64,000 bases of DNA from Thermoplasmata archaeon (GTDB taxonomy: Archaea; Thermoplasmatota; Thermoplasmata; Thermoplasmatales; GCA-001856825). The notes under the pieces were generated by a model that saw nothing but the letters and a program-made list of their open reading frames with translations, did no database searches and had not been told where the DNA came from. The first letter of the stretch is position 1; every line of letters begins with the position of its first letter. Made by a program: the position numbers and the translations under genes. The DNA lies in assembly GCA_021792255.1 (NCBI GenBank), contig JAJYUZ010000001.1:1-64000 (forward strand), read 5' to 3'. Below, in pieces: positions 1 through 64,000 of the stretch.

Positions 1-262
1 CAGGAGTTTTGTGAAATACGACCACCGATGCTCGAAGATCGTCAATTCTTTCAACGAGTTCCTTAGAAAGCCATTTCGTTTTGTATTGTCTCATTGATCT
101 TTTCTCGAGCTCTAGATAGAATTTCCGTAATTCCTCCGGATTAGGTATTTCTCTTCCAAGGAATATTCTCAGTTTTTCGACTTTGGCGGGGCCAATTCTA
201 ATGTTCTTGACTAAGTAGAAATAGTAGTGTCCTCCGTGACGCTGTTTCTCGATAAAAGTCAT
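1..262 (-). CDS. Fic-like protein, N-terminal part (cut by window edge)
   Basis: An open frame starts at ATG 262-260 and runs off the left edge, giving about 87 residues. The N-terminus reads roughly as a YYFYLVKN..IGPAKVEKLR.FLGREIP block followed by a charged helix. This resembles the N-terminal extension I recall from archaeal Fic/DOC proteins, which transfer AMP or similar groups to target proteins. The catalytic HPFxxGNGR motif would lie beyond the window, so the assignment rests on the N-terminal block only. A TATA-like box (rev TTTATATTC, around 287-296) lies about 28 bases upstream, which fits a leaderless start. It lies beside the AbiE-type pair, also on the minus strand. Confidence 0.45.
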   Translation of the reverse strand, partial: MTFIEKQRHGGHYYFYLVKNIRIGPAKVEKLRIFLGREIPNPEELRKFYLELEKRSMRQYKTKWLSKELVERIDDLRASVVVFHKTP

Positions 263-408
263 TCTATATGTCTACTGAAATATAGAATATAAATCTTGTG
301 GACATAATGGCTACATTTGTTCGAATTTTATACAGTGTAGCCATAATTTCTTGGCGACTTTCTTTAACTGAAATATAATTTTCATTGTAAAGAGGAACTA
401 GTCTTTAT

Positions 409-542
409 GTGCTTCAAATACTTATTTTACAAACCTGACTTCTAGTGCGGAACGGACTTTGTGTGAAAAATTGATTATTTGTGCAAGAGTTGACCAGTGA
501 GGCTTTGCACCTAAAATCGGATTTTTAAAATCTCTTAGGTGC
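409..542. repeat. 18-bp-phased GTGC repeat array A with a 36-bp palindrome
   Basis: In the 421-bp gap between the Fic-like gene and the AbiEii-like gene, the tetramer GTGC (or a one-base variant) recurs on an 18-bp grid at 409, 445, 463 (GTGA) and 481. The 463 unit reads GTGAAAAATTGATTATTT, close to units of the array at 2232-2339. Directly after it, GCACCTAA (507-514) and TTAGGTGC (535-542) form an inverted repeat spanning exactly 36 bp, twice the 18-bp unit. I see no gene in 263-683. Confidence 0.55.
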
Positions 543-683
543 GCCTTTCATGCTCCAGGAGCAATCTCGATTGTGAGTGCAGGATCAATTGTTTATGTTA
601 TTCATATAAGAATCGGTTTAGGGCTCTTAGATTCCGGTATAAAGGTAGCAAAAAGAAGACAGAGGTGCGTATACAACCGTTCC

Positions 684-1406
684 TTAGACTTTAACTGATT
701 CTTCAACTATATGACCAACCCTTTTAACGAATAAATCCCATTTGTTCCTATTTTCCTTAGTTCTCTTTTTTCTCAACCTTGACATAGCGTCCTCAAAGAG
801 CTTTTCAGAAGAGACTTTAATAAGCGCCTCAGACAGTTTCTGCATCAAAGTCTCGGAGCGGAAGGTGCGGAATAAAGAGACGATCTCGTCTATTTTAAGC
901 GGTTCGTCAAGAATTGCGTAAAGATCGATTAGATCTTGTTCGCGTCCTGCTTGAAGTTTGAGCGCCCATAACGCCTCCGGTCTCGCGACGTTCACGGAGA
1001 TTGCCGTACTACCTGTCCTTGTCTTGAGTGGAATCTTTTTCACCTTCTGACTTATCCATGTTTCCGGAATATCAATCCTGGCTCTTCTGTCCCTGACATA
1101 GCCGATCAACAGATCAATAGTCGCCTCATCCTTACGGTACCGAGGGACGGTGCCTTCGAAGTCGGTGAGCAAATGGTTTACCGACTCCTCGAGTTCGAAC
1201 CCCTGTTCATAGAGAAAGTCCTCGAAGGTGGATTGGAGGAGGGTGGGAATAACAATATCTGCGTCTTTTGAATATCTTGGATCCCCGTAAGCAGCTATTG
1301 CGTACCCTCCTATCAGTGTACCTCCAGTTTTCCAGGGCCAGACGTTCAGTAGGGCTATTATCTTCCTTTCTCTTGTCGCCAGTCTTTCCTCAACGTCAAT
1401 ATGCAA
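684..1406 (-). CDS. AbiEii/AbiGii-type nucleotidyltransferase (toxin of an AbiE-like pair)
   Basis: The 240-aa protein carries the DNA polymerase-beta-like nucleotidyltransferase block GGYAIAAYGDPRYSKDADI at about residues 33-51: the GG pair, then the S-K-D-x-D metal-binding Asp residues. This is the layout of AbiEii/MNT-type enzymes. In characterised type IV AbiE systems the partner is a nucleotidyltransferase toxin that modifies tRNA or other RNA. It lies downstream of the putative antitoxin gene and its start overlaps that gene's end by 11 bp (1396-1406), so the two are translationally coupled. The assignment as a toxin rests on family and context; the true target is unknown. Confidence 0.75.
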   Translation of the reverse strand: MHIDVEERLATRERKIIALLNVWPWKTGGTLIGGYAIAAYGDPRYSKDADIVIPTLLQSTFEDFLYEQGFELEESVNHLLTDFEGTVPRYRKDEATIDLLIGYVRDRRARIDIPETWISQKVKKIPLKTRTGSTAISVNVARPEALWALKLQAGREQDLIDLYAILDEPLKIDEIVSLFRTFRSETLMQKLSEALIKVSSEKLFEDAMSRLRKKRTKENRNKWDLFVKRVGHIVEESVKV

Positions 1407-1998
1407 TCAGATCTTCCGCCTCGGCATATAATCCAGGATGTTCTCTGATTAGTTTTACCACGTCTTCTTTTAGGATGACGGGTTCTCCGTTAATCATAAC
1501 GGAATGGATTTCATCAGTTCCTTCCAGTGCAACGTAACAACCTACCCTTTTGTTTCCCACGAAGGATATAGAGTGTCTCTCAAGGTATTCCTTCCACCTT
1601 CCCATATCCGCGTTTCTCACAAGGAGATCATAGACCAATAGGTACGAATTAGGCATAGTAACGTACGCACCGTCTGTCCATATCTCCACTGCGGTGCTAC
1701 CCGTCCACGCCTTTTCAAAAGGCGCCTTGAGTATGGAGTCCCTTACCCTCTTCCACTCCATCGATCTCGAATCGACTTTCTTGATAGGTCTGGGAATGAC
1801 ATAGGTGCCTCTACCAGTCCTTCTTATCTTCCCACTCATCTTCATCTCCGAGAGAAGCTTCCTTGGTCTGTCATTTCCTGTGACTCTTGCAATGTCACTT
1901 ACACTGAACTCCCTTCTTCCGAATTCCATCTTCAAGACGTCAAAATACGTCATTCCCATTCGCTCTAATAATCGGACATTATATATAAACTTATTCAT
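1396..1998 (-). CDS. AbiEi-like winged-helix antitoxin/regulator
   Basis: The 200-aa protein has an N-terminal winged helix at about residues 20-70 (FGRREFSVSDIARVTG, then LLSEMKMSGKIRRTGRGTYVI). This is the arrangement of AbiEi antitoxins and of archaeal AbiEi-like regulators. The C-terminal two thirds have no motif I can name. The start is uncertain. ATG 1998 has a TATA-like stretch at about 2020-2027, and the in-frame ATG at 1959 (residue 14) has another at 1981-1990; both spacings suit leaderless transcripts. AbiEi proteins usually repress their own operon, and the AT-rich upstream region could hold that operator. Confidence 0.65.
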   Translation of the reverse strand: MNKFIYNVRLLERMGMTYFDVLKMEFGRREFSVSDIARVTGNDRPRKLLSEMKMSGKIRRTGRGTYVIPRPIKKVDSRSMEWKRVRDSILKAPFEKAWTGSTAVEIWTDGAYVTMPNSYLLVYDLLVRNADMGRWKEYLERHSISFVGNKRVGCYVALEGTDEIHSVMINGEPVILKEDVVKLIREHPGLYAEAEDLIAY

Positions 1999-2131
1999 AA
2001 TTTATGCATCTATATTTATATTATAAATTATAAGAAATAAATAAGCCGAAATATAGTTGAATCTTATCGAGTTTTAATTATAAAATATTAGCTCTTTGCT
2101 ATTTTTTATATTTCACAATACTGCAATGAAA

Positions 2132-2164
2132 AGTCCCAGTGACAGATTGGGAGGGTTTTTTTTT
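2132..2164 (+). terminator. Hairpin plus T-run, orphan terminator-like
   Basis: TCCCA and TGGGA form a 5-bp stem with a 9-nt loop, followed by GGG and nine T residues on the plus strand. No plus-strand gene ends nearby, so it is either an orphan (a small RNA end or a relic) or fortuitous. Confidence 0.3.
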
Positions 2165-2231
2165 AGCTTTCAACACAATTAACAGACATCTTGCTTGTTG
2201 TTCTTTTACAATTTGCCCAACTATTATTTGC

Positions 2232-2339
2232 GCGCTTTAAATATTTTATGTGCAAATACTACTTCTTGTGCAATATTGATTTTAGGTGCAGGTCAGATTC
2301 AAAGTTCAGAATTGATTATGAGTGCCAAGAGATCTCAGA
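2232..2339 (+). repeat. 18-bp-phased GTGC repeat array B (six units)
   Basis: Six consecutive 18-bp units start at 2232 (GCGC), 2250, 2268, 2286 (GTGC), 2304 (GTTC) and 2322 (GTGC). The phase is exact throughout. A typical unit is GTGCAATATTGATTTTAG; the shared core is GTGCAnnATTGATTnTnn. Read as protein in one frame it gives a hexapeptide pattern of the C-x-I-D-[FY]-x kind. The same phase in array A contains stop codons, so a coding role is doubtful. The function is unknown. Confidence 0.65.
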
Positions 2340-2550
2340 CAGAGGCAATGTAGAGACGTTTAATGGAAATACTCTTGGGGTTTAAACATGGCAGCGGACG
2401 ATGAACATACGAAAATTTACCCAAGAAGAATAGTTCTCGTTTCTATTTGCAAGGTTGCAGCGTAATGAATGCGATAGCATCTTTCTGGTGCCTATTGTCT
2501 GAGACCTCATCGTACGATTCTAATCGCAATTAATGCTCTCCAATCAGCTA

Positions 2551-4164
2551 CTAACCAGTCGTGACAGCTCCATTAGACGCAGAAGAGACCATCGAACGGT
2601 ACTTTGACAAAACTCCGGACACTTGTCCCTTTTTTGAAGGAAGATTACGGAGATTTGCACTAGCAACTATGGCTCTATTGCCAACATCAATCATGACACT
2701 ATCACCATCGCATAACGAAGCTATGGGGCCACCAACATACGCTTCTGGTGATACATGTCCAACCATTAAGCCGTGAGTAGCTCCAGAGAACCTGCCGTCA
2801 GTTACTAAAGCCACTTTTTCTCCGAGTCCCTTACCAACTAACGCGGCGGTAACAGCCAGCATTTCCCTCATTCCAGGTCCTCCCTTCGGACCCTCGTTTC
2901 TTATAATGACAACATCATTTTCTTTGATAGAATCGTTCTTTACAGCATTAAAAGCGTCTTCTTCGCATTCAAATACCCTGGCCGGTCCTTTATGGTACAA
3001 TTTCTTGAGATTGGCAGTCTTGACAACTGCCCCTTCAGGAGCTAGGTTTCCCTTAAGAATGGCAATACCTCCGTGGTGAGATATTGGCGTATTAAGGTCT
3101 CTGACAATGTTGTATGAAACATTTTGGCGATAGCGTTCTATACGCTCAAAAAGATGTTCCCCAGAGACTGTCACGGTGTTGTGCAACAGATTTCTTCTGT
3201 TTAACTGTTTTAATACCGCAGTAACACCCCCCGATTTATGCAGATCGAACATGACGTGTTCCCCCCCTGGTTTCATACTTACCAACTGTGGAACTTTTCT
3301 GGATATTCTGTCAAAATCGTCGATCGAAAGCTTGACTGCAGCTTCATGGGCTATCGCTATAAGGTGTAAAACAGCGTTAGTGGAGCCACCCATAGCCGCG
3401 TCAAGGGTAATGGCATTTTCAAATGCTTCCCAGGTGAAGATATCACGAGGTAAAATCTCAGTTCCTAAAACAGTCTGCCCGGCTTTGGATCCTATTTCCT
3501 CTCTGCCCGACGAAACCGCCGAAGTGGATGCGTCTCCTTCCAGCGACATACCCATAACCTCTGTCAGAGAAGCCATCGTATTGGCGGTAAATAGGCCAGC
3601 ACACGTTCCAGCTCCAGGACAGGCCGCCCTTTCTATTTCTTCTAACTCGGGTTTAAAAATCTTTCCACTTTGATACGCTCCGACAGCTTCATAAACGTCT
3701 TGGATGGTTATATCCCTTCCTCCGTGACTCCCTGGCAGCATAGATCCGGCATAGACAAAAACTGACGGTACGTTGAGTCTGGCCATTGCCATCAAGGTCC
3801 CCGGGATGGTCTTATCGCATCCACCAAGACCGACCAAGCAATCGTACTTGTGTGCCCTTACAACTGCTTCGATAGAATCGGCAATAATCTCTCTACTTAC
3901 CAACGAATATTTCATTCCTTCAGTTCCCATGGATATGCCATCGGAAACCGTTATCGTTCCGAACTCTACCGGCGTTCCTCCCCCTGCTACAACACCTTTC
4001 TTGACGGATTCAGACACTCTCTTTAAAGAGCTCTGGCACGGTGTTATCTCGTTCCACGTATTTGATACTGCAACCATACGCCTGTAGATCTGATCGTCCG
4101 AGAGACCCATCGCACGTAAGAATGCCCTTGCTGGAGCCCTGTCTTCTCCCTTGAACATTTTCAT
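2551..4164 (-). CDS. ilvD: Dihydroxy-acid dehydratase
   Basis: The 537-aa protein converts 2,3-dihydroxy-isovalerate or methylvalerate to the 2-oxo acids, the third common step of valine and isoleucine synthesis. The iron-sulfur ligands are visible as C43 (ITPCQSSL), C116 ([11 protein letters not shown]) and C188 (CPGAGTCAG), as in the IlvD/Edd family. The C-terminal [19 protein letters not shown] block carries active-site residues. IlvD is favoured over 6-phosphogluconate dehydratase because it is the last gene of an ilv operon. Its ATG overlaps the ilvC stop as ATGA (4161-4164). Confidence 0.96.
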
Positions 4165-5150
4165 TCCTCTCGAAACATCTGTCTAAGATTCGTTCCCACT
4201 TTTTCTATGGTAGAGGTTTTAGCTGTCTGTCGATACTGATTCAAACTTATGCAGCCGTCTGAGTATTCTTTTGTCCATTCTCTAGCAAAGTCCCCAGATT
4301 TAATATCGTCTAGAAGCTTCTTCATTCTTTCTGCGGTTTCTGCATTGATTATTGCAGACCCCCTAGTTCGTCCTCCGTATTCAGCCGTATTTGAAACGTT
4401 ATCCCACATGTGTTCTATCCCCCCCTTTTGAATGAGATCAACGATCATCTTCATTTCGTGTAGGACTTCAAAATAGGCGACTTCTGGCTGATATCCCGCC
4501 TTTATCAAGACATCGAATCCTCTCTTAATTAACTCGGTCACTCCACCGCACAAGACTGCCTGTTCTCCAAACAGATCTGTCTCGGTCTCTTCGTCAAACG
4601 TTGTCTCTATGACTCCCACTTTAGTTGCGTGCAACGCATGTGCAATCGATAATGCAGTTCCTTGCGCCTGGCCAGTATAGTCTTGATGGACGGCCATCAA
4701 GCAGGGGACTCCGATACCTTCGACATAAGTTTCTCTGACAGCTGCTCCCGGTGCTTTAGGGGCGATCATAATTACATCAACATAATGGGGAGGTTTGATA
4801 GTTCCGTATCTTATGTTAAAGCCGTGAGCAAATACGAGGGCTTTACCGGGTCTAAGATTGGGTTCGACGTATTTGTCATAGATATCGGGTTGCACTTCGT
4901 CCGGAATTAACATCATTACGATATCGGAACTTTCAACAGCGTCCCTAATCTCACTCACTACAAAATCTTCTTTTTCAGCTCTATTCCAAGACTCTCCCCG
5001 TCTCAGTCCTAGAACTACTTTAACGCCGCTATCTCGTAGGTTTAGGGCTTGCGCCCTGCCCTGTATGCCGTATCCTATGACGGCAATGGTCTTGTCTCTT
5101 AATCGGTCTGTAACCACATCTTTTTCATAATAAACTTTCGCCACTTTCAC
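4161..5150 (-). CDS. ilvC: Ketol-acid reductoisomerase (class I)
   Basis: The 329-aa enzyme isomerises and reduces acetolactate or acetohydroxybutyrate with NAD(P)H. The Rossmann motif [17 protein letters not shown] lies near residues 26-42. The loop LGLRRGESW that follows decides cofactor preference. The all-helical knotted C-domain shows the expected [22 protein letters not shown] block with its metal-binding Asp/Glu residues. The length is that of short class I enzymes. It overlaps ilvN upstream (5147-5150) and ilvD downstream (4161-4164) by 4 bp each. Confidence 0.97.
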
Positions 5151-5452
5151 TCACCTGCCTCATCCACTCTTTTTAAAGAACTTCCATTATCGAGGACAAC
5201 GCTTAATAGAACGTTCTTTACTCTCTCTTCGTCAATCTCCAAATCTCGTATTTCCACCAAGCCGTATATATTTTTTAAGTTCTGTTTCACTCTTTCAACT
5301 TTGGTTTCGTCAATGGCCAACAAAATATGGGTACCATGGTCCCCATCGTGGTACACAATATCAGCGGGATATATCATTCTTCTAACGAGCGAATCAAGAA
5401 CTCTTTGCAGAGCACCTCTGTTATCTTTAAAATTTAGGTATAAGATGTTCAT
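5147..5452 (-). CDS. ilvN: Acetolactate synthase small (regulatory) subunit, ACT domain only
   Basis: From ATG 5452 the protein is 101 aa with one ACT domain (NFKDNRGALQRVLDSLVRRM), which binds the feedback effector (usually valine) and activates IlvB. Bacterial IlvN/IlvH proteins are about 160 aa with a second C-terminal domain, which is absent here. ATG 5452 is chosen because GGAGGT lies 4 nt upstream and the ATG overlaps the ilvB stop as ATGA, matching the other junctions of the operon. An in-frame GTG at 5470 would add six residues but separates start and SD. Confidence 0.88.
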   Translation of the reverse strand: MNILYLNFKDNRGALQRVLDSLVRRMIYPADIVYHDGDHGTHILLAIDETKVERVKQNLKNIYGLVEIRDLEIDEERVKNVLLSVVLDNGSSLKRVDEAGE

Positions 5453-7164
5453 GGAAACCTCCAGCGACACCTTTTTCCAAGGTAAGATTCTCCATACGAG
5501 GTTCCCGGTATGATAAACGGAGCTAGCTCTTCTTCAGGGTCAACTTGCACATCGATTACATAAGGTACATCTGACTTTTGGGCAGCGTGAATAGCTTCAG
5601 AAAGCTCACTTGACTTGTTTACGACACTTCCTTGGCATCCCAGAATTTCTGCCATTTTGACGAAGTCCGGCACAACGCCAATCTTACTTGCAGACAATCT
5701 CTTTCCGTAAAACATGTTTTGCCATTGGGTCACCATTCCCAGGTAGCCATCATTCATAACAATCACGGTCACCTTGATGTCATTCTCGACGGCGGTAGCA
5801 AGCTCCTTGAAGCTCATTTGAAAAGAGCCATCTCCCGTCAGGCAATATACCGGCTTATCGGGGGCAGCAACCTTTGCGCCCATACCACCAGGTAGTCCAA
5901 AGCCCATAGTTCCAAGTCCTCCTGACGTCATGAATTCACGACCGTTTCTGACTTCAAAGAAATGTTCAGCCCACATCTGATGCCTTCCGACATCAGTCAC
6001 GAGGATAGCGTTTTCCTCTAAGCCCCTGTTGAGCTCGAAAATAATTTTCTGGGGCTTAACAGGATCACTGGTCAGATTGTAATCGCATGCACACGATTTC
6101 TTCAATTCATTGATCTTTCTACGCCATTCTGATCCATCTTTCAATTCTCTTTCAGACAGAGCGTCCGTCAGTGCAAGGACAACCTCTTTACTATTACCAA
6201 ATAACGGTGTGACTCCCTTAATGTTCTTGTTAAATTCTGCATTATCCACATCTATATGAATGATATTTTTCTCATTACCAAAATTATCCGGCTTGCTCAC
6301 CGATCTATCTGAAAATCTTGACCCAATGGACACCACTGTTTCGGCATTGTTCAAGACATAAGTTGCAACCATCTTTCCGTGCATCCCGACCGTGCCCAAT
6401 ACAAGTGGATGATTTTCTGGGACAGCTCCTTTGCCCATCAAGGTAGTCACTATAGGTGCTCCGAGCAGCTCCGCCAATCTTAGGATATTGGTATTGTCTC
6501 GTTCCCACTTAGTACCTCCTCCAACAAGCAAAACTGGAGCAGGAGTGTTTTCCAGTATCCTTACGGCAGACGCCAAATTTCTCAAATCCGTGAAATTTTG
6601 TCTGGGCTGAACGTGGTCATTGGTGGGAGAGAAATTTTCTTTCTGAACGTCAAGGGGGAAATCGATATGCACCGGTCCATATCTTCCACTGAACGAAACC
6701 TCGTAGGCACTCCTAAAAACTTGATCCACTTCTTCCATGGTCTCGATTCGCCAGTTCTGCTTAGTCACTGGCCTGAATAAGTCAAATGCATCAACTTCCT
6801 GGAACGCATCGCTTCCGATTGAACTGGTAGTAACTTGACCAGTTATTGCTATAACGGGTGATGAATCGAGGTATGCGGTCGCAATTCCTGTAATCAGATT
6901 GGTGGCTCCCGGACCGGATGTTGCAACACAGACGCCTGGTACCTTGGCTGTCCTTGCATATCCATCTGCCATGTGGGCGGCATTCTGCTCGTGTCTAACG
7001 AGAATATGGTTTATGTCCGAGTGATACAACTCGTCATAAAGCGGAAGAATGGCTCCTCCAGGGCATCCAAAAATGGTGCGAACGCCTAGTCTTCTAAGCT
7101 GGTCTACACTTACGTGAGCGCCCGTGAGTAGCATATCCATCCACATATCCGATTTGAATACCAT
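5449..7164 (-). CDS. ilvB: Acetolactate synthase large subunit
   Basis: This ThDP-dependent enzyme condenses pyruvate with pyruvate or 2-oxobutyrate. Visible features are TIFGCPGGAILPLYDEL, the catalytic Glu in RHEQNAAHMADGYAR, the ThDP/Mg motif GDGSFQMSFKEL followed by VIVMND, and a central FAD/nucleotide domain. ATG 7164 is the preferred start. A TTG at 7212 would add 16 residues without similarity, and ATGs at 7146, 7140 and 7134 are also possible because conserved sequence begins near TGAHVSVDQL. A TTCGAA-TAA-TTCGAA palindrome and an AATTATTC TATA-like element lie just before 7164. It is the first gene of the ilv operon. Confidence 0.96.
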   Translation of the reverse strand: MVFKSDMWMDMLLTGAHVSVDQLRRLGVRTIFGCPGGAILPLYDELYHSDINHILVRHEQNAAHMADGYARTAKVPGVCVATSGPGATNLITGIATAYLDSSPVIAITGQVTTSSIGSDAFQEVDAFDLFRPVTKQNWRIETMEEVDQVFRSAYEVSFSGRYGPVHIDFPLDVQKENFSPTNDHVQPRQNFTDLRNLASAVRILENTPAPVLLVGGGTKWERDNTNILRLAELLGAPIVTTLMGKGAVPENHPLVLGTVGMHGKMVATYVLNNAETVVSIGSRFSDRSVSKPDNFGNEKNIIHIDVDNAEFNKNIKGVTPLFGNSKEVVLALTDALSERELKDGSEWRRKINELKKSCACDYNLTSDPVKPQKIIFELNRGLEENAILVTDVGRHQMWAEHFFEVRNGREFMTSGGLGTMGFGLPGGMGAKVAAPDKPVYCLTGDGSFQMSFKELATAVENDIKVTVIVMNDGYLGMVTQWQNMFYGKRLSASKIGVVPDFVKMAEILGCQGSVVNKSSELSEAIHAAQKSDVPYVIDVQVDPEEELAPFIIPGTSYGESYLGKRCRWRFP

Positions 7165-7188
7165 TCGTTGCTTCGATTGCGCTCGTGT

Positions 7189-7203
7189 TTCGAATAATTC
7201 GAA
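7189..7203. promoter_or_regulatory. Palindrome TTCGAATAATTCGAA before ilvB, possible operator
   Basis: Two TTCGAA half sites are separated by TAA, giving a 15-bp near-perfect palindrome about 25-40 bp upstream of the preferred ilvB start. It overlaps the TATA-like AATTATTC. The position suits a repressor of the ilv operon. If the TTG at 7212 is the true start, the site would be coding. Confidence 0.35.
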
Positions 7204-7295
7204 TGGTCCCAATCGTGGTTAAATGGACGTTATTTGCGTTCATGTCACTCAATCGATTGTACTGTCTCCCTTTATTTATAATTTTCTCAGATTTT

Positions 7296-7355
7296 CGCTT
7301 ATGCATCTTTTGGGTGCATCTTGTGCGCTATAGGTGCAGCATCGTTTATGGGTAC
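7296..7355 (+). repeat. GTGC repeat array C (degenerate)
   Basis: Between ilvB and oppF, GTGC occurs at 7314, 7323 and 7334, with GTAC at 7352. The steps 7314-7296 and 7352-7334 are 18 bp, but the phase is broken in the middle. TATAGGTGCAGC matches the AGGTGC core seen in the other arrays. The 315-bp gap 7165-7479 otherwise holds only the ilv promoter region and AT-rich sequence. Confidence 0.35.
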
Positions 7356-7479
7356 AGAATCTGTTGAATTAGAACACCGAACTACAAATGGCTCTGGCAG
7401 TTCAAGAACATTATATACTATTCAAGAAGTTTATTGGAAAAGAAAATGCTATCTTTCTAGTATAGTAATAATCAAGTGA

Positions 7480-8430
7480 TCAGTAGAGATGGCAAGCAAC
7501 AAAATGCCCCCTTTTGATCTCTCTGTATTCTGGCTCGATTTGTCTACATTTGTCCTCAGAAAAAGGACACCTCGGATGGAATCTACATCCTGATGGAAGG
7601 TCAATTGGGTTTGGTATTTCGCCTTTGATTTTTACTTCTCTTTCGCCCATTCCCAGTATTGGAATGGAATCCAGCAGGGCTTGCGTATAAGGGTGAAGAG
7701 GACGTTCAATGATGTCCTCCTTGGATCCTTCTTCGACGATCTTTCCCAGGTACAGTACACTGATTTTGTCGCTTATGTAGGACGCAACGAACAAGTCGTG
7801 CGTGATCAGCAGCACTGTCAGGTTCTCCCTTTTGTTAGTCTCTCTTAGCAGGTTCAAGAAATCAGCCCTTATCGATACGTCCACCATTGAAACGGGCTCA
7901 TCGGCGATAATCAATTCTGGAGAGATTGCAAAAGCTCTCGCAATTGCTGCCCTCTGCCTCTGGCCTCCGGACATCTCTCCCGGAAACCGATCAAGATAGT
8001 CAGATGCTGGCTTGAGTCCCACAGACTCGACAACGTCAGTAACCATTTTCTCATCAAATTTCACATGGTTCAATTTCAGAGGTTCTGTGATCGAAGCTCT
8101 TATCTTCAGTTTAGGGTTAAGGGAACTGTAAGGATCCTGAAATATTATCTGAATTCTCTTCCTTATAAGTTTCATTTCATTCTTTTTGAGGGAGAATAAA
8201 TCTATTCCATCGACTTTGACAGTCCCACTTGTTGGAGGAGTCAGAGCCATGACAATTCTTCCAAAAGTTGTCTTGCCACTACCCGTTTCACCAACCAAGG
8301 AATGAATCACCCCTTTTTCAATTTCAAGTGAAATTCCATCGAGCGCCTTCAGATAGCGGTCATTACGCGATAAAATTGATTTCTTCAGAGGAAAGTACTT
8401 CTTGACATTTTTTGCCTCTATCATTTTCAT
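7480..8430 (-). CDS. oppF: Oligopeptide ABC transporter ATP-binding protein (OppF-like)
   Basis: The 316-aa ABC ATPase has Walker A GETGSGKTT near residues 47-55, the Q-loop QDPYSSLNPKL, the signature MSGGQRQRAAIARA, and Walker B LIIADEPVSMVD. The C-terminal oligopeptide-transporter domain (GCRFHPRCPFSEDKCR) carries the Cys residues typical of Opp/Dpp ATPases, some of which bind an iron-sulfur cluster. It pairs with OppD to drive peptide import. Its ATG overlaps the oppD stop by 4 bp. It is the last gene of the opp operon. Confidence 0.93.
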   Translation of the reverse strand: MKMIEAKNVKKYFPLKKSILSRNDRYLKALDGISLEIEKGVIHSLVGETGSGKTTFGRIVMALTPPTSGTVKVDGIDLFSLKKNEMKLIRKRIQIIFQDPYSSLNPKLKIRASITEPLKLNHVKFDEKMVTDVVESVGLKPASDYLDRFPGEMSGGQRQRAAIARAFAISPELIIADEPVSMVDVSIRADFLNLLRETNKRENLTVLLITHDLFVASYISDKISVLYLGKIVEEGSKEDIIERPLHPYTQALLDSIPILGMGEREVKIKGEIPNPIDLPSGCRFHPRCPFSEDKCRQIEPEYREIKRGHFVACHLY

Positions 8431-9383
8431 GCCATCCGCTCCTCAAAAAGATTGCAGTATACAAGGTGCCTATTTTCTAAGATTGCGGGTTTATAGTCGT
8501 ACGTTTTGCAGAGATCTCTTCTTTGCGAACATCTATCATAGAATCTACACCCTTTAGGGGGATTCATCAAGCTCACGGGTTCACCTGAAATGCCTCTTAT
8601 TACTTTGGTAGATCTTGGATCTGGAATTGATCTTATCAGACCTTGCGTATAGGGATGCTTGCTTTGGGTCACTACCTCTTTTGCGTCTCCAACCTCACTC
8701 ATTTTCCCCCCATACATTATTGCCACTTTATCCGCAACCTCTGCCACAATTGGTAGGTCATGACTAATGAGAATAATTGTGACTCCAAACTCGTCTTTAA
8801 GTCTTCTGAACAATTTCATAATTCGATGCTGGGTTACAACGTCTAGGGCAGTTGTAGGTTCATCCGCTATGAGCAAGCTTGGATGCTCAATAATCGCCAT
8901 AGCGATCACGACTCTTTGTTTCATCCCACCGCTCAACTCGTGAGGGTAACGTTTTAGTATATTTTCACCAAGTCCCACGTTCTCAAGGTTTTCTTTGGCT
9001 CTGAGCAACGCTTGGTCCTTATCCATGTTTTCATGGATAATCAAAGGCTCAGCGACTTGCTCTTCGACAGTCATAAGGGGGTTTAGCGAATTCATGGCAC
9101 CCTGGAAGACCATTGATATTTTCTTTCCTCTCCACTTTCTCATTTCGCTTTCTTTCAGTTTTGTCACGTCTGTTCCGGAAATAAGAACGTTGCCGGACTC
9201 AATGATCGCAGTAGGAGGCAGTATTCTAAGCAGAGAAAGACCGAGGGTGGTCTTGCCGCTTCCTGATTCACCAACCAGTCCAAAAATTAAGCCACTGTCT
9301 ATTTCGAGATTCAGTCCGTCTACGGCATATACCTCCCCCTTCGACGATTTGTACTTGACGACCAGTTCCTTTATTTCTATCAA
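8427..9383 (-). CDS. oppD: Oligopeptide ABC transporter ATP-binding protein (OppD-like)
   Basis: The 318-aa ABC ATPase shows Walker A GESGSGKTT, Q-loop FQGAMNSLNPLMTV, signature LSGGMKQRVVIAMA, Walker B LLIADEPTTALDVV, and the C-terminal GCRFYDRCSQRRDLCKTY cysteine block of the Opp/Dpp family. The FQGAMNSLNP form of the Q-loop marks the D-type subunit, while OppF has FQDPYSSLNP. The start appears to be TTG 9383, placed just after the oppC stop. Confidence 0.93.
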   Translation of the reverse strand: MIEIKELVVKYKSSKGEVYAVDGLNLEIDSGLIFGLVGESGSGKTTLGLSLLRILPPTAIIESGNVLISGTDVTKLKESEMRKWRGKKISMVFQGAMNSLNPLMTVEEQVAEPLIIHENMDKDQALLRAKENLENVGLGENILKRYPHELSGGMKQRVVIAMAIIEHPSLLIADEPTTALDVVTQHRIMKLFRRLKDEFGVTIILISHDLPIVAEVADKVAIMYGGKMSEVGDAKEVVTQSKHPYTQGLIRSIPDPRSTKVIRGISGEPVSLMNPPKGCRFYDRCSQRRDLCKTYDYKPAILENRHLVYCNLFEERMA

Positions 9384-9385
9384 GA

Positions 9386-10231
9386 CTAGACTCTCCTCGT
9401 CCTCGGGTTGAAAATAGACTCAAACGAAGTGCTAAGGAATATGAATCCAACGGTCAGCAATACTATGAATATCCCCGGCGGTATCATATACCACCAAATT
9501 CCAGCCGTAATGGTCCCGTTAATGTATGCAAAATGCATAATATTCCCCCAGCTCAGATCGGTCACATCACCGACTCCGATGAAGACGAGTGCTGACTGAG
9601 TAAAGATTGCATTTGCGACCGACAGTGCAGCATTAGCAAACACGACAGGCATTACGTTGGGCAAAATATGCTTGAACATTATGTAGATTGATCCTCCATT
9701 ACTAGACTTTGCCACTTCCACAAATGGCCATTCTTTTATTGAAAGGACCATTGACCTCACGACCCTCGCAGTCATGGGCCAGCTAAGCCCTCCGATGATT
9801 AATATGACGTTGGTCAAAGTACCACCAATAAGGGCAGATATCACGATCATCAGAACAATTGCTGGCACCACCAGAAAGAAATCAGTTACTCTCATCAAAA
9901 TTTCGTCTAGAATTCCTCCAAAATACCCGCTGAACAAGCCGATTATCAGTCCCATTAGCACGGCAACGAGGGCCGCAGTGGAACCGACCAACAGCGGGAT
10001 TCTCGTTCCGTACATATTCTGGGAAAATAAATCCTGACCTTCCTGATTAGTACCGAATAAGTGTAGCAGCGAGGGATGCTGCAGATATGCATTTGATGTG
10101 GCGTACGGATTATATGGCGAAATGATTGGTGCAATTAGTGCTATAACAACAAATGAGGCGATTATTCCCCATCCCACCATGCCTATCGTGCTTCGTCTTA
10201 GTTGGCTTAGATAACTCGTTAAAGGATTCAT
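9386..10231 (-). CDS. oppC: Oligopeptide ABC transporter permease (OppC-like)
   Basis: The 281-aa inner permease has about six membrane segments: one N-terminal (VGWGIIASFVVIALIAPIIS), a periplasmic-type loop with HLFGTNQEGQDLFSQ, then the BPD_transp_1 core. The EAA-type cytoplasmic motif is visible as VEVAKSSNGGSIYIMFKHILPN. In most family members this block reads with Ala-Gly in the middle, so S-S-N-G-G is slightly unusual. It overlaps the oppB stop by 4 bp (ATGA). Confidence 0.92.
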   Translation of the reverse strand: MNPLTSYLSQLRRSTIGMVGWGIIASFVVIALIAPIISPYNPYATSNAYLQHPSLLHLFGTNQEGQDLFSQNMYGTRIPLLVGSTAALVAVLMGLIIGLFSGYFGGILDEILMRVTDFFLVVPAIVLMIVISALIGGTLTNVILIIGGLSWPMTARVVRSMVLSIKEWPFVEVAKSSNGGSIYIMFKHILPNVMPVVFANAALSVANAIFTQSALVFIGVGDVTDLSWGNIMHFAYINGTITAGIWWYMIPPGIFIVLLTVGFIFLSTSFESIFNPRTRRV

Positions 10232-11199
10232 TGGTATCGAATCCTCGGATCAATATAACCATAGACAAAATCCGCGAAGTAGTTAGCTAGGACCACAGTG
10301 ATAGTTATGAGGAAGAAGGCACCTTGAAGGACGGGGTAGTCTCTCATAAAAATGGCAGTATAGGTTACGAATCCTATCCCTGGCCAAGAGAACACTATTT
10401 CAGTGAACATGACGCCGCCTATTACCAAGCCAAAACTGATTGCAATCAAACTCACGAGTGGAAGAAGACCGTTAGGGAAGGCGTGTTTCCACAGAATACG
10501 ACTATCGCTGGCTCCCTTTGCCTTTGCAGTAACGATGTAATCCTCAGATAAGACATCCAGGAGCGAATTTCTCATAACGATGGTAAATTCGCCATAGAGA
10601 ACAAGAGTCAGTGTAATCAAGGGCAATGCCAGATGGCTCAGAAAATCCAAAAACCTTGCTAAAAAGTTCTGACTCAATGCACCTATGCTGTACATTCCCT
10701 CGACGGGTATTCCTCCGACGTAGAGGGCCATTACTATGAGCATTGATCCCAGCCAAAAAGTAGGCATAGCGTAGAGTGCCAGTGAAACGCCCAAGATAGT
10801 TCCGTCGACCTTCTTTCCCCTACGCCAGGCAGATACGGCTCCTGTAAACATTCCCAATAAAATCGCAAGAAGGTTGGCAGGGATCAGGAGTATTAGACTG
10901 TTTTTTATGGCAGGTATAATGACCGTTGTGACTGGTTCCTTGTAGAAGAATGAGATACCAAAATTCCCCACCAGTGAGTTTTTGAAAAAAATGACAAATT
11001 GAATCCACAGTGGTTGGTTTAATCCGAATTCACTTGTCAAGAGAGCTATCTGGCGAGAGGTCAAGGCCGGACTCCTATAGAGAAGCGTTATCGGATTTCC
11101 AGGAAGGAGCCTAAAAAGAATAAAATTTAGAATAATGATAGCAAAAATTGTCAGAATTGCGCTTACTGTACGCCTTAGGATATAGGGAACGTTACTCAC
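10228..11199 (-). CDS. oppB: Oligopeptide ABC transporter permease (OppB-like)
   Basis: The 323-aa permease starts with the family N-terminus (ILRRTVSAILTIFAIIILNF, then FRLLPGNPI) and has about six membrane segments. The EAA loop is DYIVTAKAKGASDSRILWKHAFPNG, which docks the ATPases. Start GTG 11199 is supported by AAAGGTGG about 9 nt upstream. The 170 bp between oppA and oppB hold no convincing gene. Confidence 0.93.
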   Translation of the reverse strand: MSNVPYILRRTVSAILTIFAIIILNFILFRLLPGNPITLLYRSPALTSRQIALLTSEFGLNQPLWIQFVIFFKNSLVGNFGISFFYKEPVTTVIIPAIKNSLILLIPANLLAILLGMFTGAVSAWRRGKKVDGTILGVSLALYAMPTFWLGSMLIVMALYVGGIPVEGMYSIGALSQNFLARFLDFLSHLALPLITLTLVLYGEFTIVMRNSLLDVLSEDYIVTAKAKGASDSRILWKHAFPNGLLPLVSLIAISFGLVIGGVMFTEIVFSWPGIGFVTYTAIFMRDYPVLQGAFFLITITVVLANYFADFVYGYIDPRIRYQ

Positions 11200-11370
11200 G
11201 CTTGTTATCCACCTTTGCTTTCATCCTTAGGTTCATCATTTATTTTACGCTCTTCATTTCGCTGGCCTAAGCTCATAACTCCTTCCCTATCCCTTTTGAC
11301 CGCTTTTCCCCACGTCCGTCTATCGCTATTGTTCTCACTTCTTTGCAGTACGAAGAGCATCCTATAGGGA

Positions 11371-13173
11371 CTATGCCGTCTTTCTCTTCCTGTAGTATGC
11401 GAATCCTCCAATGATAACTGCTGCTACTACGATTATTGCTATAGCTGCCTCAAGGTAGATAGATGTATTGCTGTGCGAAGGTTGGGTGCTAGTGACTGGT
11501 TCGATAGTCAGGAATGTCCTCCAATCGACTCCTCCAAATGGTCCTCCAGGATAATCTGTGGAGATGTTCGTCCACTTGTTCGAATAGACCTGAGACGAAT
11601 ATGGGTAGTACAGCGGGATGTACGGCAGTTGGTAATAAAGCGATTTCTGAAGTTCGTACGAAATGTTTGTCATCTGGCTGATAGATGTGGCATTGACCAT
11701 CTGGTTGAAGAGTGCGTCGTAGGTGGAGTTTGTATAACCGCTGTCATCAAAAGTTGGAGCCTGTGAGGAAGTGAAGAGTCCCAGGAATAACGGAGATGAA
11801 AGGTCGTACGGAGCCAAACCCATTGGCCAATCCCAGAAGTCGGTATCTTGTGCAAAGTTGGGCCAGATGATGTTCAGCATCGAAGCCACTTCTATAGGTT
11901 GGGCAACAGCTTCCACGTGCACTGCACTCCAGTAATCCGTCGCAATCACGTCAGCAGCGCTGACCAGGGCAGGAATCCCACTGACCGCAAGAAGGGTTAT
12001 CTTTATAGTGGTGCCATTTGAGAATTCCCTATAACCATTCGAACCTATCTTGTAGCCAGAGGCGTTGAGCAGCTGGTTGGCAAGAGTCACGTTATATGAT
12101 ATGGGCGGCAGATTCGGGTCGACACTTGGATCCCACGACGGGAAAATTGTCTGAGCATTCAAGGCATTTCCCCCCTGAGTGATGTTTATCAGGGCTCTGT
12201 AGTCAATGGCGTGAGCTAGACCTTCCCTGAAGTCTGCGTTGCGTAAAGCAGGGTTACCGGTACCATTCGGATACGTGTTGAAAGCAAGGTAGTACATGAA
12301 TATGGGATTCTTAGGTACTACCAAAATGGAACTAGTACTGTTCTTAAATGTGTTGACTTCTGTCGGGAGTAGGAATCCACCCGTTGCATCAATTTCACCT
12401 GACTGGAAGGCAGAAACTTCCGCTTGAACACTGCTGAACAGCTCCAGATACAGTGTCTGAATGTGGGGAATCCTTGAAGGTATGAAGTAGTTGTTATTTC
12501 TCTTCATTTCCACATAACTATTTGGGACATAGTTAGTCAGAAGAAACGGCCCTGATCCTACAAAAGATGTAGCGTTACTGAATATTCCATACGTCGCGGC
12601 GTTGACATTCTTCCAGATGTGATAAGGAACTATGAAAATGTTTGTAATTGCAACTTCTGCAAACATGACACCAGTATAATGGAATATGACAGTGTGGTTG
12701 TCTGGAGTGTCAATTGATGTAATCATTGAAACGTATGGGTATATGAAAGAAAACGGTTGAGCAGCAAGGTAGTAAGAGTAGTTCACGTCTTGGGAAGTAA
12801 CTGGGACCCCGTCCGACCATTTCGCAGCTTGATTAAGGTGGAAAATGGCAGTGTGATTGTTGCCATAGATACTCCAACTTTGGGCTAAATCAGGAAGAAG
12901 TTGAGATTGATTTGCCGTAAATTTACACAGAGTATCATATATGTAAGAAAATGTCCAAGATTGTGCCAGACCAGGATTATTATACGGATTTACATCCGTA
13001 ATGGTGGAATAACCCCAGCCAACGGAAAAGGTTGCATTGGTGAGACTGGCTGAAGGTGGCGAAATCTGATTTGCAAAAGCGCTATTGGTCAATGACTGCG
13101 GCATCAAAAATAGAGCGACAATCAATACGGTGGTCACAACTAAGATTTTTTTAGGTCTCAAAAAGATCACCAT
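11371..13173 (-). CDS. oppA: Oligopeptide-binding protein (family 5 solute-binding), membrane anchored
   Basis: From ATG 13173 this is about 600 aa. It has a signal-peptide-like N-terminus (RPKKILVVTTVLIVALFL), the SBP family 5 body (LCKFTANQSQLLPDLAQSW, AAKWSDGVPVTSQDVNYSY, FREGLAHAIDYRALI), and many N-x-S/T sequons. A C-terminal membrane helix (YLEAAIAIIVVAAVIIGGF) ends in YYRKRKTA. It therefore captures peptides outside the cell while tethered by its C-terminus, common for archaeal binding proteins. An ATG at 13212 would add 13 residues ahead of the signal; 13173 is preferred because a TATA-like TTATAC lies about 23 bp upstream and the Lys-Lys pair then sits near the N-terminus. Confidence 0.9.
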   Translation of the reverse strand: MVIFLRPKKILVVTTVLIVALFLMPQSLTNSAFANQISPPSASLTNATFSVGWGYSTITDVNPYNNPGLAQSWTFSYIYDTLCKFTANQSQLLPDLAQSWSIYGNNHTAIFHLNQAAKWSDGVPVTSQDVNYSYYLAAQPFSFIYPYVSMITSIDTPDNHTVIFHYTGVMFAEVAITNIFIVPYHIWKNVNAATYGIFSNATSFVGSGPFLLTNYVPNSYVEMKRNNNYFIPSRIPHIQTLYLELFSSVQAEVSAFQSGEIDATGGFLLPTEVNTFKNSTSSILVVPKNPIFMYYLAFNTYPNGTGNPALRNADFREGLAHAIDYRALINITQGGNALNAQTIFPSWDPSVDPNLPPISYNVTLANQLLNASGYKIGSNGYREFSNGTTIKITLLAVSGIPALVSAADVIATDYWSAVHVEAVAQPIEVASMLNIIWPNFAQDTDFWDWPMGLAPYDLSSPLFLGLFTSSQAPTFDDSGYTNSTYDALFNQMVNATSISQMTNISYELQKSLYYQLPYIPLYYPYSSQVYSNKWTNISTDYPGGPFGGVDWRTFLTIEPVTSTQPSHSNTSIYLEAAIAIIVVAAVIIGGFAYYRKRKTA

Positions 13174-13321
13174 ATATATTATGAAATTTCGTGTATAAGA
13201 TACTTTTGGCATCCAGAGACAAATCAGAAAAAATACGGTTATTCAGAAACCTCTTTTTTTTACATCCTTCTGATAGTGAACATTCAAGCAAATCCTAAAA
13301 TACAGAATAAAATTATGAATC

Positions 13322-14422
13322 ATGGACCTTGTATTAAGATATCATTACGTAAATCTTCCAATGATTGAACCTTTCGTATATAGTGAAGAAACTGAAGTGA
13401 GTAGAAATGGATTTATCTTTGTTTTAAAGGACGATGGTATTACCGCTTACTCGGAGTGCGTTACAAATGATAATCCATTTTACTTGTATGAATATAACAC
13501 TACTGCAATAAACGTCATCAAGGATTATCTGGCAAAAAGTATTGCAGACGTTCCTGAGCCAAAGGAATTTCTGGAGAGGATAGATCATGTCAAAGGGCAT
13601 GAAATGGCGAAAGGTGCCATTGAAATGTTACTGTGGGATTATAAAGCTAAGAAAGAGAAGCTTCCCCTTTACAAAATCCTTGACGGTGGTACGAAGGGTT
13701 TTGCTGAGACTGGACTCTCGGTTGGACTGGACTCTACTGACAAAATGGTCAAAAAGGTGGAACGGGCCGTTGATCGTCATTATAAGAGAATAAAGGTGAA
13801 AATTTCAAAGGGCCGGGAACTGGATATTTTGTCTGCTGTAAGGGATAAGTTCTCAGATATCAAACTCACTGCAGATGCAAATTCAAATTATAGGATTTCT
13901 GATATTGAATTGCTCAAAAAGATAGATAAGTTTAACTTGACGTATCTAGAACAACCGCTAAACTCGGACGACTTAATCGATCATTCGAAACTTAGGAAAG
14001 AAATATACACGCCTATATGCCTAGACGAATCTATTGTATCCCCCGACAAAATGAGAAAGGCAATAGAAATAAAGTCACTTGATGTTGTGAACATCAAGCC
14101 GGGAAGAGTGGGCGGCTTCCACAACTCCCTTAGGATAGCAAAAATGGCAAAAGAAAATGACATTCATGTCTGGGTTGGAGGTATGGAAGAGACAAGCGTA
14201 GGAAAGAACTACAACGTAGCCTTGGCATCTTCTAAGCTTATTGACTATCCTGGTGACACAGGTCCAACTAGTGAACTGTTCAGTAGAGACATCGCAACCA
14301 ACCCCCTTACGATGAACGATGGAATAGTGACTCCTTCCGAAGAAATCGGGATAGGCGTAAAGATAGATGAAGAATTTCTAAACGAGGTCACAATATTCTC
14401 TGGTTCGATCAAACTAAAATGA
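13322..14422 (+). CDS. Enolase-superfamily enzyme, OSBS/N-acylamino acid racemase/dipeptide epimerase type
   Basis: The 366-aa muconate-lactonizing subgroup enzyme has the full catalytic set: K158-V-K160 on the second strand, metal ligands D185 (ADANSNY), E210 (LEQPL) and D235 (CLDES), and general base K259 (NIKPGRVGG). The C-terminal block GGMEETSVGKNYNVALASS...YPGDTGPTS closely resembles o-succinylbenzoate synthase/N-succinylamino acid racemase proteins. The substrate cannot be read from sequence. Menaquinone synthesis (menC) is one option. The divergent neighbour is a peptide transporter, so a dipeptide epimerase or acylamino acid racemase role is also plausible. Confidence 0.75.
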   Translation: MDLVLRYHYVNLPMIEPFVYSEETEVSRNGFIFVLKDDGITAYSECVTNDNPFYLYEYNTTAINVIKDYLAKSIADVPEPKEFLERIDHVKGHEMAKGAIEMLLWDYKAKKEKLPLYKILDGGTKGFAETGLSVGLDSTDKMVKKVERAVDRHYKRIKVKISKGRELDILSAVRDKFSDIKLTADANSNYRISDIELLKKIDKFNLTYLEQPLNSDDLIDHSKLRKEIYTPICLDESIVSPDKMRKAIEIKSLDVVNIKPGRVGGFHNSLRIAKMAKENDIHVWVGGMEETSVGKNYNVALASSKLIDYPGDTGPTSELFSRDIATNPLTMNDGIVTPSEEIGIGVKIDEEFLNEVTIFSGSIKLK

Positions 14423-14863
14423 AAGGATCAATTGCTTGACATCAAAATGTCAGAATATGTCTCCGTACCCTGCACCTCCGGAAGCACAGATTCATATATC
14501 ACCGGCTTTGAGTAAGCTTTCTGTACTCTTGTAATAGATCTTCTACTCCTCGCAGTCAGTCACCATAAGGTGAACTGCTGTCATCCTTTCTTTCTTTCAC
14601 CTTAGTCCTCAGGTAACTCTCAGGAGACCTTTTGTGAGTTATTTTTGTCCTCAGCTTCGAATCATTATAAATACAAAATGGGTTGAATGAAACCACACAA
14701 TGAGAGGTCAATACTCCGGGTTTGTTCAAAGGTCCGAACTCTCAAAGTTTTCTTGTGCGCTCTAAAACCTTTACGCGTAACTCAGATTTTCTGTTCTTAG
14801 TCGACTTTATGTGCAGAATTTATCAGGAGCGCAAAGCACAGATTTAGAACAATGTGCCTAGAA
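14423..14863. other. 441-bp gap between convergent genes
   Basis: This gap separates the 3' ends of the enolase-superfamily gene and the aminopeptidase gene, so it has no promoter duty for either. It holds inverted repeats TAAGGTGA (14566-14573) and TCACCTTA (14597-14604), a hairpin AACTC...GAGTT followed by ATTTTT (14615-14646, possible terminator), a TATA-like TTATAAATA (14665-14673), and a GTGC array (14755-14846). No gene of convincing size is present. Confidence 0.5.
14755..14846 (+). repeat. GTGC repeat array D
   Basis: Units are found at 14755 (GTGC), 14773 (ACGC), 14793 (GTTC), 14811 (GTGC) and 14829 (GCGC). All steps are 18 bp except one of 20. The unit GTTCTTAGTCGACTTTAT followed by GTGCAGAATT matches array B. 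It lies between two convergent 3' ends. Confidence 0.45.
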
Positions 14864-17281
14864 TCACTTCTTTGAAATCTTTCTTGATTCTAGAATAGTC
14901 ACCCTTTCCCTAAGCTTGTCGAGTTCTTCCCTCACAGTCTTGAAGTCTTGAGGAATCAACGGACCCTTAACTTCCAGTGCTTCTCTCATTACTCTCTTGG
15001 TAAATGCAAAAGGCTCTCCATCAAGGTAAGGTGCAATTCTAGAAATGAGTTCCAAATCCAGAGTGTCTTTTATTGCATTCGCTGCGCTTTCCCTAATTGC
15101 AAACGAGTCGTCCTTCAGTCCCTCCATTAGGACATCGGCTACAGAACGGTCCTTCCAGTAGAACTTCGATATGGCCATTAAGGCGGCAGATCTGGTCTGC
15201 AAGTCGTACTCTTTCTTGAAGTACTTTTTTACGGTGTTCATAGTAGAAGCATCCGCAAGTTCACCGAGTGCATTCAGTGATGCCACCCGGATCATGTCAT
15301 CGAAAGAATCGGTTTCGAGACCCTCGATGAGCAAGTCTTTTGAGTTACCCTTTCCAATTTTTTGTGCACTGGATAACAGATTGGCTCTCAAGCGATAGCC
15401 TTCTTCTTTTTCAAACATTTCAATCAGGGTTAAGAGTAGTGCATCATCATTTAGATTCGAGACCGCTCTTGCAACTTCCCTTCTAGTCTTGTAGTCTTTA
15501 TCTCCTAGCATCTTCTGTACTGCACTCGTTGCTTTCTTCCCACCAATCTTCGATACGGACTCCGCAATCTTCCCTTTGACGTACCAAAACTGTTCCGATT
15601 CGAAAGATTCCAAAAGGAAAGGAATCTCAGAAGTCCCAAATTTTCCTAGCTCTGATGCAGCCCTGGCTCTTTCTAATATGCTATCTCCATTCCTTAGTAA
15701 GTATCTTGAAGATTCTTTAGCTCTCTCTATGGCAGTCGTACTGAGGAGGTTACTCTCAGGGTCCAGCGAGAATCCTCGAAACTCTCTCTTGTCAAATTCA
15801 AGTTGTGTCATTTTATCTTCAATTCTCAATTCAAAATCTTCCTTCCTGCCCTCGTAATATATCCTAACGGGAACTCTGAGGCTAAAGATTCTCCCTACTT
15901 GAGTAATCTTGACGATGACCTTCCCTTTTGAAGACACCTCTTCGATCTTAAATTCGGGGTGTCCAGGCTCTTCCAGAAATTGATGGTAAACTGCCTCAAG
16001 TGAAAATCCGGAAACATTTGAAAGGGCTCTCCTGAAATCCTCAGTCGAGACTCCACTCATCCTATTTTTTTCAAGGTATTCCTTTACTCCAGCCCAAAAA
16101 ACCTTGTCGCCCAAATAGTGATTCAAGTATCTCAGGAACAGAGAGGCTTTCTGATAGAGGTGCCTGTCGAAAAGTTCCTCTGGTTCCTTGTACTTTCTTT
16201 CCACTATTGGTCTCCCATAGTTCTGCTCGAACTCCTTCAGATAGGCCTCTTTGGTGCTTTCGACATCCACCAAGAATTCGTCCTTCCCCTTTAGTCTCTC
16301 AGCGTAAATCAGCTCTATGTACGTCGCAAACCCTTCGTTCAACCATGCCTGCGACCAGTCCTTACATGTCACATAATCGCCGAACCACTGATGTGCCATT
16401 TCGTGGCAGACCAACGGCTCCGACTGGTAATCGGCATGAGCTATCTCATCGTGTAGAGTTCTGTCCGTCAAAGTCACCGCGGTTATGTTTTCCATTCCAC
16501 CCATTACAAACCTTGAAACGCACGTCTGATCGTACTTTGAATATGGGTACTTCACTCCGGTCTTCAGGCTTATGAACTCCATCATATCGGGAGAATTCTT
16601 GAAAGATCTCTCAGCCATTTTTTCAAACTTGGGAAGGAAGTAAGAAGTTATCGGCACTCCCTGCCATTCCTGTTTAAACGATTTGAATTTTCCAGCGACG
16701 ACGCTAACAAGATATGCCGGAAATCTGAAATCTTCCTTGAATATGAATGTGGAGAGTTCTCCATCGACCCTGTCAACAAGATTACCATTGCTTATCACCA
16801 CGTAGTCGTTAGGTACGGTGATCCTGATCTCGTAGGCACTTCTCGTGTTGGGATAATCGAAGCAGGGGAACCATGCGTGGCTGTCGGTGCTGTGTCCGTG
16901 GGTCCAGAACTGTACTCCTCCTTCGTCTTCCACGAAGTATCCACCTTTCTTTGGAAATGACCTGTAGGTAATTGTAACGACATAGTCTGAGAAGGCCCTA
17001 AAATCACCATTCACCACGATCTTGTCTTTGTAAGTATCGAATGACGTTGGGACACCCCTGATGGATACGTTGTAAATTTCCATTTCGGTGGCATCAATCT
17101 CTAGATGATCCTGAGGAAGACTGTTCATCTTTAGATCCAGTTCAGCCTTTCCTTCTATTGTCCTATCCTCGAAATTTATTCTGATATCTATCACCGTCCT
17201 TTTCAGATCGAACTGTTTTTCACGCTCCAATTTCGTTTCATAACCGGTGAGGACAAAAGGTCTGAACTCTCTGTCTATCAT
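14864..17281 (-). CDS. M1-family zinc aminopeptidase (tricorn factor F2/F3-like) with HEAT-like C-terminus
   Basis: The 805-aa protein trims N-terminal residues from short peptides; Thermoplasma homologues act downstream of the tricorn protease. The order is an N-terminal beta saddle, then the exopeptidase motif GGMEN (261-265), zinc motif HEMAH (293-297) with E316 in WLNEGFATY, then from about residue 510 a series of alpha-alpha repeats (for example SAVQKMLGDKDYKTRREVAR and LLIEGLETDSFDDMIRVASL) that read as HEAT/PBS-lyase-like repeats, and a terminal coiled coil. This is not the usual ERAP1_C domain. It is a cytoplasmic peptidase that fits with peptide import by the opp genes. Confidence 0.9.
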   Translation of the reverse strand: MIDREFRPFVLTGYETKLEREKQFDLKRTVIDIRINFEDRTIEGKAELDLKMNSLPQDHLEIDATEMEIYNVSIRGVPTSFDTYKDKIVVNGDFRAFSDYVVTITYRSFPKKGGYFVEDEGGVQFWTHGHSTDSHAWFPCFDYPNTRSAYEIRITVPNDYVVISNGNLVDRVDGELSTFIFKEDFRFPAYLVSVVAGKFKSFKQEWQGVPITSYFLPKFEKMAERSFKNSPDMMEFISLKTGVKYPYSKYDQTCVSRFVMGGMENITAVTLTDRTLHDEIAHADYQSEPLVCHEMAHQWFGDYVTCKDWSQAWLNEGFATYIELIYAERLKGKDEFLVDVESTKEAYLKEFEQNYGRPIVERKYKEPEELFDRHLYQKASLFLRYLNHYLGDKVFWAGVKEYLEKNRMSGVSTEDFRRALSNVSGFSLEAVYHQFLEEPGHPEFKIEEVSSKGKVIVKITQVGRIFSLRVPVRIYYEGRKEDFELRIEDKMTQLEFDKREFRGFSLDPESNLLSTTAIERAKESSRYLLRNGDSILERARAASELGKFGTSEIPFLLESFESEQFWYVKGKIAESVSKIGGKKATSAVQKMLGDKDYKTRREVARAVSNLNDDALLLTLIEMFEKEEGYRLRANLLSSAQKIGKGNSKDLLIEGLETDSFDDMIRVASLNALGELADASTMNTVKKYFKKEYDLQTRSAALMAISKFYWKDRSVADVLMEGLKDDSFAIRESAANAIKDTLDLELISRIAPYLDGEPFAFTKRVMREALEVKGPLIPQDFKTVREELDKLRERVTILESRKISKK

Positions 17282-17365
17282 AAATCTGTATGTGCTTGCC
17301 CACTATATCATTTACCTGCTTTATGGGGAGAAATGCAGGACTGGACACTCACTTGTCTGGTCTTT

Positions 17366-18202
17366 TTACTTTTTGATCAGGTTGACAATGGAGTCAATGA
17401 CAACATCAGAATCGTTCGGTAGAGGGAGTCTTTCATATTCTATCCCTTCTTTATTGGCATCTCTTCTCAGTTTGTAATCCAGATCATAGAGCACTTCCAG
17501 GTGGTCATAGATAAAGCCTATCGGTACCACTTTTATTTTCCTGAACCCGTTCTCCTTTGCGTAAGAGATGGAATATTCTGGATACGGAGTCAGCCAATTC
17601 GGATGGAACGGTCCCTGACTGTGGTAGATTATTATGTATTTCATGTCTTCTCCAATTACACTCGAGAGCTTCCGGATAGATTCTGGGTATGGATCGTACC
17701 CTTCTATTGGGATGCTGTGAGCTGAAAATGTGAGGACGGAATCTCTTCCTCCCCTGATCCGTTTCTTATAGAAGTCAATCATCTCACTTTCGAAACCTAT
17801 GTCCGTAATTCTGACCAATTTCCTTCCTCTCATCTGTGCTTCCAAAGGGCCAAAATATCCGTCGAAAATGAACTTTGAATATACCGGGAAGAGTGGCACT
17901 TCAAATATCACGTCCTCGTTTATAATTCCCGAGGCCTCTTTGACGGAGGGTCTGCAGTGTTTGGATAGTAGGTACACCTTGTAGCCCTCTCCCTCAAGCT
18001 TATCCGAAACCTTGTCTCTGATGCTTTTCACGATTCGGTTTGAGGGGGTATCTCCACCCACAATATCGAGCTTCAGAAGGTTTTCTCTTATCAGCGAATC
18101 TGGTGGCTCCCTTCCGTGAAGAATGTCCTTCAGATAATCGTGCATCTCCTCTCTTTTTTCCGGAAATCCATAGTACATCAGGACAACGGCCTTATCTTTC
18201 GT
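17366..18202 (-). CDS. hemH: Ferrochelatase, probable ACG start
   Basis: It inserts ferrous iron into the porphyrin, the last step of haem synthesis. Motifs are the catalytic His in SAHSIP, YHSQGP, and the acidic IGFIYDHLEVLYDLD block. The first ATG (18178) would begin inside the first strand and lose AVVLM. In frame upstream, ACG at 18202 gives MKDKAVVLMYYGFPEK, the normal family N-terminus, and a perfect AAGGAGGT lies 8 nt before it inside the end of hemE. No ATG, GTG or TTG exists in frame there. I therefore infer ACG initiation; a sequencing error or an ATG 18178 start cannot be excluded. The length is then 278 aa. Confidence 0.88.
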   Translation of the reverse strand, partial: TKDKAVVLMYYGFPEKREEMHDYLKDILHGREPPDSLIRENLLKLDIVGGDTPSNRIVKSIRDKVSDKLEGEGYKVYLLSKHCRPSVKEASGIINEDVIFEVPLFPVYSKFIFDGYFGPLEAQMRGRKLVRITDIGFESEMIDFYKKRIRGGRDSVLTFSAHSIPIEGYDPYPESIRKLSSVIGEDMKYIIIYHSQGPFHPNWLTPYPEYSISYAKENGFRKIKVVPIGFIYDHLEVLYDLDYKLRRDANKEGIEYERLPLPNDSDVVIDSIVNLIKK

Positions 18203-19163
18203 AGCTGTGAACCTCCTTTTCTACGACTGCCAGCTTTCGCCAGTCAGCCCAAGGTGGCACTCCGTGCCCCAGATTAAAAATATGACCCTTGAAACTCGTG
18301 CCAAGGTCCATAATTCTTTTAGTCTCACGCTTCAAATACTGTTCATCTGCTCCCAATAAGTAAGGGTCCAAATTTCCCTGTACCACGCAGTCTGAGCAAG
18401 TGTTCCTGAATTTGTCAAAACCCATCCTCCAGTCAATTGAATATACGTCCGGCCTTAAATTGAGAAACCTGTGATAAAGATGAGACGAGCCCTCGCTGAA
18501 GAATATGACAGGTTTTCCAATCTCCCTTATTTTTTCTACAAAATACCTCTCATTCTCTTCGAGGTGGTTTTCGTAATAGTTCTCGGATACCCCTCCTAGC
18601 CAGCTATCGAATATCTGAATCACATCTGCTCCGGCTGCGGCTTGAACCCGCGCGAAATCTATGATTTCCTCGGTCAACTTAGAAATAATGCTGTCGTCAC
18701 CAGATGCAAGAATCTCCTTCGTTCTATGATATCCTTCCCTCCCTCCATCATAAAGATATGAAAGGGTAGTGAACGGTCCTCCCACGACTCCGATGATCGT
18801 CTTGTCCGAATGATCATGGATGATCTTCTTTAAACCTGCGGAGAGTGGAGAATAATAATCGAAATTTTCCTTTTCTGCATCCCGAACGGAAATGCCATTC
18901 TCATAGGAAACCTGGTAGCCGAGCTCTGCAAAAGGAATCAAAATGTCCGTGAAAACTACGACAGCATCAGTATTAAAGTGCCCGAGAGGAATGCAAGAAA
19001 CGTCTGCTATTGTATTAGGATCCTTTAAGAGTTCCATAAATGGCTTACCTCCCTTTATGGACTCGTATTCAGGCAAGTATCTTCCAGCTTGTCTCATGAA
19101 CCAAACTGCGTTATCTTTTAATTCGCCTTTGGCGATTTTGATCACTTTCTTAGTTTCTTTCAC
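18192..19163 (-). CDS. hemE: Uroporphyrinogen decarboxylase
   Basis: The 323-aa enzyme makes coproporphyrinogen III from uroporphyrinogen III. The substrate-binding N-terminus is WFMRQAGRYLPEYESI, followed by a conserved Asp in FNTDAVVVFTDILIP and the C-terminal FNLGHGVPPWA. The start is GTG 19163, with CTATAAAT (19183-19190) centred 24 bp upstream, so it is likely leaderless. Its presence together with hemH points to the classical rather than the siroheme-dependent (Ahb) haem route. Its 3' end contains the SD sequence of hemH. Confidence 0.96.
   Translation of the reverse strand: MKETKKVIKIAKGELKDNAVWFMRQAGRYLPEYESIKGGKPFMELLKDPNTIADVSCIPLGHFNTDAVVVFTDILIPFAELGYQVSYENGISVRDAEKENFDYYSPLSAGLKKIIHDHSDKTIIGVVGGPFTTLSYLYDGGREGYHRTKEILASGDDSIISKLTEEIIDFARVQAAAGADVIQIFDSWLGGVSENYYENHLEENERYFVEKIREIGKPVIFFSEGSSHLYHRFLNLRPDVYSIDWRMGFDKFRNTCSDCVVQGNLDPYLLGADEQYLKRETKRIMDLGTSFKGHIFNLGHGVPPWADWRKLAVVEKEVHSYER
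18211..18218 (-). promoter_or_regulatory. Ribosome binding site AAGGAGGT for hemH
   Basis: On the minus strand AAGGAGGT lies in the last codons of hemE. The next 8 nt end exactly at an in-frame ACG (18202-18200). This is the only good SD near the hemH start and argues for initiation at ACG. Confidence 0.6.
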
Positions 19164-19182
19164 GTATCTTTAAGCCGTAGAA

Positions 19183-19190
19183 CTATAAAT
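19183..19190 (-). promoter_or_regulatory. TATA box of hemE
   Basis: CTATAAAT/ATTTATAG is centred 24 bp upstream of the hemE GTG, the spacing of leaderless archaeal transcripts. It also lies just before the TTG at 19194 on the plus strand, but too close to serve that codon. Confidence 0.6.
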
Positions 19191-19321
19191 TGTTTGGAGT
19201 TTTCAAGAAAACAGGGGACGGACCCAGAGAACCGTGATTCTATTATTCCTCTTTCAAATGGTAAATCCTCTCACCAAATAAGCAAGAGGCCCGTGGAGTC
19301 CCGGACTAAGATACATCTTTC

Positions 19322-19329
19322 TTATATAG
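19322..19329 (+). promoter_or_regulatory. TATA box of the hem plus-strand operon
   Basis: TTATATAG is centred about 25 bp before GTG 19350, the codon from which similarity of the radical SAM protein begins. It is the likely promoter for the radical SAM to hemB operon. Confidence 0.5.
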
Positions 19330-19349
19330 AGTTCATTAATTCACGGGTA

Positions 19350-20480
19350 GTGAATCCTCGCCCGATAGATTACAACTCTAAACCAATATTGATTTTCTGG
19401 GAAGCTACAAAGGCGTGTGACCTTGCGTGCAAACACTGTAGGGCATCGGCACTTTTGGAAGCATTGCCGGACGAAATGAACTTGGAGGAATCTCTCTCAT
19501 TTATAGAACAGATAAAGGGGTTCGGAGCCCCATATCCTGTTCTTATCCTGACGGGAGGGGACATAATGAAGAAGAGAGGACTTGAGGAAATCCTGAAGAG
19601 AACCAAGGAACTGGGCATTCCCACGTCAATGTCTCCGAGCGCGACGCCACTATTAAACGAAGCTGCGTTCGAGATGATGAAGAAATATGGGGTAAAATCG
19701 CTCTCACTTAGTCTGGACGGAGCCTCCTCAGATACTCACGATTGGCTGAGGGGCTACCTGGGCACTTTTGATAAGACAGTCAATCTTGCGAGAAGTATAA
19801 TTTCTGAGGGATTCACACTCCAAATCAATACGACAATCTTCAAGAGAAACGTTCACGAGCTACCTCAGCTGCTCAAGATTTTGCTTGAGACCAAAGTCAA
19901 GACGTGGGAAGTGTTTTCGCTCATCAAGACCGGGAGAGGGATTGATAGAGAAGATCTGGATCCTCAAGCGTATGAGGATGTATTCAACTATCTAGAATTT
20001 GCATCAAGATATGGAATTTCTGTCAGGACCGTGGAAGCACCTTTCTTCAGAAGGATTATGATCGAGAGAGAAAAGACGACCTATAATGGTGGCCCGCTTT
20101 ACAGCAAGCTCGTCGAAGAGACTGTGACACTTTTGGGCAGACCAGCCGATAAGACCAAGGGGCATACGAGCCAGACCCGGGATGGCAAGGGCATAATCTT
20201 CGTTGCTCATAACGGGGACGTCAATCCATCGGGATTCCTGCCAATCAAGCTGGGAAGCGTGAAGGAAAAGACAATTTCGGACATCTACAGGAACAACGAG
20301 ACACTGGTCAGTCTAAGGGACTCGAAGAATTTCAAGGGAAGATGCGGAGCGTGCGAATATTCGGACATTTGCGGTGGATCTCGTTCAAGAGCCTATACTT
20401 ATTTTGGGGACATACTCCAGGAGGATCCCCGTTGTGTCTACATACCGGAATCTATGAAAGCTTTGAATAGCGCAAAGTGA
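19350..20480 (+). CDS. Radical SAM/SPASM protein of the TIGR04053/AhbD-like group in the haem operon
   Basis: From GTG 19350 the protein is 376 aa. The radical SAM cluster motif is CDLACKHC (residues 23-30), followed by LTGGD and the SPSATPLL and SLDGASSDTHDWLRG blocks. The C-terminal SPASM-like region CGACEYSDICGGSRSRAYTYF...PRC supplies ligands for an auxiliary cluster. This order matches the TIGR04053 family, related to the haem-synthesis enzymes AhbC/AhbD. A longer frame from TTG 19194 exists, but the extra 52 residues look non-conserved and a TATA box fits 19350. No HemF, HemN or HemZ is seen in the cluster, so I infer that it acts on coproporphyrinogen or a later intermediate. Confidence 0.85.
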   Translation: MNPRPIDYNSKPILIFWEATKACDLACKHCRASALLEALPDEMNLEESLSFIEQIKGFGAPYPVLILTGGDIMKKRGLEEILKRTKELGIPTSMSPSATPLLNEAAFEMMKKYGVKSLSLSLDGASSDTHDWLRGYLGTFDKTVNLARSIISEGFTLQINTTIFKRNVHELPQLLKILLETKVKTWEVFSLIKTGRGIDREDLDPQAYEDVFNYLEFASRYGISVRTVEAPFFRRIMIEREKTTYNGGPLYSKLVEETVTLLGRPADKTKGHTSQTRDGKGIIFVAHNGDVNPSGFLPIKLGSVKEKTISDIYRNNETLVSLRDSKNFKGRCGACEYSDICGGSRSRAYTYFGDILQEDPRCVYIPESMKALNSAK

Positions 20481-20999
20481 TTGAGAAATGCAATGATCGA
20501 CCTACTCTTGCTTACTATCCTCTTTGTTCACGTAATATGTGCGGTTTTTCTCGTCGGGTCATCAATCTTTGTTTGGGTTATTGTGTGGCCTGCTAGCAGT
20601 ATAGCCATGCCTGATGAGAAGCAGAGGACAAGGTTCATGTCAGTAATGGGCAAGAGGTACGCCCTCTGGACAAACATCTCAATACTTCTTCTCACGGTCT
20701 CAGGGATTCTCTTGGTATTTCTTTATCGTCCATCATACATCACCAACTTTTCCTATTCGCTGACGACGCAGTGGGGTTACGTTCTTACCGTCAAGATTGT
20801 GGCAGTGGCTCTGATGTACATTGTTCTTTATGGTAACAATCTTTGGCACGGCAAGATGTTTCCAAAGCTGGCAGAAGCTGGAAAGTTTGAGGAACTGAAA
20901 GAGTTGAGAAAAATATCTCATCTCCTTTCATTTATCACCGTTGGACTTATGGTAGTAATAGTGATAATTGCAGAAGTTTTGGCCGGGGTGTTCTTCTGA
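20481..20999 (+). CDS. Four-TM membrane protein, HemJ/CopD-like, in the haem operon
   Basis: The 172-aa protein has four predicted membrane helices at about residues 7-30, 60-80, 98-118 and 147-170. His in the first helix (LFVHVICAVFLVG), Arg/Lys in GKRYALWTNI, and a second polar helix with WGYVLTVKIVAVALM resemble the layout of HemJ (UPF0093) and CopD-type proteins, which bind haem or metals through helix histidines. It follows the radical SAM gene without a gap (TGA then TTG 20481; ATG 20493 is an alternative start) and precedes hemL. The pathway otherwise lacks protoporphyrinogen oxidase, so a HemJ-like role is inferred, not shown. Confidence 0.65.
   Translation: MRNAMIDLLLLTILFVHVICAVFLVGSSIFVWVIVWPASSIAMPDEKQRTRFMSVMGKRYALWTNISILLLTVSGILLVFLYRPSYITNFSYSLTTQWGYVLTVKIVAVALMYIVLYGNNLWHGKMFPKLAEAGKFEELKELRKISHLLSFITVGLMVVIVIIAEVLAGVFF
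20985..20990 (+). promoter_or_regulatory. Ribosome binding site GGGGTG for hemL
   Basis: GGGGTG lies 5 nt before an in-frame CTG (20996-20998) that overlaps the TGA of the preceding gene as CTGA, mirroring the ATGA overlaps used elsewhere in this window. Confidence 0.5.
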
Positions 21000-22183
21000 G
21001 CAAGAGCGAGGAACTATTTGAAAAGGCAATGAAAGTTTTTCCGAAGGGAGTGAACAGTCCTGTAAGATTCTACCCTCCTTATCCTAGGTTCATCAAGCGG
21101 GGAAAGGGATCGCGGATCTGGGATGTAGACGAAAGAGAGTACGTTGATTTTTTACTCGCGTATGGTCCACTGATTCTGGGGCACTCACCTGAAGCGGTTG
21201 TAAAAAAGATAAAGGAAACGGTCGAGATGGGCACTATTTATGGTGCACCCACCGAGCAGGAGGTGCAGTTTGGGGAATTAATGACCAAGTCCGCCGTTCT
21301 GGATAAAATAAGGATCGTAAATTCTGGAACTGAAGCTACGATGCACGCCATCAGGCTCGCAAAGCATTATACGAAGAGAAAGAAAATTCTGAAGATAGAC
21401 GGAGGCTATCACGGTACTCATCCATTCAATTTTCCTTCAGATTTAGTGGAGTCGGTGGAGTTCAACTCGCCCCAATCGGTCAAAGAGAAACTTTCCGGAA
21501 AAGAGTTCGCGTGTCTAATTCTGGAACCAGTGATGGGAAATATCGGGGTAATACCTCCCGAGATGGGGTTTCTAGAACAGGTGAGAGATATGACCGAAAA
21601 GACAGGCACTCTATTGGTCGCGGATGAGGTCATAACAGGGTACAGAGGGGGTTTCTTCCCATACTATGTTTCCGAGAAGATAGAACCGGATATAGCGACG
21701 TTTGCCAAGATCATAGGTGGAGGTCTTCCCCTAGCGGTATATGGAGGAAGGGAGGAGATCATGAAAGAGGTAAGACCGCAAGGAACATTCTCACAGGCAG
21801 GGACATTTTCCGGAAACCCCGTATCTGTGACTGCTGGACTGGAGACTTTGAAAATATTATCAAATAAAGACTATGCCTCCTTGAAAAAACTCACTGACTT
21901 GGCGGTCAAACAATTATCAGAATCAGAGTTGACAGTAAATTCACAGACCGGAATGCTCTCCATTTTCTTCACCAGAGAAAAAGTCAAGAATGCTTCCGAT
22001 GCATCCAAATCGAGGAAGAAGTTGTACTTCCGACTGTTCGAGAGGGCGTTGGAGGCTGGTATCTATCTTGCTCCTTCCTTTGACGAAACAATTTTCATTA
22101 GCTTTGCGCATAAAGAGAAGGAAGTGAAAGAGTCGTTCCAATTCCTTGGTGAGGAAGCGAAAAAGCTATGGAAGGCATCATAA
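20996..22183 (+). CDS. hemL: Glutamate-1-semialdehyde 2,1-aminomutase, probable CTG start
   Basis: The PLP enzyme turns glutamate-1-semialdehyde into 5-aminolevulinate. The signatures are GVNSPVRFYPPYPRF, ILGHSPEAV, VNSGTEATMHAIRLA and the PLP lysine in ATFAKIIGGGLPLAVYGG. The first ATG (21029) misses the conserved SEELFEKA segment. In frame, CTG 20996 gives MSKSEELFEKAMKVFPKG, the normal family N-terminus, with GGGGTG 5 nt upstream and a CTGA overlap with the previous stop. No ATG, GTG or TTG is available in between. The length is 395 aa with the CTG start. Confidence 0.93.
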   Translation: MSKSEELFEKAMKVFPKGVNSPVRFYPPYPRFIKRGKGSRIWDVDEREYVDFLLAYGPLILGHSPEAVVKKIKETVEMGTIYGAPTEQEVQFGELMTKSAVLDKIRIVNSGTEATMHAIRLAKHYTKRKKILKIDGGYHGTHPFNFPSDLVESVEFNSPQSVKEKLSGKEFACLILEPVMGNIGVIPPEMGFLEQVRDMTEKTGTLLVADEVITGYRGGFFPYYVSEKIEPDIATFAKIIGGGLPLAVYGGREEIMKEVRPQGTFSQAGTFSGNPVSVTAGLETLKILSNKDYASLKKLTDLAVKQLSESELTVNSQTGMLSIFFTREKVKNASDASKSRKKLYFRLFERALEAGIYLAPSFDETIFISFAHKEKEVKESFQFLGEEAKKLWKAS

Positions 22184-23013
22184 GACTTGCAACGAGGGGG
22201 TCAAGACTAGCTCTCAAACAGTTCGAGATAATTTCCAAGACGCTAGAATCTTATGGCGTGAAGTGTGAACCGTTCCTGGTAGAATCGCACGGCGAGCACG
22301 ACACAGAAACACCACTGTACAGCATGAGTGAGCAGGGAGTTTTCGTAAGGAAACTGAACGACAAGATCATCGAAGGGGAGGTAGATGCCGCTGTACACTC
22401 TGCCAAGGATTTACCCAACGAAATTGATCGAGCTCTAAGTATAAGTTATTACTCGAAGCGAGCTGACCCCAGAGATTATTTCATTTCCGGGATGCCTCTG
22501 GCGAAATTTTCAGGAACCGTTGGTTCGAGTTCTATCAGAAGAAAACGATTCATCGGTCAACACAACAGAAATCTGGAATTTTTGAACATAAGAGGTAACA
22601 TAGATACGAGAATCAGAAAGTGGGAACGAGGTGAATTTGGCTCTATAGTCGTGGCAAAAGCTGCGCTCGATCGGTTGGGTCTCACCCCTCCGGGTGAAGT
22701 GATCAGTGAGGAGATATGTCCCCCAGATCCTAACCAGGGATTCATCGCAATTGTTACAGAAAGGGGAAGCAAGTTAGAGTGCACGCTCAAGAAAATACAA
22801 GAACAGGAACAGTTGTGGGAAGCAAGTAAGGAAAGGGAGCTAATGGTCAGGCTTCAACTGGGATGCAATCTCGCTGCAAGCATAAGAGCGATTTACTCTG
22901 AAAAGGTTGTGAAATTTGCGTACGCAGATGAAGAGAGAAGATACGACTTTTCGTTCAAGAAAGAGATTGAAGAGTCCGATGTGAGGAAATTGAGGGATAT
23001 CATTGGGCGTTAG
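22168..23013 (+). CDS. hemC: Porphobilinogen deaminase (hydroxymethylbilane synthase)
   Basis: The 281-aa enzyme joins four porphobilinogens on a dipyrromethane cofactor. Motifs are LATRGSRLALKQ, AVHSAKDLPNE (substrate carboxylate binding and catalytic Asp), SSSIRRKRF, LNIRGNIDTRIRKW, and the cofactor cysteine C233 in LGCNLAASIRA. It is somewhat shorter than bacterial HemC at the C-terminus. It overlaps hemL by 16 bp and hemD by 11 bp. Confidence 0.96.
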   Translation: MEGIIRLATRGSRLALKQFEIISKTLESYGVKCEPFLVESHGEHDTETPLYSMSEQGVFVRKLNDKIIEGEVDAAVHSAKDLPNEIDRALSISYYSKRADPRDYFISGMPLAKFSGTVGSSSIRRKRFIGQHNRNLEFLNIRGNIDTRIRKWERGEFGSIVVAKAALDRLGLTPPGEVISEEICPPDPNQGFIAIVTERGSKLECTLKKIQEQEQLWEASKERELMVRLQLGCNLAASIRAIYSEKVVKFAYADEERRYDFSFKKEIEESDVRKLRDIIGR

Positions 23014-23653
23014 TGTGGCGTACGTTGGCGCTCCGCTGGAAGACGAAATTAGAGGGGTAGTACAGATACCGGTCTTGAAAATTGTTTACTTGGATCTGAC
23101 TGGCCTAAAGAAGATTGATGGAGCGTGCGTATTTACCTCCAAGAGGGGTATCGTCTCTCTGAAGATGTCAAACGTTTCAATAAAGAGCAACAGAATTTAC
23201 TGCATAGGAGAACAAACAGCAGCACACCTGCAGACGCTTTACTCTCTGACGTGCCAGGTTCCCAAGGTTCAGAATTCTGATGGCCTCGCTGAAATGCTGA
23301 TATCGAAAGAGAAGTCGATAAGAATAATCAGCAGTGATCAGATCTCAGAGAAATTCCTGAAGAAACTCAGGGCAAATGACATCTCGGTGAGGCATACTGT
23401 TGCTTACAGGATAGAAGAAAATGTTGACGTGGACTATCATCTCCTTGAAGGTGCGAAAAGGATTCTCATAGGTTCTTCGAGATCTTTTGAAATCCTCAAC
23501 AAGAACGCCAAGGGAACCTTGAAGGGGAAGAAACTGTATGCCATAGGCAAACCGACGGAAGAAACGATGATTTCATTGGGCTTCAGTCCCACAGAGTGCT
23601 TCGAATCTCCTGACATTGAAAGTGTCTTGGCTCTGCTCATCACGAAAAGGTAA
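23003..23653 (+). CDS. hemD: Uroporphyrinogen-III synthase
   Basis: The 216-aa protein closes and inverts ring D of hydroxymethylbilane. HemD sequences are poorly conserved; here the assignment rests on the bilobed pattern (VFTSKRGIVSL in the first lobe, ILIGSSRSFEIL in the second, GEQTAAHLQTL and IGKPTEETMISLGF repeats) and on its place between hemC and hemA. The start is probably TTG 23003, overlapping hemC. Confidence 0.88.
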   Translation: MGVSVAYVGAPLEDEIRGVVQIPVLKIVYLDLTGLKKIDGACVFTSKRGIVSLKMSNVSIKSNRIYCIGEQTAAHLQTLYSLTCQVPKVQNSDGLAEMLISKEKSIRIISSDQISEKFLKKLRANDISVRHTVAYRIEENVDVDYHLLEGAKRILIGSSRSFEILNKNAKGTLKGKKLYAIGKPTEETMISLGFSPTECFESPDIESVLALLITKR

Positions 23654-23689
23654 TTATATCGACCGCGTTTCAGTACAAGGTGCGATAAA

Positions 23690-24913
23690 TTGGAGAAGGG
23701 TGGTATATTCCTCGTAAAAGTCACTTATGGGGATTTGGGTTCGTTGTTTTACTCGACCATCAAGGACATCCAACTTGAAAGGGTCTATGACTACTTAAGG
23801 AAGAACGAGAGAATAGAGGAGGCGCTCGTACTTTGGACCTGCAATAGGTTCGAGATATACTTTTATCCCGGTGACAGAGAGACCGTAGAGTTTGTGCAAG
23901 ATTACGTCAAAGACAGGTCTCTGAAGCACAGTGTGGCCCACGGTATGGATGCGGTCAAGCATCTATTCCTTGTTTCCGCTGGACTCGACTCGATGGTCAT
24001 CGGAGAGAACGAAATACTCGCACAGATCAGGGAGTCCTGGGAGACTTCAAAGCAGAAAGGTTTCTCCGGAACCAATCTGAATGTGATACTAAAAAAAGCA
24101 CTCGAAGTGGGTAGAAAGGCTAGAAGAGAGAATGGAAATGGACAGCACGCGAGGAGTGTCGCAGGTGAGGCGCTGGACGAAATAGAGATTTTGCCTGGAC
24201 AGAAAGTGCTTGTCATTGGTGCGGGCGATTTGGGAACACAGATATCCAGCTACCTCTCGAGAAGAGGGATCCGCTTTTCGATAAGCAACAGGACTTCTGG
24301 AAAGCCGACGGAGATTTCAAAGGCGTTTGGAGCAGAGATCGAAGAATTTGACAAGAAGAAGTGGAAGAAATACGACGTGATTATAACGGCCACAAAGTCT
24401 AATGACGTCATTTTGGGGAGAAAGGACGTAGCGAACTCAAAGATCAAGACGATTCTGGACCTGGGTGTTCCACCAAACGTGTCAGAGGATCTTCCAAAGA
24501 GCATCAAGCTGGTCAACATGGAACTGCTATCCAAGACCATCAAATCAAGGAACGATAAGACGAATGACTATGCAACCAAGAGTCTCAAGACTGTCAATGA
24601 AGAATATGATAAGTTTGCACAAAAAATCATGAATGTGGACAAGGAAGATCTACTGAAAAAGATATTCGATTATTCGAACGAGGTCATCGAAGAAGAGATG
24701 AGATACTTTGAGAGGAAGAGCCACAACACAGAGAATCACGCCCAGATCAGAAAGGGCCTCGAATCGACCAGAAACAAACTTCTGGGCTTCGTAATCAATG
24801 GTATAAAGAATGCGAAAGATATCAGATCATCAGAGACCATTACCAATATGGAGATGATATTGAACGAAAACTTTTCCAGATATGAGGCTAAGAAGGTTAA
24901 GAAAGTCACCTAG
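23690..24913 (+). CDS. hemA: Glutamyl-tRNA reductase
   Basis: The 407-aa NADPH enzyme commits glutamyl-tRNA to tetrapyrroles. The catalytic Cys is C51 in WTCNRFEIYF. It is followed by HLFLVSAGLDSMVIGENEIL, the Rossmann motif VLVIGAGDLG, and a C-terminal dimerisation helix region. Start TTG 23690 has AAGGTG 7 nt upstream. It overlaps hemB by 32 bp. HemA is usually the feedback-controlled step. Confidence 0.95.
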   Translation: MEKGGIFLVKVTYGDLGSLFYSTIKDIQLERVYDYLRKNERIEEALVLWTCNRFEIYFYPGDRETVEFVQDYVKDRSLKHSVAHGMDAVKHLFLVSAGLDSMVIGENEILAQIRESWETSKQKGFSGTNLNVILKKALEVGRKARRENGNGQHARSVAGEALDEIEILPGQKVLVIGAGDLGTQISSYLSRRGIRFSISNRTSGKPTEISKAFGAEIEEFDKKKWKKYDVIITATKSNDVILGRKDVANSKIKTILDLGVPPNVSEDLPKSIKLVNMELLSKTIKSRNDKTNDYATKSLKTVNEEYDKFAQKIMNVDKEDLLKKIFDYSNEVIEEEMRYFERKSHNTENHAQIRKGLESTRNKLLGFVINGIKNAKDIRSSETITNMEMILNENFSRYEAKKVKKVT

Positions 24914-25838
24914 AATCAGGGAAGTTTTTGCCGATACGGAGATAAGGACGAATAAGCTGATTATGCCAATGTTCGTCGACGAGAATCTGTCGAAACCAGA
25001 AGAAATAAGGAACATGCCAGACATTTACCGATTTCCACTAAGAAAGCTTGTCGACAAGGCAAAAGAGTACGACGGTCTGGGAGTGAAATCGATCCTGCTC
25101 TTCGGGGTGCCAAAGCACAAGGACAGTACTGGTTCAGCATCCTACGACAAGGATGGAATAGTTCAGAGAGCAGTAAGGGAAGTGAAGAAGGAGACGGACT
25201 TAGCGGTATTCACGGATCTCTGTCTGTGCGAATACACGGACCACGGTCACTGTGGAGTAATTAAGGGTAGGAAAATCGATAACGATTCAACGATCGAAAT
25301 TTACGCCAAAATCGCAAAGAGTTATGCGGAGGCAGGTGCGGACGGGGTCGCACCTTCGGGAATGATGGATGGGCAGGTCAAGGGAATCAGGAAGGAGCTC
25401 GATTCGTCTGGTTTTGAGGAAACGCTGATAATGGCTTACAGTGCAAAGTTCTCAAGCTCGATGTATGCACCATTCAGGGAAGCAGTTTTTTCGACTCCAT
25501 CTTTTGGGGATAGACGAACGTATCAGATGGGTTACTCTGGAATCAGGGAGGCGATACGAGAAATGGAACTCGATGTCGAGGAAGGAGCGGACGCAATTAT
25601 GGTCAAACCAGCGCTATTCTACCTGGACATCATAAGAGAGGCAAGGAACAGTTTTCTTCTTCCCATCGCAGCGTACAATGTCAGTGCCGAATACTCTATG
25701 ATCAGGTCCGCGGCCAAGAACGGCATCATAGATCTTGACTCCGTAGTCGATGAATCTCTTAACGCAATATTCAGGGCTGGAGCGGATATTGTCATAAGCT
25801 ATTTCACGGAGTACTTGATGAAAAGACGTAAAAGTTAG
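24882..25838 (+). CDS. hemB: Porphobilinogen synthase (5-aminolevulinate dehydratase)
   Basis: The 318-aa enzyme condenses two 5-aminolevulinates. Both Schiff-base lysines are visible, in MAYSAKFSSSMYAPFREA and in ADAIMVKPALFYLD. The active-site metal loop CLCEYTDHGHCG is the three-cysteine zinc type rather than the Mg-only type. It is the last gene of the plus-strand hem operon. Confidence 0.96.
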   Translation: MRLRRLRKSPRIREVFADTEIRTNKLIMPMFVDENLSKPEEIRNMPDIYRFPLRKLVDKAKEYDGLGVKSILLFGVPKHKDSTGSASYDKDGIVQRAVREVKKETDLAVFTDLCLCEYTDHGHCGVIKGRKIDNDSTIEIYAKIAKSYAEAGADGVAPSGMMDGQVKGIRKELDSSGFEETLIMAYSAKFSSSMYAPFREAVFSTPSFGDRRTYQMGYSGIREAIREMELDVEEGADAIMVKPALFYLDIIREARNSFLLPIAAYNVSAEYSMIRSAAKNGIIDLDSVVDESLNAIFRAGADIVISYFTEYLMKRRKS

Positions 25839-25860
25839 TTGCTTTCGAAACTCAAATTTA

Positions 25861-25869
25861 TTTATATAT
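25861..25869 (+). promoter_or_regulatory. TATA box of the radical SAM-glycosyltransferase operon
   Basis: TTTATATAT is centred about 25 bp before ATG 25890, fitting a leaderless mRNA. It also supports 25890 over an upstream in-frame codon at 25839. Confidence 0.65.
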
Positions 25870-25889
25870 TGACATTATTTCAACAGATA

Positions 25890-26840
25890 ATGAGGACAGT
25901 CATCTGGAACATAGACTTCAAGTGTAATCTTCTTTGCAAGGGGTGCAACGCGTTTGAGGGGAACGTTCTCTTCCCTAAAGACAAGATTGAAGATTTCACA
26001 GACGAAATGAAGTACAACAAGGTCAAGATCGTTTCGGTGACTGGAGGAGAACCTACCCTCCACCCTGACCTACCGAGAATCCTCAAGACACTGAAGGAAC
26101 ACAAATTCACCACTCATATTGCAACGAACGGCACTAACAAATTCGTTCTGAGCAAGATATACCCTTACCTGGATGCGGCCACAATCAGCCTGGACAGTCA
26201 CCATCCCGAAATGCACAACGAGTACAGGGGGAGGAAGATTTTCGATGTCGTTGTGGAGAGCATGAAGTATCTGAAGCCGAGAGTGAAGGTTCTCACTTCC
26301 AATATCCTAGTCACAGACTTCAATTATGACAAAATGGGAGAATATGCCACTTACGTGAACAAGAAACTTGGACTCCCAGTCTCGATGTGCTTCCCGGATA
26401 ACAGTGCGTACTATTACGAGAAAGTACCCGTTCAGAATGATCAGATAAAGGAAGCATTCAATTTCGCATTTGAGAATTACAAGAACTACAAATTTGGTAA
26501 CACCAAGACCTACTATAAGGAGGCAGTGGACTGGCTGGAGAAGAGGGACGTGCAGCAGTGCAGAGCGGGTGAGGAAGTGTTCTACGCAGACTATCACGGG
26601 GACGTCTACCCGTGCTTCTATAAGACCACAAAGAAGCTGAACCAGAACAGAAAGTGGGACGACTACAACAACACCTGCAACGACTGTTTTATCCAGTGTT
26701 TCAGAGAGCCCTCAATGAAGAATTTCTTCGAGCAGGCCAAGCTAGTAAGTCAGATATATCTTTATAATCGTAGGCATATTGGAACGACGACGCTCAATGC
26801 GAATAGCCCTATGCAGCGATACATACCACCCGATAGCTGA
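25890..26840 (+). CDS. Radical SAM protein with C-terminal auxiliary-cluster cysteines, unknown substrate
   Basis: From ATG 25890 the protein is 316 aa and begins MRTVIWNIDFKCNLLCKGC, so the CX3CX2C motif sits within the first 20 residues. VSVTGGEPTLHPDLPRIL is the SAM-binding GGE block, and ISLDSHHPEMHNEYRG follows. Near the C-terminus, cysteines in QQCRAG, VYPCFYK and TCNDCFIQC resemble a SPASM or twitch cluster. It shares an operon with a glycosyltransferase and a UPF0104 membrane protein, so a lipid- or glycan-modifying role is a guess from context. I do not recognise the exact family. Confidence 0.8.
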   Translation: MRTVIWNIDFKCNLLCKGCNAFEGNVLFPKDKIEDFTDEMKYNKVKIVSVTGGEPTLHPDLPRILKTLKEHKFTTHIATNGTNKFVLSKIYPYLDAATISLDSHHPEMHNEYRGRKIFDVVVESMKYLKPRVKVLTSNILVTDFNYDKMGEYATYVNKKLGLPVSMCFPDNSAYYYEKVPVQNDQIKEAFNFAFENYKNYKFGNTKTYYKEAVDWLEKRDVQQCRAGEEVFYADYHGDVYPCFYKTTKKLNQNRKWDDYNNTCNDCFIQCFREPSMKNFFEQAKLVSQIYLYNRRHIGTTTLNANSPMQRYIPPDS

Positions 26841-27870
26841 TGGTGTTTCAAATCACCTAGTAGATTACAAAGCTGAGCTTGAGCGACGGGGGCATTCAGT
26901 TAGGGTCTACACAGTATTTTCAAACAACGACGGCGTTTATGGTCTGCCTTCCTATCACTTTCCCCTCTACAAGGAGTACAAGGTGGGTATTCCGGTCTAT
27001 GAAATGTTCAGGGACATGGATCGCTTCGATCCCCAGGTGATCCACATCCACACTCCATTCGTCCTCGGAACGATGGGTTACAGGTACGCAAGGAAAAATG
27101 AAATCCCGACTGTGGGAACATACCACACAGATTTTGTCAACATGGATAACACGATCGATTTTCCCTTTATCAAGAGCATACTCAACCTTGGATTCCAGTA
27201 CAATATGCATCTGTATAGGAAACTGGATCTGATAATCTCACCATCGAAACTGGTTGCAAATTATCTCAAGGATTTCGGGAACGATTCAAAAATAGTCCCA
27301 GTAGGTATAGATCTCAGAAAGTTCGTCTACAGTGAACAAAAAGAAAATTATTACCTGTTCATAGGGCGACTGACCCAGGACAAGGGTGTGCTGGAAGTCC
27401 TAGAAGCTGCATCAGAGCTTCCCGATCAGAAGTTCAAGATCGCCGGCACGGGACCCCTAAAGGAGACCGTAAGGAGATACGCAAATAAATACAGGAATAT
27501 CGAGTATCTCGGTTTCGTTTCGGAGGAAGAGAAGATAAACCTCTTGAAAAACGCAAGGCTCCTCATCGTCCCCTCGAGGGCAGAGACCTTTGGAGTCGTG
27601 TACATCGAGGCAATGGCCTCTGGAACTCCAGCGATAGGCTCCGCGGAGACAAGGGAAATCGGGATACTGAAAGAGAGCTACAATGGATGGTACGTCAAGT
27701 ACGGGGACTCCAAAGAACTCGCAAACAAAATACGTGAAGTCGACGGAAAGGATCTCAGGAACCTGTCAGAGAACGCCCGTAAATCGAGCGTCGAATATTC
27801 TATCGAGTCGACTACTGATAAGCTAGAGGCAATATACGGTGAACTAATTGAACTTAAGAGCAGGAAGTAA
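26797..27870 (+). CDS. GT4-family glycosyltransferase
   Basis: The 357-aa GT-B enzyme has an N-terminal acceptor domain (MRIALCSDTYHPIADGVSNH, then HIHTPFVLGTMGYRYAR and GTYHTDFVNM) and a C-terminal nucleotide-sugar domain with the E-x7-E-like motif PSRAETFGVVYIEAMASGTPAIGS. The form resembles diacylglycerol glucosyltransferases and PimB-type mannosyltransferases, which act at the membrane surface on lipids. ATG 26797 is preferred to TTG 26779 because conserved sequence begins there. It overlaps the radical SAM gene and the next gene. Confidence 0.85.
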   Translation: MRIALCSDTYHPIADGVSNHLVDYKAELERRGHSVRVYTVFSNNDGVYGLPSYHFPLYKEYKVGIPVYEMFRDMDRFDPQVIHIHTPFVLGTMGYRYARKNEIPTVGTYHTDFVNMDNTIDFPFIKSILNLGFQYNMHLYRKLDLIISPSKLVANYLKDFGNDSKIVPVGIDLRKFVYSEQKENYYLFIGRLTQDKGVLEVLEAASELPDQKFKIAGTGPLKETVRRYANKYRNIEYLGFVSEEEKINLLKNARLLIVPSRAETFGVVYIEAMASGTPAIGSAETREIGILKESYNGWYVKYGDSKELANKIREVDGKDLRNLSENARKSSVEYSIESTTDKLEAIYGELIELKSRK

Positions 27871-28849
27871 ATTCCTCGGTATTGCTGTATCGGTAATCAC
27901 CCTAGTGATTTTCACTTTTATTTATGGTCCCGCAAATTTGTTTCACACATTCTCAGCTTTACCGTTAGTATTCTTTCTCGTGGTACTGGGTGCGATTGCC
28001 CTGCACGTAGTCTCTTTCGTGTTTTGGTCGCTGCGTATAAAACTACTTTCTCAAATAAACGGGCACAAGATATCATTCGTAAAATCCTTCGTCACTGTGC
28101 TGTCTTCACTTTTTGCCGCCTCTTTGACGCCAGGTTATGTTGGTGGAGAACCTGTCAGAATAAAGAAACTGACCGACTACGGGGAGCCAGTAGGCACAGC
28201 GACGGCAATCGTACTCGGAGAAAGGGGGTTCGACTCAATCTTCTTTGTAGGGGTGTTCGCCTTCGTCATTCTTACCGGCTTAGAGATACTATCTGGTGAC
28301 CTGAAGATCTATGCAATAATAGGGACCGCTTTGCTCGCTGCATTCCTGATTTTCCTTTTCGTATCAATGGGGGCCAGCTCGCTGATGAAGAGAGTCCTGA
28401 GCTGGCTCGACAGAGCAATCAAGAAATTTCAAAGAAAGGATACGGGTGGCGAAGATTCCAATCCAAAAATTTTCGAACACGTCGAAAAGTACGCTTCTTC
28501 CACGAAGGAAATCTTCCTGAAGCACCCTTACGCCCTGATCTTGGGCGTGGCGATCACGGCACTCATATGGCTATCCGACTTTTTAGTGCCGGTGGCCCTG
28601 CTGTTAGGTTTCGGCGCGACACCCAATCTTGATTATATAATATTCATTCAGGTAATCCTGGTGCTGATTTCACTGATTCCAGTCACACCGGGTTCTGCCG
28701 GTATAATGGAGGTCCTAATGATAGCCACTTTCTCGGTTTTTCTACCGCACAGTAGTCTTGTGGCATTCGTCATAGTCTGGCGTTTCATAACGTTCTACTT
28801 CAACTTGATACTGGGTTCCCTCTTACTCCATCACGTTGTGACAAAATAA
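27848..28849 (+). CDS. UPF0104/LPG_synthase_TM family membrane protein (flippase-like)
   Basis: The 333-aa protein has about eight membrane helices, the SLTPGYVGGEPVRIKKL motif in the first third, and PVTPGSAGIMEVLM near the end. Both are hallmarks of the YbhN/UPF0104 group related to the flippase part of lysyl-phosphatidylglycerol synthases. It is often linked to glycosyltransferases, as here (23-bp overlap), suggesting lipid or glycolipid translocation. Start TTG 27848. Confidence 0.85.
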   Translation: MNLRAGSKFLGIAVSVITLVIFTFIYGPANLFHTFSALPLVFFLVVLGAIALHVVSFVFWSLRIKLLSQINGHKISFVKSFVTVLSSLFAASLTPGYVGGEPVRIKKLTDYGEPVGTATAIVLGERGFDSIFFVGVFAFVILTGLEILSGDLKIYAIIGTALLAAFLIFLFVSMGASSLMKRVLSWLDRAIKKFQRKDTGGEDSNPKIFEHVEKYASSTKEIFLKHPYALILGVAITALIWLSDFLVPVALLLGFGATPNLDYIIFIQVILVLISLIPVTPGSAGIMEVLMIATFSVFLPHSSLVAFVIVWRFITFYFNLILGSLLLHHVVTK

Positions 28850-28881
28850 AATAACAAAGTCTCTATTTACCATTGATTTGA

Positions 28882-30552
28882 TTGAATGAGAGCCAACGAC
28901 TGAGGAGATTTGCATTCCGGTCTCCAAAATACTATCTAGTACTCCCTCTCATAGTCGTTTTGATCCCTCTTTATTACCTTTCTTCTTACGATCTAAGATT
29001 TACTCTGATCTATTCTCTTTCAATCGCAAGTCTTATCGTATGGGACATTGTTTCCCCTAGACTTTTTAAGTTCAGATTCCCGGTCCAAAGGATACTGTTC
29101 CTGAATCTGGTGACGTTGTACTTTGGCACGGTCTTCTATTTTATAGTGATCGCTTTTCACTTTCTGAAATCTCCCATAGCCCTTCTGGTTTCTATCACGA
29201 CTATTCCATTCCTGCGGACCGTCGTTTACATAACATTCACGAACAGGAACGTCCTCGTGATTCACATCATTGCGATCTCATTTTCACTGTTTTTCTCCAT
29301 CTACATTGCATTGATAGATTCTACCTATGTGATCTTCATAGCTCCGTTGATCCTTTCTTCAATAGTTTATGCGCTTGCAGCTCACCTGTTCGTAAGACTG
29401 ACGGTATCCAAGTTCGTTAAGGAATTTAGCACAGATCCAATAAAAATCCTCAGAGAATTTGCAAACAGCATGGCAACGGACATTTCTTACAATACAATTC
29501 TGAAAAATTTCTTCGAAGACATGTATACTACTCTCGCTCCTCGTGAAATATCTTTCATAAGGATGAAAACGGAAGGTAAAAAATTTACTATGGTTTTTCC
29601 GTACGTCCATCCCGGCCCGCTTGGTGACTTGGGCAGCTCTAATCTAACCGTGAGACTGGAAAGAAAACACACGGATCAAGACCTCCTAGTATTTCACACG
29701 ACCACGACTCACGACGATAATTGTTCAGGAGACTCGGAGATCGAAAAGATATCCAAAGTCCTCAATGAAAAGGGAAGAGAGTTCAGCTACTGCTATGAAC
29801 CATTTTTTGGAAAATATCTGACATTTCTTCCACTGGGGGATGGTGGCATATTCTTCCTCTCGCCAGATGATCCGAGATTCGACGACGTCAAGATTGCAGA
29901 GGGAAGAAAGATTGTCCGGAAGGCGAAATCACTTGGACTGAAATGGGCGATAGCAGTTGATGAACACAACAACAATATGGAGGAACCAGTGGAACTCAAG
30001 GACGTCTCTTACCTCCTGGGTGAAGTAGAACAGGCCGTCAAAAGTCGTAAAAATAAGAGATCACTCTTCGCTTCTTATGGCAGAGCGATACCCGACTCCA
30101 AGGATCTCGGACCTGGAGGAATTTCTTTTGTCTCAGTCACCGCAGGATCAAAGAAGCTTGCAATAATTCTGCTTGATGGAAACAACATGCAATTAGAGTT
30201 GAGGCAGAAGATAGAAGGCTCCCTAAGCGGATACGATAAGATTCTGGTATGCACTACAGACAACCACGTTGTGAACGTCAATGGTCTCAACGTCAATCCG
30301 GTCGGGAGGTTCTCAGACAATGAACAGATCGTGAGGTCGGTGAAAAAACTGGAAGCGGAATTAGTAGATCAAAAAGAAGCGAACTTGGAGTACGCGAAGA
30401 GAGATATATGGCTGAAGGTCGCAGGCGAAAACCAGTGGGAGAAACTCAACTCCGTGATAAGGAGTTCGGTGAATAAGGCGAAGGTCCTGAGCGCCGCATC
30501 AATAGTCGTTTCAATAGCCCTCTCGCTTATCATCTTCAAGATCCTGAATTAA
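28882..30552 (+). CDS. DUF2070 family archaeal membrane protein
   Basis: The 556-aa protein has about six N-terminal membrane helices (residues 15-170), a large soluble domain, and one C-terminal helix (VLSAASIVVSIALSLIIFKI). The soluble part contains VFPYVHPGPLGDLGSSN, FHTTTTHDDNC and AIAVDEHNNNMEE. These conserved His/Asp clusters suggest a metal-dependent hydrolase-like fold. The family is restricted to archaea and has no established function. The start is TTG 28882. Confidence 0.85.
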   Translation: MNESQRLRRFAFRSPKYYLVLPLIVVLIPLYYLSSYDLRFTLIYSLSIASLIVWDIVSPRLFKFRFPVQRILFLNLVTLYFGTVFYFIVIAFHFLKSPIALLVSITTIPFLRTVVYITFTNRNVLVIHIIAISFSLFFSIYIALIDSTYVIFIAPLILSSIVYALAAHLFVRLTVSKFVKEFSTDPIKILREFANSMATDISYNTILKNFFEDMYTTLAPREISFIRMKTEGKKFTMVFPYVHPGPLGDLGSSNLTVRLERKHTDQDLLVFHTTTTHDDNCSGDSEIEKISKVLNEKGREFSYCYEPFFGKYLTFLPLGDGGIFFLSPDDPRFDDVKIAEGRKIVRKAKSLGLKWAIAVDEHNNNMEEPVELKDVSYLLGEVEQAVKSRKNKRSLFASYGRAIPDSKDLGPGGISFVSVTAGSKKLAIILLDGNNMQLELRQKIEGSLSGYDKILVCTTDNHVVNVNGLNVNPVGRFSDNEQIVRSVKKLEAELVDQKEANLEYAKRDIWLKVAGENQWEKLNSVIRSSVNKAKVLSAASIVVSIALSLIIFKILN

Positions 30553-30610
30553 TTCTATTCTATGCGATCTAAGATCGATAAAGGATGTGGTGATCGAGGT
30601 CAATCATATT

Positions 30611-30619
30611 TTTATAAAT
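30611..30619 (+). promoter_or_regulatory. TATA box of topA
   Basis: TTTATAAAT is centred about 24 bp before GTG 30638, consistent with leaderless transcription. Confidence 0.6.
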
Positions 30620-30637
30620 CTTTAATATTGAGGCTCA

Positions 30638-32899
30638 GTGGGAAGTTTAATCATAGCCGAGAAGGCAAATGTTGCACTTAGGATTGCATCCTCTCTGAGT
30701 GAAGGAAAGGTAAGCAGGGTCAAAGTTGGGGCCTCTACAATACTAAAGTTCCAAAGAGAAGGGAGCGATTACTCAGTTCTGTCTCTGAGGGGGCACGTGG
30801 TAGAATTGGACTATCCTAAAGAGTTAAGTTCTTGGAGGATCGATAATCTCAAGAGATTGGTCCAGGAGAAACCAATCGAAAGCGTCAAGATAAAGGGACT
30901 CGAGTACGCCCTGAAAAAACTCAACGATGAAAATTCGAGCGTCATAGTCGCTACAGACTACGACAGGGAGGGGGAACTGATCGGGGTCGAAACGCTCAGG
31001 ATAATGGAAAGGAATAACGGCATCAAGAGGGCGAGATTCAGTGCACTGACGAAATACGATCTCGTACAGTCGTTTGAGAATCTTACAGACGTGGATTATA
31101 ATCTTGCGGGTTCCGCCGAAGCTCGAGAAATCATAGACCTGATGTGGGGCGCAGCACTTACGAGATTCTTCAGTGTGACGACCAAGAGACTTGGTGGAGA
31201 ATTCATTTCAGTAGGAAGAGTACAGAGTCCTACCCTAACTATTCTGGTCGAAAAAGAGATGGAGATCAGGAACTTTGTGCCGGTGAAATATTGGGATATT
31301 AGTATCGTGGTGAATGGAACAAAGTTCAACTATGAAGGTAACCCAATCAAGAAAAAAGAAGAAGCAGAGAGGCTACTTGAAATCCTAAGGGGTAACAGTG
31401 CAGTCCTCGTAAAAGAAAAGAATGACAAGGAAAGAAAAATATACAGGCCAGCTCCATTCTCTACGACCGAATTCTTAAGGGATGCGAACAAGATCGGTAT
31501 ATCAGTTGAACGGGCAATGGCCATCGCTGAAACTCTCTATCAGCACGGAAAGATTTCGTACCCTAGAACAGACAACACAGTCTATCCGAGGACACTAAGC
31601 ATCAAATCGATTCTGTCCAACCTTTCCGATTCCTACCTGAAGAAGGAAGTGGATCATCTGACCACTCACAGCAAGCTTATTCCCTCAAGGGGAAGGGTCG
31701 AAACGACAGATCACCCTCCAATCTATCCGACCTCGTCACTCAAGAAGAGTGAACTCAAGGGTGATTATTTCAAGATCTATGATTTGATCGCAAGGAGATT
31801 CTTAGCCACCGTTGCTGAGAACGCAGACGTTCTTGACTCAGAATACGCAGTGGAAACTGGTGGCCTGAAGTTCATTTATACGGCAACGAAAGCAGTCAAC
31901 AGAGGCTGGATGGATTATTACCCAATCGTCTACTACCAGGAAAAGAGGGATCCGGAACTGAAGGTCGGACAGGAGGCCAACTTCACCGAACCGAAGATTG
32001 ACGAAAAGAGCACGAACCCCCCACCGAGGTACACTCAAGGGTCGCTTCTAGAAAAAATGGAAAAGGAACTTCTGGGCACCAAGAGCACGAGACACGAAAT
32101 AATTCAGAAACTTTACGATCGTGGATTCATAGAAGGGAATCCGATAAGGGTAAGACCGTTGGGAATGGCCATGGGTGAGTCTCTGATCCTCAATTCCGAG
32201 GCCGTTGCAAGACCTGAAATGACAGCAAGACTCGAACAAGAAATGGATCAGATCGCTGGCGGTTCTAAGAAAAAGGAAGAGGTCGTTGAAGACAGTCGTT
32301 CCATGCTATCTGGTCTGCTCGATGATTTGATAGGAAAGTCGGACAGGATTAGTGAAAAATTCTACGAAACCCTGAAACTGGAAAAGGTCGTGGGCAAGTG
32401 TCCTAAGTGCGGTTCCGACCTCATAATAGATTACAGCAACAATTCAAGATACATTAAGTGTACTGGACCTTCGAACGATTTCTTCCAGTATCTACCGAAG
32501 ATGGGAAAGATTGAGGTAACGGATGAAAAGTGTCCCGTTTGCAATCTCTTCTTGATCAAGGTCATCAGAAAGGGCGAAAGACCGGAGACCAGGTGCGTGG
32601 ACAACAAGTGCTCGTACAACACGAGCAGGGAGACATTCGGCAAATGCCCTTCGGACGGTGGAAATCTGGTCCTGAGGAGAAGCAAGATGTCGACTCGCTT
32701 CATCGGCTGTTCCAATTATCCAAACTGTAAGGTCACTCTTTCGATTCCTCAGAAGATGGACATTATTCCGACCAACAAGAAGTGCGCGATAGACGATTTT
32801 CCTATGGCCATTTTTAAGTACGGGAAGGAAGAGGTCGAACAATGCCTGAATTCAAAGTGTTCAAGCCGGTCGGGAAAGAAATCAGAGAATTCCAAATGA
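30638..32899 (+). CDS. topA: DNA topoisomerase I (type IA)
   Basis: The 753-aa enzyme relaxes negative supercoils by single-strand passage. A TOPRIM domain comes first (LIIAEKANVALRIASSL, DYDREGE at 107-113). The catalytic Tyr308 lies in HGKISYPRTDN, and the C-terminal third carries several zinc-finger modules (CPKCGSDLII, CPVCNLFLIK...CVDNKC, CPSDGG...GCSNYPNC, and a last CAIDDF...CLNSKC). Start GTG 30638. Confidence 0.96.
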   Translation: MGSLIIAEKANVALRIASSLSEGKVSRVKVGASTILKFQREGSDYSVLSLRGHVVELDYPKELSSWRIDNLKRLVQEKPIESVKIKGLEYALKKLNDENSSVIVATDYDREGELIGVETLRIMERNNGIKRARFSALTKYDLVQSFENLTDVDYNLAGSAEAREIIDLMWGAALTRFFSVTTKRLGGEFISVGRVQSPTLTILVEKEMEIRNFVPVKYWDISIVVNGTKFNYEGNPIKKKEEAERLLEILRGNSAVLVKEKNDKERKIYRPAPFSTTEFLRDANKIGISVERAMAIAETLYQHGKISYPRTDNTVYPRTLSIKSILSNLSDSYLKKEVDHLTTHSKLIPSRGRVETTDHPPIYPTSSLKKSELKGDYFKIYDLIARRFLATVAENADVLDSEYAVETGGLKFIYTATKAVNRGWMDYYPIVYYQEKRDPELKVGQEANFTEPKIDEKSTNPPPRYTQGSLLEKMEKELLGTKSTRHEIIQKLYDRGFIEGNPIRVRPLGMAMGESLILNSEAVARPEMTARLEQEMDQIAGGSKKKEEVVEDSRSMLSGLLDDLIGKSDRISEKFYETLKLEKVVGKCPKCGSDLIIDYSNNSRYIKCTGPSNDFFQYLPKMGKIEVTDEKCPVCNLFLIKVIRKGERPETRCVDNKCSYNTSRETFGKCPSDGGNLVLRRSKMSTRFIGCSNYPNCKVTLSIPQKMDIIPTNKKCAIDDFPMAIFKYGKEEVEQCLNSKCSSRSGKKSENSK

Positions 32900-33276
32900 C
32901 GACTTATTTCACTGACACTCTGTATTTTCCAGACGTAAACCTAACTGAATTGTACTCTCCAAAGTCACCTTAGAAATGCGTCCCTCAGAAATATTACCAT
33001 CGTTCAGACTTTTGAAGCTATTGAAAATAATGACGTCACACGAACAATTAGCGGTGCGTCCTTCTGAATTCATTTAAATAAATCTTGGATCTCAATCATA
33101 TTGAAACTTCAGCCCTAAAGTTGACCTTAAATAATAGCGTTTAATTTTTCGATTAAAAAAACCAGAAAAATCTGACGCTTCATATAAGCTGTTCTTACGA
33201 AAAAAGACAGAAAACTATATATATAAAGTATGACATATTGATGCCATATAACAGACAACTGTCATACGGTGAAAAA
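32900..33276. other. 377-bp gap before smc
   Basis: This holds the smc promoter (TATATATAAA at about 33217-33227) and an AT-rich stretch. TCACCTTAGAAATGCGTCC (about 32965-32983) and GCGGTGCGTCC (33051-33061) share words with the GTGC repeat family, but no clear 18-bp phase is present. No gene was found. Confidence 0.45.
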
Positions 33277-36200
33277 ATGTTCCTAAAAAGAATTGAAATG
33301 GAAAATTTCAAGTCATTTGGAAGAAAGACAGTAATAGATTTTAGATCCGGTTATACGTCGGTAACAGGTCCGAATGCTTCTGGAAAGAGCAACATAGGAG
33401 ATGCTCTTCTGTTCGTTCTTGGAACCAAGAGTAATAAATCTCTAAGGGCTCAGAAGCTAATTGATCTTATTCACCGAAATCAGTCAGGAAAACCCTCTCC
33501 CTATCTCAAAGCAAGTGTGACTTTCGACAACACCGACAAGTTGGTTCCACTGGAAGCGAATGAGGTAACTTTCACTAGGATGGTGAAACTTTCAGAGAAT
33601 AATGATCAGGATTACTCTTCCTACTACTATATTAACGATGACAGGGCAAGACTCCAGGATTTCGAATACCTCCTAGAAAAAGTGAAGATATTCGCCGACG
33701 GCTACAATTTTGTCAGGCAGGGTGATATCACCGGAATAGTCGAAATGACTCCTCTGGAACGACGAGGCATCTTGGAAGAAGTAGGGGGTATTTCTGTATA
33801 CAACAACGAGATCGAAAAGGCAAACAATGAAAAGGACAAGACCAGAGAAAATATGGTCACAGTTCAAGCACTGATCACCGAACTCTCAGGGAGGGTCGAG
33901 CTTCTGACGAAGGAAAAGGAGCAAGCTGAGGTATATCTATCGAAAAAGAAAGAAGTAGACAAAGATGAGTCCGTACTCCTTTACAGAAAGAAGAGCGATA
34001 CCGAGAACGAGATCTCAACAATTAAAGAGCAAATGGAAAAGATAAGCACAGAAGTTAAGGCTGCAGATGAGAAGATAAAAGAGTTGCTTGTGAAGGGGGA
34101 AGAGTTGGACAAGAAGATATCTTCTATGAAGGAGAGCAACAAAGATCTTGAGGAATTCCAGAAGATAAAGAATGATCTTGATGCTAGCAAGATAAATTAT
34201 GCCAAGACAAACATGGAACACGAGAATCTGCAAGGAACGATTTCACAGATCAAGAAAGAAATCTCCGAGCTCATAACGAGAAAGAAGAAACTGGAGACAG
34301 AAGTAAAACAGAGTGAAGCTAAGGTCAAGGCCCTTGAGGGAGAACTGAGGATAAAGAGCGATGGTTTGAGGGAGCTGGAGCTCAGCATTCAGGACTTGGA
34401 AAACAAATCTGCAACATCAGTAGACAAATTCGAGGACCTGACAAAATCAATGAATGTGATCAGCAAGCAGAAAGAGGATACTCTCAGCGAGCTCGCGAAA
34501 CACAAATCCAATTTATCATCCATTCAGGGAAAGAATTCGGGGATAATGGAAGAGATTTCAAAGATAGAGGAAGAGCTCGCAAATCTCGAGTTCTCCATAA
34601 AAGACGCAGACTGGCGATCCAAGAATCTCAAAAAGGCAACTCCTCAGGGCGAGGACTTCAACAAAAACTATCTCGATACTAAGAGAAAAATGGAGGGGCT
34701 GCGGAGGGATGAAGAAGAGATAACTTCTCAAATTGAGAAGACAGAGAGCGAGGTAGGCAAGGTACAGGGTGTAAAACTTTCTGGGGTATGGGAGAGTATC
34801 AACTTCATAAACGTCGAATCCTCAAACGGGAATTTGAAGGGAATCAAGGGGACGGTCGATTCACTGATAAGTTATTCTCCGGAGAATGAAAAGGCGATCA
34901 GGGCCGCCGGAGGAAACAGACTATTCAGCATAGTCGTGGACAGAGATGAAGACGCACAGGTTGCAATAGAATTACTGAAGAGAAAGGGGAGAGGACGACT
35001 TACATTTCTGCCGCTCAACAAGATAATCCCACTCAGGCCGAGAGGAAAGGCGGTGATGCTGGCCCAGGGTCAATCGACATTGGGCTTCCTTTCTGAGAAG
35101 ATAAAAGCTGATGATTCGTTAAAGGACATAGTAAGCTACGTCTTTTCTGATACTCTACTCGTAAGCGATATGAAGGTGGCCAGGGAGGTAATGGGAGGAG
35201 TGAGAATAGTCACTCTAGATGGTGATCTCATTGATCCTAGCAACGCAATGACTGGAGGAAACCTTCCGAAGAGAGAGATCGGAAAGGACTTGGAAGGGCT
35301 CACTTCAAAACTTTCTTTGCTCAAGGGAAGGAGAGTCGAAATAAGAAACGAACTGGCTTCTCTCGAAAACGAGTTGAGAAATCTAGCAGAGAAAATAAAC
35401 AAGGCCCACCTAGAAGTAGGAAAGTCGGAGGGAGAATTTACTCAGATAGTAAGCAGAAAGAAAGAACTTGAAGAACAATTGAGAAAGAAAAAGGGATACT
35501 TGGAAGAAAGAAAGAAACTTCTCGAACTCGGCACAAAAGATGAGCAGGCGGAAAACAGTGCAATCGCACAGATAAATTCAGAATTAGATTCCATAGGCAA
35601 GCAAGTGGAAAAGTTGAACGGCGAGAAGGACAAGACAATGGATAAGAAGACCAGAGAAGAAATAAGGCTGATGAAGCAGAAGTCAAGCGATCTCAAGAGT
35701 GATGTGGAAGGAAAGACTACATTCCTGAACGAGCAGAAGATGTCTTTGAGCGCATTGAAGGCAAACCACGACTCGATAGAGGAATCGATCGAGACGAAGC
35801 AGGATGAGCTCTCTACCAACAAGAAATTGTCGGATGATCAGGAGGCTTCGCTAAGCAAAATGAAGGCCGAATTGGATACAGTCACATCAATGTTCCAATC
35901 AAAGGAAGGTAAATTAAAGCAAAGAGGGGAAGAGATAGAAAAAATCACCAACGAGAGATTCAAGATCAGATCAGAAGTCGAGTCCAAGACTACGATAAAG
36001 AAGACCAAACAAGACTTCTTGTTATCGCTTCAGGCCAAGATGGAAGACGCAGCGCAGAGAATCACTGAACTGGCCAAAACCATAGAGGAAAAGAAATTCG
36101 AAATAATAGAAGATAAAAGGTCTGTAGAAGAGATAAAGAAAGAGATTAACTTACTCGAAAACCAGCTGCACGAGATGGAACCGATCAACCTCAAGAGCAT

Positions 36201-36786
36201 AAACGACTATGCAGAAGAGAAGGCACGACTGGACGAACTTCTGGGAAAGAAGGAGCGCCTCGATGACGAAATGAAGAGATTGGGAGACCTTGAAAGCAAG
36301 CTTGAAGAACAGAAGAAGGTGGTATTCCTTGAAGTCTTCGGGGCGGTCAACAAGAACTTCATAGAAATTTACAAGGAACTGACGAACGGAGGAGAAGGAT
36401 ACCTGCTCTTGGAAAACATAACGAATCCTTTCCAGGGTGGACTCTTGATAAAGGCTTCGTCAAAGGGGAAGAAGGTCGACAATCTCGCATCACTTAGCGG
36501 TGGTGAAAAGAGCATCGCCGCTCTATCACTAATCATCGCCATACAGAACTATGATCCATCTCCTATCTATTTCATGGACGAAGTCGACATGTTTTTGGAT
36601 GGAGTTAATGCTGAAAACGTCGGAAGGCTGTTTAGAAGAAATTCCGGAAATGCGCAGATCATTGCGGTAACTCTCAGGAAGGCCACTATGAAGTATGCGC
36701 ATCAGATCATTGGCGTGACTTTCCAGGACAAGAACAGCACTATCTTTACCAAGGAACTTGAACAGGAGGAGGCTGCTGCGACATGA
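33277..36786 (+). CDS. smc: Chromosome segregation protein SMC
   Basis: The 1170-aa condensin-type ATPase starts MFLKRIEMENFKSFGRKT with Walker A GPNASGKSN (31-39). Two long coiled-coil arms flank a hinge near residues 500-650 (LKGIKGTVDSLISY, DGDLIDPSNAMTGGN). The C-terminal lobe has signature LSGGEKSIAALSLIIAIQ and Walker B YFMDEVDMFLDG. ATG 33277 is preferred because GGTGA precedes it by a few bases; a TTG at 33238 adds 13 unrelated residues. The stop overlaps scpA by 4 bp. Confidence 0.97.
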   Translation: MFLKRIEMENFKSFGRKTVIDFRSGYTSVTGPNASGKSNIGDALLFVLGTKSNKSLRAQKLIDLIHRNQSGKPSPYLKASVTFDNTDKLVPLEANEVTFTRMVKLSENNDQDYSSYYYINDDRARLQDFEYLLEKVKIFADGYNFVRQGDITGIVEMTPLERRGILEEVGGISVYNNEIEKANNEKDKTRENMVTVQALITELSGRVELLTKEKEQAEVYLSKKKEVDKDESVLLYRKKSDTENEISTIKEQMEKISTEVKAADEKIKELLVKGEELDKKISSMKESNKDLEEFQKIKNDLDASKINYAKTNMEHENLQGTISQIKKEISELITRKKKLETEVKQSEAKVKALEGELRIKSDGLRELELSIQDLENKSATSVDKFEDLTKSMNVISKQKEDTLSELAKHKSNLSSIQGKNSGIMEEISKIEEELANLEFSIKDADWRSKNLKKATPQGEDFNKNYLDTKRKMEGLRRDEEEITSQIEKTESEVGKVQGVKLSGVWESINFINVESSNGNLKGIKGTVDSLISYSPENEKAIRAAGGNRLFSIVVDRDEDAQVAIELLKRKGRGRLTFLPLNKIIPLRPRGKAVMLAQGQSTLGFLSEKIKADDSLKDIVSYVFSDTLLVSDMKVAREVMGGVRIVTLDGDLIDPSNAMTGGNLPKREIGKDLEGLTSKLSLLKGRRVEIRNELASLENELRNLAEKINKAHLEVGKSEGEFTQIVSRKKELEEQLRKKKGYLEERKKLLELGTKDEQAENSAIAQINSELDSIGKQVEKLNGEKDKTMDKKTREEIRLMKQKSSDLKSDVEGKTTFLNEQKMSLSALKANHDSIEESIETKQDELSTNKKLSDDQEASLSKMKAELDTVTSMFQSKEGKLKQRGEEIEKITNERFKIRSEVESKTTIKKTKQDFLLSLQAKMEDAAQRITELAKTIEEKKFEIIEDKRSVEEIKKEINLLENQLHEMEPINLKSINDYAEEKARLDELLGKKERLDDEMKRLGDLESKLEEQKKVVFLEVFGAVNKNFIEIYKELTNGGEGYLLLENITNPFQGGLLIKASSKGKKVDNLASLSGGEKSIAALSLIIAIQNYDPSPIYFMDEVDMFLDGVNAENVGRLFRRNSGNAQIIAVTLRKATMKYAHQIIGVTFQDKNSTIFTKELEQEEAAAT

Positions 36787-37562
36787 GCACCGAACTCGTT
36801 TCAGAGATTCTAGACAAGAAAAAGGATCAGGCCGTCATTGAGAAGATCATTCAGGAAGAGATCAATCCGGATATCGATAACAAGAGGGGAGAAGTAATTC
36901 TGAAGGTACTCGAAGTCGTTGACAAATACGATCTCGATCCGTGGAACATAGACCTGGAAAAATTCACGTCTGTTTTCTTGAATGAAGTCAACCAGTACTT
37001 CAGGGACTTCCCTGTGGCCGGAAAGATAGTCTACTTTGCGTGGATCAATATCAGAAACAAGAGCGAACTTCTGTTACCACAACCGGAAGAACAGGAAGAG
37101 TTGTTCGACGAACAGATGGAAGTTGGAGAAGAGGATCTTCCAATTCCAGACATAGCACTTGGGTACCTGCCAGTAGAGAAGAGGAATGTGACGATAGAAG
37201 ACATACTTGAAGCAATAAAGAACACACCTCTGAGCCTCCTACGGAGCACGGTCAAGAAAGCCAAGAAGATCATATTCCAGGAAACAGCTCATCCAGAAGA
37301 CTTCCACGTAATAATCGGAGAGATCTGGACGAGAATGCTTCTGGCAAAGAAGGACCACTTCACAATGGAATCGATTTCAAACAGCTCGGAAGATGACGTG
37401 ATAAACGTATTTCAATCATCACTATTCCTGTCTTACTACGGCAGGATCGAGCTGAATCAGGAGACTCCCTTTGGCAACATCTGGATAAAGATGCTGAAGA
37501 GGGACAAAACTACCGCACCAATTCCAGAAGTCAAGTTGGAAGAAGACGAATTCGCAGTTTGA
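36783..37562 (+). CDS. scpA: Segregation and condensation protein A (kleisin)
   Basis: The 259-aa kleisin bridges the SMC heads. The N-terminal block VDKYDLDPWNIDLEKFTSVF and the winged-helix-like C-terminal region (FHVIIGEIWTRMLLAKKDHF, then VFQSSLFLSYYGRIELNQE) fit ScpA, with an acidic linker between them. It is translationally coupled to smc (ATGA overlap 36783-36786). No scpB gene follows. Confidence 0.92.
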   Translation: MSTELVSEILDKKKDQAVIEKIIQEEINPDIDNKRGEVILKVLEVVDKYDLDPWNIDLEKFTSVFLNEVNQYFRDFPVAGKIVYFAWINIRNKSELLLPQPEEQEELFDEQMEVGEEDLPIPDIALGYLPVEKRNVTIEDILEAIKNTPLSLLRSTVKKAKKIIFQETAHPEDFHVIIGEIWTRMLLAKKDHFTMESISNSSEDDVINVFQSSLFLSYYGRIELNQETPFGNIWIKMLKRDKTTAPIPEVKLEEDEFAV

Positions 37563-37591
37563 ATCGAACGCAGGATTGACGGTAAAATAAC

Positions 37592-37605
37592 CAAGGGTAG
37601 CCTTG
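37592..37605. terminator. Small hairpin between scpA and the convergent acetyltransferase gene
   Basis: CAAGG-GTAG-CCTTG forms a 5-bp stem with a tetraloop, located 30 bp after scpA and 35 bp after the end of the opposing gene. It may act as a boundary; there is no long T-run. Confidence 0.3.
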
Positions 37606-37639
37606 ATTATGAAAGGAATAGAAAATGAGAAGATAGATC

Positions 37640-38089
37640 TCAGGTCGGAATAAGGGGTTTCTCCATCGTGTAGGCGTCTGAGCCATCGTTGTAATACGAC
37701 GGAAGAAGACTGGATATCAAGTATCCGTGGTTCTTGTAGAAATTTATCCCCTCCAGATTGTCCGTCCTGACCTCCAGCTTCACCTTGTTCACCTTGACCT
37801 TTAGGGCCTCCTCTTCGAATAGAGACATCAGTCCCGTGCCTATCCCATTGTTCCTAAACGGAGTGTCAACGGCTAGCATCAGAATCCTGGCTTCTTTTTC
37901 GCCTGAAATTCCTCCGCAAATGAATCCCGCTATTGAATGGTCAGACATTCCCACGATGAAGGCAGAAGGCCACGATCTCTGGATGTCTAGGAAGACAAAG
38001 TCATTGTATCGCTCCGTCAGGTTCTTCTTGGTTATCTCTATTATTGCACCGAGTTCGGAAGGATTGAACAATCTGAACTGCACAAACAT
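37640..38089 (-). CDS. GNAT acetyltransferase (RimI/Ard1-like)
   Basis: The 149-aa GNAT protein has the acetyl-CoA loop FRNNGIGTGLMSLFEEEA at about residues 78-95 and the EVRTDNLEGINFYKNHGY block of RimI-type N-terminal acetyltransferases. It lies 6 bp after the SAM synthetase gene on the same strand and is probably cotranscribed. The substrate is not determined. Confidence 0.8.
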   Translation of the reverse strand: MFVQFRLFNPSELGAIIEITKKNLTERYNDFVFLDIQRSWPSAFIVGMSDHSIAGFICGGISGEKEARILMLAVDTPFRNNGIGTGLMSLFEEEALKVKVNKVKLEVRTDNLEGINFYKNHGYLISSLLPSYYNDGSDAYTMEKPLIPT

Positions 38090-38095
38090 AGCCCT

Positions 38096-39292
38096 TCAGA
38101 ATGTGTTTATTTCACCCGCTACCAGCATCTTCGTTATTCTGTTCAAATTGGCCAACCAGTCGTTCGCTATCTGGGTGAAGTCCTTCGTATATTTTTTTGC
38201 AGTCGGCTCGCTCGTTCCAATTATTTGTAGATTGGCTACGTGTGGATCATCAATCGGTCTTCCAATCTGCGAAACAATTCTTACGTGAATTTCTGGAACG
38301 TCTCCGCCAGCCTCTTTGATTGCCTGTTCGGCTATTTTCATTGCTGCAAGATTGTACAGTTTGCCAACGTGAGTCACGGGATTCTTACCAGCTGCTGCTT
38401 CCATGCTCATCGGTCTGTAAGGAGTAATCAATCCGGTCACCCTGTTTCCTCTTCCAACGGAACCATCGTCTCCATTTTCCATTGATAGTCCAGTCACCGT
38501 GAGATAGTAGATGTTGTCTTTCGGGTTATCCGCGGTATTGACTGAAACCTTGATCTCACGCTTCGAGTCTTTCTGGACAAACTTCTGGATTAATTCTCTT
38601 GCCTTTTCCTTCTTGTCTGCATAATCTTTTCCGTCTTTAACGTACTTCCCGACCATTGCAGCTGCTATCGTCAGGTTGATCGTATCCTTCTTCCTGAATC
38701 CCATCACCTTGACATCGTATCCAAGCGCAGGTATAGTTTTCTTCAATTCTGAATTGATATAGTTCTCCGCCCTCATGACTGCTCTCTCTGTTTCAGAATA
38801 TGGAGCAAAGCCTACCCCGAACGATGTATCATTTGAAAGCAATTTAGTTGTATCGTACAAAGATCTCAAATCAACCGACCCATGTCCGATTCTACAATCT
38901 ATCATTACATCGCTCTCGATGTTGAGCATATCAAACCTGTCCCTCAGGTAATCAGAAGCAGCCTTTATTGCAATGCTTCTGTACGGTATTCTTTTCCCGT
39001 TGACGGACGTAGTCGCTCTACCCGACAACAGAATGTAGACAGGTTCGAGAACAGTACCACCGTTGAATTCTGGTTGTGACTGACCTCCAACCACTTCTAC
39101 CTGGTCGGTATTATGATGCAGTATTCTTCCGTAGTTTTCTATGTAGTATCTCGATAAAGATCTGCTTACTGCCTCAGCGATTCCATCAGATACGGAATCT
39201 GGGTGACCGATTCCCTTTCGTTCCACTATTTCGACTTCTCTTTGCTCAACTAAGGCTTGAGGCAAAGATTCGACGACAATATTCCTTGTCAT
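38096..39292 (-). CDS. mat: S-adenosylmethionine synthetase, archaeal type
   Basis: The 398-aa enzyme makes S-adenosylmethionine from methionine and ATP. It is the archaeal form, shown by ERKGIGHPDSVSDGIAEAVS, HHNTDQVEVVGGQSQPEF, and GKNPVTHVGKLYNLAA near the C-terminus. ATG 39292 is chosen because GGAGGAG lies 7 nt upstream; the in-frame ATG 39307 contains that SD sequence. In this window it could feed the two radical SAM enzymes. Confidence 0.95.
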   Translation of the reverse strand: MTRNIVVESLPQALVEQREVEIVERKGIGHPDSVSDGIAEAVSRSLSRYYIENYGRILHHNTDQVEVVGGQSQPEFNGGTVLEPVYILLSGRATTSVNGKRIPYRSIAIKAASDYLRDRFDMLNIESDVMIDCRIGHGSVDLRSLYDTTKLLSNDTSFGVGFAPYSETERAVMRAENYINSELKKTIPALGYDVKVMGFRKKDTINLTIAAAMVGKYVKDGKDYADKKEKARELIQKFVQKDSKREIKVSVNTADNPKDNIYYLTVTGLSMENGDDGSVGRGNRVTGLITPYRPMSMEAAAGKNPVTHVGKLYNLAAMKIAEQAIKEAGGDVPEIHVRIVSQIGRPIDDPHVANLQIIGTSEPTAKKYTKDFTQIANDWLANLNRITKMLVAGEINTF

Positions 39293-39385
39293 TATGGACT
39301 CCTCCATAATCGGTAAAATTTCTTTAATGATTAAAATTTTTGTGAATCTTATTTATATACAAATTGTTCGAAAACCCGAAAAACA

Positions 39386-39393
39386 GTTTAATA
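39386..39393 (+). promoter_or_regulatory. TATA-like box of purH
   Basis: TTTAATAC is centred about 26 bp before GTG 39415, where conserved PurH sequence starts. Confidence 0.4.
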
Positions 39394-39414
39394 CGCTCGA
39401 TTTATTTAGAAAAC

Positions 39415-40896
39415 GTGGGAATTAGAGGGGAAAGGAACGCCATAATTTCGGTTTCCAATAAAGAAGGGCTTGATCGGGTTGGAAATTTTTTATTATCGAA
39501 CAGGTTCAAAATTTTCGGAACGTCGGGAACTAAGTTGTTTCTCGAGAACCACGGCATCTCTTGTGAGAGCGTCGAAAAACTGACTGGGAATCCTGAAATT
39601 CTTGGGGGAAGGGTGAAGACGTTATCATCTTCCCTGCTGGCAGGAATACTTGCACCTGAAAGAGATAACGAAGATCTCAAGAGATTCGATTATCTTCCCA
39701 TTGACCTCATTTTCGTCGAACTTTATGATTTTCTAGGCTCGTACCTCAAAGGTGTCGAAGATCTCGTGGAATTTATCGATATTGGGGGCGTAACGATGCT
39801 CAGGGCTGCCGCCAAAAATTTCCAAAGGGTTGTAACCGTACCTGGAAGGAGTGCGATGGAACGAGTAATGGCCGATATGAATGATGGAGAAGTTTCTTCG
39901 GAACTTAGGAAATCCTTAGCCGCCGAAACTTTTAGATTGACCTCTCTTTACGATTATGCGATATCCCAGTGGCTCGATGGAAGAGGAGATGTTTTTACTA
40001 CCGGAGGAAGGGAATTTACAAAACTGAGGTACGGTGAGAACCCACATCAATCTGCCCATTCATATTCCCTCTATCCTCCTTTCTTTGACGTTCTCAAGAT
40101 TGGGAAGGAAGTCAGCTTCAACAATATAATAGATGCGTGGGCCGCTTGGGAATTGGTCCTAAGGTTGGGAGCAGGATCGAGTTCCGTTGTCAAGCATGCT
40201 GCCCCGTGTGGTGCTGCATTAGGGCCTAGATCAATAGAGATGGCGTACGATTCAGATTCAATTTCAGCTTATGGCGGCATTCTCGCCTATAATGGTACTA
40301 TTGATTCTGAGCACGTATCATTTTTGAAGGACAAGTACCTCGAAGTCATAATCGCCAGAGAATTCGAAAAAAATGCTCACGATCAACTTGAAAAGAAGAA
40401 GAATCTTAGACTTCTCAGGGGGAAGGATGAAGTATATTCGATTCCAGACATTAGAAGCGCTGGCAACATTCTGCTCGTGCAGGAATGGAATAAGAAGTCT
40501 GATCTGGGTCTAGTGACCAGATGTGGCAATCCGAGTGAGGAAACCATAAAAGATGCGAAGTTTGGATGGGAAGTTGTGAAGTCAATAAAGAGCAACGCAA
40601 TCGCGCTAGTCAAAGGGGGGTGGCTCTTGTCCTCAGGAGGAGGTCAGCCTAACCGTGTAGATTCAGTCAGGATAGCTCTAAGTAAATCGAAAGAACTTGG
40701 AAGAACGGACTCTTCAGCAGTACTCATCTCTGATGGATTTTTCCCATTTGCAGATTCCGTTGAAATTATCGAAAAGAGTGGAATCAAAAACATAGCCGCG
40801 CCCATGGGTTCAATTAGGGACGACGAGGTTCTTGACTATTCTAAAAAGAATGGACTTACGTTCATCGAGGTAAAGGAGAGGGCATTCAGGCACTGA
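39415..40896 (+). CDS. purH: Bifunctional AICAR transformylase/IMP cyclohydrolase
   Basis: The enzyme performs the last two steps of IMP synthesis. The N-terminal MGS-like domain (AIISVSNKEGLDRVGNFLLS, IFGTSGTKLFLENHG, GGRVKTLSSSLLAGIL) gives cyclohydrolase. The C-terminal AICARFT domain has KLRYGENPHQSAHSYSLY, SSVVKHAAPCGAALG and LSSGGGQPNRVDSVRIAL. The start is taken as GTG 39415; an upstream ATG at 39364 would add 17 unrelated residues. Its stop is 1 nt from the stop of the opposing gene. Length is about 493 aa. Confidence 0.95.
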   Translation: MGIRGERNAIISVSNKEGLDRVGNFLLSNRFKIFGTSGTKLFLENHGISCESVEKLTGNPEILGGRVKTLSSSLLAGILAPERDNEDLKRFDYLPIDLIFVELYDFLGSYLKGVEDLVEFIDIGGVTMLRAAAKNFQRVVTVPGRSAMERVMADMNDGEVSSELRKSLAAETFRLTSLYDYAISQWLDGRGDVFTTGGREFTKLRYGENPHQSAHSYSLYPPFFDVLKIGKEVSFNNIIDAWAAWELVLRLGAGSSSVVKHAAPCGAALGPRSIEMAYDSDSISAYGGILAYNGTIDSEHVSFLKDKYLEVIIAREFEKNAHDQLEKKKNLRLLRGKDEVYSIPDIRSAGNILLVQEWNKKSDLGLVTRCGNPSEETIKDAKFGWEVVKSIKSNAIALVKGGWLLSSGGGQPNRVDSVRIALSKSKELGRTDSSAVLISDGFFPFADSVEIIEKSGIKNIAAPMGSIRDDEVLDYSKKNGLTFIEVKERAFRH

Positions 40897-40897
40897 T

Positions 40898-41677
40898 TTA
40901 TGGGACGTAGCGGTAAATGCCGCTTTTTATTTCCATTATCTCTCCATCATTCATGAGATTTCTTATTTCTTCTTCTAGCTCTTCTCTGGGTATTCTGGTC
41001 TCAAATTTATTTACTATCTCGTCAAGTGAAATCTCTCTGTAATTCTTAATTTCCCTCAAAATACTCTCCCTGTTCCCCTTATTCACTTTTTGAAGAAAAG
41101 TCTCGATTTGATCTGAGAATTTCTCAACATCAAGGGAACCCTTCAACTCAAAACGGGTGAAGAGGCCAGTTCCGTTTCTCTCTGAATTCATTAGCGCAGA
41201 AAGTTCCTCCTTTTCCCTGATTCCTGAAGAGATGGCTCTTGAAATCTTCTTTACCCTTTCACTCATAAATTGAATGGCCTTAGCTTCGAAATACTTTCTA
41301 TCAAGTTCCGATATTTTGGAAATATTCTCCAAGTAGAAACGTTTAGAAAACTGCGACTGTGAATTCGAAATTGAGATTTTACCCGCGATCAGAACGTTAT
41401 CATTTTCGGCGAGTTCTTCGAGGATTTCAAGGCTATCGGAATAATAAGAACCCACAGAGAGAGCTATTTCGTTGAAGCTGTCTTTTATCTTCAGGATTGA
41501 GCGGTCGTCTTCCTCCATTTTTGATACGAATTTTCCCGAAATTAGGAACCTGTTTACTAGAAGGCCTAACTCCGAAAGCCCGTAAGTAGTTGCATCATCT
41601 CCATTTTCTTGGTAAACCTCGTCTATTCCCAACAGTTCAGGAGTGGTTATCCGCACGGCGGGTTCTCTCTGTCTCAT
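40898..41677 (-). CDS. RPA-associated protein (COG3390-like)
   Basis: The 259-aa protein has an N-terminal OB-like region (RFLISGKFVSKMEEDDRSIL) and a C-terminal winged-helix-like segment (EISLDEIVNKFETRIPREEL). This fits the archaeal RPA-associated family encoded beside rpa genes. It should act with the single-stranded DNA-binding protein encoded just upstream, with which it overlaps by 4 bp (41674-41677). Confidence 0.8.
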   Translation of the reverse strand: MRQREPAVRITTPELLGIDEVYQENGDDATTYGLSELGLLVNRFLISGKFVSKMEEDDRSILKIKDSFNEIALSVGSYYSDSLEILEELAENDNVLIAGKISISNSQSQFSKRFYLENISKISELDRKYFEAKAIQFMSERVKKISRAISSGIREKEELSALMNSERNGTGLFTRFELKGSLDVEKFSDQIETFLQKVNKGNRESILREIKNYREISLDEIVNKFETRIPREELEEEIRNLMNDGEIMEIKSGIYRYVP

Positions 41678-42942
41678 CTTAACCCCTCCACCGTTTTCTG
41701 ATATGCCTCACCGGTTGCATTATCGTCCAGCACATCCAATACCTGAAGTTCGTAGTACGTCCCAGACGATCCCCTGAATCCGTATATCTCAAATTTAACG
41801 GGTTTCATGACGATCTTGTTCTTCAGCTCTTGCAGGATATCGGTCTCCTTTCCACTCTCTATAGATCTCTTGATTCTATCCTTTCCTCCGTCTACATATT
41901 TCTCTAGCACTTTCTGGTATGCATAGGCAATTGGAGAGGAATAACCATCATCGACTATAACTGACAGTCGGAGTATTCTCTCTACAGGTGCGTCTGGATG
42001 GTTGGCGCACTTTCCTTCCTTTACCACTCGCTGGCAAACTGAACAGACGGATACCACAAGATTTTTGTCCAGAATTCTTAAGATTAAGCCGCTTCCCTCA
42101 ACGGTCCCATTCTGAGAGTTAGCGAGCTGTTCAAGCGTATCGAATTTACCACTCTCCTTAGAGATCACATTGACCCTTGTGCCTTTTCCAATTTGCAGAT
42201 AGAGCTTCTCTCTGAACTGCTTGACAGAAGCTCCCTTGATCTCCACAGTTCCATTGTCAAGGGGAGTACCCCAACTCTGCACTGAAACGTTTCCCGTGTC
42301 ATCGTTCAGAATTCCCGAGTACAGGGTCACTGAATCTTTCCCCACATTATCTTTGGAGCTCGTAGACCTGAGAGATCCTCTTATAGACACATCGTACAGG
42401 TCCGGCTTCAGATCTTTTATTTTTAGGCTTTCCCCAATGACGCTTCTGAGATTGGATTTTTCAAGTACGTTTAACTCCTGTTTAGAAGAAATTGTCAGGT
42501 AAGGGTGGTCGTTGTAGCTTCCGACTTGTGCATTTACGATAAGCACTAGATCACCCTTGGAAATTCTGCTCGTGCTCTCGGGGAATTCCGTAAAAGGCAA
42601 TTTCCCTGTTTTGTCCTCTAGCGTTCCCACACACCTGATTCTCTTATTTCCCCCCTTTTCGTATTCGATGCACCTGATTGAACTTACATTTCCAAGTATG
42701 TTGCCCTGATAACCATCCCGGATGTCCTTTAAGGTTGTAGCTTGAAAAAAGGAGTCCATATCTCCCGAATATTTCCTAAGGAGTTCCAGCGCCAGGTTGA
42801 GCGGAACTGCATTCTCCATCCCGATTCTCTTCTTGAATTCTGCAGTTGCTTCTTCGTTATTCTGAACTGCCTCGCTGAACCTCTTCGTGTATTGATTTAT
42901 AAAGTCGTTACCGGCCAAATTAATTCGCCCTCGTCTCTTCAA
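41674..42942 (-). CDS. rpa: Replication protein A (single-stranded DNA-binding)
   Basis: The 422-aa protein has at least two OB folds (about residues 75-165 and 180-265) and a zinc finger CSVCQRVVKEGKCANH at about 292-307 in a third OB-like region, as in euryarchaeal RPA. It coats ssDNA in replication and repair. It overlaps both neighbours by 4 bp, so the order amidohydrolase, rpa, RPA-associated gene is a tight operon. Confidence 0.9.
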   Translation of the reverse strand: MKRRGRINLAGNDFINQYTKRFSEAVQNNEEATAEFKKRIGMENAVPLNLALELLRKYSGDMDSFFQATTLKDIRDGYQGNILGNVSSIRCIEYEKGGNKRIRCVGTLEDKTGKLPFTEFPESTSRISKGDLVLIVNAQVGSYNDHPYLTISSKQELNVLEKSNLRSVIGESLKIKDLKPDLYDVSIRGSLRSTSSKDNVGKDSVTLYSGILNDDTGNVSVQSWGTPLDNGTVEIKGASVKQFREKLYLQIGKGTRVNVISKESGKFDTLEQLANSQNGTVEGSGLILRILDKNLVVSVCSVCQRVVKEGKCANHPDAPVERILRLSVIVDDGYSSPIAYAYQKVLEKYVDGGKDRIKRSIESGKETDILQELKNKIVMKPVKFEIYGFRGSSGTYYELQVLDVLDDNATGEAYQKTVEGLR

Positions 42943-43979
42943 TGTTTTCTGGGAAAAAAGCTTATCCTATTTCCTTTCTTTAAAACCATTATTTTTTCAT
43001 AGAAATTTGGCCTAGTTACCAGTTGGTACGCGGTCAGTTTTTCGTCAGGGAAGAATAGATATTTTTCTTGGTTCATCTTTAATTTGAGCCTAGAGATAAC
43101 TCTCCTTGGGTTGTCTATAACTGTCGACAGGACTTCTTCTGGACTAAGCCTGTTAAGTTTTCTCTGATACCTGTACAGGAACTCTACTTCTTCCATTATT
43201 GCAGGCTCCGTTATGAATGCATTATCGGTCCCTAGCAATACCGTCAGTCCGAATCGAAAGAGTCGGGAATAATCGGGTCTCTTTCCGTGAAAAACATTCG
43301 ATCTTGGGGTTATCGTGACCGGGATACCAGATCTGCTAAGGGCTTTAAGATCGCCGTCCGTTACCTCAATGCAGTGCACTATGTAGTCTGGCTTTAAGTC
43401 AAGAAGGCTCTTTATGTCCTCTCTTTTATTTTCACTGAAATGAATCGCAAATATTTTTTTTCTCTCGTGAGCTGAATTAGCGAGATCTTTCAGACATTTC
43501 AGATCGTGATCTGCGAGGGCACTCATACCAAAACCCGCAGATTTATTAAGAAGTGATGGAATTTCCTCGCTCGTCGTTGGTCTCGTTAGGAAGAAGCCGG
43601 TTATGTCATTGAATTTCGGGGCTAGGTTCAGTCCTTTCATTCCAGACTCTCTGAAGTCGAAGAATGCAAGTGTCCCTTGGTTTTTCATGAAATCAATGGA
43701 TCTCTTCATGGACCTTTTAACAACGGAGGCAGGTGCCTGATTTAAAGCCCTCATCTTGAACCCACCTGGTCCGACTATCTGTTCTAAGCTCCCCTCTGGT
43801 TCGGAGCTTATGAAGGAATCTCCGAGATGAGTGTGAAAATTAATGGGTGCCTCGATCAGTGTACCCTCAACATCCGATGGCGTAGAAGAGTCAACAAACC
43901 TGTCTCGTAGAATGCTGTACTTGCCATCTTTCATTTCTCCATCTTTGTAGATGGAGCCATTTACGATTAAATCTTTCAC
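42939..43979 (-). CDS. Amidohydrolase-family protein (nucleobase/nucleoside deaminase-like)
   Basis: The 346-aa TIM-barrel protein has the metal motif NFHTHLGD near residue 48, then ADHDLK, AIHFSENK, VHCIEVTDG, TPRSNVFHGKRPDY and LGTDNAF. The PRSN and GTDN blocks are typical of cytosine-, guanine-, SAH- and aminofutalosine-deaminase relatives. The substrate is unknown. It is the first gene of the operon with rpa, which is an unexpected partner. Confidence 0.75.
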   Translation of the reverse strand: MKDLIVNGSIYKDGEMKDGKYSILRDRFVDSSTPSDVEGTLIEAPINFHTHLGDSFISSEPEGSLEQIVGPGGFKMRALNQAPASVVKRSMKRSIDFMKNQGTLAFFDFRESGMKGLNLAPKFNDITGFFLTRPTTSEEIPSLLNKSAGFGMSALADHDLKCLKDLANSAHERKKIFAIHFSENKREDIKSLLDLKPDYIVHCIEVTDGDLKALSRSGIPVTITPRSNVFHGKRPDYSRLFRFGLTVLLGTDNAFITEPAIMEEVEFLYRYQRKLNRLSPEEVLSTVIDNPRRVISRLKLKMNQEKYLFFPDEKLTAYQLVTRPNFYEKIMVLKKGNRISFFPRKH

Positions 43980-44033
43980 GTTTCGTCATAGTACGTAGGG
44001 TTAAATATTTTTAATCTAAGTAGATAATAGAAG

Positions 44034-45299
44034 GTGGAATTCCTCAGAGATTTACGAGGATTTAGAAGGACCCCCTTCAGGGATGAGATAGTCAACTCCA
44101 TCGATTACGCATTTGCCAAAAATCTTCCTGAGCAGAGAGTACTATCGTTCCTGAGTCAGAAGAGAGATCTGGAAATAGAGGGGAAGCTCGTTGTCGTCGG
44201 ATTCGGAAAGGCGGGAAGAGGGATGTACGAAGGAGCTAGAAGATTCTTCGCAGATAGAATTTCAACTGCAAGGATGATAATTCCGGCTCAAGCGAAAGAA
44301 GAGTTAGAATATCCATTTCTCCAGGGAAATCACCCATTTCCAGCCAAGGAGTCAATAAAGAACTCCAAACTGCTTATCGGTTCGCTAAAGAATCTAGAGC
44401 GAGAAGACTTGGTATTAGTCCTAATCTCCGGGGGAGGCTCATCTCTTTTTGAAATTCCAAGAAAAGGTGTTAGACTAGAAAAATACAATAGAACAATAAG
44501 CTGCATGATGAAAAATGGAGCCAACATCGAAGAAATGAACGCAGTTCGGTCCTTATTTTCGAGGACGAAGGGCGGAGGGCTTCTGAATTTCACCTACCCT
44601 GCAAGGGTCTTGAGTCTCATAATTTCTGATGTGCCTGGAGATTCAGAGAGCATCGTCGCGTCGGGTCCCACCTCCGTCCCTCAGAAACAAACTTTGATCA
44701 GGAAGACGCTGGTGAGGTACAAGCAGTGTGGTGAGATTCCCCAAGTCAGCAGAGAAAAACCTGTGAAATCATATAAGGCAGATAACAACGTAATCTTGAA
44801 AAATTCAGATTTTGTTAGTGCGATTCACGAAAGACTAGTTGAAAGAGGATTCGTATCGGCGAACATAGGGTCAGGAATAGTCGGCAACACAGACTTGGTC
44901 GCAAAGTACTTGGTAAACAAGATGCGGTCTTTCCACAAGGAAGAAAAGAAACCAATTTTCATTGTTGGAGGTGGTGAGACATCTACTAGATTCACGGGTA
45001 AAGGGATAGGAGGACGCAATCTCGAACTTACCCTAAAAGTGTTGTTGCTTATGAAGAAAAATGAAGAGTTCGCTTTTGGGAGCATTGGAACAGATGGTCA
45101 AGATGGAACGAGTGGCGCAATGGGTGCAATAGTCGATAACGACACTCTGAAGTCTCTTGATAGAGAATTCATAGTCAGCGAGCTCTCCAAGAGCGAGAGT
45201 TTAGAACCTTTGAAGTTAACACAAGACGTCCTATTCACCGGCAATACTGGCACGAATGTGGCAGACATCCTCATAGGTTACTATGCAGGAATCGGATGA
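44034..45299 (+). CDS. gck: Glycerate 2-kinase (MOFRL family)
   Basis: The 421-aa enzyme has the DUF4147 domain (VVGFGKAGRGMYEGARRF, LVLISGGGSSLFEIP, MNAVRSLFSRTKGGGLL, ISDVPGD) and the MOFRL domain (VGGGETSTRFTGKGIGGRNLELTL, then IGTDGQDGTSGAMGAIVD). It phosphorylates glycerate to 2-phosphoglycerate in the non-phosphorylative Entner-Doudoroff pathway used by Thermoplasmatales. Start GTG 44034 has TTAAATATT about 29 bp upstream. Confidence 0.92.
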   Translation: MEFLRDLRGFRRTPFRDEIVNSIDYAFAKNLPEQRVLSFLSQKRDLEIEGKLVVVGFGKAGRGMYEGARRFFADRISTARMIIPAQAKEELEYPFLQGNHPFPAKESIKNSKLLIGSLKNLEREDLVLVLISGGGSSLFEIPRKGVRLEKYNRTISCMMKNGANIEEMNAVRSLFSRTKGGGLLNFTYPARVLSLIISDVPGDSESIVASGPTSVPQKQTLIRKTLVRYKQCGEIPQVSREKPVKSYKADNNVILKNSDFVSAIHERLVERGFVSANIGSGIVGNTDLVAKYLVNKMRSFHKEEKKPIFIVGGGETSTRFTGKGIGGRNLELTLKVLLLMKKNEEFAFGSIGTDGQDGTSGAMGAIVDNDTLKSLDREFIVSELSKSESLEPLKLTQDVLFTGNTGTNVADILIGYYAGIG

Positions 45300-45312
45300 A
45301 AACGGTGAAACA

Positions 45313-46875
45313 CTACGTAGCTTTGAATCTGGTGATTCCACCAATTATCGTTTCAACGACCTTAACGCTCCTGAGGTTCTGAGTATCGAACGGATCTTTA
45401 CTCAGTATTGCAAAATCTGCAAAATTACCGACTTCCAGCGATCCTATCTTGCCGTTCATTAATAGCGATGCGGATCCAGCAGTGTACAAATAAAGGGCAG
45501 TCGAAAGGTCGACCCTCTCATTTGCCGAATATTCCAGAATTTCTCTCTTTTCCCTCTCTCCTCTATTTACAGCAGCATCAACAGACAGCCAGGGATCTGG
45601 AGACGACACGGGAGAATCAGTCGAAATTCCAAGCTTGACGTTACTCGCAAAAAGAGTAGCGAGGGGATACGACATTTTACTCCGTTCCTTTCCTAATCTT
45701 CTAACGGCCCACCAGTCGTCTATGACGAAAGCAGGTTGGACAGATACCCCGATTCCTAACTCTTTTAGTTTACTAGTGTGGTCTTGCCTCAGTACAGTGC
45801 AATGCTCAATTCTCGGTTCAATCAGAATCTTAGGATCGGTTCTGGAAACCGCATCAATGACGGCATCTATGCCTTTATCACCAATTGCGTGAATGGCAAA
45901 CTGCGCCCTTTTCCCTTTGAGTCTTTCAAAGGTCCCGATCAATTTTTCCGAATTCAAGTAGAGGATGCCTTCGTTGGTCGAATCATCTGCATATGGTTCT
46001 CTCAATGCAGCTGTCCCTGCTCCTAGAGCTCCATCGACAAAGAGTTTTATTCCGTTAATTTGCAAATAAGTGTTGCTTCCTACTTTATTTCTAAGATCCT
46101 CCAGTCTGTCCATGCACTCGTCCTTTAAGTAAGCGAATACCCTTAAACCCAACTTTGAACCTTCACTTGACAAGAAATCTACCGATTCGCAGCCACAAGA
46201 TACGAACCCCACCGATGTTATTCCAAGAGAAAGAAGGTAATTTGATGCACTGAGCAGGTTTCTTTCCAGATTTCCTGCGATTTCTAATGCCTTTTCTTTG
46301 AAAAACCACGCGGCTTCTTCCTTTACTACCCCACTCAATTTTCCGTCTGGGGACACTGGAAAAATGGGATCAGGGAAGACGTTTGAATTCAAATATTCGA
46401 GCATTTTGGTATTTATCACCGCGGCATGCTCGCAGAATCTTTCCAGGAACACTGGAATCCCGGTTTCAACTTTATCGATATCCCCCCTATTGGGCCATCT
46501 GCCTTCCGAAAAAGATTCTTGATCCCAACCCATGCCTATTATCACTCGAACGTCAGGATTCTTAAGGTGATAGTCGTGGAGCCTTTTCTTCATTTCCTTG
46601 ATAGAATCACTACCTCTTAGGTCCAGAAAATTCAACGAGCCTCCTAGATCGTCGAGATGAATATGGGAATCGACAAATCCCGGTATCACAATTCTCTTGT
46701 TCAGGTTTACGAAAGTAACTACTTTCTTCCCATACAGCTCCATTGCTTCTTCAGACTTTCCACAAAATTCTATCTTATCTCCATTTGTGACTATTGATTC
46801 AACTGTCGTCAAGGGGATGAATTTGGAATAAATAGTTCCATTATAGAAAATTTTGATATCGTCTGTGCGTCTCAT
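45313..46875 (-). CDS. YtcJ-like amidohydrolase (Amidohydro_3)
   Basis: The 520-aa protein shows the YtcJ pattern: GFVDSHIHLDDLGG metal motif, GMGWDQESFSEGRWPNRGDI, NGIKLFVDGALGAGTAAL, IHAIGDKGIDAVIDA, RIEHCTVLRQDH, and STDSPVSSPDPWLSVDAAV. Family members hydrolyse diverse amides; the substrate here is unknown. It ends 14 bp from the convergent glycerate kinase gene. Confidence 0.88.
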   Translation of the reverse strand: MRRTDDIKIFYNGTIYSKFIPLTTVESIVTNGDKIEFCGKSEEAMELYGKKVVTFVNLNKRIVIPGFVDSHIHLDDLGGSLNFLDLRGSDSIKEMKKRLHDYHLKNPDVRVIIGMGWDQESFSEGRWPNRGDIDKVETGIPVFLERFCEHAAVINTKMLEYLNSNVFPDPIFPVSPDGKLSGVVKEEAAWFFKEKALEIAGNLERNLLSASNYLLSLGITSVGFVSCGCESVDFLSSEGSKLGLRVFAYLKDECMDRLEDLRNKVGSNTYLQINGIKLFVDGALGAGTAALREPYADDSTNEGILYLNSEKLIGTFERLKGKRAQFAIHAIGDKGIDAVIDAVSRTDPKILIEPRIEHCTVLRQDHTSKLKELGIGVSVQPAFVIDDWWAVRRLGKERSKMSYPLATLFASNVKLGISTDSPVSSPDPWLSVDAAVNRGEREKREILEYSANERVDLSTALYLYTAGSASLLMNGKIGSLEVGNFADFAILSKDPFDTQNLRSVKVVETIIGGITRFKAT

Positions 46876-46967
46876 ACAATCTCAACTATTAGAAATGTAA
46901 AGATTTTTGGTTCAATCAGCGAGGTCACCACAAAGTATTATTTTCTTCAGTTCGATGACTGGCGGGA

Positions 46968-47642
46968 ATGGAAAGGGAAAAGGTAGTACTGTCTTGGAGC
47001 GGAGGAAAGGACAGTGCGCTTACGCTGCACACTCTGTTGGCCCAGAAGGAATTCGAAGTTGTGTATCTTCTAACCACCGTAACAAGAGATTATGGAAGAA
47101 TCAGCATGCACGGAGTGAGAGAAGAGTTGCTGTCAGAACAGGCAAGACGTACTTCAATTGAATCGGATATCGCATACATTACGAAGGATGCTACAGACGA
47201 AGAATATGAAAAATCGATGAGTGAGAAAATTTTCAAGTATGCTGCTGAAGGAGTAACGAGCGTTGCATTCGGCGACCTGTATTTGGAAGATATAAGAAAA
47301 TACAGAGAGGATAAAATGTCCAAAACGGGGATGAAGTGTACTTTTCCACTCTGGGGAAAAGATACGACTATTCTCGCACACGATTTCATAAAAAAGGGAT
47401 TTAAGGCCATAATATGCACCATTGATCCCAGAAAACTCGGAAGGGAGTTTGCTGGTAAGGAGTTTGACGAAGATTTCCTCTCATCACTACCTCGAGGAGT
47501 TGATCCGTGTGGTGAAAATGGAGAATTTCACAGCTTCGTTTACGAAGGTCCAATATTTGACAGTCCAATCCCGGTAAGAAGAGGAGAAAACGTTCTCAGA
47601 GGCAACTTCTATTTCACGGACATTCTTCTTGGCAATCAGTGA
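46968..47642 (+). CDS. Dph6-like ATP pyrophosphatase (diphthine-ammonia ligase family)
   Basis: The 224-aa adenine-nucleotide alpha hydrolase has the PP-loop LSWSGGKDSALTL near the N-terminus. The family-specific blocks GDLYLEDIRKYREDKMS, FPLWGKDTTILAHDF and DPCGENGEFHSFVYEGPIFD follow. The Dph6 family amidates diphthine on elongation factor 2; archaeal members of this length are generally assigned there. TATTATTT about 28 bp upstream fits a leaderless start. Confidence 0.82.
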   Translation: MEREKVVLSWSGGKDSALTLHTLLAQKEFEVVYLLTTVTRDYGRISMHGVREELLSEQARRTSIESDIAYITKDATDEEYEKSMSEKIFKYAAEGVTSVAFGDLYLEDIRKYREDKMSKTGMKCTFPLWGKDTTILAHDFIKKGFKAIICTIDPRKLGREFAGKEFDEDFLSSLPRGVDPCGENGEFHSFVYEGPIFDSPIPVRRGENVLRGNFYFTDILLGNQ

Positions 47643-47706
47643 ATCCTTTCCGTTTGCTACAGATTTTATACAAGCAATTCTTGAGAACCTTACTGGTGAG
47701 AAACTT

Positions 47707-48285
47707 ATGAGTAATGTTTCACCTAGCAAGCTGAGGTGTGGTTGGTCTTCCAGCGAACAGGTAATGACCGAGTACCACGACACGGAGTGGGGAGTACCTA
47801 TTCACGATGATAGAAAAATGTTTGAATTTCTGGTTCTTGAAGGCGCTCAAGCGGGCCTTAGTTGGGTAACTATTCTAAAGAGACGAACTGCTTACAAAAA
47901 AGCGTTTGATAATTTTAACTACAATGAGGTCGCCAAGTATGATAAGAAGAAAATCGACGAACTTGTGCAAAACGAAACGATCATCAGAAACAGGCTCAAG
48001 ATAGAGTCGGCAGTGACAAATGCAAGGGCGCTCATAAACGTTAGAAAAGAATTCGGTTCCTTTGAAAAATACCTCTGGCAGTTTGTTGGAGGAGAGCCGA
48101 TAAAGAATCAGTGGAAAACGCTCAAGTGTGTCCCTGCCAAGACAGACATCTCTGACCTAATGAGTAAGGACTTAATGAGGAGAGGGTTCAAATTCATGGG
48201 GTCGACGATATGCTATGCCCACATGCAGGCTACCGGATTGGTCAATGACCATTTGGTGTCGTGCTTCAGGTACGATCAGATATAG
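47707..48285 (+). CDS. tag: 3-methyladenine DNA glycosylase I
   Basis: The 192-aa repair enzyme begins MSNVSPSKLRCGW. Conserved parts are the zinc ligands in RCGW and YHDTEWGVP, the base pocket FLVLEGAQAGLSWVTIL, and the C-terminal MGSTICYAHMQATGLVNDH. ATG 47707 is chosen for GGTGAG 6-7 nt upstream and because homology begins there; an upstream frame from 47629 overlaps the previous gene. Confidence 0.92.
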   Translation: MSNVSPSKLRCGWSSSEQVMTEYHDTEWGVPIHDDRKMFEFLVLEGAQAGLSWVTILKRRTAYKKAFDNFNYNEVAKYDKKKIDELVQNETIIRNRLKIESAVTNARALINVRKEFGSFEKYLWQFVGGEPIKNQWKTLKCVPAKTDISDLMSKDLMRRGFKFMGSTICYAHMQATGLVNDHLVSCFRYDQI

Positions 48286-48360
48286 GCTTGAATAGAGTAG
48301 CCCGAAGTGAACGTATTTGGTCTAGTCGAATCAAAATTAAGAAAAAGCAAGATGCAAATG

Positions 48361-48369
48361 TAATATAAC
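48361..48369 (+). promoter_or_regulatory. TATA box of the class V aminotransferase gene
   Basis: TAATATAAC is centred 25 bp before ATG 48390, the leaderless spacing. Confidence 0.6.
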
Positions 48370-48389
48370 TCGGGTCAGATATCTCCAGC

Positions 48390-49547
48390 ATGAAAAAATT
48401 GCTCATGATTCCAGGCCCAATTGAGTACGATAGTGACGTTCTGAACGCACTGTCTCTCCCTACTATTTCTCACTCTTCGAAGGAGTTCATCTCTGTTTAC
48501 AGGGACGCGCTACTGAATTTGAGTGCAATTTTTGGATCTTCGACGAGCGACAGCTTACCATTCATCATCTCTGGATCTGGAACTCTGGGGATGGAGGCAT
48601 CCGTCGTCAACTTCATCAAGAGGGATTCGAAAGTTCTAGTGGTAAACACAGGATACTTCGGTGATAGATTCGTCGACCTGCTTTCTAGATTCACCAGCAA
48701 TTTTGAACAGATCAAACCTGCACTTGGTGAAGCCGTCGATCCTTCTCTTGTAAGAGAGAAAATTGACACAAACGAATACGAATTGATAACAGTCACGCAC
48801 GTTGACACAAGCACAGGCGTGCGGAACGACGTCAAGCGAATCGCAGAAATCACAAGAAACTCAGACACTTTGTTGGTCGTCGATGCAGTCTGTTCTGCAG
48901 GCGGAGAGAATTTAGACATGAAATGGGGGATAGACGTGGCGTTTTCGGCATCACAGAAAGCGCTGGGGGCTCCTCCCGGACTGGCAGTCGGGGTTGCGAG
49001 CAACAGGGCAATTTCAAGAATGGAAAAATTACCGCCCCTGTCATTCTTTTCGGATTTAAGGAAATGGAAGGTAGTGTCAACGGGGGTTCTGGATTCAAAG
49101 GGTGGGTACTTCGGGACCCCGAACGTCAATCTGGTTTTGGCTTTGGGTATCAGTCTCTCCAAAATAATGAAAGAAGGAATGGAGGTCAGGATCAGGAGGC
49201 ACGAGCTGATGTCCGCTTCCATAAGGGCAGGACTAGAAAGCATGGGACTTGAAATGATTGCCAAAAAGGCATACGCAAATACAGTTTCTGCAGTCTATCT
49301 CCCTCAAGGGGTGGATCTCAAGAAGTTCTTGGAACACGCAGAAGACAGAGGGGTAGTTTTTGCATCAGGCCTGATCAAAGAAATTGGTGGCAGATATTTC
49401 AGAATTGGACACATGGGAAACATAGGCCCTTCAGAGGTGATGATCTCAATCGGGGCAATCGAAAAAGCACTGGAAGCAAATGGGCATTTGATGAGACCGG
49501 GAATCGGTCTTTCAGCTGCGCAATCTAATCTTTTCAAATCCAGTTAA
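48390..49547 (+). CDS. Class V aminotransferase (alanine/serine-glyoxylate type)
   Basis: The 385-aa PLP enzyme starts LLMIPGPIEYDSDVLNAL. The cofactor Asp lies in LLVVDAVCSAGGENLDM and the Schiff-base lysine in AFSASQKALGAPPGLAV. YFGTPNVNLVLALG and RIGHMGNI complete the family pattern. It exchanges amino groups between serine or alanine and glyoxylate or pyruvate; the exact pair is not determined. Confidence 0.9.
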   Translation: MKKLLMIPGPIEYDSDVLNALSLPTISHSSKEFISVYRDALLNLSAIFGSSTSDSLPFIISGSGTLGMEASVVNFIKRDSKVLVVNTGYFGDRFVDLLSRFTSNFEQIKPALGEAVDPSLVREKIDTNEYELITVTHVDTSTGVRNDVKRIAEITRNSDTLLVVDAVCSAGGENLDMKWGIDVAFSASQKALGAPPGLAVGVASNRAISRMEKLPPLSFFSDLRKWKVVSTGVLDSKGGYFGTPNVNLVLALGISLSKIMKEGMEVRIRRHELMSASIRAGLESMGLEMIAKKAYANTVSAVYLPQGVDLKKFLEHAEDRGVVFASGLIKEIGGRYFRIGHMGNIGPSEVMISIGAIEKALEANGHLMRPGIGLSAAQSNLFKSS

Positions 49548-49648
49548 ATGGTCCCTTCATCAAAATCTCGGAAAATTCAGGGGCTTACCTGACAACATAA
49601 TCTTCTCATCGAAAAGCTTACAGGCATCTCTATTCAAGTGTCCAATAC

Positions 49649-49990
49649 TCAGTGCATCTTCTTGAGCTCGTCAAGATATTCTTTTAGCTTTATAGATTCC
49701 ATCAATGCTGGGGTTCCACCCATTAGCAGCGCGATAAAGGTCGCTTCGTTCAATTCGTCCTCAGTGACTCCGCTATCCATTGCGAGTTTTAAATGATAAG
49801 CTAAGCACCAATCACATCTCTGGGTGAGGGACAGTGTCACGAAAATGAGTTCCTTGTATTTTACGGGGATTTTACCAGAACTCATGACACTCTCGATGAG
49901 TTTCATATATTCCTTGGTGGGCTCAGGAAAAGAAGCAGAATAGTTACCAAATATCCTCTGAATTTCACTCAATTTTTCTGAGAGTTCCAT
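49649..49990 (-). CDS. Carboxymuconolactone decarboxylase/AhpD-like protein
   Basis: The 113-aa all-helical protein carries the redox or catalytic CxxC-x3-H motif in TQRCDWCLAYHLKLAMDSG at about residues 57-75, the AhpD signature. Small stand-alone members often act as thiol peroxidases or disulfide reductants; the true activity is unknown. Confidence 0.82.
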   Translation of the reverse strand: MELSEKLSEIQRIFGNYSASFPEPTKEYMKLIESVMSSGKIPVKYKELIFVTLSLTQRCDWCLAYHLKLAMDSGVTEDELNEATFIALLMGGTPALMESIKLKEYLDELKKMH

Positions 49991-50051
49991 GGCAAATTAA
50001 ACCGTGCAAAGAAATGAGTCTTTTGTATCTTTTCTCACTAAGGTTTTTGCC

Positions 50052-50435
50052 TTATATTGCAAAAGAATCTAGCAGGGAAAACATTTCCTCTTCGTATTTT
50101 CTGATTTGGTTAGATGCCTCTGGATAGACGTAGTCGGTGACCTGAGTGACGCTGAGAACCCTAATTTTTGTGATCTTACCTTCTTGATAGATTATCATCT
50201 TGCACGGAACAAACAGACCATTCAAGTCGTCTTTACCAATGATTTCTTTAGCTGCAGTAGGCTTGCATATCTCAAGTATGTGATAGTCTTTGAAGTCATA
50301 GTTCAGAGCGTTCTTTAGTATGTTCTTCACATTTATGTCAGCAATGACTACGTACCCTCCTTTCTTAAGGTGGACGAGAAGGGCTGCCATGACATCATCA
50401 ATATTCGATTCAATTTCTTTCGCCGAATAGAACAT
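50052..50435 (-). CDS. DUF302 family protein
   Basis: The 127-aa protein matches DUF302: an N-terminal helix (SNIDDVMAALLVHLKKGGYVV), IADINVKNILKNAL, DFKDYHILEICKPTAAKEII, LFVPCKMIIYQE and a C-terminal helix. The conserved Cys in LEICKP and FVPCK could bind metal or act in redox. No established function. Confidence 0.8.
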   Translation of the reverse strand: MFYSAKEIESNIDDVMAALLVHLKKGGYVVIADINVKNILKNALNYDFKDYHILEICKPTAAKEIIGKDDLNGLFVPCKMIIYQEGKITKIRVLSVTQVTDYVYPEASNQIRKYEEEMFSLLDSFAI

Positions 50436-50548
50436 TTTATGAATTATAGAATCGAAAATAAGAATCTTTTGTCTCTTGTAATTTTGTTCCGCTAGACTTT
50501 TCCAATACCTTTGATAAATGTACGATAAAGATGAGAAACCGGCAAAAT

Positions 50549-50592
50549 AATTAAAAGAGCATCTCGACCGACGTCGTTCTGCTCTTTTTTAC
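50549..50592 (-). terminator. Hairpin with flanking A/T tracts after the small membrane peptide
   Basis: AAAAGAGC (50553-50560) and GCTCTTTT (50581-50588) form an 8-bp stem, extended inside by a weaker CGAC/GTCG pairing. It lies 17 bp past the stop of the 59-aa peptide on the minus strand and is followed by AT-rich sequence, so it is a plausible terminator. Confidence 0.5.
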
Positions 50593-50608
50593 CGAGTGAT
50601 GGTCAGTC

Positions 50609-50788
50609 TCACTGTCTCTTTTGCAACAGATTTGTGATTACGGTGTGTGCGTGTGTCATAGCTGGCACGTGGTTCAGTGCATTGGTGAGTCCTATTACAT
50701 TTCCCATATGTGCCGCAGCTATCGTTGTTCCCGCTACACTCCCTGCAATCGCCAATCCTTTTGCAATCGCCAATCCTGTAATTGTCAT
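50609..50788 (-). CDS. Small glycine/alanine-rich hydrophobic peptide (59 aa)
   Basis: ATG 50788 to TGA 50611-50609. The N-terminal half is hydrophobic and has a tandem GLAIAK-GLAIAG repeat followed by SVAGTTIAAAHMG; the DNA repeat GGATTGGCGATTGCA is also visible. The C-terminal part is polar with several His residues and ends QKRQ. It would form one or two membrane helices with GxxxG-like spacing. TTTAAA at 50811-50816 is centred 25 bp upstream, the leaderless spacing, and a hairpin follows the stop. Both support a real gene. I do not recognise a family. An overlapping longer frame (73 aa) is hydrophilic and less likely. Confidence 0.5.
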   Translation of the reverse strand: MTITGLAIAKGLAIAGSVAGTTIAAAHMGNVIGLTNALNHVPAMTHAHTVITNLLQKRQ

Positions 50789-50810
50789 ATTCTAAGCATT
50801 TCACTGGCAT

Positions 50811-50816
50811 TTTAAA
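50811..50816 (-). promoter_or_regulatory. TATA box of the 59-aa peptide gene
   Basis: TTTAAA is centred 25 bp before ATG 50788 on the minus strand. Confidence 0.45.
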
Positions 50817-50820
50817 GGTA

Positions 50821-50955
50821 TTGGTACAAAAGTCTAAGGATTTGAAAAATGCCCTAGAGGCTGTAGAAATGACTATTGAATATGAAACGCTAGCTCTATT
50901 GGTAATTCAAGTACTCTGTGACGGTAAAATAAGTGACCTAAATAATCTCTCTTGA
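50821..50955 (+). CDS. Possible 44-aa protein or gene remnant
   Basis: A TTG at 50821 opens a 44-codon frame that reads like protein (SKDLKNALEAVEMTIEYE, then TLALLVIQVLCDGK). AAAGG precedes the TTG, but the spacing is tight and there is no ATG. It could be a small gene or the remains of one. The rest of 50789-51033 is AT-rich without other features. Confidence 0.2.
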   Translation: MVQKSKDLKNALEAVEMTIEYETLALLVIQVLCDGKISDLNNLS

Positions 50956-51033
50956 ATTCATTTATTCATTTTTTTCATTTTACAATTCCCAGAAAAAGTT
51001 CAAATAATTGAGAGAAAATATCAACCGAGTATT

Positions 51034-51261
51034 ATGAGGGAGGGGAACTTAGACAAAGAGTACATTTCTGGTAGAAGAGATCAGTACGACTTAGACCTGA
51101 CGACCTTTTGGGAGAGCGTAAAGGAAACAAAGTCCCGAGAAGAATTGATACGAGTTTTTAGAGACAAAATGTCATTGATAATCTCGCGGCTTGCATTCGA
51201 GAGGGCGAAAAATCTACAAATGGAAATAGAACTGATGGACCAATTCTACCACGGAGACTAG
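51034..51261 (+). CDS. Hypothetical protein, 75 aa
   Basis: A highly charged, helical small protein (REGNLDKEYISGRRDQYD...DLTTFWESVKETKSREELIR) with no recognised motif. TCAAATAATT lies about 28 bp upstream of the ATG. It ends 2 bp from the stop of the convergent winged-helix gene. Confidence 0.5.
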   Translation: MREGNLDKEYISGRRDQYDLDLTTFWESVKETKSREELIRVFRDKMSLIISRLAFERAKNLQMEIELMDQFYHGD

Positions 51262-51263
51262 GC

Positions 51264-51542
51264 TCAAGACTCCTTGAGCAGAGCCTCAATTTCCTTGACT
51301 TTCAGTGCGATCTGGCGGCCCTTGTTCGTGAGAGTAATAATATTTCGTTTCGGATAGCTCGAACTATCGATTTTCTTCTGTATCAGCTTAAGATCTATCA
51401 ACAACTCTACTGACCTAAGGAGTTGAATATTTGGGATGTCAGTTTCCTTTAAAATCAAGGTAACGTAAGATGGTCCTTTCAGTAGGTACAAAAGAAGCCT
51501 CATTGCACCAGATTGAGTCTCCAGTGCTTTGATCAACACCAT
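51264..51542 (-). CDS. Winged-helix (MarR-like) transcriptional regulator
   Basis: The 92-aa protein consists almost only of a winged helix: helix 1 ETQSGAMRLLLYLLKG, recognition region IPNIQLLRSVELLIDLKLI, wing KIDSSSYPKRNIITLTNKG, and a last helix RQIALKVKEIEALL. The arrangement fits small archaeal MarR/PadR-like DNA-binding proteins. AT-rich sequence upstream (51545-51600) holds its promoter and possibly its operator. Confidence 0.7.
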   Translation of the reverse strand: MVLIKALETQSGAMRLLLYLLKGPSYVTLILKETDIPNIQLLRSVELLIDLKLIQKKIDSSSYPKRNIITLTNKGRQIALKVKEIEALLKES

Positions 51543-51645
51543 GATTAATTATTAATTATGTACTAAATAATAAGTCATATTCCATTATAGATTAGATAAT
51601 AGATAATGTTCTATACTAGCCCGTCATTAACCAGGTGCTATTAAA

Positions 51646-52031
51646 ATGACGGATGAGAGACTTGTACGGGATTGTAATACAAGCAAAGGGTCTTCTTTGG
51701 GTCGCTTAATAAGAAACAGAGATATTAGTGACATTTCCCTCTACTTAAATATCTCAAAGGTAGTTAGAAAGAGAGATAAAACCGAAATAGTATCCGACAT
51801 ATTTTCTGATCGAGTCATTTGTGAAATAGTTACTAGGACAAAGGTGGGTATTCCTTCAAAATCTTGTCATTTGAGAGAAGAGGCTGTACAAATATGGGTA
51901 TGATTATTCAAGGTTTTTCGGAAAAGTCTCTTGAAATTATCAAAAGGATATTAAAAGCTGAACAGGAACAGTCGGAAGTAGAGAACAGTACCAATAAGAG
52001 AAAAGAGACATTAGAAAGTAGGAAACACTAG
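51646..52031 (+). pseudogene. Probable broken winged-helix regulator gene
   Basis: Two overlapping frames occur: 51646-51903 (85 aa) and 51894-52031 (45 aa). The first contains VVRKRDKTEIVSDIFS, similar to helix 1 of archaeal winged-helix regulators that begin R-x-K-x-E-I-I-x-D-I-L. The second contains GFSEKSLEIIKRILKAEQEQ, like the wing and C-terminal helix (T-E-K-G-L-E-I-L-K-x-I) of the same family. The middle is not convincing. I read this as a frameshifted or decayed gene; two independent small proteins are the alternative. Confidence 0.35.
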
Positions 52032-52278
52032 CAACTTTCTAAAAGCTTAGAGAAAATCATGCACATTTGAGCAATATTTATCGAGCTCGGAGAGCAATTA
52101 CTCAATTTCGTTCTTCACTGCTTTGGAGCTGTTTGTTCGTATGATATTATGACGGACAAGATCTAGCGTGGTCCACTGCTTGGATCTAATTGGAAGAATA
52201 GCCACAGAGTTTTGACATTTCGGCATAAAGAGAAATATTGTTACTTAGGGTGAAATAAAAAAATAAAAAATTAAGGAA

Positions 52279-53646
52279 TTAAGTGGCGCTAATGGTCTCA
52301 GGTTCTTTGACTTTCAGAATTGGAATTGCCACTGCGACGAAAGAGAGGAAGAGTAGCCAGAGTCCTATTGCTTCCACATACCAAGATAGATCCATTGTAT
52401 AGACCTGTAGACCAACGAATCCCAGAACTATTCCAGATATTCCCAAGTATGCTGGCAATCTTAAACTCTTTTCTGCAGTTTTTCCATAGTAGTAGAGGGT
52501 TACAAAGAACGTGGCCCCAATAATTAGCATTAGGAAGATGTACAGCAAATGTCCGTCAGAAAAAGCTTGATCATATAAGGCGCCTGCCCCTTGAGTTGGA
52601 TCACCAAATCCATAGTATACTTCATTGAACTCTATGAGGAAACCGATGCCAAACATTGCTGCCACTGCTCCAACCCATGTGCCCATCGTTGCTACCTGAA
52701 TGTACTTCCCTCCCTTTGATGAATTAAGGGTCTTCACCAGCCCGAAAATCGCTATGATTGCACCAATTCCTATCAACCCAGTCTGAGTATCATCGAGCGC
52801 CAGACCGTTTGCTCCTCCAGCTCCAGAAACGAACACTGCTGGAATTACATAAGTTCCGAAAGTAGATATCCAGTACAATGAAGACATCGAGATTATGCCT
52901 ATTATCGAAACGACCAGTCCGAGATTAACGATCGTTCTGTAACCCTTGGACAGTTTCTGGTATCCAAATATTACAGTCGTCAACCCTACTAATCCACCCA
53001 TGATAGCAGGAGGGATCATGTGTGAGTGCATCGTCCACGCATTTCCTAGAAATGTAGAAGTTCCACCTATAGAATCTACGTAATTTTGGAAAAACGCAAG
53101 AGATGAATATCCGTTGTTCACATTTCCCCATTCGAGGATCATTCCAACAAAGCCGGCAATGGAAGCTGCTATTGAAGCCAGAAGAACCACGATGTATGCT
53201 CCCCACGTATTCTTAAAGTCATTCTTGTTCTTGAACGGATACATTAATAGTCCAATTACAAGCAGCACTGCGGCTAAAACGACTATAACGTCCCTGACGC
53301 CTTGGGCAATTTCGTCTGCCAGAACCATGCTTGAAGCGGTTGGATAGAAGAGCACTAGTCCGATAACTGAAAATATGAGTACCGGGTAAGTAGAGATGTT
53401 CATAAGTTTTTGAATAATCTTCGGAAGACTGAATACCCTTGCCGTTACCAGTATTATAAGGAGTGCAAGCGGAATCATGATTGTGTGGTAAAAATTCACC
53501 ACATCTAGGGTAAAATCACCCAATCTGAACCACGTGACTCCTGGGAAAAGCGGGCTTATTAGAAGCATCAGCGCGGTGTAGATCATAATGGCCGCAACGT
53601 TCTTCCTGGTGTCAAGCAGAATTGATAAAAATTTGTTCTCGCTCAT
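52279..53646 (-). CDS. Polytopic membrane protein with conserved-looking histidines, possibly haem-binding
   Basis: The 455-aa protein has about 12 membrane helices. Histidines lie inside or at the ends of helices: FYHTIMIPLALL near residue 53, WTMHSHMIPPAIMGGLVGL near 207-225, and FSDGHLLYIFLMLI near 372. A paired H-x-H helix plus single helix histidines resembles respiratory haem-binding membrane subunits and distant haem-copper oxidase relatives, but the full six-His oxidase set is not evident. The function is unknown. It is a single gene with long untranslated flanks. Confidence 0.6.
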   Translation of the reverse strand: MSENKFLSILLDTRKNVAAIMIYTALMLLISPLFPGVTWFRLGDFTLDVVNFYHTIMIPLALLIILVTARVFSLPKIIQKLMNISTYPVLIFSVIGLVLFYPTASSMVLADEIAQGVRDVIVVLAAVLLVIGLLMYPFKNKNDFKNTWGAYIVVLLASIAASIAGFVGMILEWGNVNNGYSSLAFFQNYVDSIGGTSTFLGNAWTMHSHMIPPAIMGGLVGLTTVIFGYQKLSKGYRTIVNLGLVVSIIGIISMSSLYWISTFGTYVIPAVFVSGAGGANGLALDDTQTGLIGIGAIIAIFGLVKTLNSSKGGKYIQVATMGTWVGAVAAMFGIGFLIEFNEVYYGFGDPTQGAGALYDQAFSDGHLLYIFLMLIIGATFFVTLYYYGKTAEKSLRLPAYLGISGIVLGFVGLQVYTMDLSWYVEAIGLWLLFLSFVAVAIPILKVKEPETISAT

Positions 53647-54116
53647 CTAGGTCACACATAATAATCGCAGTGCTCTTTAAAAATCTTTTGATATTTTGGT
53701 GTTGTTATAAAATTCCAGAGCTACAAAAAATTTAAGTACGACATAATAAAAAAATTGCAGTATAATTTTGGAACCAACACCTTATCTTTCCTGATAAAAT
53801 GAGGTTACCTCAGAAGAAAAACACTAAATGAAAAAGGGACAACCTCAAACTGATGGATCAACTCCAAACTGAGGGTTCGTTCAGAGATGAGTATGCCAAA
53901 AAATGATACAATACCCCCTGTCGGAGTATCAGGAAAAGAGGGAAGGGGCAGTGATACTGATGAAAAAAAATCCCGATGATGCACCTTACGTCGCCTGCTT
54001 CCTCGCTTTAAGGTGCGATGGTATAGGTCGAATGACTTAGACTTCAAAGAATACATAAGATTAAAGTCTTTCAAACCAAAGATTTAGTCCGAAAGATCTG
54101 AAAATGCAACTTACTT
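53647..54116. other. 470-bp gap upstream of the polytopic membrane protein gene
   Basis: The gap contains palindrome TGAGGT-T-ACCTCA (53800-53812), an inverted repeat TGATAC (53904-53909)/GTATCA (53926-53931), and the 36-bp palindrome at 53981-54016. An 89-codon minus frame in 53805-54074 has an unlikely composition and is not called. Confidence 0.5.
53981..54016. repeat. 36-bp palindromic unit of the GTGC repeat family
   Basis: GCACCTTA (53981-53988) and TAAGGTGC (54009-54016) are perfect inverted repeats spanning 36 bp end to end, as in array A (507-542: GCACCTAA/TTAGGTGC). The 20 inner bases differ between the two copies, so only the arms and spacing are conserved. Confidence 0.5.
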
Positions 54117-54629
54117 CTAATCTGTTAAAAAATTTGGATTATCCCGCATTATCTCACCTACTATGTGTTCTGGTGATTTTGAAGTTGTATCGAGATAATT
54201 TCTTGGTTTAGGGTTAAGAACATTGAACTCTTCAAGTAAAACTAGGCATCGTTCCCCCATAGATTCTTTCCTTTCATCATCTCTTTGTAACAAAGAGCTC
54301 ATGTCAGCAAGAAGAATCACGTATTTTGTGATGACGTCTCTTTTTCCGATTGCATCTTTTAGATACCTCACTTTGCTGGGGAAAACCACTGCATCAATCA
54401 CAACATCAAGACCAAAATCTACAAAATTTTTCGTGAGTCCGACGATATTATTCCATGTCAAATTGTCCTGCCTTTCGTCTTTCCAAGGAGCTAAATGTCC
54501 TCCCACTATCATATGATGCACTTGGTCTCCGGAAATCAGTGCACTTCTAGAGAGCACATTGGCTATCCTTTTTGAAATTGTCGACTTTCCGACTGCTGGA
54601 GGACCTGAGATGATATAAATCGAATTCAC
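54117..54629 (-). CDS. P-loop AAA_33-type kinase
   Basis: The 170-aa protein has Walker A IISGPPAVGKSTISKRI (residues 6-22), SGDQVHHMIVGGHLAPW, VVIDAVVFPSKVRYLKDA (Walker B-like), and a lid RDDERKESMGER. It is similar to small kinases of the AAA_33/gluconokinase-like group that phosphorylate metabolites or nucleic-acid ends. The substrate is unknown. Start GTG 54629, with a TATA-like TTATTAAAAAC about 24 bp upstream. Confidence 0.7.
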   Translation of the reverse strand: MNSIYIISGPPAVGKSTISKRIANVLSRSALISGDQVHHMIVGGHLAPWKDERQDNLTWNNIVGLTKNFVDFGLDVVIDAVVFPSKVRYLKDAIGKRDVITKYVILLADMSSLLQRDDERKESMGERCLVLLEEFNVLNPKPRNYLDTTSKSPEHIVGEIMRDNPNFLTD

Positions 54630-54700
54630 GTTCTAAGTAATTGCTTGGTTTTTAATAACTTTCCTGGGTGGGCATATTGGTGCGGTCAAATATAACCCGA

Positions 54701-54839
54701 TGGGCGCACTGGGATTTGAACCCAGATCTGCGGGTATCTCTTAGGGTCATCGCTCCAGTTAATCATCAAGATCAGATGACCCACATTTAATCAAACCCTA
54801 ACTGGAGCCCGCTAGGATGCCTGACTACCCCATGCGCCC
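54701..54839 (-). tRNA. tRNA-Trp(CCA) with a 66-nt intron
   Basis: Acceptor stem GGGCGCA/TGCGCCC with discriminator A, D-arm GGGTAGTCAGGCATCC, anticodon stem GCGGG/CCCGC and T-arm CTGGG-TTCAAAT-CCCAG. The spliced anticodon loop is CTCCAGA, so the anticodon is CCA. The mature tRNA is 73 nt (exons 54839-54802 and 54735-54701). CCA is not encoded at the 3' end. The 5' end lies 3 nt after the eL41 stop codon. Confidence 0.93.
54736..54801 (-). ncRNA. tRNA-Trp intron with box C/D-like guide
   Basis: The intron lies between positions 37 and 38. A bulge-helix-bulge fits: outer stem GCGGG/CCCGC, bulges AG^T and AT^A, inner helix TAGGGT/ACCCTA. Inside are CTGA (D', 54775-54772), TGATGA (C', 54768-54763) and the guide TAACTGGAGC (54761-54752), perfectly complementary to GCTCCAGTTA across the anticodon loop and 5' splice junction. 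Counting five bases back from the ATGA that serves as a degenerate box D, the paired base is C34. Intron-guided 2'-O-methylation of tRNA-Trp is known in euryarchaea. Confidence 0.8.
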
Positions 54840-54842
54840 AGT

Positions 54843-54950
54843 TTAACTCCTAGATGCTCGTCTGATCCTCTTCAGTCTCCGCATTCTTTTCTTCCGCCAT
54901 TTCCATCGCATCTTGTGTCTTTTCTTCCAGTCTCTAGAACTCCTTCTCAT
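54843..54950 (-). CDS. rpl41e: Ribosomal protein eL41
   Basis: A 35-aa, Arg/Lys-rich protein from ATG 54950 to TAA 54845-54843. The second half, MRWKWRKKRMRRLKRIRR, is the eL41 sequence pattern. An internal ATG at residue 14 would give a 22-aa protein closer to the usual 25 aa. The upstream ATG has AAAGGTGC about 5 nt before it, so the longer form is favoured. It is too short for most gene finders and is followed after 3 nt by tRNA-Trp. Confidence 0.85.
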   Translation of the reverse strand: MRRSSRDWKKRHKMRWKWRKKRMRRLKRIRRASRS

Positions 54951-54982
54951 CAGAGCACCTTTTCTAACCGTTATCACAAAGT

Positions 54983-54992
54983 CAATTTAAGG
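54983..54992 (-). promoter_or_regulatory. TATA-like box of the eL41-tRNA-Trp unit
   Basis: The minus strand reads CCTTAAATTG about 37 bp before the eL41 ATG, which leaves room for a short leader carrying the AAAGGTGC ribosome binding site. Confidence 0.4.
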
Positions 54993-54997
54993 GTTTG

Positions 54998-55010
54998 TAT
55001 GGCAGCCATA
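54998..55010. promoter_or_regulatory. Palindrome TATGGC-A-GCCATA upstream of eL41
   Basis: A perfect 6-bp inverted repeat with a 1-base centre lies directly upstream of the TATA-like box of the eL41-tRNA unit and downstream of the PRC-barrel gene. It could be a regulator site or part of a terminator. Confidence 0.3.
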
Positions 55011-55055
55011 GGCTAAAATAAAGGGGATAAAAATCAAAAGGGGAAAAAATCGACT

Positions 55056-55295
55056 CTATTTCATTTCTAGTACAACGACATCCTTCACGGATCTCATGGT
55101 CTTGAAGGGAATGACAAGTCTTCCCTGAGCATCCTTTTGCTGAGAGTCCGTTGCGATGTCCTCCGCAGGATTCACAAGAACGTGATTGATTTGTCCCGTG
55201 TCTGTATCAACCATGAAATTTGATATCGTACCTAGTATGAGCCCTTCGCTGGTCATTACCGTCTTACCCTTCAATTCTGTTACGAACTTTCTCAT
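55056..55295 (-). CDS. PRC-barrel domain protein
   Basis: The 79-aa protein is a single PRC barrel (LKGKTVMTSEGLILGTISNF, INHVLVNPAED, RLVIPFKTMRSVKDVVVLE), a fold found in RimM and in small archaeal proteins linked to RNA processing or cell division. ATG 55295 has AGGTGA 6 nt upstream; an in-frame GTG at 55304 overlaps that SD. It directly follows the VAT gene on the same strand. Confidence 0.85.
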   Translation of the reverse strand: MRKFVTELKGKTVMTSEGLILGTISNFMVDTDTGQINHVLVNPAEDIATDSQQKDAQGRLVIPFKTMRSVKDVVVLEMK

Positions 55296-55300
55296 TTTAT

Positions 55301-57523
55301 TCACCTATAGTATATCAGGTCCTCTCGGCGAGCAGGCTTGGATTCCCTGCTCATGTTCTTAGATACTTCTTCGTAATATTTTATTGTTTCCTCGTCCAGA
55401 CTCGGTTTTACCCTTCTCAGTGCTTTCTCAAAATCTGCCATCGTCACTGTCTTTGCATTGATGTTTTGTCGAATAGCCTCTAGGCCTGCTTCTCTTACTA
55501 CATTCTCGATGTCGGCTCCGGTGTAATTTTCTGTTTTCTCCGCCAGAGTTTCGAGATTGACACTAGATCCAATTGGCATTTTCTTTGTATGGACTTTTAA
55601 TATCTTGAGTCTTGCTTCTTTTGTCGGAGGACCGATGTAAATAATCCTATCGAATCTCCCAGCTCTTAACAGAGCCGGGTCTATAATGTCCAGTCTGTTC
55701 GTTGCGGCAAGAATCACCACACCCTTCATTGCCTCCATTCCGTCCATACTTGTTAATAGTTGATTCACTATTCTGTCCGTCACGCCGGACGAAGCAAACA
55801 TTCCCCTTCTAGGTGCGATCGCATCGAGCTCATCTAAGAAAACGATCGTGGGGGCACTCTGCTTTGCTTTCTTGAATATCTCCCTGACTGCTTTTTCAGA
55901 TTCACCAACCCACTTGCTCATGACCTCTGGCCCTTTGATGGAAATGAAATTTGACTGGCTCTCGGTAGCGACTGCTTTTGCTAGTAGTGTCTTTCCTGTT
56001 CCAGGTGGTCCGAAGAAGAGTATCCCTCTAGACGGTTTGAAGCCCATTCTATCAAATACCTCTGGATTCTTTACGGGCATTTCGACCGTTTCCAAAAGTT
56101 CCTTCTTCACGTCTTCAAGGTTACCTACCTCTTCCCATCGGACATTGGGTATTTCGATCGTGACTTCTCTGAGAGACGAAGGTTCAATCTCTTTGAGTGC
56201 TGTAAAGAAATCTTCATTGGAAACGTGCATTTTTTCCAATATTTCTGTCGGAATTGGATTATCAAGATCTATTTCGGGGAGATATCGCCTCAGCGCTTTC
56301 ATAGCGGCTTCTCTTGAAAGAGCAGCCAAGTCTGCACCAACGAATCCGTGAGTGAGAGAGGATAATTCTTCGAGGAGCGTTTCCCTCTCCTCTGGCTTGC
56401 CTTCGAAGGGCATTCCTCTTGAGTGAATCTGAAGGATTTCCTTCCTTCCATTCTTGTCCGGGACTCCTATCTCTATTTCCCTGTCAAATCTTCCAGGTCT
56501 TCTTAGAGCCGGATCGACTGCTTCCAGTCTGTTCGTTGCAGCGATGACTATCACTTGGCCCCTGCTCTTAAGTCCGTCCATCAGAGTCAACAACTGAGCA
56601 ACTACTCTTCGCTCAAGCTCTCCCTGCGTTTCTTCTCTCTTAGGGGCAATTGAGTCTATTTCATCAATGAAGATTATTGATGGAGATTCTTTGGATGCCT
56701 TGTCAAAAGTTTCCCTCAGTGCCTTTTCACTCTCTCCATAAAATTTATTGATTATCTCAGGACCATTTATTGAATAGAACCTTGCACCCGATTCGTTTGC
56801 AACTGCCTTCGCTATTAGCGTTTTGCCTGTGCCTGGTGGACCGAACAGGATAACTCCTTTTGGAGGATCAATGCCCAGTCTCTCAAACAATTCAGGATGC
56901 TTCAAAGGCAGCTCAATCATCTCTCTGACCTTTCTCAGCTCTTCTCCTAGACCTCCAATATCTTCATAAGTTATCTTTTCCCCCTCTTCTTCCGCATTTA
57001 TAGCCTCTTCTCGCATCTCAATCATGGTCTCTTCCGTGACCATGAAAATCCCTCGACCGCCTCCGATCTTTGCTACCTTGAAAGAAACTCCGCCCTTACT
57101 GGTGAGGGCAAGGCCCTGGACGGAAATAATGTCACCTTCGACTATCGGTCTTCTGAGAAGCGATCTTCTTACATAGTCTTCAATTCCAGGCGCAAAGCGT
57201 ATTCTCTGATTCTCAGCAATTATCGGTGCTAAAACGAGAGTTTCTGCGGGCTTTACATCTGCCTTAGAGACCTTGATTTTGTCTCCTACCCTAACTCCCG
57301 AATTTTGCCTGACTAGTGGATCAATTCTTATTATTCCTCTGTTCTCTTCCTCCTCGCTTAACCTAAATACTCTCGCTGCAGTGATTTTCTTCCCTTCTAT
57401 CTTGATGATTTCTCCTATCGATACACCCAAAGCTTCTCTTGTGGCCTGGTCTATCCTTGCTCTGATAAGTCCGACATCCTCCTGGAGAGCTTCCCAGACG
57501 ACCAAATTTATGTAATCAACCAT
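55301..57523 (-). CDS. vat: VCP-like AAA ATPase VAT (Cdc48 homologue)
   Basis: The 740-aa unfoldase has the N-domain (double-psi beta barrel then CDC48_2, residues 1-190) and two AAA domains. Both Walker A motifs are GPPGTGKT, with Walker [15 protein letters not shown] in D1 and [13 protein letters not shown] in D2, and arginine-finger regions [11 protein letters not shown] and [10 protein letters not shown]. The C-terminus LIYYR resembles the hydrophobic-Tyr proteasome-docking tail (HbYX-like). It feeds substrates to the proteasome and tricorn route. Confidence 0.97.
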
Positions 57524-57843
57524 AATTTCACTACTACGTTATTTAACATTGATATTTAATGATTTCTTAATACCTTGAGAGCTAACTCGCTTTCGCATAT
57601 TCCAGCTAACAATCCGAGGTAACTCTTCTAGATGCTGTAAATTATATCTGAAGAATTAAGAGGCCAACAGAGCCAAATTAAAGTCCTGTTGTGACAATTG
57701 TCTGACATTTTTTAAATTACTTGATTATGTTATACTTCATTCATTTTCAATCAAGCGGGATTTGACCCCAGAAAGTTGAATCTCAAACTCGTTAGCAAAA
57801 TATAAATATGGCGTCATACATATAGATGACAGAGGTAATCGAT
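57524..57843. promoter_or_regulatory. Divergent promoter region between VAT and ftsZ
   Basis: 320 bp carrying promoters for both genes. A perfect 10-bp palindrome GACAATTGTC lies at 57693-57702, followed by TTTTTTAAATTAC. The ftsZ TATA box TATAAATA is at 57801-57808. Confidence 0.5.
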
Positions 57844-59016
57844 ATGCCCATGAAATCGATCATCAAAAGTGCCCTCGGAGACGAGGGAAGTTCCGCGAAC
57901 GATCCACAAACTGCAGGACCGGGTGTTATTGGTATTCAGAGTCCAAGGGCTCCGTTGGCGTCCCCTGACGACGAAGAGCTTTCAAAAATAGTTGAGCAAC
58001 TAAAGGTTGGAATAAAGATAGTTGGCTGCGGTGGCGGCGGGAGTAATACGATCAACAGATGCATGGAAGAAGGAGTTTTTGGTGCCGAAATGGTCGCCGC
58101 GAACACCGATGCGAAGCATCTTTTGACAGTAAAGGCCCACAGAAAAGTTCTGCTGGGTAAAAGAAATACAAGGGGTCTTGGTGCAGGAGCTATTCCTCAG
58201 GTCGGAGAAGAAGCGGCAAGAGAGGCCGAGGATGATATGCTAAATGCTTTAGGGAGAGTAGATATTGCATTCGTAACGGCTGGAATGGGTGGCGGAACAG
58301 GTACAGGGTCTGCACCTATAGTCGCTGATATTGCCAAGAGACAAAAAGCGCTTGTGATAAGCGTAGTCACTCTTCCATTCACCTCAGAAGGCAGGGTCAG
58401 AATGGAGAATGCACTGTTCGGATTAGAGAAGATTCGGAGGAATTCTGATACAACAATAGTAATACCGAACGACAAACTACTGCAACTGGTTCCAAGATTG
58501 CCACTAGATCAGGCGTTCAAGGTTGCAGATGGAATACTCATGGAAGCATTAAAGGGATTGACTGAAATCATAACTAAGCCAGGTCTGGTAAATCTTGATT
58601 ATGCAGATATAAAGACGATCATGGCCGGAGGAGGAGTGGCAATGATCGGAATAGGAGAGTCTGAGGGTACCGGTCAAAACAAAGTGGAGCAGGCAGTACA
58701 AGAAGCGATCTCTTCTCCACTAATCGAGGCCGATATTTCGGATGCAAAAGGTGCACTCGTAAGGGTAGTCGGCGATGATCAGATGTCCGTCGCAGAAGCA
58801 GAGGGTGCAGTCAGAATGGTCCAGCAAAGGGTCAGCCCAAGTGCAAGGATAATTTGGGGGGCCTCAATTGATCCATCCCTTAAAGGAGCAATAAAAGTAC
58901 TAGTAGTCTTGACAGGGGTCAAGTCTCCTTACATGCTAGGAGCAAAGGGAGAGCTTAGCGCCATTGCAAAGGCAGCTGGAGCCAAGGGACTGGACTGGAA
59001 TATAGATTCAGTCTGA
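57844..59016 (+). CDS. ftsZ: Cell division protein FtsZ
   Basis: The tubulin-like GTPase has an N-terminal tail of about 50 residues, then IKIVGCGGGGSNTINRC, the tubulin signature AGMGGGTGTGSAP, and the T7 loop NLDYADIKTIMAGGGVAMIG. The C-terminal conserved peptide of bacterial FtsZ is absent and the protein ends soon after the globular domain. ATG 57844 (GAGGT 8 nt upstream) is preferred; ATG 57826, 22 bp after the TATA box, is possible and adds six residues. Confidence 0.96.
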   Translation: MPMKSIIKSALGDEGSSANDPQTAGPGVIGIQSPRAPLASPDDEELSKIVEQLKVGIKIVGCGGGGSNTINRCMEEGVFGAEMVAANTDAKHLLTVKAHRKVLLGKRNTRGLGAGAIPQVGEEAAREAEDDMLNALGRVDIAFVTAGMGGGTGTGSAPIVADIAKRQKALVISVVTLPFTSEGRVRMENALFGLEKIRRNSDTTIVIPNDKLLQLVPRLPLDQAFKVADGILMEALKGLTEIITKPGLVNLDYADIKTIMAGGGVAMIGIGESEGTGQNKVEQAVQEAISSPLIEADISDAKGALVRVVGDDQMSVAEAEGAVRMVQQRVSPSARIIWGASIDPSLKGAIKVLVVLTGVKSPYMLGAKGELSAIAKAAGAKGLDWNIDSV

Positions 59017-59025
59017 TGCGGTACC

Positions 59026-60054
59026 GTGAAATCAATAATCATGGCCGGGGGCCTGGGTACCAGGCTAAGGCCAATCACTGACGAGATACCTAAATCGCTA
59101 ATACCGGTAGCGGGTAAACCGGTAGTTTTCTACCTGATGGAATCACTGTCGAGAATCTCGAACGATTTTGTTCTGACAGTGAGCTACAGATATGAAAAAG
59201 TCATAGACCTTTTCTCTGGAAAAGCGGTCAAGGGCAGAAACATCCTCTTTTCAGTGGAAAAAGAGCCTCTCGGGACAGCAGGCGGAATAAAGAAAGTCGA
59301 GAAGTTCGTAGAGGATACGTTCATAGTAGGCAATGCGGATACGATCTTTCAACAGGACGTTCGCGGACTAGTAGATTTTCACAAGAAAAACAAGAATTCA
59401 GTGACACTGGGACTAACTCCGGTTGATGACCCATCGGAATTTGGAGTGGCAAAAGTGATCAATGGGAGGATAGTCAAATTCCAGGAAAAGCCAAAGGTGG
59501 ATCCCATTTCAAATCTTGCCAACGTCGGACTCTACGTAATGGAGCCCGAGGTCTTCGATTACATAGAAAAGGGAAAGCAAGTTGATGTCGCAAAGGACCT
59601 TTTGCCAGCACTGCAAGCAGAAGGCAAGAAAATTGGCGGCTTCAGGATGAAGGGAGTATGGATCGATATAGGTAGACCCAGAGACCTAATCAAAGCGAAC
59701 ATCTTTGTTTCCCCAAAGGCGAAGAACACCTCGAAAGGATCTAGGCTGATAGGTAAAATCTACATGGGAAAGAAAGTGAAAATAGGAAAGAACTGCGTTC
59801 TAGAAAACGTAGCGATCTACGACGGAACTGTAATTGAAGACAACGTGAGCATCAAGAACTCAGTGGTGTACGACAGATCGATCATCGGTAGCGGGAGCCA
59901 CATTTCTGATTCCATACTGTCATTTGGTTCAATTCTCGGTGAAGGCGTCATAATTTCCGATTCTGTGATAGGTGGTGGTCTTCTCCTGCGGAAGGGAGGA
60001 AAGATAGAGGGAACAGTTGTCTCACTTGGTGAAGATAAACCAGGAAATTATTAG
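59026..60054 (+). CDS. Sugar-phosphate nucleotidyltransferase
   Basis: The 342-aa protein has the nucleotidyltransferase N-domain (IIMAGGLGTRLRPITDEIPKS, EKEPLGTAGGIKKV, VGNADTIFQQDV, KFQEKPKV) and a C-terminal left-handed beta helix of hexapeptide repeats (IYMGKKVKIGKNCVLENVAI). It makes an NDP-sugar, probably UDP-glucose, dTDP-glucose or GDP-mannose, for glycan synthesis. Start GTG 59026, 9 bp after ftsZ. Its last 33 bp overlap the convergent DUF131 gene. Confidence 0.88.
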   Translation: MKSIIMAGGLGTRLRPITDEIPKSLIPVAGKPVVFYLMESLSRISNDFVLTVSYRYEKVIDLFSGKAVKGRNILFSVEKEPLGTAGGIKKVEKFVEDTFIVGNADTIFQQDVRGLVDFHKKNKNSVTLGLTPVDDPSEFGVAKVINGRIVKFQEKPKVDPISNLANVGLYVMEPEVFDYIEKGKQVDVAKDLLPALQAEGKKIGGFRMKGVWIDIGRPRDLIKANIFVSPKAKNTSKGSRLIGKIYMGKKVKIGKNCVLENVAIYDGTVIEDNVSIKNSVVYDRSIIGSGSHISDSILSFGSILGEGVIISDSVIGGGLLLRKGGKIEGTVVSLGEDKPGNY

Positions 60055-60417
60055 GACAATCATCAGTAAAGCAAGAATTATCAAAACCTTCCCGCTCAAC
60101 CCTTTACCGAAGATTATCGGAACGGGGCCGATCATCAAGAATCCACCGAATTTTGTATCAGTTTTCAGTCTTGATCTTTCAGTTCCCTTTTCATCAGCTT
60201 CGAATTCTTCATATGAATAGCTTTCCGTCCTTGGTCTCAGAGAACTCAGTAAAGGCAACAAAAAAAATAGAAGTGGGGCTAACGCAAGTGCCGAGGTAGA
60301 AACAAAGACTGGAAAGAAGACAATAAAGTAAACCTGTACGTAACCCAGGTATGCCAGCAATGCTTCGGATCCTATGAACAGAACCAACGAGATAATGAAC
60401 AGAGTTAATGTCCTCAA
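60022..60417 (-). CDS. DUF131/TIGR00304 family membrane protein
   Basis: The 131-aa protein has helices at about residues 3-25, 27-58 and 108-129 and the family motif TKFGGFLMIGPVPIIFGKG before the last helix. It is archaea-specific with no known function. Its 3' end overlaps the nucleotidyltransferase gene on the opposite strand by 33 bp. Confidence 0.82.
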   Translation of the reverse strand: MRTLTLFIISLVLFIGSEALLAYLGYVQVYFIVFFPVFVSTSALALAPLLFFLLPLLSSLRPRTESYSYEEFEADEKGTERSRLKTDTKFGGFLMIGPVPIIFGKGLSGKVLIILALLMIVLIISWFIFTK

Positions 60418-60502
60418 TTATTCTCTATTTCTAAAACCAATTCCGTTTTAGAACTTTTCCTATTACCTCATTCGGTATTCCAAATATTCACTGGGTGTAT
60501 TT

Positions 60503-61393
60503 TCAGAGGAAACCCGCCTTTTGAAGAACCAGTATATCTTCCGTGGAAAGAGACACTCCGTTCTTGAATTTCTCGTATATCTCCTCGGCTTTTACTTTTG
60601 CCTCGTTCTCTCTCCCCTTTCTCCTTTCCTTGGATTGTCTCTGCTTCATTGCCAGGATCAATTTCTCGTATTCCCTGATCGTGTTGAAGAGCTCATCCAG
60701 TTTCTGATTTTCCTTGAAGAGCTCGGCCTGAACTTGCAGGTACTTTTCGTGGATCTCGTCCGCCTTTCCCTTGGTCTCTATCATTTCTTCATATATCTTG
60801 TTCTGGCCGTCCCTCAGAGTGATTACTTCCTTTATCGTGACCTGGAAATCGTCCTGCGTCTTCTTTATCTCGTCCTTGTTTGTCTTTATGTCTTCATCCA
60901 GTTTCTTGTAGCTTGCATCGGCTAGGGCAACCTTCTCTGACTCTTTCTCATAATCTTTGATTGTCTTGTCCATGCCCCTAATTCGTTTGACGATCTCTTC
61001 TTCTTCTTTCTTATTGTAGACGCCTGTCATTTGTCTCCTTATCAGGTCGTCTTTTTCCTTCTTCATTTTTCTTAGATCTACCTGTTTGCCCTTATCCCTC
61101 AAAATGGAAGAACGGAGAGTTCTCCTCTCGCCTATTTCTTTCCTAAATTCTGAAGTGAGCTTATCCTTCTTAGCCTTGAGATCTGCAGCTTTGTTAGATA
61201 AATCATCCTTAGAACTCTTCATTTCTCTAAGCGATTTTATGAGTTCCTTTACTTTGTTGTTCAGGACGTCTCTTTCGTCGGCATATCTGTCCATCTCTTC
61301 TCGAAGATCGTCCCTTCTTTTTCTGCTTTCATCAAGGTCCTTTTTGATACCCAATCTCTTATTCTCTAATTCCGTAAGCGAATCAATCATCAT
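60503..61393 (-). CDS. COG1340-type archaeal coiled-coil protein
   Basis: The 296-aa protein is almost entirely coiled coil, from about residue 5 to 255, with a conserved C-terminal tail AEEIYEKFKNGVSLSTEDIL then VLQKAGFL. This tail is the mark of the archaeal COG1340 family. It is predicted to be cytoplasmic; the function is unknown, and proposals for the family include ribosome or chromosome association. Confidence 0.82.
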   Translation of the reverse strand: MMIDSLTELENKRLGIKKDLDESRKRRDDLREEMDRYADERDVLNNKVKELIKSLREMKSSKDDLSNKAADLKAKKDKLTSEFRKEIGERRTLRSSILRDKGKQVDLRKMKKEKDDLIRRQMTGVYNKKEEEEIVKRIRGMDKTIKDYEKESEKVALADASYKKLDEDIKTNKDEIKKTQDDFQVTIKEVITLRDGQNKIYEEMIETKGKADEIHEKYLQVQAELFKENQKLDELFNTIREYEKLILAMKQRQSKERRKGRENEAKVKAEEIYEKFKNGVSLSTEDILVLQKAGFL

Positions 61394-61547
61394 AAACCTC
61401 AGGCGAGGCTTATTTATTTCGAAAATTTAACTCTTTTGAGGAAAGTGGTCCTTTTGATGAACAAGGAAGCTAATATAATGGCTGATATCTCAAGACGGTA
61501 AGAAATTGCTGAAAGTCCTCTGGTTGAAGCATCATTTTTTTCTTACA

Positions 61548-61557
61548 TTTTTAATAC
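61548..61557 (+). promoter_or_regulatory. TATA box of the OYE-family gene
   Basis: TTTTTAATAC is centred 26 bp before ATG 61578, supporting a leaderless start there. Confidence 0.5.
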
Positions 61558-61577
61558 TAATCCTAACTGAAGGGGCA

Positions 61578-63224
61578 ATGAAGGCTTTTGATACTGGTTT
61601 CATAAAGGACTTGAAGATTAAAAATAGAATCGTAATGGCTCCCATGATCTCCAATTTGGCCAATGCTGACGGTTCAAACAGTGACAACCTGGTAAGATAT
61701 CTGGAAGAAAGAGCGAGAGGAGGCGCTGGCCTGATAATCACTGAATACACTTACGTAGACAATAGAAATGCAAGAGGCTCACGAAACGAGTTAGGGGCGT
61801 ACAGCTCAAGTCTGGTACCCAAGCTTCGGAGAATTCCGGAAGCTGTACACCCTTATGGTGCGAAGGTCTTTATGCAATTAGTCCACGCAGGAGGAAAGGC
61901 ACTAATAAATGAAAATGCCAGACAGCCATTCGCCCCTTCTCCCGTTGATTTTATCGGGCATACTCCTAAAGAGATGAATGAGGAAGACATCGAAGGTGTG
62001 ATAAAGTCCTTCGAAAGAGCGGCAATAGTGGCCAAACTGTCAAAGTTCGATGGCTTAGAGGTACACGGCGCACACGGGTACCTGATCCATCAATTTCTCT
62101 CTCCCACCCTTAATAAAAGAGAAGACAGATATGGTGGAACTTTCGAGAAGAGATTGACGGTTCCTCAAGCGATCGTAGACGCAGTATTAGCTGTCACCGA
62201 TTTTCCCGTTGGGATAAGACTCAGTCTGTACGAGGACGACCCCAACGGCTGGAATGAGGATTATGGATTAAGAATAATTGAGTCCCTGAGAAATCTAGAC
62301 TATGTACATTTCTCAGCTGGCAATTTTCATCCTCCCGGTTCTTCGGCACCTTTTTATTTCCCCGAAACGCACATCCTTCCTCGTTTGAAGAGAAGACCGA
62401 AGATGACCACAATCCTAGTAGGTTCAGTAGTGAATCTTGCCGGGGTAGAGAGAGTTTTGAAATCCGTCGATTTTGTCTCGGTAGGAAGAGGAATGCTTGC
62501 TGATCCCTATTTTGCTTATAAGTTGCAAAACAAGCCAGAGTTGCTAAGGCCTTGCATAAGATGCAACCAGGCATGCCGGGAACTGTCCTACGGAGAGGTT
62601 AGGTGCACCGTCAATGCAAGCGTAGGCCGAGAACAAAATGAAGAAAAAAAATTGAAAGGAGAAATCGAAATTATTGGGGCAGGGATCCAGGGTCTGGAAG
62701 CTTCCCTTTATGCGGCCAAACTGGGTCTAAAAGTGACTATCTACGAAAAGGAAGACAAGATAGGAGGGCAGTTCAACAAGATTTACGATACCTACAAAAA
62801 AAGTGCATTTTCCCCTCTTTTGCGCTATTACGAGAAAGCTCTAACATTCTTCAATGTCTCGATAAACACCGATTCGAAGTACAAAGGCAAAGGAATATAC
62901 TGTCTTCCACCAGTTATTTATCAAGAGCCACCAGAGAGCGGTGAGCAATTTGAAAGCAACATCTACGCGAATCAGGATTGGTTCCTAAGAATTGCGGAGG
63001 AAAAAAAGATAAAGGTCGGAAAAGACAGCCTGAATAATCTGGACAGGGGGAGGAGAATGGGTTATGTCGCTGCAGCAGAAGCGAAAGGGATAGAATTTGT
63101 CGATAGCGGCGAGTACGACTTTAGGCTAATGGTCAACGATCAGTATGACACACTCAGTGCCATCAATTTAGGAATAGGCAAAGTGAAGCAATTCGTCATT
63201 GAGAGAGAAAATGAATTCATTTGA
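61578..63224 (+). CDS. NADH:flavin oxidoreductase (old yellow enzyme/dienoyl-CoA reductase type), atypical C-terminus
   Basis: From ATG 61578 the protein is 548 aa. The FMN barrel is typical (IKNRIVMAPMISNLA, QLVHAGGKA, EVHGAHGYLIHQFLSP, NKREDRYGGTFEKRL). A 4Fe-4S motif CIRCNQACRELSYGEVRC follows, then a FAD Rossmann start IIGAGIQGLEASLYAAKLG with YEKEDKIGGQ. After that the usual NAD(P)H domain is not recognisable and the protein is about 100 residues shorter than full dienoyl-CoA reductases. An upstream frame from 61506 adds 24 hydrophobic residues and is unlikely. Confidence 0.85.
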   Translation: MKAFDTGFIKDLKIKNRIVMAPMISNLANADGSNSDNLVRYLEERARGGAGLIITEYTYVDNRNARGSRNELGAYSSSLVPKLRRIPEAVHPYGAKVFMQLVHAGGKALINENARQPFAPSPVDFIGHTPKEMNEEDIEGVIKSFERAAIVAKLSKFDGLEVHGAHGYLIHQFLSPTLNKREDRYGGTFEKRLTVPQAIVDAVLAVTDFPVGIRLSLYEDDPNGWNEDYGLRIIESLRNLDYVHFSAGNFHPPGSSAPFYFPETHILPRLKRRPKMTTILVGSVVNLAGVERVLKSVDFVSVGRGMLADPYFAYKLQNKPELLRPCIRCNQACRELSYGEVRCTVNASVGREQNEEKKLKGEIEIIGAGIQGLEASLYAAKLGLKVTIYEKEDKIGGQFNKIYDTYKKSAFSPLLRYYEKALTFFNVSINTDSKYKGKGIYCLPPVIYQEPPESGEQFESNIYANQDWFLRIAEEKKIKVGKDSLNNLDRGRRMGYVAAAEAKGIEFVDSGEYDFRLMVNDQYDTLSAINLGIGKVKQFVIERENEFI

Positions 63225-63269
63225 AGAGAGAGCACAGCACTCAGTTTAATGGGATGATCCTCTAGAAAC

Positions 63270-63275
63270 ATATAT
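63270..63275 (+). promoter_or_regulatory. TATA box of the zinc-ribbon gene
   Basis: TATATC is centred about 28 bp before ATG 63300. Confidence 0.45.
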
Positions 63276-63299
63276 CGTTTAGATAGACATCAGAAAACT

Positions 63300-63476
63300 A
63301 TGAACCATCGAGTGTGCCCACAATGTGGCTCAGAACACATAGATTTCGAAACTGGTTATATTACAGGAAAATACAGATGTTTGGATTGCGGGTACGTCGG
63401 AAGCGTAATCTTCGAGTTCGATGACACGAATTACGATAGATTTCTGAAACAACTGAGGGGGGAAGAAGATAAGTGA
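63300..63476 (+). CDS. Small zinc-ribbon protein (58 aa)
   Basis: ATG 63300 to TGA 63474-63476. Two CxxC pairs, CPQCGSEHIDFE and YRCLDCGYVGSV, form a zinc ribbon of the kind seen in small archaeal transcription or translation factors. The C-terminal tail is acidic (FEFDDTNYDRFLKQL). A TATA box at leaderless distance supports it. The function is unknown. Confidence 0.8.
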   Translation: MNHRVCPQCGSEHIDFETGYITGKYRCLDCGYVGSVIFEFDDTNYDRFLKQLRGEEDK

Positions 63477-63581
63477 TCTATTTTTTCACGCGAAAAGAAT
63501 CTCAAGGTTACTTCTGAGAGCCCAGAAATCACCTGAAAAGATATTACCGATCAAGCATTAAGAGGACGTTAGTGAGACGGC

Positions 63582-64000
63582 TTGGGCAGAACTGGACCAA
63601 CTGAGAGAGACAAATTGATTGCAATCGGGATAGGTACTGCATTCATGGTCATCGCGCTGATACCGCAGCTCATCACGCAAGAGATACCATCTATCATCGT
63701 GATCATAAAATATGGACTGGTGAAAGTGGTATCGATAATGTCCGGTTTTGAACTCTCAAATCCTATTATCTGGGCTCTTTTTGTGGGAGGAACTGCAGCG
63801 GTCTACCAGGAGACGATGAAATATTTTTCTGTCAACACTCAAGGTAGGTATCTTGCCATATGGATCGGCCTCGGATTCTCTCTGGTGGACATTGCAATAC
63901 TGTTGTTTGAGGGGGGAATCCTACCAATGATGATAATCGGGGTCTCCAAATTTGTTACGACTCTTACAACGACCACCGTAGTGTTAATTGCGCTAAACGC
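63582..64000 (+). CDS. Polytopic membrane protein, N-terminal part (cut by window edge)
   Basis: A frame from TTG 63582 (or TTG 63615) runs off the right edge with about 139 residues. Helices include IGTAFMVIALIPQLI, WALFVGGTAAVYQETMKYF, AIWIGLGFSLVDIAILLFEG and MMIIGVSKFVTTLTTTTVVL. The order Q-E-T in one helix and a following G-L-G-F-S-L-V-D helix is weakly reminiscent of YhfC/PrsW-type intramembrane proteases. That similarity is too slight for a call. Confidence 0.5.
   Translation, partial: MGRTGPTERDKLIAIGIGTAFMVIALIPQLITQEIPSIIVIIKYGLVKVVSIMSGFELSNPIIWALFVGGTAAVYQETMKYFSVNTQGRYLAIWIGLGFSLVDIAILLFEGGILPMMIIGVSKFVTTLTTTTVVLIALN

Follow-up and report, generated by a model that had tools for sequence, protein, structure and literature searches.

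A radical SAM protein and a four-helix CopD-superfamily protein as candidates for the two missing oxidations of haem synthesis in Thermoplasmata

The haem gene cluster and its missing late enzymes

The window analysed here, a stretch of 64,000 nucleotides from a Thermoplasmata archaeon (assembly GCA_021792255.1, contig JAJYUZ010000001.1), contains a hem cluster at 17366-25838, in which two minus-strand genes, hemH and hemE, diverge from seven plus-strand genes. The latter encode, in order, a radical SAM protein (rSAM), a membrane protein with four transmembrane helices (4TM), and HemL, HemC, HemD, HemA and HemB. A preliminary description of this DNA had placed HemA, L, B, C, D, E and H in the cluster, with the radical SAM and four-helix genes opening the plus-strand operon before hemL; family models recovered all seven enzymes, and the gene order was confirmed. 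The features are listed below.

17366..18178, minus strand: hemH, coproporphyrin-type ferrochelatase (CpfC), by its match to CpfC structures, Tyr3 and the lack of a lip segment
18192..19163, minus strand: hemE, uroporphyrinogen decarboxylase (PF01208, 226 bits; TIGR01464, 236 bits)
19350..20480, plus strand: TIGR04053 radical SAM/SPASM protein (482 bits), proposed AhbD-type Fe-coproporphyrin III decarboxylase
19416..19439, plus strand: CX3CX2C radical SAM cluster motif (CDLACKHC), invariant in 56/56 homologues
20343..20435, plus strand: CX2CX5CX20C auxiliary cluster motif (CGACEYSDIC ... C), with the same spacing in 56/56 homologues
20493..20999, plus strand: 4TM, membrane protein of the CopD superfamily, proposed to replace HemY as coproporphyrinogen III oxidase (PF05425, structure model, exchange with HemY)
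20529..20531, plus strand: codon of His13 in helix 1 of the 4TM protein, a possible haem ligand, invariant in 24/24 members
21029..22183, plus strand: hemL, glutamate-1-semialdehyde aminomutase (TIGR00713, 400 bits; NF000818 above cut-off)
22168..23013, plus strand: hemC, hydroxymethylbilane synthase (TIGR00212 above cut-off)
23003..23653, plus strand: hemD, uroporphyrinogen III synthase (PF02602, 72 bits)
23690..24913, plus strand: hemA, glutamyl-tRNA reductase (TIGR01035, 202 bits; PF05201)
24882..25838, plus strand: hemB, porphobilinogen synthase (NF006762 above cut-off; PF00490, 446 bits)

The radical SAM frame is open over 19194-20480, the alignment of its homologues begins near 19365, and GTG at 19350 is a plausible start codon; the 4TM frame is open from 20481, which gives a gene at 20481/20493-20999. 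The hemH frame is open upstream of the ATG at 18178 (KAVVLMYYGFP), in step with its homologues, and translation probably begins a little before this ATG, at a codon other than ATG. In the closest relative found, Thermoplasmata archaeon KMA_Bin16 (L210), the operon has the same genes in unchanged order; the radical SAM proteins are 71% identical and the 4TM proteins 68%. A second radical SAM gene (HpnH/MftC-like, DUF3463) lies directly after hemB at 25839-26840, a position that is kept in L210 with 75% identity. A homology scan of 1.20 of the 1.59 Mb of the genome found a haem-copper oxidase subunit I and two CtaB-like genes, and the organism therefore needs haem.

Searches with curated models spanned the whole assembly (1.587 Mb in 11 contigs, 93.6% complete), in which neither HemF nor the HemN_C domain (PF06969) gave a match and HemY gave nothing above cut-off. 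HemJ (PF03653) was found neither in this assembly nor, above cut-off, in any of 60 genomes (0/60), and HemG and HemQ were found neither in the assembly nor in the L210 genome. The possibility that classical late enzymes are encoded elsewhere in the genome was rejected on these negative searches, so that the gap in coproporphyrinogen and protoporphyrinogen oxidases pointed out in the preliminary description extends to the whole assembly, and HemQ, which it had listed among the enzymes to be sought, is likewise missing. The Ahb (siroheme) pathway was rejected as well, as the radical SAM protein lacks an AhbC-like partner: no second NirJ/AhbC-like radical SAM protein scores above 42 bits in the genome, against 213-228 bits for AhbC-like proteins elsewhere, and the known siroheme route is therefore incomplete here. 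A similar gap has been described for Thermoplasma and Picrophilus, which have hemE and hemH and lack the late oxidases, and whose route was called unclear (Storbeck 2010, PMC3004389); for haem in Cuniculiplasma, a mechanism not yet known was suspected in a 2017 paper (PMC5498576).

Ferrochelatase type and the radical SAM protein

The ferrochelatase of the window matches CpfC structures over its full length (E about 1e-23), with human ferrochelatase matching the C-terminal part only. The proximal residue is Tyr in Firmicutes, Phe in Actinobacteria and Met in the human enzyme (PMC10427985). The window protein has Tyr3 at this position, and in place of the lip segment it has two residues, compared with 21 in E. 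coli HemH, which gives it both marks of CpfC, a proximal Tyr or Phe and no lip segment. A clear HemH is found in 45 Thermoplasmata genomes, and 41 of these also have HemQ, whose substrate is coproheme. HemQ is present in 34 of the 38 that have HemH together with a TIGR04053-type protein, and in all seven HemH genomes lacking the radical SAM protein (7/7). Because HemH is of the CpfC type and HemQ is so frequent among HemH genomes, the haem route of the window organism is most likely coproporphyrin-dependent, and the oxidations then needed are those of coproporphyrinogen III to coproporphyrin III and of Fe-coproporphyrin III to haem. HemE and a CpfC-type HemH are present in the genome; HemY/CgoX and HemQ/ChdC are absent. 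Since it has neither HemY nor HemQ, the pathway would be a variant with substitutes. HemE, an oxidation, iron insertion of the CpfC type and decarboxylation as the last step would be common to it and the coproporphyrin pathway of Firmicutes and Actinobacteria. However, a CopD-family 4TM protein would take the place of HemY/CgoX, and a radical SAM protein that of HemQ/ChdC.

The radical SAM protein belongs to TIGR04053, with 482 bits against a curated cut-off of 395, and has both cysteine motifs, as the preliminary description had said. The next families are AhbD at about 260 bits, NirJ2 at 171, NirJ at 147 and AhbC at 139. Its structure model (pLDDT 93.8) is similar to SPASM enzymes, PqqE and SuiB among them, and the protein has a SPASM domain instead of the HemN_C domain (PF06969) of HemN. 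A CX3CX2C motif with a C-terminal CX2CX5CX20-38C motif has been described for AhbD (PMC10452713), and a similar motif for NirJ (PMC10548856); the AhbD pattern is found in the window protein and in 56/56 homologues. Judged by these family scores, the protein is closest, among characterised families, to AhbD, whose substrate is Fe-coproporphyrin III, and not to HemN. As it falls short of the curated cut-off of AhbD itself (TIGR04545, 260-261 against 500 bits), the window protein is not filed as AhbD and is only proposed to work like it.

In genomes without HemH, a TIGR04053-type gene adjoins a NirJ1/AhbC-like gene (L043, L052, L070, L212, L256, L268), the arrangement expected of AhbD. The window protein thus resembles AhbD in being a radical SAM/SPASM protein with both cysteine motifs whose relatives have AhbC-like neighbours in genomes lacking HemH, but it is itself linked to HemE, HemH and 4TM/HemY, and its Fe-coproporphyrin III would be expected to come from a ferrochelatase, not from siroheme. 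A HemY-rSAM-hemH triad occurs at five Cryobacterium loci, in a Dormiibacterota MAG (L235) and in L276, and a Micrarchaeota MAG (L282) has the order hemE, hemH, hemC, hemA, HemY, rSAM, hemL, hemB; HemQ was not found in the genomes of L276 and L282. The five Cryobacterium genomes carry an extra hemH outside this module, mostly directly beside hemQ. HemQ is absent, though HemH and the radical SAM protein are present, in the window genome, L210, G018, G036 and G102. No HemH genome lacks both HemQ and TIGR04053, a complementarity that is not significant (naive p about 0.5), and the radical SAM protein is the sole known candidate decarboxylase in only a few lineages, since most Thermoplasmata keep HemQ.

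This part of the proposal is partly anticipated in the literature, where an AhbD-type decarboxylase in coproporphyrin clusters has already been proposed: some bacteria have ahbD at one locus with hemY/hemH/hemQ according to one review (PMC10548856), and AhbD can terminate the coproporphyrin route in some organisms according to another (PMC7242693). The oxygen-independent counterpart of HemQ in that route has been called unknown (PMC10965808).

A TIGR04053-like paralogue of about 505 residues, scoring 256-289 bits, was also seen (G010:C1:653925, G053:C1:376513, G133:C7:175898, G148:C104:3117), with extra copies in G038, G117, G103 and G083; it occurs as well in family f2, which itself has no HemH, HemQ or 4TM gene.

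Exchange of the four-helix protein with HemY

The 4TM protein of the window matches CopD (PF05425) at 33.8-33.9 bits, narrowly above the gathering cut-off of 32.1. At E 0.1, 24/24 members of its family match PF05425 and 0/24 match HemJ (PF03653). HemJ proper was therefore rejected as its identity on family models. A plasmid search for HemJ sequences gave weak CopD-type matches only. The AlphaFold model (pLDDT 89.5) has four long helices, the first of which carries the invariant His13, in agreement with the four-helix protein and helix-1 histidine described earlier; a structure search of the PDB with this model gave no match at E <1. The invariant residues of the family are His13, Gly22, Ser24, Phe26, Pro33, Arg45, Thr46, Leu67, Gly71, Tyr113 and Arg139. 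Of the resemblance to HemJ/CopD that had been suggested, the CopD part is thus borne out, but the HemJ part does not hold beyond the level of the superfamily. HemJ is known to replace HemY, as the 4TM protein would here. The 4TM protein shares with HemJ/PgdH2 the four membrane helices and a conserved histidine in helix 1; it differs in lacking the PF03653 match and in its predicted substrate, coproporphyrinogen III.

Co-occurrence across Thermoplasmata, which the preliminary description had proposed to tabulate, was compiled for the 38 genomes with HemH and a TIGR04053-type protein, the latter being below the curated cut-off or a split match in five. A 4TM orthologue is present in 26 of these and HemY in the other 12, with both in 0/38 and neither in 0/38; 4TM orthologues score at least 137 bits and HemY at least 175 bits, and the next hits are at 75 and 36 bits. 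The two genes exclude each other and occupy the same operon slot, as seen in rSAM-4TM-hemH (L046, L050, L051, L056, L059) and rSAM-HemY-hemH (L044, L045), and in rSAM, hemH, HemY (L071, L073). On the tree of the radical SAM protein, the partner switches seven times, three of these between well-supported sister genomes (L053/L061, L058/L057, L065/L062). Treating genomes as independent gives p < 1e-9 for the exclusion, which overstates the case; the sign test corrected for the tree gives p = 0.06, because only five independent supported swap pairs exist.

The radical SAM and 4TM genes adjoin each other, and often hemH too, in several archaeal phyla, although in most Thermoplasmatales the genes are scattered. 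Outside Thermoplasmata, where the exclusion of HemY and 4TM was observed within clusters only, the 4TM gene adjoins rSAM in Nitrososphaerota (L284, L286), Micrarchaeota (L261), Parvarchaeota (L265) and a Marsarchaeota MAG (L272), and in Calditenuaceae (L223, L234) a divergent CopD-like four-helix gene lies between hemE and rSAM. In Calditenuis fumarioli, whose genome has no PF00762 ferrochelatase, a small CbiX-type chelatase (L234:8243-8761; PF01903, 41 bits) follows hemA-C-D-B-L-E-4TM-rSAM and may be the iron chelatase of a coproporphyrin-type route.

Seven genomes with HemH and HemQ (G028, G054, G058, G064, G097, G144, G147; L185-L187, L191-L194) have neither HemY nor a 4TM orthologue, and no TIGR04053 protein above cut-off. 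In these, the step may be dispensable or another coproporphyrinogen oxidase may exist, and hence a further enzyme of this kind may remain undiscovered.

Two observations concern the HemQ operons. At G112:C17:26809-27015 the only hemH sequence of the operon is a fragment with a TAG inside it, and the genome has its intact copy in the rSAM-HemY-hemH module. Next to the end of the HemQ operon that carries hemE/hemH lies a convergent gene for a conserved protein of 559-603 residues (L188:9593-11341, L189:8444-10168, L190:8116-9840, L192:2801-4480, L201:3071-4882); no NCBIfam model matched the copy in L188 at E 1e-20.

A proposed coproporphyrin route and its alternatives

The radical SAM and 4TM proteins are the strongest candidates for the missing pair of steps, because their genes adjoin each other, often together with hemH, and because 4TM exchanges with HemY; from the sequence, the pair most likely supplies the two missing oxidations of haem synthesis. 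The reading that we favour, with a probability of roughly 0.7, is that coproporphyrinogen III is oxidised to coproporphyrin III by the 4TM protein, converted to Fe-coproporphyrin III by HemH and then to haem b by the radical SAM protein. HemA, L, B, C, D and E, all of established families, would make coproporphyrinogen III, which the 4TM protein would oxidise in the membrane in place of the flavoenzyme HemY/CgoX. The electrons would probably pass through a bound haem or quinone to the respiratory chain, perhaps from a haem at His13 to a quinone. Such a transfer by way of bound haem or quinone has been proposed for HemJ. A similar role, with electron flow towards quinone, has been proposed for CgoN (YtpQ) of Priestia megaterium, an oxygen-independent coproporphyrinogen III oxidase; however, CgoN is a soluble monomeric FAD protein, unlike the membrane-bound 4TM protein (PMC10965808). 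After iron insertion by HemH, acting as a coproporphyrin ferrochelatase, the radical SAM protein would turn two propionates of Fe-coproporphyrin III into vinyls by decarboxylation in the manner of AhbD, in place of HemQ/ChdC, using a 5'-deoxyadenosyl radical and with the auxiliary cluster presumably accepting the remaining electron. This final step would require neither O2 nor H2O2, a possible reason for the retention of HemQ alongside TIGR04053 in many genomes.

The preliminary description had assigned both missing steps to the pair. Its role in haem synthesis and its candidacy stand on the adjacency and the 4TM/HemY exchange, but the order and the substrates are not supported. The order in question, in which a HemN-like radical SAM protein converts coproporphyrinogen III to protoporphyrinogen IX, a HemJ-type four-helix oxidase yields protoporphyrin IX and HemH adds the iron, would suit a pair that sits in a hem operon without the classical enzymes and a 4TM protein within the wider CopD superfamily. 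It is weakened by the coproporphyrin type of HemH, by the coproheme-acting HemQ in most genomes with the same gene set, by a radical SAM protein that is nearest to AhbD and has a SPASM fold unlike HemN, and by the lack of any HemJ match in the 4TM family, and we regard it as quite improbable. It is also unlikely that the radical SAM protein is the coproheme decarboxylase and the 4TM protein a mere accessory, such as an electron acceptor or a carrier of haem or porphyrin, with coproporphyrinogen being oxidised spontaneously or by another enzyme. CopD-family proteins do have other roles, the cofactor of the 4TM protein is only putative, and the seven HemH and HemQ genomes with neither HemY nor 4TM indicate that the oxidation can be achieved otherwise; yet a strict exchange with HemY in the same slot, sister genomes included, is what an isofunctional enzyme predicts, and not an accessory.

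A role of the radical SAM protein after haem b, modifying haem or another tetrapyrrole instead of decarboxylating coproheme, appears very improbable to us. A second decarboxylase is not strictly needed in most hosts, which have HemQ, and some Thermoplasmatales copies of the radical SAM protein evolve fast (L063, L064, L069). However, the genomes with HemH and no HemQ (that of the window, L210, G018, G036, G102, L276 and L282) would then be left without a decarboxylase, and AhbD is the nearest family.

Beyond the favoured order of steps, a wider reading, which we hold at about even odds, combines a new CopD-family class of four-helix coproporphyrinogen III oxidases, possibly haem-based and quinone-linked, with an oxygen-independent coproheme decarboxylase, in an oxygen-free coproporphyrin pathway of Thermoplasmatota, Nitrososphaerota, Micrarchaeota and Parvarchaeota; in Calditenuis, CbiX would replace the ferrochelatase. 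A CopD-family four-helix protein as coproporphyrinogen III oxidase appears to be new. The earlier statement that such a route has not been described for Thermoplasmata holds in the literature searched, with most subscription papers outside it: no paper there proposes a CopD-family coproporphyrinogen oxidase or such a solution for Thermoplasmata. If true, the proposal would give a central pathway one more enzyme family, a new one. The exchange of 4TM and HemY in one operon slot makes both the haem synthesis of Thermoplasma and Picrophilus and the oxygen-independent counterpart of HemQ testable with single genes.
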